Part shown: in pieces, positions 1-42,168 of the stretch | Layout of the letters: the number at the start of each line of letters is the position of its first letter | Position numbering within the stretch: position 1 is the first letter of the stretch | Source of the DNA: an uncultured Prochlorococcus sp. | Lineage (GTDB): Bacteria > Cyanobacteriota > Cyanobacteriia > PCC-6307 > Cyanobiaceae | Assembly: GCA_902626435.1 (NCBI GenBank) | Contig: CACOFO010000005.1 | Location: 1-42,168, forward strand | DNA length: 42,168 bases | Reading direction: 5' to 3' | Translations under genes and position numbers: made by a program | The notes under the pieces: model-generated | Told to the model about the DNA's origin: nothing | Database searches by the model: none | Seen by the model: only the letters and a program-made list of their open reading frames with translations

Positions 1-23
1 AAATTAATTTCTAATTTTATAAA

Positions 24-1106
24 ATGAAAACTTGGGTTATAAAAATTGGTACTAGTATTTTAAGAGGAACACAGAAAACATCTACAGAAGAAGTAATTGA
101 AAACCTTTCTAGATCCTTTACAAATTTTCTCTCAGAAGGAAATAAATTAATTTTAGTAACTAGTGGAGCCGTTGGATTAGGTTGCCAAAAATTAAATCTT
201 AAAACTAGACCAAATGATTTAAGTACCCTTCAAGCAACTGCTGCAGTAGGTCAAGTTAATTTAATGTCTTTGTACGACAAAGTTTTTAACAAATTAGGTC
301 ACAATATTGCTCAAATTTTAATAACTAAAGCTGATTTCAATTCACGAAAATCCTTTAATAACGCCTCTAAAACCTTAAAAAGATTAATCGATCTGAACGT
401 TATTCCAATAGTAAATGAAAATGATACTGTAGCGAATGAAGAGCTTAAATATGGAGATAATGATACCCTATCTGCTTTAGTTGCCTTAGCTATAAATGCT
501 AATAAGCTTATTTTATTAACCGATATTGAAAATCTATACTCAAAAGATCCACGTAATCATAAAGATGCTCAACCTATTAAAGAAGTTCATAATAGTGAAT
601 TAAAAGAAATTAAAGATAAAAATATTCAAAACTCAAATAATGAATGGGGAACAGGAGGAATTTCTACAAAATTAATTTCTGCAGAAATAGCAACAAAAGG
701 AGGAGTTGAAGTCCAACTAGTTGATGGAACTAATAAAAAAAACTTAATTGAAATTTTTAATGATAATAAAATTGGAACTTTATTTCATCCAGTAGAAAAA
801 CCTATAGGAAACAAAAAAAGTTGGCTTTCCCATGCAATTCAAACAGTAGGGAAAATCACTTTAGATGATGGAGCCTCTTTTGCAATTACAAAAAAAGGTG
901 CCTCACTTTTAGCGGTTGGTGTTAAGAATGTAGATGGAAACTTTACAGTTAATCAAGCAGTTAAAATTGTAAATACAAATGATAAAGAAGTTGCAAAAGG
1001 TTTAGTATCAATAAGTAGCGACAAATTAAGAATTATCTTAAAGAATAAAGAAAATAACAATTCCTCGATAATTGTCGTCCACAGAGATGTGCTTGCTCTC
1101 TCTTAG
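24..1106 (+). CDS. proB: Glutamate 5-kinase (ProB)
   Basis: It phosphorylates glutamate to gamma-glutamyl phosphate, the first step of proline synthesis, in the cytoplasm. The 360-residue length fits the two-domain form: an amino acid kinase domain (about 1-255) followed by a PUA domain (about 275-355). The N-terminal IKIGTSIL stretch is the ATP/phosphate-binding start of the kinase fold, VTSGAVGLG follows near residue 46, and NENDTV near 130 and YGDNDTLSA near 143 are typical glutamate-kinase motifs. The ATG at 24 is the first start in frame. It leads a same-strand run with lpxD and leuB, with gaps of 21 and 31 bases. proA, needed for the next step, is not in the window. The family assignment is secure. 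Confidence 0.95.
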
Positions 1107-1127
1107 AAAAAAAAATTAAACTGAAAA

Positions 1128-2159
1128 ATGCTTTTAAGTGATCTAGTTGATCTAATTAAAAAAGGAAATTCAAATTTTATTGGTGCCAATATTTTTGAAG
1201 ATTTAAATATAGATAATGCTGCTTCATTAGATGTTGCAGTAAACCATCAAATATCTTTTTTAGAAGAAAATAATATCCTCAAAGAAAAATTAGATCAAAC
1301 TAAAGCATCAGCAATAATAACTACTAACAACGATGAAATCGTTAGTGCTCTAAAGAAACTAAACATTTCAAACATAATTGTTAAAAATCCAAGAATTGCA
1401 TTTGCAGAAGTATTGAATTGTTTATATGAAACTATCAATTTCAAACCAGGAATTCACGCTTCAGCTGTCATAGATAAAACAGCAATAATTGGAGCAGATT
1501 GCCATATTGGACCTAATGTCTATATTGGAGAAAATACTGTAATTGGTAAAAATAATCATATTCTTCCTGGATCATCAATTTTAGGCAATGTTGGAATAGG
1601 AGATAATAATATAATTCATCCAAATTGTGTAATTTACGAAAATACCACTCTAAAAAATAATTGTATAATTAATTCAAATTCTGTTATTGGTTCAGAAGGA
1701 TTTGGTTTTATTCCTAAAGATGGCAAATGGGTAAAGATGCCTCAAAAAGGTGGTGTAAAAATAATGAGTTTTGTAGAAATTGGAACGAATTGTTGTATTG
1801 ATAGACCCTCAGTAGGATTTACTTTTATTGATGAGGGAACAAAGTTGGATAATTTAGTGCAAATAGGTCATGGAGTTAAAATTGGTAAGAACTGCGCAAT
1901 TGCAGCTCAAGTTGGTATCGCTGGAGGAGCAATTATTGGAGATAGTGTTATTTTGGCAGGGCAAGTTGGAGTCAATAATAGAGTAAAAGTTGGTAATAAT
2001 GTCATAGCGAGCTCAAAATGCGGGATCCATTGTGACATTGATAATGGCAAGGTAATTAGTGGTTTCCCCGCGATGGAAAATAAATCATGGCTAAGGAGTT
2101 CAAGTATTTTTAAAAAATTACCGGAATTAGCCAAAAAACTTAGACAATTAGACAAGTAA
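1128..2159 (+). CDS. lpxD: UDP-3-O-acylglucosamine N-acyltransferase (LpxD)
   Basis: It adds the N-linked 3-hydroxyacyl chain to UDP-3-O-acyl-glucosamine in lipid A synthesis, at the cytoplasmic side of the inner membrane. The 343-residue protein has an N-terminal uridine-binding domain (about 1-100) and then a long left-handed beta-helix made of hexapeptide repeats (repeated I-G-x-N/D-x patterns, about 105-320). The likely catalytic histidine is His248 in the QIGHGV motif. The C-terminal tail is helical and basic. It lies between proB and leuB on the same strand. Other lpx genes are not nearby, although an LptB-like ATPase for lipopolysaccharide export is encoded at 22477-23205. The assignment is secure. 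Confidence 0.93.
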   Translation: MLLSDLVDLIKKGNSNFIGANIFEDLNIDNAASLDVAVNHQISFLEENNILKEKLDQTKASAIITTNNDEIVSALKKLNISNIIVKNPRIAFAEVLNCLYETINFKPGIHASAVIDKTAIIGADCHIGPNVYIGENTVIGKNNHILPGSSILGNVGIGDNNIIHPNCVIYENTTLKNNCIINSNSVIGSEGFGFIPKDGKWVKMPQKGGVKIMSFVEIGTNCCIDRPSVGFTFIDEGTKLDNLVQIGHGVKIGKNCAIAAQVGIAGGAIIGDSVILAGQVGVNNRVKVGNNVIASSKCGIHCDIDNGKVISGFPAMENKSWLRSSSIFKKLPELAKKLRQLDK

Positions 2160-2190
2160 TAATTTATTGTTCTAGTAAACAAATATTCAA

Positions 2191-3264
2191 ATGAAGAAGT
2201 ATAAGGTAGTTTTATTGTCAGGAGATGGTATTGGACCAGAGATTTCAGAAGTTTCAAAAAAAGTTTTAAAAAAGCTTTCAAAAAATCATGCTTTCGATAT
2301 TGAGATTATTGAAAAATTATTTGGAGGAATAGCATATGAAAAATATGGGAATCCTGCTCCAGATGAGACATTAGATCAATGCAAAAAAAGTGATGCAGTA
2401 CTTTTAGCATGTGTTGGAGATATTAAATATGACTCTCTCGCAAGAGATTTAAGACCAGAAAGTGGGCTACTAAAGTTAAGATCCACCCTAAACCTTTTCG
2501 CAAATATTAGGCCTGTCAAAATAAGAAAATCTCTTTTAGATTCAAGTACATTAAAAAAAGAAATCGTTGAGAATGTAGATCTTATTGTTGTAAGAGAATT
2601 GATAGGGGGTATTTATTTTGGAAAACCAAGAGGACATATTACAAATTCAAAAATCCCAAAAGCTTTCAACACAATGGTTTATGATGCAGCCGAAATAGAA
2701 AGAATAACTGAAATAGCAATAAAAATTGCTAACCAGAGAAATAAAAAAATATGTTCTGTTGATAAATCAAACGTTCTTGAGGTTAGTCAATTGTGGAGAG
2801 ATACGGTTTTAAATATCACCTCAAAAGATAAAAATATATCTCTGAGCAATATGTACGTTGATAATGCTGCAATGCAATTAGTTAGAGATCCATGTCAATT
2901 TGATGTGATTTTAACTAGTAATTTATTTGGTGATATTTTAAGCGATTTAGCCGCAATGTTAACTGGTTCTATTGGTATGCTTCCATCTGCTTCTCTAAAC
3001 AATGATGGTCCTGGAGTTTTTGAACCGGTTCATGGTTCAGCTCCTGATATAGCCGGCAAAAATACGGCTAATCCTATTGCAATGCTTTTATCCACGTCCA
3101 TGATGTTAAAAATCGGATTGAATGAAGAAGAAGCCGCAGAAAATTTAGAAATTGCTATCGATAAAGTTTTATCAAACGGATTTAGAACGGCCGATTTAGC
3201 TGATGGGTCTTCTGAAGTTTTATCTTGTAGTGAAATCGGAGATAAAATAATAAGTGAAATTTAA
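2191..3264 (+). CDS. leuB: 3-isopropylmalate dehydrogenase (LeuB)
   Basis: It oxidatively decarboxylates 3-isopropylmalate with NAD+ in leucine synthesis. The 357-residue protein shows the expected family motifs in order: GDGIGPEI near residue 11, the substrate arginine stretch LRPESGLLKLRSTLNLFANIRP-type region (about 88-110), the Mg-binding region YVDNAAMQLVRDP then DVILTSNLFGDILSD (about 225-255), and the NAD-binding HGSAPDIAGKNTANP (about 281-295). The length and the substrate-loop leucines favour LeuB over isocitrate or tartrate dehydrogenase. It follows lpxD by 31 bases and precedes prk by 89 bases. ilvD, another branched-chain amino acid gene, is at 11837-13510 in a different unit. Confidence 0.95.
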   Translation: MKKYKVVLLSGDGIGPEISEVSKKVLKKLSKNHAFDIEIIEKLFGGIAYEKYGNPAPDETLDQCKKSDAVLLACVGDIKYDSLARDLRPESGLLKLRSTLNLFANIRPVKIRKSLLDSSTLKKEIVENVDLIVVRELIGGIYFGKPRGHITNSKIPKAFNTMVYDAAEIERITEIAIKIANQRNKKICSVDKSNVLEVSQLWRDTVLNITSKDKNISLSNMYVDNAAMQLVRDPCQFDVILTSNLFGDILSDLAAMLTGSIGMLPSASLNNDGPGVFEPVHGSAPDIAGKNTANPIAMLLSTSMMLKIGLNEEEAAENLEIAIDKVLSNGFRTADLADGSSEVLSCSEIGDKIISEI

Positions 3265-3353
3265 AAAAAAATTAATAAATAAAAAAATATTTTTAAGTAA
3301 AACATAAAGTTGGCATATGACCTGTCAGAATCAATGAATATTGTTTTTAAAAA

Positions 3354-4250
3354 ATGTCAAAACGTCATCCAGTAGTCGCTGTAACAGGATCTTCAGGAGC
3401 AGGAACAAGTACGGTAAAAAGAGCCTTTGAGCATATTTTTGCTAGAGAAGATATAGTTCCCGCAGTTGTAGAAGGTGATAGTTACCACAGGTTTGAAAGA
3501 ATGCCTATGAAAAAAGCTATGGCAGAGGCTCTTTCAAAAGGTGAAAATTTTTCTCACTTTGGTCCAGAGGCTAATCTTTTTGACAAGCTAGAGGAACTTT
3601 TTAAAATCTATGGTGAAACTGGGGGAGGAAAGAAAAGATATTATCTACATAGTCTTGAAGAAGCAGAAGAACATAATACAAGACTTGGGACATCCTTAGA
3701 ACCTGGTCAATTTACTCCATGGGAAGATATTCCTGAGGGAACAGACGTACTTTTTTATGAAGGTTTGCATGGCGGGGTAGAAGGTGACGGATACAATGTG
3801 GCATCTTATGCTGATTTACTTGTTGGCGTTGTTCCGATAACAAATTTAGAGTGGATTCAAAAAATCCATAGAGATAACGCAGAAAGAGGTTACTCCGCTG
3901 AAACCATTGTGGATACTATATTGAGAAGAATGCCTGACTATATAAATCACATTTGTCCACAATTCAGTAAAACCGATATTAACTTCCAAAGAATTCCCAC
4001 CATTGACACTTCCAATCCTTTCATATGCAGGAATATCCCAACCCCTGATGAAAGCTTTGTGATCATACATTTTAGAAAAGGAGCGAGAGAGAAATGGGGG
4101 ATTGATTTTCAATACTTGCTTGGAATGATTAACGATTCATTTATGTCAAGTCCAACAAGTATCGTTGTAAATGGTGGAAAAATGGGTTTCGCAATGGAAC
4201 TAATTCTTACTCCAATAATTCATAAAATGATTGAGGAGAAAAATAAATAA
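3354..4250 (+). CDS. prk: Phosphoribulokinase, class I (proteobacterial type)
   Basis: It phosphorylates ribulose 5-phosphate with ATP to give the Rubisco substrate ribulose 1,5-bisphosphate. The P-loop is GSSGAGTS (residues 12-19). EGDSYHRF (about 40-47), FYEGLHGG (about 133-140), NLEWIQKIHRD and the RRMPDYINHICPQFSKTDINFQR region match the roughly 290-residue class I enzymes of Proteobacteria rather than the longer class II enzymes of plants and freshwater cyanobacteria. Only two cysteines are present (201 and 225), so the N-terminal redox cysteine pair of plant-type PRK is absent. The gene stands alone, with 89 bases before and 140 bases after it. A second, class II copy elsewhere cannot be excluded from this window, but the family call is firm. 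Confidence 0.93.
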   Translation: MSKRHPVVAVTGSSGAGTSTVKRAFEHIFAREDIVPAVVEGDSYHRFERMPMKKAMAEALSKGENFSHFGPEANLFDKLEELFKIYGETGGGKKRYYLHSLEEAEEHNTRLGTSLEPGQFTPWEDIPEGTDVLFYEGLHGGVEGDGYNVASYADLLVGVVPITNLEWIQKIHRDNAERGYSAETIVDTILRRMPDYINHICPQFSKTDINFQRIPTIDTSNPFICRNIPTPDESFVIIHFRKGAREKWGIDFQYLLGMINDSFMSSPTSIVVNGGKMGFAMELILTPIIHKMIEEKNK

Positions 4251-4342
4251 TTTTTAATTTTAGATTATCAAGTTAAATCATTATTTTTTCTAAATTTTAG
4301 GAGTTTCTAATCTAGAAAATCTCAAATTTTTATATATCTTTC

Positions 4343-4372
4343 TTGATAAAAGTACCTTGTGTAGATTTAAAT
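4343..4372 (+). promoter_or_regulatory. Possible accD promoter
   Basis: TTGATA at 4343-4348 and TTAAAT at 4367-4372 are separated by 18 bases and sit 20 bases before the GTG start of accD. In such AT-rich DNA the -10 match is weak evidence. The -35 hexamer overlaps the right half of an 8-base inverted repeat (4265-4272 and 4342-4349). Nothing else, including no small ORF, is visible in the 140-base prk-accD gap. Confidence 0.3.
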
Positions 4373-4391
4373 AGAAAAAACAGGTAATGTT

Positions 4392-5273
4392 GTGTCATTA
4401 ATCGACTGGTTTGCCGCAAGGCGTAAAGATCAATTTGTTGGGAAAGTTTCGCAAGATACTGATGAGGGAGATGGTTTGTGGGTTAAATGTTCAGAATGTT
4501 CGCAAGTAGCCTATAGAAAAGACCTGATTTCAAATTTCAATGTTTGTAGTAATTGTGAACATCACAATAGGATTAATAGCGATGAAAGGATAAATATAAT
4601 TGCTGACAAAAATTCATTTGAAGAGTTTGATAGCTCACTAAGTCCTACAGATCCTTTAGGTTTTAAAGATAGAAGATCATATGCTGATCGAATTAAAGAA
4701 AGTCAAGCAGGTACAGGTTTAAGGGATGGAGTCATAACAGGTATCTGTTCTGTAAATTCAATGCCTTTAGCATTAGCTGTTATGGATTTTAGATTTATGG
4801 GGGGATCCATGGGTTCAGTTGTAGGTGAAAAAATTACAAGGATAATTGAGAGAGCAACTTTAGAAAATTTTCCAATTCTAATTGTTTGCGCATCAGGAGG
4901 AGCAAGGATGCAAGAAGGCATGTTAAGTCTCATGCAAATGGCAAAAATTTCTGGAGCATTAAAAAAACATAAAGAAAAAAATCTTCTATATATGCCATTA
5001 TTAACTCATCCAACCACTGGAGGGGTAACAGCAAGCTTTGCAATGTTAGGTGATTTAATTTTGGCTGAACCTAAAGCTCTTATTGGATTTGCTGGAAGAA
5101 GAGTTATAGAACAAACATTAAGAGAAAAATTACCCGATAATTTTCAAACAGCTGAATATCTGCTTGATCATGGTTTTGTTGATGTAATAGTTAAAAGGCA
5201 AAATCTCAAGGATACTCTGAGTAAAATTTTAAAAATTCATGGTGTAAAAGAACTTGCAAAAGCAAATATATAA
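4392..5273 (+). CDS. accD: Acetyl-CoA carboxylase carboxyltransferase subunit beta (AccD)
   Basis: It pairs with AccA to transfer carboxyl from biotin to acetyl-CoA, making malonyl-CoA for fatty acid synthesis. The N-terminal zinc ribbon is complete: Cys33, Cys36, Cys52 and Cys55. The crotonase-type carboxyltransferase core follows (about 90-285) with [22 protein letters not shown] and [14 protein letters not shown], which form the oxyanion and CoA-binding surface. The length of 293 residues is normal. The start is GTG at 4392 giving VSLIDWFA; an ATG at 4387 is out of frame and stops at once. The gene is followed by a small secreted-protein gene whose best start lies 1 base past the accD stop. 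Confidence 0.95.
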
Positions 5274-5274
5274 A

Positions 5275-5673
5275 ATGAGAATTATTTCAAATTTCTTTTC
5301 TTTTTCTTTAAGCTTTTTATTTTTTATTTTAAGTTTTGCTCCATATTCATATGGAATAGGAAATGTTGACTGGGTCCTCCTAAAAGAGAATAATGAAGGG
5401 AAAGAATGGCTTGATAAAGGTAGTATAAAGCCGCTTCCAAATGGAGAAATAAGTGTATTAACAAAGTTCTTTAAAAATCCAACTAATTCTGATGATGATG
5501 GAGAGTTATCACTTTATGTGATGAGAATTAATTGCGATGAAAAAAAGTTCAAAGATACTTCCATAAATGGAATTCCTCAATTTAATTCGAAATGGCAAAC
5601 CTCTAATAATGATGAACTTATAGATGTTGTTATTGAAAATAGCTGTTCAGAGTTTATTAATTTAATAGAATGA
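5275..5673 (+). CDS. Small exported protein of unknown function
   Basis: I do not recognise a characterised family. The protein has an N-terminal signal peptide: a short basic start, a hydrophobic core rich in Phe, Leu and Ser, and a likely cleavage after SYG near residue 24. The mature part (about 108 residues) contains GNVDWVLLKENNEGKEWLDKG-like sequence and two cysteines that could form a disulfide. I chose ATG 5275 because it leaves accD intact and puts the signal peptide at the N-terminus; an in-frame start at 5254 would overlap accD by 20 bases and add seven polar residues. Its stop overlaps the start of the next gene by 4 bases (ATGA), so the two are probably cotranslated. Periplasmic or lumenal location is inferred. 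Confidence 0.75.
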   Translation: MRIISNFFSFSLSFLFFILSFAPYSYGIGNVDWVLLKENNEGKEWLDKGSIKPLPNGEISVLTKFFKNPTNSDDDGELSLYVMRINCDEKKFKDTSINGIPQFNSKWQTSNNDELIDVVIENSCSEFINLIE

Positions 5674-6767
5674 ATACAAATAATAAAAAATTAAAAATTG
5701 CAATAGCTGGAGTAGGGTTTGGGAAAAAAGTTCATTTAGAAGCACTAAAGGAGTCGAATTTTTTAACGCCTGTAGCTATTTATCACTATGAGAAATCGCA
5801 AAAATCGATTTTAGAAAAAGAAACGGGATTAGAGTTTTTTAATGATTGGGAAGACTTAGTTAAATCTTCTGAAATTGATGGAATTATTATTGCCACCCCT
5901 CCTGAATCAAGATTTAAATTAGCAAAACAAGCGCTTGAGAATAATAAAAATTTGTTATTAGAAAAACCCGTTTCAATATCTTCCTCGGAAATTGAAGAGC
6001 TTCAGAGAATATCATTGATAAATAACTTAAGCGTATGTGTTGATTTCGAATATAGAACAGTACCCCTTTTCCTTCAGACAAAAAAACTTGTTGATAGAAA
6101 TTTTTTAGGAGATATATATTTAGTCAAATTAGATTGGTTAATGGGCAGTAGATCCGATCCTAAAAGAGCTTGGGATTGGTATTCTTTGGAAGAAAAAGGT
6201 GGAGGAGTTATTGGCGCCTTAGGTACTCATGCATTCGATATGTTGAATTGGTTATTTGGAGAATCAATAAATGTATCTGGTAAGTTAGCAACATCAATCA
6301 AAAAAAGACCTTTACCTAATTCATCTGATTTAAATGATGTTACTAGCGAGGATATTTGTCTCGCTAATATAGAAATATCAAACTACAGCTCCAATATCAT
6401 TCCATGTCAGGTATCATTATCATCAATTTCTAAAAACGGTAGAGGATTTAGTTTAGAAATATATGGAAGCCAAGGTTCACTTATTCTTAAAAGCGAGAAC
6501 CAAAAAGATTATGTACATGGTTTTAATTTGAAATATTCAAACAACGAAAATAAAGTACAAAATCTAACTGCAGATTCAAGTTTTAATTTTGAAAAAACAT
6601 GGACTGATGGGAGGATAGCTCCAGTTTTGAGAATTCAAAATTTATGGGCTGAGAGTATGATTAATAGAACACCAATAATCCCGGGTTTGTGTGAGGGACT
6701 AGCAAGTCATAAAGTTTGTGAAGCTATAAGAGAGTCAGCGAAAAGTGGATTAAGTATAAAAATTTAG
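5670..6767 (+). CDS. Gfo/Idh/MocA-family NAD(P)-dependent oxidoreductase
   Basis: This is a 365-residue dehydrogenase of the glucose-fructose oxidoreductase / inositol dehydrogenase family. An N-terminal Rossmann fold is marked by IAIAGVGFGKKVHLEAL (about 9-25), and the family EKP motif is seen in LLLEKPVSIS (about 94-103). The C-terminal alpha/beta substrate domain includes the GGGVIGALGTHAFDMLNW region (about 178-195), where the histidine is a usual catalytic or substrate-binding residue. The substrate cannot be read from the sequence; sugars, inositols and biliverdin are all used by family members. The gene overlaps the preceding exported-protein gene by 4 bases. A 102-base gap with a strong promoter separates it from fda. 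Confidence 0.85.
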   Translation: MNTNNKKLKIAIAGVGFGKKVHLEALKESNFLTPVAIYHYEKSQKSILEKETGLEFFNDWEDLVKSSEIDGIIIATPPESRFKLAKQALENNKNLLLEKPVSISSSEIEELQRISLINNLSVCVDFEYRTVPLFLQTKKLVDRNFLGDIYLVKLDWLMGSRSDPKRAWDWYSLEEKGGGVIGALGTHAFDMLNWLFGESINVSGKLATSIKKRPLPNSSDLNDVTSEDICLANIEISNYSSNIIPCQVSLSSISKNGRGFSLEIYGSQGSLILKSENQKDYVHGFNLKYSNNENKVQNLTADSSFNFEKTWTDGRIAPVLRIQNLWAESMINRTPIIPGLCEGLASHKVCEAIRESAKSGLSIKI

Positions 6768-6779
6768 CAGAACATTCAG

Positions 6780-6801
6780 TCAAGTGTTAATTGATACTTG
6801 A
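6780..6801 (+). promoter_or_regulatory. Dyad overlapping the fda -35 element, candidate operator
   Basis: TCAAGT (6780-6785) and ACTTGA (6796-6801) are perfect inverted repeats, and the ten bases between them are partly symmetric (8 of 11 positions match across the centre). The right arm overlaps the TTGACA box of the fda promoter, so a bound dimer would be expected to block RNA polymerase. The binding protein is unknown. Confidence 0.4.
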
Positions 6802-6826
6802 CAATGTACTAAATTTATTTTATTTT
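6798..6826 (+). promoter_or_regulatory. Sigma-70 type promoter of fda
   Basis: A perfect TTGACA (6798-6803), a 17-base spacer and TATTTT (6821-6826) make a near-consensus housekeeping promoter. Transcription should start near 6833, giving a leader of about 37 bases before the fda ATG at 6870. This is the clearest promoter in the window and fits a highly expressed carbon-metabolism gene. Confidence 0.7.
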
Positions 6827-6869
6827 TTCTTCATATTCTGGAAAAATCAATTATCCAAATTCTTAAATA

Positions 6870-7937
6870 ATGGCATTAAATTACTACAAAAATGAGCTTA
6901 AGGAAAATGCTCAATTACTAGCTTCTAAAGGTAAAGGAATATTAGCAGTAGATGAATCAACCAAAACAGTTGGCAAAAGATTAGCTGGAATTGGTGTTGA
7001 GAATACTGAAGAAAATAGGAAGGCATATAGAGGGATGCTTTTCACTACAGAAGGTCTTGGAAAATACATAAGTGGAGCAATCCTCTTTGAGGAAACTTTG
7101 TATCAAAATCACCAAGATGGTGAGTCAATGGTTAAGAAATTAAACGATTTAGGTATTATTCCAGGTATAAAGGTTGATAAAGGTCTAAATCCACTTCCTG
7201 GAGGAGGAGATGTAGAAACATTTTGCTCTGGTCTAGATGGATTAGTTGAGAGAGCAGCAAAATATTATGAACAAGGTGCAAGATTTGCAAAGTGGAGAGC
7301 GGTTTTGCAGATTACAAATGATGGTTGCCCTTCAAAATTATCAATACAAGAAAATGCCTGGGGTTTAGCAAGGTATGCAAGGTCAGTTCAAGAATCTGGC
7401 TTGGTACCAATTATTGAACCTGAAATTTTAATGGACGGTGATCACACGATTGAAAAGACTGCTGAAGTACAAGAAGAGGTTATTAAGCAGGTCTACATTG
7501 CTTGTCAAGCAAATGGAGTATTTCTAGAGGGAACACTTTTAAAACCCTCTATGACTGTCAACGGAGCAGATTGTCCTACAAAGGCTGATCCTATGAAAGT
7601 TGCTGAGATGACTATAAGAACTATGGAAAGATGCGTTCCTGCATCTGTTCCTGGAATAGTATTCTTATCAGGAGGATTAAGTGAAGAAGCTGCTTCTGTT
7701 TATTTAAATAATATGAATACTCTTTATAGGAAAGCATTATGGAACGTTTCATTCTCCTATGGAAGAGCGCTACAGCACTCATGCTTAAAGGCATGGAAGG
7801 GAAGTGATGTAGAAGCAGGTCAAAAAGCCTTAATAGCAAGAGCTCAAGCAAACTCTGAAGCTTCTACAGGATCTTATGTGGCAGGATCTCAGCCTTCATC
7901 TGATGAGCAGCTATTTGTTGCTGGATACACTTATTAA
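6870..7937 (+). CDS. fda: Fructose-bisphosphate aldolase, class I (eukaryote-like)
   Basis: It condenses triose phosphates to fructose 1,6-bisphosphate (and probably sedoheptulose 1,7-bisphosphate) in the Calvin cycle, or cleaves them in glycolysis. The 355-residue protein follows the animal/plastid class I pattern: GILAVDEST near residue 32, FAKWR with Lys141, EPEILMDGDH, EGTLLKPSM with the Schiff-base Lys225, and FLSGGLSEEAA. It ends in the typical tyrosine (GYTY). No metal-binding class II motifs are present. It has its own promoter at 6798-6826 and a terminator at 7963-7996, so it is a single-gene unit. Published phylogenetic work describes such genes in Prochlorococcus and Synechococcus as acquired from a red-algal plastid-type source. 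No class II gene follows here. Confidence 0.95.
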   Translation: MALNYYKNELKENAQLLASKGKGILAVDESTKTVGKRLAGIGVENTEENRKAYRGMLFTTEGLGKYISGAILFEETLYQNHQDGESMVKKLNDLGIIPGIKVDKGLNPLPGGGDVETFCSGLDGLVERAAKYYEQGARFAKWRAVLQITNDGCPSKLSIQENAWGLARYARSVQESGLVPIIEPEILMDGDHTIEKTAEVQEEVIKQVYIACQANGVFLEGTLLKPSMTVNGADCPTKADPMKVAEMTIRTMERCVPASVPGIVFLSGGLSEEAASVYLNNMNTLYRKALWNVSFSYGRALQHSCLKAWKGSDVEAGQKALIARAQANSEASTGSYVAGSQPSSDEQLFVAGYTY

Positions 7938-7962
7938 AAAGTTAATTCTTTAAATTAAACTT

Positions 7963-7996
7963 AAAAAGACCTCCAAACAAATGGGGGTCTTTTTTT
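7963..7996. terminator. Bidirectional intrinsic terminator between fda and purQ
   Basis: A 12-base arm, AAAAAGACCTCC (7963-7974), pairs with GGGGGTCTTTTT (7983-7994) with a single T-G wobble, around an 8-base loop. The T run continues to 7998 on the + strand, and the left arm supplies a T run on the - strand, so it can stop both fda and purQ transcripts. The hairpin is strikingly GC-rich for this genome. Confidence 0.85.
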
Positions 7997-8662
7997 TTAT
8001 TGTGATATGAGGGATTTCAAAGTATAAAGACCATCAGTCCCACCGATTGCCTCGTCACAGGCTCGCTCTGGATGAGGCATTAAACCTAGAACATTTCCTT
8101 GTTCATTAGTTATGCCGGCGATATCGAATGAGGATCCATTAGGATTATTTTTGTATCTCAAAGCGATCAATTCATTATCTACAAGTTTTTTTAAAGTATC
8201 AGAATCACAATGATATCTTCCTTCCCCATGCGCTATTGGTAACTTAATAGTTTGTTTTTCACCTCCATCATTAAACCAACCTCCTTTTGAAGAAACAATA
8301 TCAAGTTCAACATCATCACAGATGAAATTAAGGTTTTTATTTGCAGTAAGGGCACCAGGCAAAAAGCCTGATTCCGTCAAAATTTGAAACCCATTACATA
8401 TTCCTAAAACTCTTTTTCCACTTTTAACAAAGTCATCCAAAGCATTTATCAATGGAGAGAACCTCGCAATTGCTCCGCATCTTAAATAATCACCGTAGCT
8501 AAATCCTCCAGGCAAAACTATTGCATCTACATCGCTTAAATCTGAAGACTCATGCCATAAGTATTTTGTTCTTATGTCTAAACAACCCTCTAATGCCCAT
8601 GAAACATCACGATCACAATTAGATCCAGGGAAGACAACAACTCCTACAGTTAAATTCTCCAT
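7997..8662 (-). CDS. purQ: Phosphoribosylformylglycinamidine synthase, glutaminase subunit (PurQ)
   Basis: It hydrolyses glutamine and passes ammonia to PurL in the fourth step of purine synthesis. The 221-residue protein is a class I glutamine amidotransferase: FPGSNCDRD near the N-terminus, [11 protein letters not shown] (about 51-61), the nucleophile Cys89 in [11 protein letters not shown], and the triad His and Glu in [11 protein letters not shown] near residue 200. It lies 1 base after purS on the same strand, so the two are cotranscribed and probably form the PurS-PurQ-PurL complex. PurL itself is not in the window. Its stop codon overlaps the T run of the terminator shared with fda. 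Confidence 0.95.
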
Positions 8663-8663
8663 C

Positions 8664-8918
8664 TTATAATTTTTCTAGTGAATACTCATAATCTTCAATG
8701 ACAGTATTCGCGAATAACCTATCACACAACAAATCAATTTTTCCTCTTACTTCGTTTTCCCCATTACCTTCTATTTTTACTTCAATCATTTTTCCTATAC
8801 GTAGTGATTTTATTCCCTCGGCTCCAAGCTTTATAGAAGCAGACTTGGTAGCTTCCCCTGCTGGATCTAAAACTGAGGGTCTTAGTCTTACAAAAACTTT
8901 TACAGCAAATTGGTCCAA
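8664..8918 (-). CDS. purS: Phosphoribosylformylglycinamidine synthase subunit PurS
   Basis: PurS is the small structural subunit that joins PurQ to PurL in the multi-subunit FGAM synthase. The 84-residue protein has the conserved [18 protein letters not shown] start and a [15 protein letters not shown] strand-helix region typical of PurS. The start is a TTG at 8916-8918, with a stop codon directly upstream in frame and no usable Met before mid-protein, so the non-ATG start is well supported. purQ follows after 1 base. The 97 bases upstream are very AT-rich, must hold the promoter, and show no element I would call with confidence. Confidence 0.92.
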
Positions 8919-9015
8919 TTAAAAATTAATTTCTAATAGAAGATTAGTTTAAATTTTAATAAAAAGTAGTCTAGATTAATAAACAAATATTTTTACTTTA
9001 AGGTTTTCTGAATTA

Positions 9016-9180
9016 TTAAATATTTATGTAACCTTTACCAAAACAAACTAAGCAAGTTCTTCTTGAATTTTCAGGTGTTTTAAAATTTCCGGACCCTCCA
9101 CATTTGGAACATTTTATTTTATCAATTGAAATTGCATCATCAGAGATAATTTCTTTTAAAGCAATTTTTGAATTTTCCAT
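9016..9180 (-). CDS. 54-residue DnaJ-type CxxCxGxG zinc-finger protein
   Basis: A small ORF fills most of what would otherwise be a 307-base gap. It encodes 54 residues with a polar N-terminal helix-like half and two exact CxxCxGxG motifs: Cys24-Cys27 followed by GGSG, and Cys43-Cys46 followed by FGKG. Two such motifs make one zinc site like that of the DnaJ/Hsp40 cysteine-rich domain, here without any J domain. Stand-alone proteins of this type in chloroplasts (BSD2 and relatives) help assemble Rubisco or photosystems, so an assembly-chaperone role is a reasonable but unproved inference. It lies on the same strand as the CobW-like gene (45 bases upstream) and purS (97 bases downstream). The start is ATG at 9178-9180. 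Confidence 0.8.
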   Translation of the reverse strand: MENSKIALKEIISDDAISIDKIKCSKCGGSGNFKTPENSRRTCLVCFGKGYINI

Positions 9181-9225
9181 TTAGGACCGTTAACTCTTTT
9201 AAGTATCCAGGAAGTAACTATAAAA

Positions 9226-10290
9226 TCAAATCCTTATTTTTGGGTCACTTAAAATCTTAAATTTCTCTTTAATTTTTTTATTAAAAATTTTTATAGATTT
9301 CTCATCAAAGGAAATTATTACTAATTCAAGGCCAGCATTATCTTTTGGTCTCCAACAATTTTTTGGAGCCTCTTCAAACCAAGTATTAATTTTTTTTCCA
9401 ACTATTTGTATTTGTAAAGGCAGTGATTTATTTGGTATCCATATTCGTCCTTTTATTCGAAGAATGTTTAATTCATCCAATATTTTTGGCATCTCATTTT
9501 CAAAGTCATTTTTTTCAAGGAAATAATTTAATTTAATTGAATCTGATACAAGCTCAATATGATTATGATCATGTTCTTCAGTTAAAAATTCTTTATAAGT
9601 ATCTTTTTTAAATTTAAAATCAAAAAGGTAATTTAAATCAATTTTGCCATTTTTGGATTTGAGGACTGGCGCAGATGAGTTTAGACTTGCCTTGATTTTG
9701 TTTTTTACAAAGTCAAATTGATCATCATTTAAGATGTCTGATCTAGAAACTAAAACGATATCAGAGACTTCAAGTTGTTCCTCAAAAAGTTCTTCAATAG
9801 GAACGTTGTGATCAATTCTATCTATATCATTATATTGTTTTGTTATTTTATTCAGATCATTAATTGGTAAACCATTAATCATTGACTCTCCATTAACAAT
9901 ACAAACTACAACATCAAGGTAGATAGAAGACCTGATTTCAGGCCAGTTAAGTGCTTGAATTAAGGGAATTGGTAGTGCCAAGCCACTTGTTTCGATAATT
10001 ATTGATTCAATAGTAGGATTAAATTCGAGAAGAGCTTTTATTGATGGAACAAAATCATCTTGAACAGAGCAACATATACATCCATTATTTAATTCGATTA
10101 CGCATTCTTCTTCCGTTTCATCACATCTATCGCAACTTTTTATCAAATCACCATCAATTCCAACATCACCAAATTCATTGATTATTAAACCGAATTTTTT
10201 ATTACTCTGCTTTAACAAATATCTAAGAAAAGTTGTTTTACCTGAACCAAGAAAACCGGAAACAACTATTACGGGTATTTTTTTTTTCAT
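9226..10290 (-). CDS. cobW: CobW-family (COG0523) metal-related GTPase
   Basis: This 354-residue protein belongs to the G3E family of GTPases that deliver or sense metals, commonly zinc or cobalt. The P-loop is GFLGSGKTT (12-20), the family GCICC metal-binding motif is at residues 70-74, and IIETSGLALP is the switch region. The usual NKxD guanine motif is replaced by a VSRSD sequence, which is seen in some members. A short histidine-rich patch, EEHDHNH (about 240-246), could bind metal. The C-terminal domain (about 255-350, including RIKGRIWIP) matches the CobW C-terminal fold. It starts 9 bases after the pentapeptide gene and is probably cotranscribed with it. CobW is the common annotation; the actual metal and client are unknown. 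Confidence 0.85.
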   Translation of the reverse strand: MKKKIPVIVVSGFLGSGKTTFLRYLLKQSNKKFGLIINEFGDVGIDGDLIKSCDRCDETEEECVIELNNGCICCSVQDDFVPSIKALLEFNPTIESIIIETSGLALPIPLIQALNWPEIRSSIYLDVVVCIVNGESMINGLPINDLNKITKQYNDIDRIDHNVPIEELFEEQLEVSDIVLVSRSDILNDDQFDFVKNKIKASLNSSAPVLKSKNGKIDLNYLFDFKFKKDTYKEFLTEEHDHNHIELVSDSIKLNYFLEKNDFENEMPKILDELNILRIKGRIWIPNKSLPLQIQIVGKKINTWFEEAPKNCWRPKDNAGLELVIISFDEKSIKIFNKKIKEKFKILSDPKIRI

Positions 10291-10299
10291 CCTTAATGA

Positions 10300-10812
10300 T
10301 TAACAACCTAGGCTATATTCTGTACTCTCTCCAGTAGAACTATTTGTGCCATTAGCAATCGCACATAATTGTCTTTGTTGTGTACGACTAAGAACAGCAT
10401 CAGTAAAATCTGCACCATCTATTTTTGCTCCTTCAAAATTACTTTCCATTAATAAAGCATTTGTAAAATTAACATCCGAAAGATCTGCATCTGTAAAGTC
10501 TGTTGCGTAAGCTAGTGCATCTCTTAAATTGGCTCCAGTAAACTTTGAGTTTTGCAATTTACTATTATTGAATACCGCTCCCTCTAAATTACTTTCACTA
10601 AAATTAAACCCATTCAAATCAAACTTAACGTATTCGTTACCGCTTAAATCTTGACCATGCATATCTGGCTCTAAATTAAGGTCTTGTTGGTTTCTAATCT
10701 CAGGAGGTCTTTTAGCCCATGCAGAATTTACAGAATTAAAAAATAAGATCCCAACGAATAACAAAGTAATTAGTGTGTTCTTTAGTGAGGGAAAAACAAT
10801 TGATTTAATCAT
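10300..10812 (-). CDS. Exported pentapeptide-repeat protein, probably thylakoid-lumenal
   Basis: The 170-residue protein begins with a signal peptide (hydrophobic residues about 13-30) ending in the cleavage motif AWA near residue 33. From about 63 to 143 it has pentapeptide repeats of the A(D/N)LxX type (for example SNLEG, SKFTG, ANLRD, TDFTD, ADLSD, SNFEG, ADFTD), which fold into a right-handed square beta-helix. The C-terminal cap has two cysteines in QLC and SLGC, as in lumenal pentapeptide proteins of cyanobacteria and chloroplasts, where they likely form a disulfide. No enzymatic motif is visible. It heads an operon with the CobW-family GTPase and diverges from the upp-like gene across 63 bases. 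Confidence 0.85.
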   Translation of the reverse strand: MIKSIVFPSLKNTLITLLFVGILFFNSVNSAWAKRPPEIRNQQDLNLEPDMHGQDLSGNEYVKFDLNGFNFSESNLEGAVFNNSKLQNSKFTGANLRDALAYATDFTDADLSDVNFTNALLMESNFEGAKIDGADFTDAVLSRTQQRQLCAIANGTNSSTGESTEYSLGC

Positions 10813-10875
10813 AATAAGACTGTATTTTAGAACTTAAGTATTTAAAGTTTGTAAGAGTATCTTAAAGGAAAATAT

Positions 10876-11493
10876 ATGGCAATGTCACTAAAGGTTATTG
10901 TTCCTCCTCATCCATTAATAAAACATTGGCTTTCAATATTACGAGAAGAAAATACTCCAAATATTTTGTACTCAACAGGATATGAACAATTAGGAAAATG
11001 GCTTACATATGAAGCATTACGTAATTGGCTACCATATAAAAAAGAAATAGTAAATACGGATAATGGGGACACAGATGGATTCTTTATTGATAATGATTAT
11101 CCAATAAAAGTGCTCGCTATGTTGCCAGAAGGGTTATCTCTTTGGTTTGGATCTAAAGAAGTAATTCCTAATTCAACCCTCTCACTAGGAGAACTTCCTA
11201 AAACTATTGAATCAAATGAAGGAGTTATATTTTATTCGGAACAAATAACGACAAGATCAGCAACATTAGAAACTTTAATTAAATTGAATGAATTAGGTGT
11301 TGATTCAAATAGGATTATTTTAATAACTGCAATTTGCTCAAATAAAGGGTTAAATGAAATTGCGAAATTATTCCCTAATCAGGTAATTTACACTTCTTGC
11401 ATCGATGAAGAAGACGAAAAAACAAAATTATTAGTACCGGGTATTGGGAATCCTTTATCGCGTTTGAGTACTATATTTCAAGATAAGAACTAA
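10876..11493 (+). CDS. upp: Uracil phosphoribosyltransferase-like protein, possibly not catalytic
   Basis: The N-terminus (VIVPPHPLIKHWLSILREENTP) and the C-terminus (ASCID-like YTSCIDEEDE and LLVPGIGNPLSRL) align with bacterial Upp, and the 205-residue length is normal. However, the motifs that make the enzyme work are eroded. The PRPP loop, normally DPMLATGGS, is replaced by SEQITTRSATLETL, the ILRAGLGM region is MLPEGLSLWFG, and the final GDAGDRxFGT uracil-binding segment is altered. I therefore read it as a UPRT-fold protein of unproved activity. A plastid UPRT homologue in plants is reported to be needed for photosynthesis, which may be relevant. The start is ATG 10876 behind an AAAGGA ribosome site; ATG 10882 is also possible. 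It precedes a small membrane-protein gene by 29 bases. Confidence 0.75.
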   Translation: MAMSLKVIVPPHPLIKHWLSILREENTPNILYSTGYEQLGKWLTYEALRNWLPYKKEIVNTDNGDTDGFFIDNDYPIKVLAMLPEGLSLWFGSKEVIPNSTLSLGELPKTIESNEGVIFYSEQITTRSATLETLIKLNELGVDSNRIILITAICSNKGLNEIAKLFPNQVIYTSCIDEEDEKTKLLVPGIGNPLSRLSTIFQDKN

Positions 11494-11522
11494 TATAGAA
11501 TATAGGAGTAAATATTTTACCA

Positions 11523-11813
11523 ATGTCTGAATACAGAGATTCGTCTTCAAATAATCTTTTATCATTAATAAGCGGTGCTTTTATTGGAGCAGCTGGTCTT
11601 GCTTGGTGGTTAATATCCGAAGCAGACAAAAGAAAGGAGGAAAAAAAACAAAAGGCAATGATGTATTCCTCCAGAATTCAAGACGGATCTGAAGCGATAG
11701 ATTCAAATGAAAATATAAATGAAGTTGAAGGAGATAATCTGGAGAAGAAAGTTGAGCAACTTAATTCTGCAATCGCTGATGTTAGGAAGCAACTTGAAGA
11801 GTTGGGGCAATAG
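11523..11813 (+). CDS. Small single-span membrane protein with coiled coil
   Basis: I recognise no named family. The 96-residue product has one probable membrane segment near residues 11-33 (LLSLISGAFIGAAGLAWWLI), a strongly basic stretch (DKRKEEKKQK) just after it, and a heptad-rich acidic C-terminal part (about 66-95) likely to form a coiled coil. The topology and short tail suggest a membrane anchor or small scaffold. It lies 29 bases after the UPRT-like gene and 23 bases before ilvD, so all three may form one transcript. A GGAG ribosome site precedes the ATG by about 15 bases, farther than usual. Confidence 0.75.
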   Translation: MSEYRDSSSNNLLSLISGAFIGAAGLAWWLISEADKRKEEKKQKAMMYSSRIQDGSEAIDSNENINEVEGDNLEKKVEQLNSAIADVRKQLEELGQ

Positions 11814-11836
11814 AATAAAAAAGGTTCTCACATACA

Positions 11837-13510
11837 ATGAATAAACTTAGATCATCTGCAATTACCCAAGGTGTGCAAAGGTCTCCCAACAGATCAATGT
11901 TAAGGGCGGTTGGTTTTAATGATGAAGATTTTAATAAGCCTATTATTGGGGTTGCCAATGGTTACAGCACAATTACCCCATGCAATATAGGGTTAAATAA
12001 ATTAGCTCTTAGAGCTGAAGAGTCAATTAGAAGATCAGGGGGAATGCCTCAAAAATTCGGGACAATAACTGTAAGTGACGGCATTTCAATGGGAACAGAG
12101 GGGATGAAATATTCATTAGTTTCAAGAGAAGTAATAGCTGACTCGATAGAAACAGCATGTAATGCTCAGAGTATGGATGCAGTACTTGCTATAGGTGGAT
12201 GTGATAAAAATATGCCTGGAGCAATGATAGCAATTGCGAGGATGAATATTCCCTCAATATTTATTTATGGAGGAACTATAAAACCAGGTAAATTAAATGG
12301 GGAAGATCTCACGGTTGTTAGTGCATTCGAAGCTGTTGGTCAATTAACCTCAGGCAAAATTAATGAGAAAAGGTTAATCGAAGTTGAGAAAAATTGTATC
12401 CCTGGAGCTGGGAGCTGTGGGGGAATGTTTACGGCTAATACAATGTCTGCAGTAATAGAAGTATTAGGTCTAAGCCTTCCACATAGCTCAACTATGGCTG
12501 CTGAAGATCTTGAAAAAGAACTAAGTGCAGAAAAAAGTGCTGAGATATTAGTCTCTGCGATTAAAAAAAATATAAGACCACTAGACTTAATGACTAAAAA
12601 AGCATTTGAAAATGCAATATCAGTAATTATGGCCGTAGGAGGTTCAACCAATGCAGTATTACATATATTAGCCATAGCAAATACTGCAGGTATTGATATT
12701 AATATTGATGACTTTGAGAGGATAAGACAAAAAGTTCCTGTAATTTGCGACCTTAAGCCAAGTGGGAAATTTGTAACAGTTGATCTTCATAATGCAGGGG
12801 GCATTCCCCAAGTTATGAAAATACTCCTAAATGCAGGATTAATTCATGGGGAATGCAAAAACATTGAAGGCAAAACTATAACAGAATACTTGCGAAATAT
12901 TCCAGATAAGCCTCCTAGTAATCAAAATGTCATCCGAGAAATAGATAATCCTCTTTATAAAAAAGGGCATTTAGCAATTTTAAAAGGGAACTTGGCGAAG
13001 GAAGGGTCTGTAGCGAAAATTAGTGGAGTAAAAAATCCTGTTTTAACAGGTCCAGCGAAGATATTCGAAAGTGAAGAAGACTGTCTTAAAGCAATCTTAA
13101 ATAATGAAATCATAGCTGGTGATGTTGTTGTTGTAAGAAATGAAGGTCCTGTTGGAGGACCAGGGATGAGAGAAATGTTATCCCCAACATCAGCCATCGT
13201 GGGACAAGGACTTGGAGAAAAAGTGGCCTTAATTACTGATGGTAGGTTTAGCGGTGGCTCATATGGTCTTGTTGTCGGGCACATAGCGCCAGAAGCAGCT
13301 GTCGGTGGAAACATTGCTCTAATAAAAGAAGGCGATTTGATTACCGTCGATGCTGTAAAGCAACTAATTGAGGTTGATTTGACTGATGAAGAATTAGAAA
13401 AAAGAAAAAATAATTGGGTAAAACCTAAACCAAAATACAAAAGAGGAATTCTTTCAAAATATTCGAGGATAGTAAGCACATCAAGTTTAGGTGCAGTTAC
13501 TGATTTATAA
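11837..13510 (+). CDS. ilvD: Dihydroxy-acid dehydratase (IlvD)
   Basis: It dehydrates dihydroxy acids to 2-keto acids in valine, leucine and isoleucine synthesis and carries an iron-sulfur cluster. The three expected cluster cysteines are present: Cys49 in TPCN, Cys122 in [10 protein letters not shown] and Cys194 in [14 protein letters not shown]. Near the C-terminus [31 protein letters not shown] are the family's substrate motifs. The length, 557 residues, is that of the shorter IlvD type found in cyanobacteria, plants and actinobacteria. It ends 21 bases from the stop of the convergent gene at 13532 and has no visible hairpin terminator. Confidence 0.96.
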
Positions 13511-13531
13511 ATCAGCTCAAAGTTTATTTAC

Positions 13532-13918
13532 TTAATCAATAAAACTTTTTATCCTATTTGCTAAATTTTCTAATCGAGCACTGTATTTTGGAGAATTGCA
13601 TTTTTTCCCATTATTACTATCCATCCATAATGTTTTAACTCCACACCATAATATTGGTTCATCAGGAAAATTAAGCTTAGAGATAACTAAAACCAACTCT
13701 TTATCAGATTTAAAAAGTTCTAATTCAAGATCATAAATTTCTAATCTTTTACCTTCTTTATCTCGACATAAGATATTAACCGTCAAATCAATATCTTCTT
13801 CTTCGAATTCATATTCGCCATTTATTTTTACGACAGAATGAACAAAAGGTTTATTTGTTAAATCTGCTGACTTAGCGATTAAGCTCTCTACATGTTTAGG
13901 TGGGTTTTCAAATAACAC
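13532..13918 (-). CDS. Conserved-looking hypothetical, 128 residues
   Basis: I do not recognise a characterised family. The product is soluble, with no signal peptide or membrane segment, mixed alpha/beta composition, and a readable WCGVKTLWMDS stretch near residue 91. It starts with GTG at 13916-13918 inside the last 11 bases of the CIA30 gene, so it is very likely translated from the same message. The length and codon use match its neighbours, which supports a real gene. Its position after the CIA30-pgl-gnd genes suggests only shared expression with them; no function can be read. Confidence 0.7.
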   Translation of the reverse strand: MLFENPPKHVESLIAKSADLTNKPFVHSVVKINGEYEFEEEDIDLTVNILCRDKEGKRLEIYDLELELFKSDKELVLVISKLNFPDEPILWCGVKTLWMDSNNGKKCNSPKYSARLENLANRIKSFID

Positions 13919-14456
13919 TTATTGATTTAATTAAAACTTTTATGGAACCCTGTTTAAACTCGTTATTAAGTAATCCATTATCACCGAACTTAGAGTGAAG
14001 TAATTGCAATCTTTTAATTTTAGATGGCTTAAATTTAAATGGAAAACGAACTTTATTAGCTCTTACTGAAGGTTTTAGCTCACAAAAAGGAATTTGAACA
14101 TTTGTTGTTCCGAATTTTTTTGTTGGGAATGATTTAATCCACCTGAGACCACCTGGAATAAATTCTGTTATTCCTAATAAAGCATCTTCACAAGCTACAG
14201 CAAATTTAAAAGTTCTTCCTTGTCCATCAATATTTAATTCAAAGGATGAATACTCAGATACATTTAAAGGAGGTTTATATATAGACGATCTACAACTAAC
14301 AAATCCCCCTGCTTTCTCGACAATATTACCCTTTAATAACAAACCAGAATTTGAAATTTCACAAAAAGCTGAACTTGATCCTCCCATAACAGTATCATTT
14401 AAAGTTTTCCAACCATCGAACTCCTTTTTCTGGAATAAAAATTTTTTCTTACTCAT
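13908..14456 (-). CDS. CIA30-domain protein
   Basis: The 182-residue protein matches the CIA30 family (complex I intermediate-associated protein 30; NDUFAF1 in mitochondria), a galactose-binding-like beta sandwich. Clear family features are FDGWKTLNDTVMGGSSSAF (about 13-31), FVSCRSSI and the C-terminal IKRLQLLHSKFGDNG segment. In mitochondria the family acts as an assembly factor for respiratory complex I; cyanobacterial members are uncharacterised, so a link to the NDH-1 complex is only a hypothesis. It follows pgl by 30 bases and overlaps the next gene by 11 bases, placing it in the glpX-hemA-glgC-gnd-pgl run. Confidence 0.82.
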   Translation of the reverse strand: MSKKKFLFQKKEFDGWKTLNDTVMGGSSSAFCEISNSGLLLKGNIVEKAGGFVSCRSSIYKPPLNVSEYSSFELNIDGQGRTFKFAVACEDALLGITEFIPGGLRWIKSFPTKKFGTTNVQIPFCELKPSVRANKVRFPFKFKPSKIKRLQLLHSKFGDNGLLNNEFKQGSIKVLIKSISVI

Positions 14457-14486
14457 TGAATAATTTGAATAATTAATAGACTTTAA

Positions 14487-15221
14487 CTAAATTTCTAATT
14501 CTTTTGCTGATTCTTGATCACAAAATATTGAAATTTGATTAATAGATTTTATTAATTTTGATGGTGTTCTATCTAGAGGCTCTTTTTCATTTAATAACCT
14601 CTTAAGAGCTATTCTTTTATTGGCTCCACTCACCAAAAATACTATCTTAGATGAGGCTGAGAGAACCTTTGGAGTTAATGAGATCCTTTTTAATCCTTTA
14701 CCTTCATTAAAAATCACAAAATCATCTACGTTGTTATTTTGATAAGGAAATAGTGAAGCTGTATGACCATCATCTCCAAGACCTAATAAAGTCAAATCAA
14801 AGGAGGGAGGGTTTGATCCGCATTTTTCAAATAATTTAGAAATAAAATGATTTTTTATAGCTTCATCATCAGCCTTTAAATCCTTAAAAATTTCATAAAA
14901 AAAAGCTTTAGATCCAAAATTAGTTAACAATGAATTCTTCAGCATTAACGAGTTACTTAATTCTGAATTTGGATCAACACATCTTTCATCTCCTAAAAAG
15001 ACATCAACCATATCCCATCTAAGATCACACTTTGATAAGAGCTGATACACATATTTAGGGGTTGAACCTCCACTTACACAAAATTTAAACCTATCTTTCT
15101 TTTTTAAAGTATTAATAATGTGACTTTCAATAAACTTGAAAACCGCTGTTGATAGTTCTAACTTGTCTTTGTATATATTTAGGGTGTATCCATTTTTGAC
15201 CTTTTCAATCATTTCATCCAT
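14487..15221 (-). CDS. pgl: 6-phosphogluconolactonase (Pgl)
   Basis: It hydrolyses 6-phosphogluconolactone in the oxidative pentose phosphate pathway. The 244-residue protein has the NagB/DevB-type fold with CVSGGSTPKYVYQLL (about 48-62), VDVFLGDERCVDPNSELSN (about 72-90) and LTLLGLGDDGHTASLFP (about 138-154), all typical of bacterial Pgl. Two starts are possible: ATG at 15219-15221, which overlaps gnd by 13 bases, and ATG at 15210-15212, which overlaps the gnd stop as ATGA. Both imply translational coupling with gnd, the next enzyme of the same pathway; the second is a slightly neater junction. The DevB name sometimes used for Pgl is unrelated to the exporter subunit at 40721-41638. Confidence 0.95.
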   Translation of the reverse strand: MDEMIEKVKNGYTLNIYKDKLELSTAVFKFIESHIINTLKKKDRFKFCVSGGSTPKYVYQLLSKCDLRWDMVDVFLGDERCVDPNSELSNSLMLKNSLLTNFGSKAFFYEIFKDLKADDEAIKNHFISKLFEKCGSNPPSFDLTLLGLGDDGHTASLFPYQNNNVDDFVIFNEGKGLKRISLTPKVLSASSKIVFLVSGANKRIALKRLLNEKEPLDRTPSKLIKSINQISIFCDQESAKELEI

Positions 15222-16627
15222 TCAGTATGAAAACTTCCTTCCTTATCAATTCTTTCATATGTATGAGAGCCAAAACAATCTCTCATTGCCTGAACAAGAT
15301 TCTGAGGTAGTCTATTGGTTCTATAACTATTTAAATAATCTAAAGTACTGGATAGGCATGGTACTGGTATACCAGCTTTTGTGGATAAAGAAACTACTTT
15401 AGCTAAATTATCTAATCTTGTCGCAATTTCATTATTGAACCAATTATCAAAAATTAAATTTTTTAGATTTGGGTCTTTGTTATAAGCATCTTGAATTTTA
15501 CTTAATAATTTTGATCTAATGATACAACCACCTTTCCATATTTGAGCAATTGAAGGCATATTCAAATCATAGTTATATACAGCAGATGCTTCTCTTAAAA
15601 TATCCATACCTTGGGCATAGCTAGCAATTGTGGCAAGGACTACAGCATCAAATAAAGGTTTCATTCCATCTGATATATTTCCTAAATCAAAATCCTCTAT
15701 CTCTTTAGATGGAATAGTTTTTTCAATCTCACTACGTTGCTCTTTTAGAGAACTCATTACTCTTGCATTTAAGGATGCATAAATAGTTGGGACTGATACC
15801 CCCAGTTCTAAAGCACTAACAACAGTCCATAAGCCAGTACCTTTCTGGCCAGCTTTATCTAATATTTTTTCCACGACATCATCTCCAGTTATCTCATCTT
15901 TTGTATTTAGACAAATCTCTGTTATCTCAACAAGATAAGAAGCTAATTCATCAGTATTATTCCAAATACCAAATACCTCTGACATCTGCTTTCCATTCAT
16001 ACCTTTTACTCTCTTCATTAGGTCATAAGCTTCTGCGAGTATTTGTTCAATTCCATATTCAATTCCATTATGAACAGTTTTTACAAAATGACCTGAGCCT
16101 CCTGGTCCAACATATGCAACACATGGTCCGTCTTCAACTTTGGCAGCCATTTTTGTTAATAAGCTTTCTATTGCATCATATGAAGCCTTAGTACCGCCAG
16201 GCATCATGCTTGGCCCTTCTAAAGCTCCTTTGGCACCGCCTGAAACTCCCATTCCAATGTATCCAAAACTTTTACTTTCAAGAGTATTAACCCTTCTTTC
16301 AGTATCTTTAAATTGAGAATTACCGCCATCTATTAATAAATCTCCTTCCTCGAGATATCTAGAAATATTGTCTATAACAGCATCAGTAGCTGATCCAGCT
16401 TTTACCATCATTAGAATTCTTCTTGGTCTCTCTAGCTTATTAACAAATTCTTGAAGAGTTTCAGCTCCCTCTATATTCTTCCCAAGACCACGACCTTGTA
16501 AAAATTCTTCAGTTTTTGAGAAAGTCCTATTAAAAACTACACTAGAAAATCCATTTCTCTCTGCGTTAAGAACTAAATTTTCGCCCATAACACCAAGACC
16601 TATTAAACCAAAATGTGCCTTGGACAT
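15209..16627 (-). CDS. gnd: 6-phosphogluconate dehydrogenase, decarboxylating (Gnd)
   Basis: It oxidises 6-phosphogluconate to ribulose 5-phosphate with NADP+, the NADPH-making step used at night in cyanobacteria. The 472-residue protein has the Rossmann start GLIGLGVMGENLVLN, the substrate motifs MGVSGGAKGALEGPSMMPGG and VGPGGSGHFVKTVHNGIEYG, and an all-helical C-terminal domain ending near SFHTEWMK. It is coupled to pgl downstream and lies 95 bases after glgC. That gap is A-rich and has an ACTATATTT stretch that could be a -10 region, but no good -35, so a promoter there is only possible. Confidence 0.96.
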   Translation of the reverse strand: MSKAHFGLIGLGVMGENLVLNAERNGFSSVVFNRTFSKTEEFLQGRGLGKNIEGAETLQEFVNKLERPRRILMMVKAGSATDAVIDNISRYLEEGDLLIDGGNSQFKDTERRVNTLESKSFGYIGMGVSGGAKGALEGPSMMPGGTKASYDAIESLLTKMAAKVEDGPCVAYVGPGGSGHFVKTVHNGIEYGIEQILAEAYDLMKRVKGMNGKQMSEVFGIWNNTDELASYLVEITEICLNTKDEITGDDVVEKILDKAGQKGTGLWTVVSALELGVSVPTIYASLNARVMSSLKEQRSEIEKTIPSKEIEDFDLGNISDGMKPLFDAVVLATIASYAQGMDILREASAVYNYDLNMPSIAQIWKGGCIIRSKLLSKIQDAYNKDPNLKNLIFDNWFNNEIATRLDNLAKVVSLSTKAGIPVPCLSSTLDYLNSYRTNRLPQNLVQAMRDCFGSHTYERIDKEGSFHTEWMK

Positions 16628-16722
16628 AAAAAATTAAAAAACTCAATAAATATAGTGTGCCTACAACTCAACAAAATTGCTCAAAAAAAAAAGTTATGTC
16701 AGCGAAAAATGATCGAAAAGAT

Positions 16723-18018
16723 TTAAATAACGGTTCCGTTTGCAATAGTTGCATTTTTTACTACTACAACAATTCCGTTTCTTATATAAAAGCCTAATTC
16801 TGGCTTATCTGCTTCCTCTACTCGATCTTTATTAATGATCACGACATTATCACCAATCCTTGTATTCTTATCAAGAATTGCTCTTTTTACAGTAGTTCCT
16901 TCACCTACTCCAAGAGGCGTTCCGCCTCCTTTTCTTAATTCAATCCTCTCTTCAGGCGATTCAAAGAAATCAGCTCCCATAACAAGAGTGTCCTCAAGAA
17001 CCGAATCACTTTCAATCCTGCTTCTTACACCTAAAACACAATGCAAAATACTACATGACTTTAAGATTGTACCTTCACAAACTATTGAATCAGTAATTTG
17101 AGCATCTACAAGTTTAGAAGGGGGAAGAAATCTAGGTCTTGTATAAATAGGAAATTTTTCATCATAAAAACTGAATGGAGGTTTGGGTTGCTTAGTCAAT
17201 GCGAGGTTTGACTCAAAGAATGCCCCAATCGTTCCAATATCTTCCCAATAATCATCGAAGACATAACTTTTAAGAGTATCGCCCCTAGTGAGGGCTTCAG
17301 GAATTATATCCTTACCAAAGTCTGTATAACTAGGAAATTTATTTAGAAGATCGAAAAGAGTATTTCTACTAAAAACATAAATACCCATAGAGGCTAAATA
17401 AGGTTTTTCGGCAGCTGACTCCTTACTTAATCCGAATTTTGAAGTATCTACTGCCATTCCTTTTAACTTCTCACCAGTGGGCTTTTCACTGAATTCTTTA
17501 ATATTTCCTGAATCATCAGTCCTCATGAGGCCAAAACCTTCTGCTTGGCCTTCATCTACAGGTAAAGCTGCAACGGTTAAATCAGCACCATTATCTCTAT
17601 GATGTTGAACGAATAAACTGTAGTCCATTCTATACAGTTGATCACCTGACAATATTAAATACTCGTCAACATCCCATTCTTGAAATAACCATTGGTATTT
17701 CCTTACAGCGTCAGCAGTACCTTCAAACCACTTTGGACTATCAGGAGTCTGTTGCGCGGCTAAAACCTCCACGAATCCCTGACCAAAAGGTCCATTTAAA
17801 TTATAGGTTCTTCCTATATGTCTATTTAGAGATGCACTATTGAACTGAGTCAATACGTACATTTTTTCTATACCTGAATTAATACAATTACTGATTGGGA
17901 TATCTATTAAACGATATTTACCTGCCAATGGAACAGCAGGTTTAGCCCTCATTTTTGTTAAAGGGTAAAGTCTAGAACCTTTTCCTCCTCCGAGGATGAT
18001 TGCCAACACACGCTTCAT
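16723..18018 (-). CDS. glgC: Glucose-1-phosphate adenylyltransferase (ADP-glucose pyrophosphorylase, GlgC)
   Basis: It makes ADP-glucose from ATP and glucose 1-phosphate, the committed step of glycogen storage. The 431-residue protein has the nucleotidyltransferase start [23 protein letters not shown], then [25 protein letters not shown], and [13 protein letters not shown], and a C-terminal left-handed beta-helix with acyl-hexapeptide-like repeats (about 300-425). Cyanobacterial GlgC is normally activated by 3-phosphoglycerate and inhibited by phosphate; the basic residues that bind effectors lie in the expected terminal regions. It sits 131 bases after hemA and 95 bases before gnd on the same strand, so storage and breakdown of sugars are encoded side by side. 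Confidence 0.96.
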
Positions 18019-18094
18019 TCAATACTAATGGAGGTAGAGATACAACTATTTAAAGTAACTGATTATGGGTAAATTTTGAAATAGTAATGGTCAC

Positions 18095-18116
18095 TTTACG
18101 AAGGTATTTCGATAAA
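18095..18116 (-). other. Hairpin in the hemA-glgC gap
   Basis: TTTACGAA (18095-18102) and TTCG-A-TAAA (18108-18116) are complementary with one bulged base around a 5-base loop, and partly matching sequence (TAGTAA, 18083-18088, and TCACTA, 18117-18122) extends it. There is no T run after it on the - strand, so it is more likely a leader or processing hairpin than an intrinsic terminator. It may be chance in AT-rich DNA. Confidence 0.3.
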
Positions 18117-18149
18117 TCACTAGAAAAACTTAATATAAACAAGGAAAAT

Positions 18150-19460
18150 TTAACTATTTTTATCCTCATCCACCAAAGAAAACAATTTTTCAACGATTTT
18201 TAAAGAAATTTGTCTTTCTTCTCTTGATTGAGGACTTCTCAACTTAGTAACAGGTGTGTGAAGTATTTTATTGATAATCCCTCTAGTAAGAGCTTCCACA
18301 ACTTTTCTTTCTCTAGCAGAAAAATCTGGTCCCATCCTACTAAGTGCTTTTTGCAATTCCTCTTTTCTAATCAACTCCAAATCTGATCTAAGTTTATTAA
18401 TAACTGGTACCGCCTCCAAACTTGCCCACCATTCTAGAAAAATAATTCTTTCTTCTTCTACTAAAGATTCTGCTTCCTTTGCGATTTTCTGTCTAAATTC
18501 TTGATTTCTTGAAACGACCTCTTGTAGGTCATCTACATCAAATGATTTTACAAATTGATGCTGTTTAACATCATTAGATATATTTCTCGGTACACCAATA
18601 TCAATAAATTTAATATTATTACTTAAATTTAATTTTTCAATTTTAGCGAGATCAATTATTGGCTCTTCGGACGCTGTACTAGTGAACACCAGAGAAGATA
18701 TTGAAATATTTGCATCTAATTCGTTTAACCCTTTACAAGCAATCTCTAAGCCTGGGAAGTCTACGGCTAGATTCAATGCTCTATCAATATTTCTATTAAC
18801 AAGAACAATTTTACTACACCCTTTTGATTTTAAATGAGTTATTAAAAGCCTACTCATTCGACCAGCTCCAACTACAAGGACCTTTTCTGATTCTAAACTT
18901 ACAAGATTATCAACCCCCTTTTCTTGTCCAATTTTTAATTGAGCAAGTTCTACCGCAGCTGAACTTATTGATACGGCTCCCGTTCCTAAATTTGTTTCAG
19001 ATCTTACTTTTTTACCTGTACTAATTGATTGGGTTAATAATCTATTAAGAATAGGCCCAGTAGATTGATTCTCTTGACCTAATCTCATCATTTTTTTTAC
19101 CTGTGAAAGAATTTGTCCTTCTCCTAAAACGAGACTATCTAGTCCTGCAGAAACTTTCATCAAATGCAACACTGCGTCTTCTTGTCTAAAGCAAAAAAGA
19201 TGTGGATTTAAATCTTCAAAAACAATTCCAGAATAATCTGATATAAATTCTTTTATAGATGAAATTCCATTATTTTTATCCTTTACTAGCGCATATATTT
19301 CTAGCCTATTACAAGTACTTAAAATTGAAACTTCTAAGACATCAGAGAAAGTTTTTAATGCTTTCAATGACTCTGTTATGGATTGGTCAGGAATACTTAA
19401 CTTCTCACGCACTTCGACAGGTGCCGTGCGATGACTTAGTCCGACGACAACAATATGCAT
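18150..19460 (-). CDS. hemA: Glutamyl-tRNA reductase (HemA)
   Basis: It reduces glutamyl-tRNA to glutamate 1-semialdehyde with NADPH, the first committed step toward chlorophyll, heme and bilins. The 436-residue protein shows GLSHRTAPVEVREKL at the N-terminus, the catalytic Cys50 in LSTCNRLEIYA, LGEGQILSQVKK (about 117-128), a NADPH-binding domain with VLVVGAGRMSRLL (about 194-206), and a helical dimerisation domain (about 320-430). glpX ends up to 18 bases before its start on the same strand, so the two are probably cotranscribed. This is the usual control point for tetrapyrrole flux, and it is notable beside carbon-storage genes; chlP and pcyA elsewhere in the window act downstream of it. 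Confidence 0.96.
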   Translation of the reverse strand: MHIVVVGLSHRTAPVEVREKLSIPDQSITESLKALKTFSDVLEVSILSTCNRLEIYALVKDKNNGISSIKEFISDYSGIVFEDLNPHLFCFRQEDAVLHLMKVSAGLDSLVLGEGQILSQVKKMMRLGQENQSTGPILNRLLTQSISTGKKVRSETNLGTGAVSISSAAVELAQLKIGQEKGVDNLVSLESEKVLVVGAGRMSRLLITHLKSKGCSKIVLVNRNIDRALNLAVDFPGLEIACKGLNELDANISISSLVFTSTASEEPIIDLAKIEKLNLSNNIKFIDIGVPRNISNDVKQHQFVKSFDVDDLQEVVSRNQEFRQKIAKEAESLVEEERIIFLEWWASLEAVPVINKLRSDLELIRKEELQKALSRMGPDFSARERKVVEALTRGIINKILHTPVTKLRSPQSREERQISLKIVEKLFSLVDEDKNS

Positions 19461-19478
19461 AAAATCAAAAGTGAAATT

Positions 19479-20480
19479 TTAAAGGCTGATACTCTTAGCA
19501 CCATCTTTTATATGGACAGTATTTGTAAATCTTGCAGTACTATCTAGTGTACTAATTACTAGACTGCTTGTTCTAACACAATCCCTTTCAAATTTAACCC
19601 CATCAAATAATAATCCATCAGTTATTCCGCTTCCAGCAAACACAACGTTTTCTCCCGATGCCAGTTCATTAGCTTCATAGATTTTATCTATATCGGTTAT
19701 GCCCATTTCATTTAAACGTTTAATGTTTCCTTCTTTTGTGTAATCAGCCCATTCAGAAGTTTGAGCAATTGCTGGATCATAAACTAGTTGTCCTTGAAAG
19801 TGTCCTCCTAGAGCTCTCATTGCAGCAGCGGAAATAACACCTTCTGGCGCCGCACCTATACCCATCAAGCAATGTGTTCCTGTACCGGCAAACCCACATG
19901 CTATTGCAGCTTGAACATCACCATCAGAAATTGGTTGAACTTTTGCACCACATCCTCGAATCTCTTTAATTAAATCTTTATGCCTAGTTCTATCCATTAC
20001 AACAACAGTAAGTTCTTCAATAGTAAGATCCAAACAATCACTAAGAATCTTCAAGTTTTCAGTTGCTGAATTTCGAATATCCACTTTCCCTTTCGCAGCA
20101 GGAGGAGCTGCTAATTTATTCATATAAAAATCAGGGGCATTGAAAAGACCTCCGGTATCAGAGGCAGCCAAAACTGCCATAGAACCTCTTTGATTATTCG
20201 CGCAAAGATTAGTTCCTTCACATGGATCTACAGCAAAATCAACACCTGGTCCACTTCCACTCCCTACCTCTTCACCTATATAAAGCATTGGTGCTTCATC
20301 TCTTTCACCTTCTCCAATAACAATTTTCCCTTTCATTTCAATTTTGCCCATTCGCAATCTCATTGCTTCGACAGCTGCAGCATCAGCTTCATCTTTTTGA
20401 CCAAGTCCTGTAAGTTTTGCTGAAGCAATTGCTGCTTGCTCGACAACTTCGAGAATTTCTTGAATTAAAGTTTGATTCAC
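19479..20480 (-). CDS. glpX: Fructose-1,6/sedoheptulose-1,7-bisphosphatase, class II (GlpX type)
   Basis: It removes the 1-phosphate from FBP and, in cyanobacteria, from SBP, and is a key regulated Calvin-cycle enzyme. The 333-residue protein has the GlpX motifs [20 protein letters not shown] (about 53-72), VDPCEGTN (about 84-91), [39 protein letters not shown] (about 200-227) and the C-terminal GSGITDGLL. The start is GTG at 20478-20480; no better Met lies upstream. It is the first gene of the - strand run to hemA, and diverges from rpe across 186 bases that hold a 7-base dyad (20523-20550). The dual FBP/SBP activity is inferred from characterised cyanobacterial homologues. Confidence 0.95.
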
Positions 20481-20522
20481 AATTAAATTTTTGAGGATTT
20501 TCTAAAAGGTTTTTGAGTATGA

Positions 20523-20550
20523 TCTCATAAAAAATGTCATTTGTATGAGA
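20523..20550. promoter_or_regulatory. Inverted repeat between glpX and rpe, candidate shared operator
   Basis: TCTCATA (20523-20529) and TATGAGA (20544-20550) form a perfect 7-base inverted repeat with a 14-base spacer. The arm centres are 21 bases apart, which is two helical turns and typical for a dimeric regulator. It lies 43 bases upstream of the glpX start and 117 bases upstream of rpe. The regulator is unknown. Confidence 0.4.
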
Positions 20551-20609
20551 ATTATTATGCTAATAAGCTTTTTTAACTCTTTACAGCTGTTACTTTATCA
20601 GGCCGTGAC

Positions 20610-20640
20610 TTGAAATTAGGAATAAGCAACTAAATATAGT
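20610..20640 (+). promoter_or_regulatory. Possible rpe promoter
   Basis: TTGAAA (20610-20615) and TATAGT (20635-20640) resemble -35 and -10 boxes but with a 19-base spacer, longer than optimal. A start near 20647 would give a leader of about 20 bases before the rpe ATG at 20667. The rest of the divergent gap shows no ORF. Confidence 0.4.
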
Positions 20641-20666
20641 ATCTTTATTAAATATTTTAAAAACAT

Positions 20667-21425
20667 ATGACTAAGTCAAATCAAACAAATTTAGCTGGTG
20701 TTAATAGACCAATACAAATAATTCCTTCCGTTTTGCCGGCAGACTGGGCAAATATGGGGGCATGTGTGAGAGAGCTTGAGGAAGCTGGTGTAGATAGAAT
20801 TCAATTTGATGTAATGGATGGGAATTTCGTGCCAAATCTGACTTTTGGTCCCGAGATGATTTCTGCATGCAGAAAATATTGCAATGTCCCTTTTGAAACT
20901 CAACTAATGGTGAGCCAATACAATTGTGAAACCATGCTTGAATCTTACGTAAAAGCTACAAAGGGAGTGAATGGTGAACCTGGAGTAGTAATTGCTCATG
21001 CAGAAGCGAATATTCATTTGCATAGAGTTCTCGGGAGAATAAGAGACCTAGGGGGATCTCCTTCTGTTGCATTAAATCCTCATACCCCATTTGAAATGAT
21101 TGAAAACATTATGGATATGGTTGATCATGTTTTGGTTATGACAGTTAATCCGGGCTTTGGAGGACAAGCTTACATACCAACAATGCTTAATAAGATCAGA
21201 AAAATAAGAAACTTTATTATCGAAAAAAATTTAAATGTTGATATTGAAGTTGATGGAGGTATTAAAGCTAATTGGACTATTTCACAATGTGCAGATGCTG
21301 GTGCCAATTGTTTTATTGCAGGCAGCGGAATGTTCGCTTACCCAACATTAAAAGAGGGATGTGATGACTTGAGAAAAGTTGCTCAAGAAGCACAACAAGG
21401 TAAGGTACTGTCAGAACCTCAATAA
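20667..21425 (+). CDS. rpe: Ribulose-phosphate 3-epimerase (Rpe)
   Basis: It interconverts xylulose 5-phosphate and ribulose 5-phosphate, supplying the substrate of phosphoribulokinase. The 252-residue TIM barrel has IIPSVLPADWANMG at its start, then the metal and catalytic motif RIQFDVMDGNFVPNLTFGP (about 45-63), LMVSQYNCE, VALNPHTP, VLVMTVNPGFGGQAYIP (about 151-167) and VDGGIKANW (about 194-202) with the second catalytic Asp. It is divergent from glpX and convergent with ccsA, with only 8 bases between the two stop codons and no terminator hairpin. The N-terminal 12 residues before the barrel are typical of the cyanobacterial form. Confidence 0.96.
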   Translation: MTKSNQTNLAGVNRPIQIIPSVLPADWANMGACVRELEEAGVDRIQFDVMDGNFVPNLTFGPEMISACRKYCNVPFETQLMVSQYNCETMLESYVKATKGVNGEPGVVIAHAEANIHLHRVLGRIRDLGGSPSVALNPHTPFEMIENIMDMVDHVLVMTVNPGFGGQAYIPTMLNKIRKIRNFIIEKNLNVDIEVDGGIKANWTISQCADAGANCFIAGSGMFAYPTLKEGCDDLRKVAQEAQQGKVLSEPQ

Positions 21426-21433
21426 TTAAGAAA

Positions 21434-22363
21434 TTATCCGAATATCCATCCATAACTATGTAAACCTATTCCTAAGAAATTAACTCCTAAGTAACATACT
21501 AAAACCACTAAAAAGCCTGTAGTTGCCAATAATGCTGGTCTCCGTCCTTGCCAACCTTTACTTATTCTCATGTGAAGATAAGCCGCATAAAACAACCATG
21601 AAATAAATGCCCATGTTTCTTTTGGATCCCAGCTCCACCATGTGCCCCATGCCTCGTTAGCCCAAACTGCACCTGAAATCAACCCTAGAGTCAAAAGAAC
21701 AAAACCTATTAGTATAGAACGATAACTTAATGTATCTAATTCTTCCGAATGTGAAAATTCAATGGGATCAACTAAATCGTTTAAAGTATAGTTATTAGAA
21801 ATTTTGAACCCTCCTATACCTGTAGAGCTACTTCTTATTTGAAGTGGTTTATTTTTATTAATGAACAAAACAGAAGCTGAAAGTAAAGAACCTATTATTA
21901 ATGCAGCATAACTAAGCATTACGACACTAACATGCATTACTAACCAACTAGATCTTAAAGCAGGAACCAAGTTGGATGATAATTTCAAATCTTCAGGCAA
22001 AATAAAGCAAGCAAAAGCCACAGTCAGTAACTCAATAGGAATAGCAATTGAAGGAATTATTGGAGATTGATATTCCCTCTCAATCAATAGTTGTCCCATT
22101 GTGATTCCCCAAGTAAGGAAATAAAGAGATTCATACAAATTACTAATTGGGAAATGTCCAGAAATTGACCACCTAAAAAGCAATTGCAATGTTATTAATA
22201 AATTTACAAGAATGGTAAGTACCCTTACAGTAAAAAAAGACTTTTTTTGGAAAACTGAACTTAAAGATATTGGTAAATTAATTAATAAAATATAAAAGAC
22301 TAAAAGACCTAAAATTGAAACTGGTTCATATATTAAATTTTTAAAAAAATTTTCTAGCATCAT
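21434..22363 (-). CDS. ccsA: Cytochrome c biogenesis protein CcsA (ResC type)
   Basis: It is the multi-span membrane half of system II, which with Ccs1 carries heme across the thylakoid membrane and attaches it to apocytochromes such as cytochrome f. The 309-residue protein has about eight hydrophobic segments and the tryptophan-rich WWD heme-binding signature, here WGTWWSWDPKETWAFISW (about 235-252). Histidines flank it (WLVMHVSV near residue 138 and the GLHSYGW near the C-terminus), as needed for heme ligation. Two start Mets lie side by side at 22358-22363. The gene ends the run typA, DUF309, lptB-like, ccsA, with 113 AT-rich bases before it and no recognised element in them. ccs1 is not in the window. 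Confidence 0.94.
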   Translation of the reverse strand: MMLENFFKNLIYEPVSILGLLVFYILLINLPISLSSVFQKKSFFTVRVLTILVNLLITLQLLFRWSISGHFPISNLYESLYFLTWGITMGQLLIEREYQSPIIPSIAIPIELLTVAFACFILPEDLKLSSNLVPALRSSWLVMHVSVVMLSYAALIIGSLLSASVLFINKNKPLQIRSSSTGIGGFKISNNYTLNDLVDPIEFSHSEELDTLSYRSILIGFVLLTLGLISGAVWANEAWGTWWSWDPKETWAFISWLFYAAYLHMRISKGWQGRRPALLATTGFLVVLVCYLGVNFLGIGLHSYGWIFG

Positions 22364-22476
22364 TTCTAGAAATTAATTCGTTTTTAATATTCAATGACAA
22401 ACAAATAATAATTTAAATCATTCTTATATGAGTAAATCTTTAATAATAAAGTTTTAATTTATTTTGCAAAAGGACT

Positions 22477-23205
22477 TCATAGTTTGAAATTTTCGCCCAA
22501 ATAATACTTCTTGACTATTGGATTATGAGCTAATTCACTTGATGATCCGTAAGCTAAAATTTTTCCTTCACTTAATACATATGACTTATTAGTAATTAAG
22601 AGGGTTTCCCTTACATTATGGTCTGTAATAAGAATACCTACCCCGTCTCCACTTAATTTAATAATTAATTTCTTTAAATCATTAACAGCCAAAGGGTCGA
22701 TACCAGCAAACGGCTCGTCTAATAATAAATATTTTGGTCCTTTTCTACCCACAGTTAAAGCTCTCGCTATCTCGCACCTCCTTCTCTCCCCTCCTGAAAG
22801 TTGATAACCATAATTATCTACAAAATTATTCAAATTAAATTCATTAATTAATTGTTCTCTTCTATTTCTAATTGCCGCTCTACTGTAAGATGAATTCTGC
22901 AAACCCAAATCTATATTTTGCTTAACAGTAAGATCTCTAAAAATACTGGCCTCCTGAGTTAAATAACCCAACCCTAATCTTGATCTAGTTGGAAGTGGAA
23001 GATTTGTTATATTTTTATCATTCATTAAAACTTCGCCTTTATCAGGTTTTATATTCCCAACTGCAAGATTAAAAGTGGTGGTTTTCCCTGCACCATTTGG
23101 TCCCATCAATCCTACAACTTCTCCTGGATTTACAGTTATGGAAACATCATTTACTATTGATCTTCCCTTAATTGAAAGGGATACATTTTGAATTTTTAAA
23201 TTCAT
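22477..23205 (-). CDS. lptB: ABC transporter ATP-binding protein, LptB-like
   Basis: The 242-residue ATPase has Walker A GPNGAGKTT (35-43), the Q-loop in LGYLTQEASIFRDLT, signature LSGGERRR (about 137-144), Walker B KYLLLDEPFAGIDP and the switch histidine in LITDHNVRETL. The combination GYLTQEASIFRxLTVxxNI and NVRETL is that of LptB, which drives lipopolysaccharide transport from the inner to the outer membrane with LptFG. The presence of lpxD at 1128 fits an LPS-making cell. No permease or lptA-like gene adjoins it here, so partners must be elsewhere. DUF309 lies upstream across 94 bases and ccsA 113 bases downstream. Confidence 0.85.
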   Translation of the reverse strand: MNLKIQNVSLSIKGRSIVNDVSITVNPGEVVGLMGPNGAGKTTTFNLAVGNIKPDKGEVLMNDKNITNLPLPTRSRLGLGYLTQEASIFRDLTVKQNIDLGLQNSSYSRAAIRNRREQLINEFNLNNFVDNYGYQLSGGERRRCEIARALTVGRKGPKYLLLDEPFAGIDPLAVNDLKKLIIKLSGDGVGILITDHNVRETLLITNKSYVLSEGKILAYGSSSELAHNPIVKKYYLGENFKL

Positions 23206-23299
23206 CTTCTATGAGATCTATTAATAAACTTATTTTCTTGAAAAGAAAATGAAATAGAAAATAATAATCTAAATAATGTGAAAGATACATTCATATGCA

Positions 23300-23668
23300 T
23301 CAAAGAGGTTTCAAAAAAGGCTTATCACTTTCATTTAATGCCTCTTTGTATTGTAGTTTTCTCAATAAATCTTCCAAACATCGGCAGAATGAATCAAGAT
23401 CAATACCTAAATTAATCTTGGTTCTAGATTTTATTCTACCCAAACCCTCTCCAAGCAAAATAGTCGCTCCATTTAAATTACCCTTACTTAAGTGAAACTG
23501 CGATACTGATACTTGTAGAATTCCCTGAATGACTTGTCTTTCATCACCATCAACAGTATTCCAAATTTCTTCAAAAGCATCATGAGCCTCATACCATTCA
23601 TGATTATTAAAAAGATTTAAAGCAATAAAAAGGGAATCTTTAAAACTTTTTGCACTTTCTTCATTCAT
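23300..23668 (-). CDS. DUF309 family protein
   Basis: The 122-residue helical protein carries the DUF309 signature: LFNNHEWYEAHDAFEEIWN (about 18-36) with the conserved His-Glu-x-x-Glu-x-His pattern, followed by VIQGILQVSVSQFHLSKGN (about 44-62). The polar helices of this family look like a metal or ligand site, but no function has been established that I know of. It follows typA by 14 bases on the same strand and is therefore probably cotranscribed with it. The ATG at 23666-23668 is the only sensible start. The protein is not exported. Confidence 0.85.
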   Translation of the reverse strand: MNEESAKSFKDSLFIALNLFNNHEWYEAHDAFEEIWNTVDGDERQVIQGILQVSVSQFHLSKGNLNGATILLGEGLGRIKSRTKINLGIDLDSFCRCLEDLLRKLQYKEALNESDKPFLKPL

Positions 23669-23682
23669 GTAATTAGTTGTTA

Positions 23683-25476
23683 TTATTTTTTCTTCTTATT
23701 TATTTTTCTCATTCTTATTGAATCAGGAGTGACCTCAAGCATTTCATCAGGACCAATATATTCGAGTGCTCTTTCAAGAGTGATATCTACAGGTGACTGT
23801 AAAGTATCCAATTCTTCTGCACCTGCAGACCTCATATTAGTCAACTGCTTAGTTTTACATATATTCAACTCAAGATCTTGAGGTCTGTTATTCTCTCCAA
23901 TTATCATGCCCTTATAAACTTTAACTCCAGGTTTAATAAAATAAACTCCCCTATCTTCAGCATTCTTTAAAGCATAAAATGTAGCTACACCTTCTTCAAA
24001 AGCTATAAGAACTCCATTCCTTCTGGTTTCAAAGTCTCCTGTTTTAGGTTTATATTCATAAAACGAATGACTCATAATACCTTCACCTCTGGTTATCCTT
24101 ACAAATTCCCCACGAAATCCAATTAATCCTCTTGATGGCACAAGAAATTCTAATTGAGTTCTTCCATCTGAACTCGTCTGCATGTTTTTCATCTCTGCCT
24201 TTCTAGATCCAAGTTTCTCGATACATGAACCAACAGACACTTCAGGTACATCTAAAACTAAAGTCTCTATAGGCTCACATTCAACATTATCAATTTCTCT
24301 AAATATTACTTGAGGTTGTGAGATTTGAAACTCAAACCCTTCTCTTCTCATAGTTTCAATCAAAATACCTAGATGTAATTCTCCTCTTCCTGAAACTGAA
24401 AATCTGTCAGGAGAGTCAGTTTCTTCGACCCTTAGGGCGACATTAGTTAAAAGCTCCCTCTCTAATCTATTTTTTAACTGCCTGCTAGTAACAAATTTTC
24501 CTTCCTTACCAGCAAAAGGAGAATCATTAACAACAAAAGTCATATTTAATGTAGGCTCGTCAACCTTGATTAGTGGTAGAGGATGAGGAGAATCTGGACA
24601 TGCTATGGTCTCACCAATATTGACGTCATCGAAACCAGAGACAGCCACAATATCTCCAGCGAAGGCTTCATTAATATCAATCCTCCGTAATCCTTCGAAT
24701 CCTAATAATTTACTTACCTTGCCCTTAATATTTTTTCCATTTTCTTTAATTAAACTAGCTTGTTGTCCATTTTTTATAGTTCCATTATGAATCTTACCTA
24801 TCACAATTCTTCCTAAGAAATCAGAATAGTCCAAAGTAGTTATTTGTAACTGAAGAGGCTTATTAGAATCACCTACTGGAGGAGGAACGTGTCTAATAAT
24901 AGCTTCAAAAAGAGGCATCATATTATCACTATTAAATTCCATCTCTTCTTTTGCGAAACCAGATAGACCACTCCCAAAAAGATAAGGGAAATCACATTGA
25001 TCATCATCAGCTCCTAATTCTAAAAACAAATCTAGAACCTTATCAATTGCTATTTCTGGTACTACTCGTGGTCTATCAATTTTATTTACAAAGACTATAG
25101 GCCTAAGTCCTTTTTCTAATGCTTTTTTCAAAACAAATCTTGTTTGAGGCATCGGCCCCTCATTTGCATCAACAATAAGAAGACAACCATCAACCATTCC
25201 CAAAACCCTTTCGACTTCTCCTCCAAAATCAGCATGTCCAGGTGTATCTATAATGTTAATTCTGGTGTCTTTATAGTTAACTGCTGTATTTTTTGAAAGT
25301 ATTGTAATTCCCCTTTCCCTTTCAAGATCATTTGAATCCATTACACATGTAGGGATTACTTCATTGTCTCTAAATATTCCCGATTGAGATAACAATGCAT
25401 CTACAAGAGTAGTCTTCCCATGATCTACGTGAGCAATAATTGCAACATTTCTAATTTCTTTTATCGAAGATGACAT
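23683..25476 (-). CDS. typA: Ribosome-associated GTPase TypA/BipA
   Basis: It is a translational GTPase of the EF-G superfamily that binds ribosomes under stress and aids subunit assembly. The 597-residue protein has G1 [10 protein letters not shown] (about 14-23), G2 RERGITIL (about 52-59), G3 [21 protein letters not shown] (about 76-96) and G4 NKIDR (about 130-134), then domain II, the EF-G-like domains III and V, and the BipA-specific C-terminal domain with [19 protein letters not shown] and NMRSAGAEE. The length matches. It is the first of a run with DUF309 and the LptB-like ATPase; a 126-base AT-rich gap separates it from the VanY-like gene, and presumably carries its promoter. Confidence 0.96.
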
Positions 25477-25602
25477 TTATAAAATTTATATAAATAGTAA
25501 ATTAACTTTATTAAGGCTAACTCAAAGTATGCTTATTATGAGAATTTCATCTTTAAGACTTTGAAAAATATAATCATATCCCATAATAATTGATCAATAG
25601 AT

Positions 25603-26316
25603 TTATAAATCCCTGTTTGAAGTTTCAAAAACTTTTAAAGCTTCAATTGAGCCTTCATATCTCCAATGCCAGGGTTCGTAATCTATGTATTTATTATTTT
25701 TGTTGAAAGATAACTTAAAGTGAAACTTAGCTGCATTTTTTGTTAACCATCTAAAGGCGTCAGTATTTTCAAATTCGGTCTCAAAGTCTGTTTCCCTTTG
25801 AGTAGCGTCTCCAATATCAATTGCAAAACCAGTGCTATGTTCAGAATATCCAGGAGGTGCTGACACTCTAGCTCTTTCAGCCGCTTCTTGATTTCTTATA
25901 GATTTCAAAGAAAAAAAGATATCGTTTTGCAAATTAATTGATCTAAAACCACTCAAGAAGACCAAATATATCCCATCCCTTTTTGCTTCTTCTCTCATTT
26001 TTAATAAAGAATCTCGCATATCAATATGAACTTTTATATTGGGCTCAATTAAAACTAGTTTCTCCTTAGAAATTTCTGTATAAGGTAAATGACCCAAAAT
26101 TCTATTTTCATCACTAATCTCAGCCTGAAAATTGAGATTAACAAGAGGTTCTAGTTTTATATTCCTAGTTAATCGCAATGCGGCGATAGAAAACAGAAGT
26201 AAAAGAAAGGGAGAAAATATTAATAACTTTTTTTTTAATATTGAATTTGAATTATCTAAATAAGTTCTTTTGGCGAGAGGTATATCAAATTGATTAAAAT
26301 CTTTATTTGGTTCCAA
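25603..26316 (-). CDS. D-alanyl-D-alanine carboxypeptidase, VanY-like (M15B)
   Basis: It trims the terminal D-alanine of peptidoglycan peptides in the periplasm. The 237-residue protein has a cytoplasmic basic N-terminus, one membrane anchor (about 31-49), and a C-terminal M15 peptidase domain: LSGFRS (121-126), the zinc-binding His160 and Asp167 in SEHSTGFAIDIGD, and His217 in EPWHWRYEG. The start is TTG at 26314-26316, since an in-frame stop lies two codons upstream and the next Met is past the membrane anchor. A second M15 enzyme (VanX-like) is encoded at 31826. No vanA or vanH genes are present, so this is cell-wall maintenance, not antibiotic resistance. Confidence 0.85.
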   Translation of the reverse strand: MEPNKDFNQFDIPLAKRTYLDNSNSILKKKLLIFSPFLLLLFSIAALRLTRNIKLEPLVNLNFQAEISDENRILGHLPYTEISKEKLVLIEPNIKVHIDMRDSLLKMREEAKRDGIYLVFLSGFRSINLQNDIFFSLKSIRNQEAAERARVSAPPGYSEHSTGFAIDIGDATQRETDFETEFENTDAFRWLTKNAAKFHFKLSFNKNNKYIDYEPWHWRYEGSIEALKVFETSNRDL

Positions 26317-26429
26317 TATTTAAAGTCGAATTTGGAAAACATATTTCGATATTAACTATTATTTTAAGAAATGCACTTTTAAAAGCAAAAAAGATGTAGG
26401 TTTTATATACAGTATTATTTTTTTTTCAT

Positions 26430-27764
26430 ATGTTGAGGGTTGCTGTTATTGGAGGAGGTCCAAGTGGATCATGTGCTGCGGAAATACTTGCTAAGGCTGG
26501 AATAAAAACTTGGCTATTCGAGAGGAAATTAGATAATGCCAAGCCATGTGGAGGAGCTATTCCTCTTTGCATGGTAGAGGAATTTGATTTGCCTGAATCA
26601 ATTATTGATAGAAAAGTTAGGAATATGAAAATGATTTCCCCCTCAAATAGAGAAGTAGATATTATTTTGGATGACATTTATCCCGGGAGCAAAAAAGAGT
26701 ATATAGGTATGTTGAGACGCGAAGTTATGGATTCATTCATGAGAAATCGTGCTGCAGATCTTGGAGCTACGTTAGTCAATGGATTGGTATCAAAAATAGA
26801 AACCGGTACGAACAAACAAGGTCCATACACACTACATTACACTGAGACCCTTAATGATGAATCTGAAGTGAAAGGAAAGCAGCTAGAGGTAGATTTAATT
26901 GTTGGTGCAGATGGCGCAACAAGTAGAGTTGCCAAGGCTATGGATGCTGGCGATTACAATTATGCAGTAGCAATTCAGGAAAGGATAAAACTTCCTAAAG
27001 AAGAGATGAAATATTACGAAGACAGAGCGGAAATGTATGTTGGAACAGATGTATCCCCTGATTTTTATGGCTGGGTATTTCCAAAATACGACCACGTTGC
27101 AGCTGGAACCGGAACAATGAAACAGAATGGGGGTTTAATAAAAAGCCTTCAATTTGGTGTAAGAGAAAGAGCAAAAAAAAGGTTGGTTAATGGTGAAGTC
27201 ATAAAAGTTGAAGCTCATCCTATTCCTGAACATCCAAGACCAAGAAGAGTGGTAGGAAGAATGGCTTTGGTTGGAGATGCAGCTGGTTACGTAACTAAAA
27301 GCTCGGGAGAAGGGATATATTTTGCAGCCAAAAGTGGAAGAATGTGTGCCGAACAAATTGTCGAATCTAGTCAAAATGGGAAAATAATTCCTACAGAAAA
27401 AGATTTAAAAATATATTTAAAAAAGTGGGACAAGAAATATGGAACAACCTATACAGTTTTAGATATTCTGCAACGAATTTTTTACACAAGTGATGGAGCT
27501 AGGGAAGCTTTTGTTGAAATGTGTGGTGATATGGATGTTCAGAGACTCACATTTGATAGTTATCTCTATAAAACGGTGGTGGCAATGAAACCACTTCAAC
27601 AATTAAAACTGACCTTCTTAACACTTGGGTCTGTTTTGAGAGGCAAAGCATTAGCACCAAAAACATATAAACCAGTACCAAGTGCAGTAAGAGATGATAA
27701 GGAAGTTGATAAAATGTTGGCTGTTAGTTCAATCAAAGGTGGAATTAAAAAAAATAAAACTTAA
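26430..27764 (+). CDS. chlP: Geranylgeranyl reductase (ChlP)
   Basis: It reduces three double bonds of geranylgeranyl to phytyl, for chlorophyll and tocopherol side chains. The 444-residue flavoprotein has the FAD-binding Rossmann motif VAVIGGGPSGSCAAEIL (about 4-20), FERKLDNAKPCGGAIP (about 31-46), the GADGATS motif (about 160-166) and the second FAD motif MALVGDAAGYVTKSSGEGIYFA (about 280-301). The length and the PRPRRVVG segment match cyanobacterial ChlP. The 113-base upstream gap has TATATA and TATTAT stretches close to the ATG, but no convincing -35 box. It converges with glyS with 20 bases between stop codons and no hairpin. Confidence 0.96.
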   Translation: MLRVAVIGGGPSGSCAAEILAKAGIKTWLFERKLDNAKPCGGAIPLCMVEEFDLPESIIDRKVRNMKMISPSNREVDIILDDIYPGSKKEYIGMLRREVMDSFMRNRAADLGATLVNGLVSKIETGTNKQGPYTLHYTETLNDESEVKGKQLEVDLIVGADGATSRVAKAMDAGDYNYAVAIQERIKLPKEEMKYYEDRAEMYVGTDVSPDFYGWVFPKYDHVAAGTGTMKQNGGLIKSLQFGVRERAKKRLVNGEVIKVEAHPIPEHPRPRRVVGRMALVGDAAGYVTKSSGEGIYFAAKSGRMCAEQIVESSQNGKIIPTEKDLKIYLKKWDKKYGTTYTVLDILQRIFYTSDGAREAFVEMCGDMDVQRLTFDSYLYKTVVAMKPLQQLKLTFLTLGSVLRGKALAPKTYKPVPSAVRDDKEVDKMLAVSSIKGGIKKNKT

Positions 27765-27784
27765 TATCATTTGAATGAAAATTA

Positions 27785-29944
27785 TTAATTTATTTTTGTA
27801 AAATCTGCAATCTTTAAAGAGTAATTCCTTACCAAACCTAATAAATTAAGTCGATTATTTCTAATTTCTGAATCTTCTGCCATTATTAAAACTCCCTTAT
27901 CATTATCAAATAATTCATTAAGTGAATTAGCATTAGTTTCAAATAATTTAAAAAGTCTGAAGTAATCCCAATTTGGTAATGAAATAATTGTTTCTAATTG
28001 TTTGATAAATTCAAATACTTTAATTTCACAATCTTTTTCAAATAGTTTCGGATTTATATGATCTTTGTGTAAAAAAATATTTGTTTTAAGACTCCCTTTT
28101 TCAGCAAGTTTACAAACTCTAGAGATGACTTTTTGAATTTCAGAGAAATTTGTTTTTTCTTTTAATTTATTAATTGTTTTAATTCTATTTTTTAAATCCA
28201 AGATATTCATTATTTTTTTTCTAGATGAAGAATCAATCAAACAAACCGCTTTTATGAGATCTTTATCGATGGATAATTCCTCAAGATGGCTAACAATTCT
28301 TTGATTAGTAAATTCAATTAAATCAATCAAAACTTTTTCTTTCTCGAATTTCAAATTTGGCAGTGAAATTTCCCAATATTGAAAAAGTTCACAAAACATA
28401 TTTTCAATCGCCAGATCAAGTTCAAATTGCCAAATTATTAGAATAACCCCATTTAGATTTCTTCTTAATGCATAAGGATCAGATGATCCACTTGGTCTTT
28501 TACCTGAAATAAATATACTTATTAAAGTTTCAATTTTGTCAGAGATGGAAATGATAGCTCCATATTTTGTAGAAGGCAAATCATCTTTATAAAAGCAAGG
28601 TAAATAATGCTCAGCAACTGCTATACAAATATCTTTATCAAAGCCTTCATTTCGCAAATATTTGCCACCCATTATTCCTTGCAATTCAGGAAATTCATAA
28701 ACAATTTCACTACACAAATCATTTTTACAGTACTTGGCGGCCTCTATGATTTTTTTACTATCTAAAGATTGATCATTTAAATAATTAAGTATCTTTTGTG
28801 AGATAGCCTCAATTCTTTTTACTCTCTGAAAAACATTACCCATTTCTTTCAAATAAGAAACAAATTTCAGTTTTTCATTTCTTTCACTTGAAGAAACCTT
28901 TTTATCACTCTCTACAAAAAATTTCGCATCAGAAAATCTAGCTTTTAAGACTTTCTCATTACCCTTCGCAATAATATTATTAGACTCTTGAAGACCATTA
29001 GAAATCAATAAAAAATTTGTGCTAATTATTTGTTCAGAACTTAAATCTAATTTAGAAAAGCTATCACTCTTTTTTAAAAGCGGTACATACCTTTGATGAC
29101 TTTTCATTACCATTGAGAGAACCTCAACAGGTAAATCAAGAAATTCCTCTTCAAATTTTCCTGTAATTACATTTGGGAATTCAACTAAATCAGTTAGTTC
29201 ATTAAGTAATTCGTCTGAAAGATCAGGTTTTAAATTTAATGACTCAGAAGATTGATTTATAAAATTCAAAATTTTTTCTTTTCTTTCTTCCCGTTGTACC
29301 AATACTCCATTTTCAGCCAATATTTCAAAATAATTATCAGGACTATTAATTTCAATTACTCTATCAATAAGTCTATGACTTTTTGATAAATTTCCTACTA
29401 CGATTTTGGGGTCACATTCATCTAAATTGAAATCAAGAATCTCATCGTTGTAGATAGATACGAGCCATCTTATAGGCCTAGAAAATTTGAAGTTACCATT
29501 ACCCCATTTCATGAATCTTGGGCCTTGCAAACTTTTTATTACTTTTGGAATTATTAGAGATAATGAAATCTTTGTAGATTCCCCCTTACGAACTTTTTTT
29601 CCAAAAACGAACTCTCCTTTTTCTGTATTTTCTATTTCTAAGTCATCTACATCTATACCTAAACTATTAGCAAACCCTACAGCTGCTTTTGTAGGAGTTC
29701 CATTTATATATGCTGAAGAAGCTTTTGGACCTTTTCTAATTATTATCTCATCATCGCCACTATCAACTAATCCTTCTAAAAGCAATACAATTCTTCTAGG
29801 AGTAGATGTACAGGATATCTTATCGAATTTGATAAGTTTCTTATCAAACTCAAATTCTATTTGAGATTTAAATTGATTAAGAACATAGTGAGAAAAGTTT
29901 GCTGGCAACTCTTCGGTTCCTATCTCAAGTAAATAATTAGACAA
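27785..29944 (-). CDS. glyS: Glycyl-tRNA synthetase beta subunit (GlyS)
   Basis: It is the large subunit of the bacterial-type (alpha2-beta2) glycyl-tRNA synthetase and is needed for tRNA recognition. The 719-residue protein starts with LLEIGTEELPANF, and has GPKASSAYINGTPTKAAVGFA (about 73-93), MKWGNGNFKFSRPIRW (about 146-161), and KRPSGSSDPYALRRNLNGVI (about 482-501), an HD-like helical region, all characteristic of GlyS. The start is a TTG at 29942-29944; no ATG is available upstream in frame. It is convergent with chlP and divergent from sir across only 87 bases. glyQ, the alpha subunit gene, is not in the window. Confidence 0.95.
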   Translation of the reverse strand: MSNYLLEIGTEELPANFSHYVLNQFKSQIEFEFDKKLIKFDKISCTSTPRRIVLLLEGLVDSGDDEIIIRKGPKASSAYINGTPTKAAVGFANSLGIDVDDLEIENTEKGEFVFGKKVRKGESTKISLSLIIPKVIKSLQGPRFMKWGNGNFKFSRPIRWLVSIYNDEILDFNLDECDPKIVVGNLSKSHRLIDRVIEINSPDNYFEILAENGVLVQREERKEKILNFINQSSESLNLKPDLSDELLNELTDLVEFPNVITGKFEEEFLDLPVEVLSMVMKSHQRYVPLLKKSDSFSKLDLSSEQIISTNFLLISNGLQESNNIIAKGNEKVLKARFSDAKFFVESDKKVSSSERNEKLKFVSYLKEMGNVFQRVKRIEAISQKILNYLNDQSLDSKKIIEAAKYCKNDLCSEIVYEFPELQGIMGGKYLRNEGFDKDICIAVAEHYLPCFYKDDLPSTKYGAIISISDKIETLISIFISGKRPSGSSDPYALRRNLNGVILIIWQFELDLAIENMFCELFQYWEISLPNLKFEKEKVLIDLIEFTNQRIVSHLEELSIDKDLIKAVCLIDSSSRKKIMNILDLKNRIKTINKLKEKTNFSEIQKVISRVCKLAEKGSLKTNIFLHKDHINPKLFEKDCEIKVFEFIKQLETIISLPNWDYFRLFKLFETNANSLNELFDNDKGVLIMAEDSEIRNNRLNLLGLVRNYSLKIADFTKIN

Positions 29945-30031
29945 GAAAAAATTATGGCTATTACAACTATAATTTACTACCAGTTAAATAAGCTTTTCGC
30001 TAATGTATAAAAAGAGATATGTTTTGGTCCG

Positions 30032-31819
30032 TTGATCAAGGTTGAGAAAGTAAAAAAGAAAAAAGAGATTCCTAAACAAGAGACTGTTTGTTTAGCTAAC
30101 GGACTTGAGGTTTCAAAATTCGAAAAATTCAAGGAAAGTAGCGAATTTCTAAAAGAACCACTTGCCAGTGAATTAAAAAATGAAAGTGATCATTTTACCA
30201 ATGATGCTGTTCAGTTATTAAAGTTCCATGGAAGTTATCAACAAGATAATAGGGAGAATAGAAAATCTGGGAAAGGTAAAGATTGGCAGATGATGCTCAG
30301 ATTAAGAAGTCCTGGAGGAGAAATACCTGGAAAACTTTTCTTATCTTTAGATGAATTATCCGACAAGCTAGGCAATGGAACTCTCAGGGCCACAACTAGA
30401 CAGGCTTTTCAAATGCATGGAATAAGAAAAGATAACTTGAAAGAAGTTATTCAAACAATAGTTTCAGCAATGGGTTCGACGTTGGCTGCTTGTGGTGATA
30501 TAAACAGGAATGTTATGGCTCCAGCCGCGCCATTCGAAGAACCAGAATATAAAACAGCCAGATCTCTAGCCATCAAAGTTGCTGATTTATTAACCCCAGT
30601 AGCTGGTCAAGGAACTTTTTTAGAGCTTTGGGCTGATGGAGATTTGGAATACAAAATTAAACCAGATAAAGAAATACAAGAAAATAGAAAATTACAATTT
30701 AATGAACATGTTTTTAGTGGTATAAAAAAAGAACCTCTATATGGATCAACTTACCTCCCAAGAAAATTTAAATGTGCTGTTACCGTGCCAGGTGATAATT
30801 CCGTTGACCTACTTACTAATGATATTGGTTTAGTTGCATTCACATCAAAAGAAGGAGAATTCGAGGGATGCAATTTTTACATTGGAGGAGGGATGGGACG
30901 AACTCACAATAATGAAGAGACATTTGCAAGGATTGCAGATCCACTTGGCTATGTAGAAAAGGATGATACATATGAATTAATACAAAGTATTGTCGCTATT
31001 CAAAGGGATTATGGTGATCGGAAATCAAGGAAAAACTCAAGAATGAAGTACCTTTTGCACAGGAAAGGTATAAAATGGTTTAAAAAAATACTTTTAGAAA
31101 AGTATTTCAAGAAAGAAATTAAGTCTCTTAGAAAAGAACCAAAGAATAAATTAATAGATTATTTAGGTTGGCATAAACAAAGTGGGGACTATCATTTTGT
31201 TGGATTGCCTTTGCTATCAGGAAGACTGTATGGTGAAAAGAAATCCCTAATAAGAGACATCGTTAAAAAATATAATCTTGATTTAAGACTTACTCCAAAC
31301 CAAGATATCTTACTTTGTAATATTTCTAATAAGCATAAATCTAATATTGAAAAGGCATTATCAAAAATTGGATACGGAAATTTAAATGAAATTAATGAAA
31401 TTCAAAGACATGCTCTAGCCTGTCCTGCACTTCCACTTTGTGGACTAGCTATGACAGAAGCCGAGAGAATCTTACCAAGTGTTATTACAAGAATTGATGA
31501 TTTATTAAAAAGTTTAAATATAAAAAAATCAATTTTATTAAGAATGACAGGCTGTCCCAACGGATGTACAAGACCCTACATGGCTGAATTAGCACTAGTA
31601 GGAAGTGGACAAAACAAATACCAATTATGGCTGGGAGGGAGTAAAAACCTTCAAAGATTAGCTAAGCCATACTTGCAGAGAATGGAGCTTGACGATTTAG
31701 AAAAAACTCTTAAACCTTTATTAATTAATTGGAAAGAATTCCATTCAGAATCAGATTTTGGAGATTTTATTAAAGATCAAGATGAAAGTTATATTTTAAA
31801 CTTACTAAATGAGATTTAA
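30032..31819 (+). CDS. sir: Ferredoxin-sulfite reductase (Sir)
   Basis: It reduces sulfite to sulfide with six electrons from ferredoxin, for cysteine synthesis. The 595-residue protein has two ferredoxin-like repeats, the siroheme motif TLRATTRQAFQMHGI (about 115-129), GDINRNVMAPAAP (about 159-171), and the four cysteines that hold the 4Fe-4S cluster and siroheme: Cys464 and Cys470 in ACPALPLC, Cys508 and Cys512 in TGCPNGC. The length and motifs favour sulfite over nitrite reductase. The start is TTG at 30032, since the frame opens at 30011 without an ATG and the conserved N-terminal region begins at once. It diverges from glyS, which also uses TTG, and converges with the VanX-like gene with 6 bases between stops. 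Confidence 0.93.
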   Translation: MIKVEKVKKKKEIPKQETVCLANGLEVSKFEKFKESSEFLKEPLASELKNESDHFTNDAVQLLKFHGSYQQDNRENRKSGKGKDWQMMLRLRSPGGEIPGKLFLSLDELSDKLGNGTLRATTRQAFQMHGIRKDNLKEVIQTIVSAMGSTLAACGDINRNVMAPAAPFEEPEYKTARSLAIKVADLLTPVAGQGTFLELWADGDLEYKIKPDKEIQENRKLQFNEHVFSGIKKEPLYGSTYLPRKFKCAVTVPGDNSVDLLTNDIGLVAFTSKEGEFEGCNFYIGGGMGRTHNNEETFARIADPLGYVEKDDTYELIQSIVAIQRDYGDRKSRKNSRMKYLLHRKGIKWFKKILLEKYFKKEIKSLRKEPKNKLIDYLGWHKQSGDYHFVGLPLLSGRLYGEKKSLIRDIVKKYNLDLRLTPNQDILLCNISNKHKSNIEKALSKIGYGNLNEINEIQRHALACPALPLCGLAMTEAERILPSVITRIDDLLKSLNIKKSILLRMTGCPNGCTRPYMAELALVGSGQNKYQLWLGGSKNLQRLAKPYLQRMELDDLEKTLKPLLINWKEFHSESDFGDFIKDQDESYILNLLNEI

Positions 31820-31825
31820 TAGAAT

Positions 31826-32509
31826 TTAAATTTTTCCATAAATGGCATTTGCTTTTTTATTTTTCCAAGCCCATAATTGATCACCATAACTAAAATGCCA
31901 CCATTCATTTGGATGTTGAGCAAAACCAAATTTAGTCATAGTTTCCTTTAATAAATTCCTTCTACTATTCCAAATTATTGCTTCTTCATTCTTCATGTTT
32001 GCATAAAAATCTGGATTTGAAGTCTCATCCATTTGATCAACCGTGCTTCCCATTTTAAAAAGATTTCCGTCTTTATCTGATAAACAAACATCCAATGCAC
32101 CACCAGTTGAATGAGGTGGAGGACACCTAGAATCATAAGAGGGATATGCCCAAAATTTTTCAACTTTTTTTAAGATAGATGGATAAGATTTTATATTTTC
32201 AAAAGAAGCATCAATATCGCATTTTTCACACTCTAATAAAAATGCTCTTTTAAACATAAATTCCTGAACTTCTAAAGGTCGCCAACTGTCATAAATTAAA
32301 AGGTTAAAACTGCTTTTTGATATCAAATAATCATTTACTTTTACTAATCTATTTACGACCTCCTCTCTTAATTTCCAAATAGAAGTTTTATCTTTGTAAG
32401 GTGCTCCTAATTTAGAGTAAGGGTGGGGATCTAAAAACTTTAAACAGCTAGGTATAGCAATTAATTTATCTCCATTATCTTTAATTGGTATTTTATTCCA
32501 AATTTTCAA
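31826..32509 (-). CDS. D-alanyl-D-alanine dipeptidase, VanX/DdpX-like (M15D)
   Basis: It cleaves the D-Ala-D-Ala dipeptide. The 227-residue protein has the full M15D set: Arg77 in YDSWRPLE, the zinc ligands His133 and Asp140 in HSTGGALD, catalytic Glu202 and zinc ligand His205 in NEWWHFSYGDQLW. There is no signal peptide, so it acts in the cytoplasm, probably recycling dipeptide or wall fragments. The start is TTG at 32507-32509; no in-frame ATG lies close upstream. It follows recG by 57 bases on the same strand and converges with sir. Neighbouring resistance genes are absent. Family assignment is firm; its in vivo role is not known. Confidence 0.88.
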   Translation of the reverse strand: MKIWNKIPIKDNGDKLIAIPSCLKFLDPHPYSKLGAPYKDKTSIWKLREEVVNRLVKVNDYLISKSSFNLLIYDSWRPLEVQEFMFKRAFLLECEKCDIDASFENIKSYPSILKKVEKFWAYPSYDSRCPPPHSTGGALDVCLSDKDGNLFKMGSTVDQMDETSNPDFYANMKNEEAIIWNSRRNLLKETMTKFGFAQHPNEWWHFSYGDQLWAWKNKKANAIYGKI

Positions 32510-32566
32510 TTGAAATTTGCAATTGATTTATAGTGGCATATATCTCAAAAATTACAATGATCATTT

Positions 32567-35023
32567 TCAATTCAAGAAATCATGAATAAATTTATTATCA
32601 GAATTATCAATAAGTATATTCCTTAAAACAATATTTTCTTTTAAATCAGGATCATCACTAATAACCTTAATAGCCTCTTCACGAGCCTTATCAATAAGAA
32701 ATTTATTGTTAGGTAAATTATCCAGTACAAAATCAGGCAATCCGGATTGTCTATATCCTAAAATCTGGCCCGGTCCTCTAAGCTCCAAGTCTTTTTCAGC
32801 AATATAAAAGCCATCATTAGATTTTTGCAAAACGCAAAGTCTTTTATTTTCTAGTCCATTTTTATCGGAGGTTACCAGATAACAAAAAGATTTTGTTGAT
32901 CCTCTACCAACTCTCCCCCTTAATTGATGTAGCTGTGACAATCCAAATCTGTCCGAATTATAAATAATCATAATTGTGGCGTTAGGCACATCAATGCCAA
33001 CCTCTATTACAGTGGTTGAAACCAATATATTAATTTCATTCTCTATAAAAGAATTAATCACTTCATTCTTTTCTTGCGAATTTAATTTTCCGTGCAATAA
33101 TCCAACTTTTTTATTAAAAAAGACCTCTTCGGATAAATATTTAAATATTTTCTTTGCAGAACTTAAATTCATTTTTTCTGAATCTTCTATAAGTGGCAAA
33201 ATCACATAAGCTTGTCTACCCTTAGTGATCTCATCATCAACAATCTTAAACAAGTTACTTAAATCATCTTCTGAAATTATTTTTGTTGTTATGGGAACTC
33301 TCCCAGGAGGAAGTTCTGTAATTTGACTAACATCTAAATCACCATAAATAGAAAGCGCAAGAGTTCTTGGAATTGGTGTTGCTGTCATTGATAACAAGTT
33401 AGTATTTTCTCCTTTATTAAGTAATCTATTTCTTTGACTAACTCCAAACCTATGTTGTTCATCAATTACGACCATCCCTAATGCATTAAAGATGACTTTA
33501 TCCTCAAATAATGCATGAGTGCCTACGAGGATATCAACTAATCCATTGTTCAAATTAGAGAGGATTTCTTTTCTCTTTTTTTGAGGAGTGTTACCAGTGA
33601 GAAGTTCAACAGAGACTAAAAGTGGGTTTAAATAATTTAATAAATTTTTATAATGTTGTTCTGCTAATACCTCCGTTGGGACCATAAAAGCGCCTTGTAA
33701 GTTTTTTTCTATGACAATTAAAAGAGAGGCTATTGCAATTATAGTTTTGCCACTTCCCACATCTCCCTGAAGCAATCTCGACATTGGTTCGGGATTAGAT
33801 AAATCATTCTTAATTTCATTTAAAACATTGACTTGGGATTTTGTTAATTCAAAAGGAAAAGTTTTTAGAAATTCTTTTAGTAAAGATTTCTTTTGAGGAA
33901 ATTGCCTGACAATTACATTATTATTTTTCTTTCTTTTTCTAAGCAGAAACTTTATTTGCAGGAGGAACAACTCATCAAAAACCAAACGTCTTTTTGACTC
34001 AATAAGTGCCTGTTGAGTTGGTGGCAGATGAATATTAATCAAAGACTCACCTTTAGATAATAAAGATAAAGATTCAAGTTGCTTTTGGTTTAAAATTTCT
34101 GGATATTGCTTTGCATAAATTAGTACCTTTTTCATGAGTTTTATAAAACTCGAATTTGATAAAGCTTCAGCTAATGAATACAAGGGCAATATTTTTCCCG
34201 AGAAATTAAAATTATCATTATTACCCTTAAGAATTTCAATCTGAGGATCTACAAAACTCTTGCCATACTCTGTCATTTTAACCTTGCCAGAAATTGCTAA
34301 TTTAGTCCCAGGAGCATACAAAGATTTTTGAGACGCGAAGAAGGAATAAGATCTAAATCTTCTTCCTAAAAAAAATTTTGTAACCTTTATTGAAGAGGTT
34401 TCATCAGTAACTACAAAGTTCATTATTGATAAATTACTATTCTTCGTACTCTTATGAATATAAAATCTTTTAATATTTGCGATGCAAGTATATAAATTAT
34501 CTGGTTTTAAATGAATTATCTTAACTCTATTAGTGTAGTCTAAATAGGTTCTTGGGAAATAATTAATTAGATCTTTTATATTAAAAACACCTAATTCATT
34601 AAGCTTGTTTTTATAAACTTTGCCAACATTTTTTATTAATGAAATATCTGAATCAAGAGACAAACTTGAATCAGCTTTATTCAGAATAATTTTATTAGTA
34701 AGATTATTAGAACTTTCTATTTCTAAAGTTTTACTAAGTTTATAAAGACTTTTTCTTGTATCTATAATTAACCTTTTTCGTTGATTATCATCTAATTTAT
34801 TATATTCAAAATATTTTTTAGAAAATTCATTAAAAGTCCTCAAATATTCGTCTGAGAGATTTAGATTTTCTAGTTTTGTCAATGATTCATACAAATAATT
34901 ATTAAAATATTTTTCTTTTCCTAGCGTATTAATAAATTTGTTTTCCGTTTCAATAGTTAGAGACTTTTGAAGAGGTCTTATCCAATCTTTAATTAATTTA
35001 TTATTATTACCGCTAATAGCCAA
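32567..35023 (-). CDS. recG: ATP-dependent DNA helicase RecG
   Basis: It regresses stalled replication forks and processes branched DNA. The 818-residue protein is longer than E. coli RecG because of an N-terminal extension of about 120 residues, as in other cyanobacteria and plants. The wedge/OB domain (about 130-270) includes LINYFPRTYLDY. Helicase motifs follow: Walker A LLQGDVGSGKTIIA (about 418-431), DEQHRFG (about 520-526), LSMTATPIPRTLA, and the C-terminal LRGRVGRG and LELRGPGQILGYRQSG motifs specific to RecG. The likely start is TTG at 35021-35023; no in-frame ATG precedes it. It lies 21 bases after the unknown gene and upstream of the VanX-like gene. Confidence 0.94.
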   Translation of the reverse strand: MAISGNNNKLIKDWIRPLQKSLTIETENKFINTLGKEKYFNNYLYESLTKLENLNLSDEYLRTFNEFSKKYFEYNKLDDNQRKRLIIDTRKSLYKLSKTLEIESSNNLTNKIILNKADSSLSLDSDISLIKNVGKVYKNKLNELGVFNIKDLINYFPRTYLDYTNRVKIIHLKPDNLYTCIANIKRFYIHKSTKNSNLSIMNFVVTDETSSIKVTKFFLGRRFRSYSFFASQKSLYAPGTKLAISGKVKMTEYGKSFVDPQIEILKGNNDNFNFSGKILPLYSLAEALSNSSFIKLMKKVLIYAKQYPEILNQKQLESLSLLSKGESLINIHLPPTQQALIESKRRLVFDELFLLQIKFLLRKRKKNNNVIVRQFPQKKSLLKEFLKTFPFELTKSQVNVLNEIKNDLSNPEPMSRLLQGDVGSGKTIIAIASLLIVIEKNLQGAFMVPTEVLAEQHYKNLLNYLNPLLVSVELLTGNTPQKKRKEILSNLNNGLVDILVGTHALFEDKVIFNALGMVVIDEQHRFGVSQRNRLLNKGENTNLLSMTATPIPRTLALSIYGDLDVSQITELPPGRVPITTKIISEDDLSNLFKIVDDEITKGRQAYVILPLIEDSEKMNLSSAKKIFKYLSEEVFFNKKVGLLHGKLNSQEKNEVINSFIENEINILVSTTVIEVGIDVPNATIMIIYNSDRFGLSQLHQLRGRVGRGSTKSFCYLVTSDKNGLENKRLCVLQKSNDGFYIAEKDLELRGPGQILGYRQSGLPDFVLDNLPNNKFLIDKAREEAIKVISDDPDLKENIVLRNILIDNSDNKFIHDFLN

Positions 35024-35044
35024 ATCTGAAAAAAAAGTTATTTT

Positions 35045-36130
35045 TCAATGTATCTTATTCAAAGTTGATTCTTTTTGCCTCCAGTATGTCTCTTTTTTAA
35101 TCAAACGCTGAAATTGATTTTTTAGCTCATTAATTTTATTCCTTTTGATAGAAAGATTTAAATTTATAAACTCTAACTCAACAGTAGATATATTTAACAA
35201 AATAATACTTGGAAGATTATCACCATTTGATGATGCCCGATTAAAGTTGAATTCGAAATTAATTACAAAAGGATGAGGATGTTTAATCATCAATTTTTTG
35301 CTAACTAAGTACTCAAAGGAATCCTTAGATATCATCTTTTTTATTAAATTGGCCTTAAATAATTCTTGGTTGATATTATATGAAAGATTCAAAAGTAAAT
35401 TTTCTAATGACTTGTCTATTAAACCAAAAACTTTAAGACTTTGATTTTTGGGTGATATATCAATTTGATTGATATTATTTTTTTCTGAATATCTTGGATT
35501 TTCATCCTTTACTTCCTCTATTAAGTCAACTAAGGCGGAAATAAATTGTTTTTCAACTCCTAAATTTTCAATAATTTTGTTATTCGATAAATAAATATCA
35601 TGATTATTATTATCTAGATCAAGTGATGCTAATTTCTCATAATTATCAGCTGGATAATATTCAGGAGAATTAGATATATCTTTATTAATCTTAAACCGAA
35701 TAGGTTCTTCTAATTGTAAGCCATCTTCAAATCGAATTTTTTCATTTTGGTCATTTTTTCTTTTTGTGGAACTACCTATACTATTACAATTAATTTCCTT
35801 GTTTATGTTTTTTTCAATTTCATTTATTTTTAATTGTTCTACTGTTAGTAAAGGCAGATTCTGATTAATGAATTTACTTATTTTTTCTTCAAAATGACAA
35901 AAAAATTCCCTCTCATTTAAGAAATTATCATTAATTGATGGATAACTATATATTTCGTTAAGCCCTTTTTCTATCGAGATATAAAGTAAATCTCTTAAGA
36001 GATTAAGATAAAGTTCATATTCCCTGTAAATATTTCGAATTAATATTCTTTTTTGTTTCGCTGCTCTCTCTAATTGAGAATTAATTTTATCTATATCAAT
36101 GTATTTATTGAAATTATTCAAATCTTTCAA
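35045..36130 (-). CDS. Unknown Asn-rich protein between tsf and recG
   Basis: I do not recognise this family. I place the start at TTG 36128-36130, 4 bases after the tsf stop, giving 361 residues; the open frame runs on to 36277, but that would overlap tsf by 143 bases and the extra residues merely read tsf in another frame. The product is soluble and has three parts: a helical, probably coiled-coil N-terminal region (to about 100) with QLERAAKQKRILIRNIYREYE-like sequence, a low-complexity Asn/Asp/Glu-rich middle (about 110-220), and a C-terminal alpha/beta part (about 225-360) with KHPHPFVINFEFNFN and a final basic helix. It is flanked by essential genes on the same strand and is likely cotranscribed with tsf and recG. 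Confidence 0.75.
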   Translation of the reverse strand: MKDLNNFNKYIDIDKINSQLERAAKQKRILIRNIYREYELYLNLLRDLLYISIEKGLNEIYSYPSINDNFLNEREFFCHFEEKISKFINQNLPLLTVEQLKINEIEKNINKEINCNSIGSSTKRKNDQNEKIRFEDGLQLEEPIRFKINKDISNSPEYYPADNYEKLASLDLDNNNHDIYLSNNKIIENLGVEKQFISALVDLIEEVKDENPRYSEKNNINQIDISPKNQSLKVFGLIDKSLENLLLNLSYNINQELFKANLIKKMISKDSFEYLVSKKLMIKHPHPFVINFEFNFNRASSNGDNLPSIILLNISTVELEFINLNLSIKRNKINELKNQFQRLIKKETYWRQKESTLNKIH

Positions 36131-36134
36131 ATAG

Positions 36135-36791
36135 CTAGTTTGATTGCATTGATGCAACCTCTTCAGCGAAGTCCATCTGTTTTTTTTCGATACCTTCACC
36201 CAATGTATATCTTGTAAAGCGTCTAACTTTGATATTTTCACCAATTTTTGAAGCTGCTTGTTTAACAAGATCCTCAACAGTAAGTGAACTATCTTTAATA
36301 TAAGGTTGTGAAAGTAAAACCAGCTCGTTAAGTCTTTTTGCTATTCTCCCTTCAACTATTTTTTCTTTAATTTGTTCTGGTTTTCCAGATAAATCATCTC
36401 TCCCCATTTCAATCTGCTTTTCTTTTTCCACAACATCTTCTGGAATTTCATCAATTGAGACGTACTCGACATTTGGGCAGGCTGCAACTTGCATTGAGAC
36501 ATCCTTCAACAGAGATTGGAATATATCACCTCTAGCAACGAAATCAGTTTCACAATTTAACTCTAGTAGTACTCCCACTCTTGATCCAGTATGTATATAA
36601 CTACCAATTGACCCTTCTGCCGCAATTCTTCCAGATTTCTTTTCAGCACTAGCTATGCCTTTCTTTCTTAACCATTCCAAAGCTTTATTAACATTTCCGT
36701 CAGTTTCGTTAAGTGCTTTTTTGCAATCCATCATTCCTGCGCCAGTCTTGTCTCTAAGATCTTTAACAAGTTTTGCTGTAATGTTTCCCAT
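36135..36791 (-). CDS. tsf: Translation elongation factor Ts (Tsf)
   Basis: It regenerates EF-Tu-GTP by expelling GDP. The 218-residue protein has the N-terminal UBA-like domain [24 protein letters not shown], where the [12 protein letters not shown] signature is definitive, and [16 protein letters not shown], then the core with [16 protein letters not shown] (about 73-88), the second signature. The C-terminal domain is short, as in cyanobacteria and Thermus rather than E. coli. It follows rpsB by 44 bases on the same strand in the conserved rpsB-tsf order, so it would share the control exerted by the structured rpsB leader at 37553-37616. Confidence 0.97.
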
Positions 36792-36835
36792 TTGAATTAA
36801 TAAAAAATAGTGATTAGTAAGTTTTTAATTGGAAT

Positions 36836-37540
36836 TTAATTTTTTCTTTCGGCATTAGAACCTTTTCTACCCTCATTTATTGCATCTGCAAGTCTTCCTA
36901 AAATAAGCTGCACAGATCTAACGGCATCATCGTTACATGGGATTGGAACCTCACACAAATCGGGATCACAGTTTGTATCCAACATTGACACTAGTGAGAT
37001 ATCTAATTTTCTAGCTTCAAGAACTGCATTAGATTCTCTTCTCTGATCAACCAAAACAACTACGTCTGGTAGTCTTCTCATACCCTTAAGTCCGCCTAAG
37101 TATTTTTGTAATCTTTCCAGTTCTCTCCTCAAAACTGCAGCTTCTTTTTTAGGCCTCATTGCTATTGAACCACTACTTTCCATTCTTTCAAGATCCTTTA
37201 ATCTTTCAATCCTAGCTTTCATTGTTGTCCAATTAGTCAACATACCTCCAAGCCATCTTTGATTTACATATGCGGCTCCGCATCTAGTAGCTTCCTGAGC
37301 TACTACATCTGATGCTTGTTTTTTTGTACCAACGAATAGGAATCGTTTACCGCTTTTTGCAGCGTTTCTTGTCCATTTATACGCATTGTTCATACACAAT
37401 GCTGTTTTTACAAGATCTATAATATGAACTCCATTTCTAGCGCAATATATGTACTTAGACATCTTGGGATTCCAACGTCTAGTTTGATGCCCAAAATGAG
37501 CACCAGCTTCCATCATTTCAGATAGTGATACAACAGCCAT
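36836..37540 (-). CDS. rpsB: 30S ribosomal protein S2 (RpsB)
   Basis: It is a late-assembling protein of the small ribosomal subunit that bridges to S1. The 234-residue protein has [27 protein letters not shown] at the N-terminus and [20 protein letters not shown] and [23 protein letters not shown] toward the C-terminus, all diagnostic. The ATG at 37538-37540 has no good ribosome-binding sequence just upstream, and a GGAGG lies 24 bases or more away inside the structured leader. In E. coli S2 represses its own operon through the rpsB leader. The pseudoknot-like element directly before this gene suggests a similar control here, although its sequence looks unrelated. Confidence 0.97.
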
Positions 37541-37552
37541 AATTTCAAAAGG

Positions 37553-37616
37553 GTTTCGGGTTAGCCTCCATCTGACGGGGAATTTATTTTAATAAATCAC
37601 CCGAAACTGTCAGATG
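37553..37616 (-). promoter_or_regulatory. Pseudoknot-like leader RNA of rpsB, candidate S2 autoregulatory element
   Basis: Read on the - strand, the RNA has CAUCUGAC (37616-37609), one A, GUUUCGGGU (37607-37599), a 22-base linker with a small AU hairpin (37597-37582), GUCAGAUG (37576-37569), seven bases GAGGCUA, and ACCCGAAAC (37561-37553). The first and third blocks pair perfectly over 8 bases and the second and fourth over 9, and the order is interleaved, so both stems together make a pseudoknot. Alternatively they are two exclusive hairpins. The element ends 12 bases before the rpsB ATG and starts about 12 bases after the predicted transcript start. Position and GC-rich stems in AT-rich DNA argue for function. 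Confidence 0.75.
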
Positions 37617-37634
37617 TGTGGATTAATTTCAACA

Positions 37635-37663
37635 ATTCTAGCAAGTGATGTGTATTTCTAAAA
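37635..37663 (-). promoter_or_regulatory. Probable rpsB promoter
   Basis: On the - strand a good -10 box TAGAAT (37640-37635) is preceded at 17 bases by a weak -35, TTTTAG (37663-37658). Transcription would begin near 37628, giving a leader of about 88 bases that carries the whole interleaved-stem element. The promoter lies in the gap after the glycosyltransferase gene, so rpsB-tsf can be expressed on its own. Confidence 0.55.
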
Positions 37664-37668
37664 GTTTT

Positions 37669-38580
37669 TTATCTTGATTTGGTTAACTGCTTAATGTAAA
37701 TCATATTTAGGGGGAGCCTAAGTATCTCTAGTGCAAGTCTGTTTCTTCCAATATTCACTAGAAATCTTAATAAAGGAAGGATCCTATCAACACTAATTAG
37801 GCCTCCCAAGCAAATAATTTTCCAAAATAAATTATGAAAAGGAGTCAATTGAATCATAAATCTAACTCTTAAGTTGGGATGTTTCTTAAAAAACACTAAA
37901 GCCATTTTTGCCCTTTCTTTTTCTTGAGCTATTAATGATTCTATTTGTTCGCAATTAAATGGTGGATGCCAATGAAAACCTACTGCATTTGGACATTTAA
38001 TTAATTTTGTCCCAATTTTTTTTAATCTTTCTCCAAGTTCTAAATCTTCCCAACCGTAAAGACTAAAAGAAGTATCAAATAAGCCGACGCTTAAAATCAA
38101 TTCTTTTGATATCCCAACATTTCCAGTAGCGAAGTAAGCAAAAGAAGTATCGATTATTTTATATTTCTCACTCTGAGGATTTAGAAAATTAGATGTATTT
38201 ACCACCGAGCCATAGGTAAAACAATTTTTAACATTTTTTCTCCAAGAGGCAAGTAATTTTTCTACGTGACAATTTATAAAATCATCTAAAACGATGAGAT
38301 CACTATCAATGAATATAATGATTTCATATTTTGATTTTATTACCCCAAGATTTCTTCCCAATGCGGGGCCTCCATGTTCTTGTTGAAATAGAATCACATG
38401 TGGGAGATTAGCTTTATTTTTATTTATCCATGAGCTTGTTCCATCAGTGGATCCATCATCAACTACTACAACTTCATAATTGCTAATATTTGAATTTAAT
38501 TTTTGATTCTCAAGCGCAATGAGACATTTCTCTAATATAGGTAATCTATTGTAAGTCGGTATAACAATACTTACATTCAT
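37669..38580 (-). CDS. Family 2 glycosyltransferase
   Basis: The protein of about 303 residues is a GT-A type glycosyltransferase. The nucleotide-sugar site is clear: VSIVIPTYNRLPILEKCL at the N-terminus, VVVDDGSTDGTSSW (about 37-50) and the metal-binding IIIFIDSDL, a DxD motif (about 86-94). GYWEDLELGER-type sequence, here YGWEDLELGERL (about 177-188), provides the acceptor/catalytic acidic residues. No membrane span is evident. I start it at ATG 38578-38580, because the N-terminal strand begins right there; a GTG two codons upstream (38586) is the alternative. The donor and acceptor sugars are unknown; a role in surface polysaccharide is the usual guess. It lies 61 bases after the 49-residue basic protein gene. 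Confidence 0.88.
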   Translation of the reverse strand: MNVSIVIPTYNRLPILEKCLIALENQKLNSNISNYEVVVVDDGSTDGTSSWINKNKANLPHVILFQQEHGGPALGRNLGVIKSKYEIIIFIDSDLIVLDDFINCHVEKLLASWRKNVKNCFTYGSVVNTSNFLNPQSEKYKIIDTSFAYFATGNVGISKELILSVGLFDTSFSLYGWEDLELGERLKKIGTKLIKCPNAVGFHWHPPFNCEQIESLIAQEKERAKMALVFFKKHPNLRVRFMIQLTPFHNLFWKIICLGGLISVDRILPLLRFLVNIGRNRLALEILRLPLNMIYIKQLTKSR

Positions 38581-38641
38581 GATCACACTTTAAAAATGCA
38601 TAATATATTGAAATCAAAAAGATAAAAATAAAAGATATACT

Positions 38642-38791
38642 TTAATCAGCCGCCCCGCCATTATTTGCTGTACCTGTAACGTTTCCACCATCAGGTCTTC
38701 CATCGGTTCTTAATTTCCTTTTTTTGAATTTTCTAGCATACGCTCGGTTACGTTCCTGCTTTTCTTTTTTTAGATTCCTTCTTTTAGACAT
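38642..38791 (-). CDS. 49-residue very basic protein
   Basis: This small ORF, from ATG 38789-38791, encodes 49 residues. The first 30 are extremely rich in Lys and Arg (KRRNLKKEKQERNRAYAR then KFKKRKLR), likely one charged helix, and the last 19 are a Gly/Asn/Ala-rich flexible tail. That layout suggests binding to RNA, DNA or the ribosome, but I do not recognise a named family. It sits 18 bases after the end of devA and 61 bases before the glycosyltransferase, all on the same strand. A long open frame of such a biased, ordered composition in AT-rich DNA, with codon use that avoids simple Lys-AAA runs only, supports a real gene. Confidence 0.65.
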   Translation of the reverse strand: MSKRRNLKKEKQERNRAYARKFKKRKLRTDGRPDGGNVTGTANNGGAAD

Positions 38792-38809
38792 GAAATTTAT
38801 AACTTTTAA

Positions 38810-39538
38810 TTATATTAGCTCACTATGAGCACTATATATTTTACCATCTTCCATATTTAATATCCTATCGGCCATATCAGAAATTCTTGGATCATGAGTC
38901 ACCATAAGTACAGAACAATTTTGCTCTTTTGCTAGTTTTCTTAAAAGGGTTACTATTTCTCTTCCTGTGACACTATCTAAAGCAGAAGTGGGCTCATCAG
39001 CTAATAAAAGTTTTGGCTTAGCAGATAAAGCTCGAGCAATTGCTACTCTTTGTTTTTGCCCACCCGATAAGTCATTTGGCAACTTTTTATGATGCTCTTC
39101 TAATCCTACTGCTGACAACCAATTCCGCGCTATTTCACGTCTTTGTAAATATGTTAAACCTTTTATTAAATCGGCTCCCATCTGAACATTTTGTTCTGCT
39201 GTTAAACATCTCAGAAGATTGTGACCTTGAAAAATCATGCCAATACTTCTTCTAAGAATTTGACGAGTTTTCCTTGATGCTCCATTTAACTGATTATTTA
39301 ATACCGTTAAATCGCCACTTTGACACGTTCTTAAGGCCCCAATTAAAGTTAACAGAGTCGTTTTACCGCATCCAGAAGGTCCTTTTAAAAGAACCAACTC
39401 TCCTTTATCAATATTTAAATTAACGTCATTAAGAACTTGTTTTTTATTTTCATTTTTTCCATAAAAGTGACTCAAATTATTAATTGAAACTGTTTTAAAG
39501 TTTTTAACTTTATTTTTTGATTTATTAGTTTGAACCAT
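38810..39538 (-). CDS. devA: DevA-type ABC transporter ATP-binding protein
   Basis: This is the ATPase of a DevBCA exporter, of the MacB/LolD-like family. From ATG 39536-39538 it has 242 residues: Walker A GPSGCGKTTLL, IFQGHNLLRCLTAEQNV with the Q-loop, signature LSGGQKQRVAIARAL, Walker B LLLADEPTSALDS and the switch His in MVTHDPRISD. I prefer ATG 39538 because it lies 14 bases past the devC stop; a start at 39580 would overlap devC by 29 bases and add 14 residues with no homology-like content. In Anabaena DevBCA exports heterocyst glycolipids through TolC; here, in a single-celled non-heterocystous organism, the substrate must be different. It is cotranscribed with devC and devB. Confidence 0.9.
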   Translation of the reverse strand: MVQTNKSKNKVKNFKTVSINNLSHFYGKNENKKQVLNDVNLNIDKGELVLLKGPSGCGKTTLLTLIGALRTCQSGDLTVLNNQLNGASRKTRQILRRSIGMIFQGHNLLRCLTAEQNVQMGADLIKGLTYLQRREIARNWLSAVGLEEHHKKLPNDLSGGQKQRVAIARALSAKPKLLLADEPTSALDSVTGREIVTLLRKLAKEQNCSVLMVTHDPRISDMADRILNMEDGKIYSAHSELI

Positions 39539-39551
39539 TTTAGTTTGATTA

Positions 39552-40724
39552 TTAAAAAATTTCGGCAGGATCGGCGTCAACTAATTTACGCATCGCTATA
39601 GCTGCGGACCCCATACACATTACTAAAACTAATAAGAAAATTAAAATCGTTTTATCTGCATCCATTATTATTGGGAGTTTAGTAGAACTTCTTATAACTG
39701 AATAAAGTATTTGACCAGAGAAATATGCAGGTAAATAACCAAATAATGCTAATAAAAAACCCTCTCTTGCTACAACAAAGAAAAGGGACTTAAGTCTATA
39801 TCCCATTGCCAACAAGGTTGCGTACTCAGGGAGGTGGTCTGTAACGTCACTATAAAGAATTTGATAAACCACCACACACCCTACAACAAAACCCATAAAA
39901 GCTCCCAAACTAAATATGAAACCTATCGCAGTACTATTTTTCCAATAATTCTTCTCAAATTCTATAAATTGATTTTTTGTAAGAACTCGAACATCATTGG
40001 GGAGTGAGTTATTTAATATTCTTGAAATAAAATCAGGATCAGATCCTTTTTTTAGTTTTACCAAACCAATTTCTATACTCCCAGGAGGATTAGCAGGAAA
40101 AAGTCTTAAGAAGGTTTCTCGGCTGGTTATCAAGTTACCATCTGCTCCAAAAGATGGTCCCAATTCCACAAGACCTTCAACAATTACTCTTTTCCCTGCA
40201 ACCTCAGTTTCAACTTTTTTTTCTGCCACAAACCATTCTTCAATAGGGCCAAATTCAGGTCTAGAGAGTTTGTCAAAAAGAACTCTTGATGGATTTCTTA
40301 ATTTATAAGCTTTCCTTGAGAATCCATCATCTAAAAGAAGTGAATCGGAGGGATTAAAACCTAATGCAAGTATCGATCTGGTTTTAAGATTTTCCGGATT
40401 TCTCCAAAGTAAGTAATTAAGATTTACTGGAGCAGTTTTTTCAACATCTTCTACTGCAAGAGTTTGAATCAACCTTCTTTTTGGGAATCCACTCATGCTT
40501 ATAGAACTTTTTGATCTAGGACTTATCAAAATAAGATCTGCATCTAAAAGTTTATGAATAGTTACGCTAGTGTCAAATAAACCATCTCTGAAACCTAATT
40601 GCATAAACATCAAAATACCTGCAAAACTGATTCCAGCAATGGCAACTGCGAGTCTTAAAGGTTGCCTAGTTAATAACAACCAAGCTAATGGTATTTTTCT
40701 GAATTTTAAAAAAGAAAAATTCAT
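39552..40724 (-). CDS. devC: DevC-type ABC transporter permease
   Basis: This is the membrane subunit of the DevBCA exporter. The 390-residue protein has the MacB/FtsX-type topology: one span near the N-terminus (about 25-42, with AVAIAGISFAGILMFM), a large periplasmic domain (about 50-255), and three spans in the C-terminal third (about 265-290, 315-340 and 355-378). The LRNPSRVLFDKLSRPEFGP segment lies in the extracytoplasmic part. Its start overlaps the devB stop by 4 bases, showing translational coupling, and devA follows with a 13-base gap. Length and arrangement match the DevC family. The sole permease would act as a dimer. Confidence 0.9.
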   Translation of the reverse strand: MNFSFLKFRKIPLAWLLLTRQPLRLAVAIAGISFAGILMFMQLGFRDGLFDTSVTIHKLLDADLILISPRSKSSISMSGFPKRRLIQTLAVEDVEKTAPVNLNYLLWRNPENLKTRSILALGFNPSDSLLLDDGFSRKAYKLRNPSRVLFDKLSRPEFGPIEEWFVAEKKVETEVAGKRVIVEGLVELGPSFGADGNLITSRETFLRLFPANPPGSIEIGLVKLKKGSDPDFISRILNNSLPNDVRVLTKNQFIEFEKNYWKNSTAIGFIFSLGAFMGFVVGCVVVYQILYSDVTDHLPEYATLLAMGYRLKSLFFVVAREGFLLALFGYLPAYFSGQILYSVIRSSTKLPIIMDADKTILIFLLVLVMCMGSAAIAMRKLVDADPAEIF

Positions 40725-41637
40725 TGGGGAATAAATTTTGCAATCACTTTCATTCCTGCATAATTTTGTACGATATCAATAGAATCTTGTTCTAGTTTTA
40801 CTAGTACTTCGATAATACGCGAATCTGCATCCCCAGTTGGATCAGTCGATAAAACTTTTCTTTGTTTTACCTGTGGACTTATCCTTATTACTTTTCCTTT
40901 GAGTTTTTTTTGGAAACCACCATTTTCACTTCTCAATTCAACATTCTGAGAGATAAAAACTCTATCGATATCAGATTCATAAACCTCTATCAAAGCTTCC
41001 ATTTTTTGACTAGAACCGATATCCAAGATCCCTTCATTATTAGGTCTCTCACCAACTCTCGTATTTATTCCAAGGATAAAACCATCAATTGGACTCCTTA
41101 GTTTTGAATTAAATAGATCAATCTTGATTTTTTTTTGATCTCCAATAAGGTTTATTTTCTGTTTTTGTAACTTTAATAATTCATCTTTTCTCTGTGAAAA
41201 CTCTACAAAGGGATACGCATCTTTGATCAAAGCCATCTCATACCGTTGAATTTGATCTTTCTTTAGAGCAATCTCATCGTTAATAGTATTAACTAGATTT
41301 TCATTTCTTTCAAGATCAGCAATTAACTTTTCTTCATTTTCAAAAATTGCCAAGATATCATCTTTTTTTACAAAATCCCCTTCATTTACTAAAATTTCCA
41401 CAATTCTAGGGGATGAGCCAAACTGACTTATCGGAGCTGCCAATTGCCTAATCTCTCCCGAAGGAGAAAGTTGACCTAGTGCGGCAACAGCTTTAATAGG
41501 CGGTATAAAATCTGCAGTTATTTCCTCTTTCAATTTGGCACTAGATTTAGTATTACTAGAACAGGAAATAATCCCAAGAGATAATGGTGTAAATAATAAT
41601 AAATATATAAATAAATTTTTAAATATTTTAAATTTCA

Positions 41638-41638
<1 letters not shown>
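40721..41638 (-). CDS. devB: DevB-type membrane fusion protein (HlyD family), putative lipoprotein
   Basis: This is the periplasmic adaptor that couples the DevCA pump to an outer-membrane channel. The 305-residue protein begins with a hydrophobic signal (about 9-25) ending in GIISC, a plausible lipobox that would make Cys26 lipidated. The first half of a biotinyl-lipoyl domain follows (about 65-95, with EILVNEGDFVKKDDILAIFEN), then a coiled-coil hairpin (about 96-155) that is short for the family, the second lipoyl half with SPIDGFILGINTRVGERP, and a beta barrel. It overlaps pcyA by 1 base (TAATG) and devC by 4 bases. The ATG at 41636-41638 is the natural start. Confidence 0.88.

Positions 41639-42168
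<530 letters not shown>

Follow-up and report, generated by a model that had tools for sequence, protein, structure and literature searches.

The leader that precedes rpsB in a 42,168-nucleotide stretch of DNA from an uncultured Prochlorococcus sp. (hereafter the window, meaning the whole stretch that was analysed) is very probably the form that the known S2 (rpsB-tsf) leader takes in cyanobacteria, with P1, an inserted P3 and a pseudoknot, through which S2 would exert translational feedback. Judging from aligned leaders, most of the cyanobacteria that we examined keep the fold, and its predicted pseudoknot partners are the strand that follows the P1 5' arm and the strand just after the P1 3' arm. 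The S2 leader itself has already been described; our additions are the length and place of the pseudoknot, a contrast in Shine-Dalgarno sequences and the failure of Rfam to report the element. Prochlorococcus is a very abundant marine cyanobacterium, and the leader would link control of its rpsB-tsf operon to the S2 circuit of Escherichia coli.

Anatomy of the Leader and Operon

The element lies on the minus strand, 12 nt 5' of the rpsB ATG at 37540, and in that direction it reads CACA, CATCTGAC, A, GTTTCGGGT, a 22-nt AU hairpin region, GTCAGATG, GAGGCTA, ACCCGAAAC, 12 nt and ATG. The P1 and pseudoknot stems are each perfect and are interleaved in the order A-B-A'-B'. An earlier note on this DNA had described them as perfect interleaved stems of 8 bp and 9 bp with an AU hairpin between, lying between a TAGAAT box (37640-37635) and the rpsB ATG; coordinates, arms and order are all correct, and the placement is as read on the minus strand. 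The features are as follows.

37635-37640, minus strand: -10 promoter box TAGAAT, read in the sequence
37617-37620, minus strand: conserved CACA preceding P1, within the CACAC element that the E. coli t44 leader also has
37609-37616, minus strand: P1 5' arm, CATCTGAC (sequence and covariation)
37608, minus strand: 1-nt linker between the P1 5' arm and the pseudoknot 5' arm, a single A
37599-37607, minus strand: pseudoknot 5' arm, GTTTCGGGT, equivalent to J2-3 of the rpsB motif (sequence and conservation)
37577-37598, minus strand: P3 hairpin region, AU-rich and variable in length (loop fold, and lengths across relatives)
37569-37576, minus strand: P1 3' arm, GTCAGATG (sequence and covariation)
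37562-37568, minus strand: conserved GAGGCTA linker, equivalent to GTGGAGGC of t44 (kept in relatives and in E. coli)
37553-37561, minus strand: pseudoknot 3' arm, ACCCGAAAC (sequence, conservation and covariation)
37541-37552, minus strand: 12-nt spacer before the ATG, lacking a Shine-Dalgarno sequence, read in the sequence
36836-37540, minus strand: rpsB, ribosomal protein S2, 234 aa, named from reading its translation and with relatives found
36135-36791, minus strand: tsf (EF-Ts), the second gene of the operon, named from reading its translation

From the position of TAGAAT we infer that the rpsB transcript starts ~6-8 nt downstream of it, near 37628, which would give a leader of ~88 nt that includes the whole element. 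Of the 101 parsed leaders from loci L001-L103, 95 have a TA[GAC][AG][AC]T hexamer 12-40 nt before P1. A literature search for a mapped rpsB transcript start in Prochlorococcus returned nothing usable.

Relatives and Counting of Leaders

We take the window's own family as the picocyanobacteria and call the rest of the class the other cyanobacteria. Among named genomes in which rpsB was sought, 80 loci were kept (78 titled Prochlorococcus and 2 Synechococcaceae); rpsB matches were obtained in 282 of 300 genomes of the window's family, in 283 of 291 genomes of the class, in 30 of 30 chosen class members and in 117 of 117 at the phylum level. Leaders were extracted from 284 loci; the choice among the matches listed was manual and took one or a few loci from each genus.

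Sequence anchors parsed the leaders of 187 of 189 picocyanobacterial loci (162 distinct leaders), the two unparsed ones, L051 and L059, being truncated at contig ends, and those of 66 of 71 other cyanobacterial loci. The five unparsed loci in the latter set are L235, L237, L238, L243 and L244, and their arms, typed by hand, pair over 6-8 contiguous bases. Four loci (L260, L261, L262 and L264) were dropped as repeats of others, and L265-L284 stand outside the counts. Because at least 10 places are present twice among L111-L189, counts of distinct leaders are also given. Alignments A1 and A2 place the linker of the window's family one base away from that of the remaining leaders, and the pseudoknot was therefore counted on anchored arms by script. 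Eight loci (L093, L106, L186, L210, L232, L245, L248 and L259) are mis-anchored in the covariation counts, which lowers the numbers. The shuffle statistics below ignore relatedness and are a guide rather than a probability.

The 20 leaders at L265-L284 come from phylum members outside the class, which are presumably non-photosynthetic. By eye, 7 of them clearly keep the CACACG..GCGGA portion of the motif before rpsB, with a weak or missing pseudoknot; in the others CACACG..GCGGA is doubtful or absent.

Conservation and Compensatory Change

Loss of the stems in related leaders had been named in the earlier note as one result that would count against its proposal. Instead, both stems are kept: among the 187 leaders of the window's family, P1 has 7 or 8 pairs in 184 and the pseudoknot has 9 contiguous bp in 186. 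Beyond the family, 53 of 66 other cyanobacterial leaders form a pseudoknot of 7-9 contiguous pairs. The compensatory changes that the note had proposed to look for are present in both stems across Cyanobacteria, with none for the pseudoknot inside the window's family.

The case is clearest for P1. Across 82 distinct arm pairs, two-sided changes occur in 171 cells and affect 7 of the 8 pairs; 92.7% of cells are paired, as against a shuffle mean of 72.6% and maximum of 76.4%, and 0 of 3000 shuffles reach the observed value. Within the window's family alone P1 takes 36 distinct arm pairs. The linker that separates the 5' arms of P1 and the pseudoknot is 1 nt long in 183 of 187 family leaders and missing altogether (0 nt) in 60 of the 66 from other cyanobacteria; its range of 0-3 nt over the 253 parsed leaders is partly a matter of construction, as the anchors permit at most 3 nt. 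Since this linker is 1 nt in the window, there is no P2 there. The unparsed rpsB leader of L243 (genome G318) carries ~23 extra nt after the P1 5' arm and before the pseudoknot arm, which may be a P2 hairpin like that described by Meyer et al. in Alphaproteobacteria.

On the other side of the pseudoknot 5' arm, the P3 region as parsed varies from 16 to 78 nt in the window's family and from 9 to 118 nt in the other cyanobacteria, and its loop folds below -0.5 kcal/mol in 111 of 131 distinct family loops and in 61 of 66 others. The linker that follows P1 contains GAGG in 183 of 187 family leaders and in 43 of the 64 other leaders that have that anchor. Upstream of P1, the CACA columns C23, A24, C25 and A26 are invariant in the 36 leaders of A1.

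For the pseudoknot, inside the window's family there are 5 distinct arm pairs and no two-sided change, and the covariation test is silent there because the arms hardly vary. Across Cyanobacteria, two-sided changes are found at 4 of the 9 pairs (pairs 1, 2, 3 and 5). Pairs 2-5 are paired at 79.3% over 52 distinct arm pairs versus 70.8% in shuffles (maximum 77.9%), and 0 of 3000 shuffles reach the observed value; for all nine pairs, of which 6-9 are mostly set by the anchors themselves, 1 of 3000 shuffles reaches it, and 20 of 3000 do so for other cyanobacteria alone. The two outermost pairs are often missing in other cyanobacteria: of the 47 distinct arm pairs there, 13 form pair 1 and 27 form pair 2 (overall, 17 and 32 of the 52 distinct arm pairs). 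Whole arms have also been replaced with pairing kept, TTTCGGGT/ACCCGAAA giving way to CTACGGGT/ACCCGTAG in L235 and L237, a comparison made by hand and outside the counts. Other exchanged arms that still pair are TATCGGGT/ACCCGATA in L252 and TTTGGGT/ACCCAAA in L236 and L240.

The pseudoknot arms at 37553-37561 and 37599-37607 are more constant in the 187 picocyanobacterial leaders than pairing alone demands. It is conceivable, though in our judgment unlikely, that in this family they are kept for their sequence, as a contact for S2 or another protein or for a trans-acting RNA, and not for their mutual pairing. Such a reading would account for the exact retention of GTTTCGGGT and ACCCGAAAC in 177 of 187 family leaders (153 of 162 distinct) while P1 varies, and for GGGT being invariant across the 36 A1 leaders, which cover the class. 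Against it, the distal pairs in other cyanobacteria change on both sides and stay paired, and 9 of the 10 family leaders with deviating arms still pair at all nine positions.

We regard as rather improbable a second possibility, this one raised in the earlier note, that the leader is a two-state switch with a single stem formed at a time. In such a switch P1 and the second stem would be mutually exclusive, and S2 or folding kinetics would select an open or a closed form. Among folds without a pseudoknot, the most stable one that contains P1 (-19.1 kcal/mol) and the most stable one that contains the second stem in its place (-17.3 kcal/mol) differ by less than 2 kcal/mol, and by the usual geometry of pseudoknots a linker of 1 nt across from a helix of 9 bp would seem to leave little room for both helices to pair in full. 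However, a strict switch is not needed because the P1 and pseudoknot arms do not overlap, so that exclusion is not forced, and both helices are kept together at the frequencies given above. In the published motif, too, both helices are formed (PMC2704228). The idea that one stem forms at a time thus finds no backing in these leaders.

The interleaved geometry alone is not beyond chance in 42 kb, because, when the whole window was shuffled 60 times with dinucleotides kept, 23 shuffles had at least one pair of interleaved perfect stems, both of at least 8 bp and within 70 nt, and the energy of the leader fold is unremarkable (z -0.98). Conservation and covariation across relatives are beyond chance. 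Although the shuffle test by itself would not have led us to reject chance inverted repeats or a DNA-level element (a terminator or operator) with no RNA function, that explanation is contradicted by compensatory change across the class, by the fixed place before rpsB and by the likeness to two RNA families, and we give it practically no weight. Interleaved perfect stems of this length (8 bp or more) recur once elsewhere in the window, at 34582-34643 inside the long ORF 32567-35023, probably by chance.

The Start Site and Shine-Dalgarno Sequences

In the window's family the 3' arm of the pseudoknot ends 6-15 nt before the ATG, and none of the 187 leaders has a Shine-Dalgarno-like 4-mer between the ACCC core and the ATG, whereas 65 of 66 other cyanobacterial leaders do. 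In 61 of the latter GGAG itself occurs, its first base lying anywhere between 2 nt within the paired stretch and 5 nt beyond it. The sole parsed leader outside the window's family that lacks a Shine-Dalgarno-like 4-mer after the pseudoknot core is that of L245 (genome G554), possibly an independent loss.

The earlier note had remarked that rpsB lacks a proper ribosome site of its own, and the 12-nt spacer indeed holds no Shine-Dalgarno sequence. This is ordinary here: a Shine-Dalgarno-like 4-mer stands upstream of 2 of the 32 long ORFs in the window. With the same few genes around rpsB repeated, loci shorter than 2500 bases omitted and the first ATG taken as the start, such 4-mers precede 0 of 226 long ORFs in high-light Prochlorococcus loci (L002-L081), 7 of 88 in other picocyanobacterial loci (L104-L129) and 55 of 106 in other cyanobacterial loci (L230-L264). 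Prochlorococcus is reported as likely not reliant on Shine-Dalgarno sequences (PMC5607370). In view of that report, and of the 30 of 32 long window ORFs that also lack one, we rejected the missing Shine-Dalgarno sequence as a speciality of rpsB. The GGAGG of the linker was likewise set aside as a displaced Shine-Dalgarno sequence: the position of the GAGGCTA linker (37562-37568) is unsuited to that role, and the block is kept in E. coli as well as in cyanobacteria that have a Shine-Dalgarno sequence of their own.

A Proposed Mechanism

The job of the leader is likely to be translational feedback by S2. We suggest that free S2, surplus to ribosome assembly and perhaps together with S1 as in E. 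coli, would bind the junction of P1, GAGG and the pseudoknot, and that bound S2 would keep the pseudoknot shut. A closed pseudoknot by or over the initiation site would block binding of the 30S subunit, so that rpsB and tsf, and with them S2 and EF-Ts, would be repressed together. Such a block is expected in the window's family because the 3' arm ends so close to the ATG, and in other cyanobacteria because the arm ends between 2 nt inside and 5 nt short of GGAG.

A narrower proposal, which we put forward tentatively and with some doubt, is that in picocyanobacteria, which seem to make little use of Shine-Dalgarno sequences, the S2 leader has come to work as a start-site gate. Its lengthened and nearly invariant 9-bp pseudoknot lies near the place that the Shine-Dalgarno sequence takes in other cyanobacteria, and the opening and closing of that pseudoknot, set by free S2 and S1, would decide the entry of the 30S subunit. 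If so, the near-invariance of the arms would mean that S2 or S1 reads their sequence and not their pairing alone. The occurrence of the same pseudoknot with and without a Shine-Dalgarno sequence offers a natural test of how S2 blocks initiation. Among the papers listed in our literature searches there was no experiment on an rpsB leader in cyanobacteria.

Searches with Rfam and a Cyanobacterial Leader Model

Whether an existing RNA family covers the leader was a question left by the earlier note, and two do match it in place, both below their gathering cut-offs. At gathering thresholds, Rfam gives 0 matches in the window. On the window leader (131 bases searched), RF00127 scores 25.9 bits with E 7e-4 against a cut-off of 44, and RF01815 scores 22.8 bits with E 0.0055 against a cut-off of 40. 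In a longer search of 221 bases RF00127 matches and RF01815 does not, and three unrelated families appear at E 0.99 or worse. When 20 other leaders were scanned together, 3 matched RF00127 or RF01815 at E <=0.1, none of them at gathering, and for the other 17 neither family gave any match even at E 0.1.

Whole-genome scans tell much the same. At E <=0.1, RF01815 has matches in 6 of 59 cyanobacteria (best 28.7 bits). Five of these matches are placed immediately before a listed rpsB, and the sixth coincides in part with a match of model R1 (below); over its gathering cut-off RF01815 has none in the 59 genomes. RF00127 has none in the 59 at E 0.1. The window's own genome shows no match to either family in these scans, which use stricter filters. 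Among 14 named control genomes, RF01815 finds Caulobacter vibrioides only, under the cut-off; with RF00127, E. coli and Thermotoga maritima match, one of the two over the cut-off, and the E. coli leader has a score of 83.5. As now set, the Rfam cut-offs thus leave the element unreported in the cyanobacteria that we scanned (0 of 59 with either family), which constitutes an annotation gap.

R1 is a sequence-only model made from 36 cyanobacterial leaders. It matches 96 of the 100 sources supplied, 36 being the training sequences, with 97 matches in all since two are halves of L199. Of 87 cyanobacterial genomes it matches 75, and 12 of those 75 had supplied a training sequence. A position of rpsB is listed for 55 of the matched genomes, and in all 55 the R1 match ends at most 21 nt from the rpsB start codon. 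The 12 genomes missed belong to four families (f4, f16, f19 and f26), in which some leaders are, by eye, variants. The earlier note had inferred a picocyanobacterial S2 autoregulatory pseudoknot; an S2 leader pseudoknot is supported by its place, the compensatory change and the likeness to RF00127 and RF01815, but "picocyanobacterial" is too narrow for an element matched in 75 of 87 genomes of the class. The E. coli leader escapes R1 under default filters; once the filters are switched off, R1 matches 35 nt in the 3' portion of the E. coli K-12 rpsB leader, correctly placed (10.5 bits, E 1.5e-4 in 701 bases).

Comparison with Known Ribosomal Protein Leaders

The rpsB motif consists of P1 with P2 and P3 and a pseudoknot between J2-3 and a 3' extension after P1 (Meyer et al. 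2009, PMC2704228). The motif is listed in Cyanobacteria, with P2 absent or short there, and five pseudoknot pairs are predicted. In view of that description and of the matches to RF00127 and RF01815, we rejected the possibility of a wholly new RNA family. The leader studied here resembles RF01815 in its position before rpsB, in P1 and P3 and in the J2-3/3'-extension pseudoknot; in the window itself P2 is absent. It differs in that the pseudoknot of the window's family has 9 bp as opposed to the 5 published (PMC2704228), and in that the 3' arm of the window's pseudoknot adjoins the start site.

The S15 and S4 leader pseudoknots of E. coli also belong to ribosomal protein leaders and are able to hinder initiation; they concern other genes and have other sequences and layouts.

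In E. coli, S2, aided by S1, represses translation of rpsB-tsf through the leader, as seen in vivo (PMC10931766, PMC2704228). The review PMC10931766 calls the details of this repression unclear and reports a ribosome binding site located outside the E. coli operator, and therefore the geometry of blocking may differ. The E. coli leader, t44 or tff (RF00127), shares with ours CACAC before P1, GUGGAGGC after P1, a GGGU/ACCC pseudoknot core and the same gene; the CACAC, GGGUG and GUGGAGGC..AACC blocks of t44 are present in order, as judged from the RF00127 alignment and a reading of the E. coli leader. By contrast, the E. coli leader has a longer insert and an AGAGG Shine-Dalgarno sequence of its own, and 24 nt separate its ACCCC from the ATG, against 6-15 nt from arm end to ATG in the window's family.
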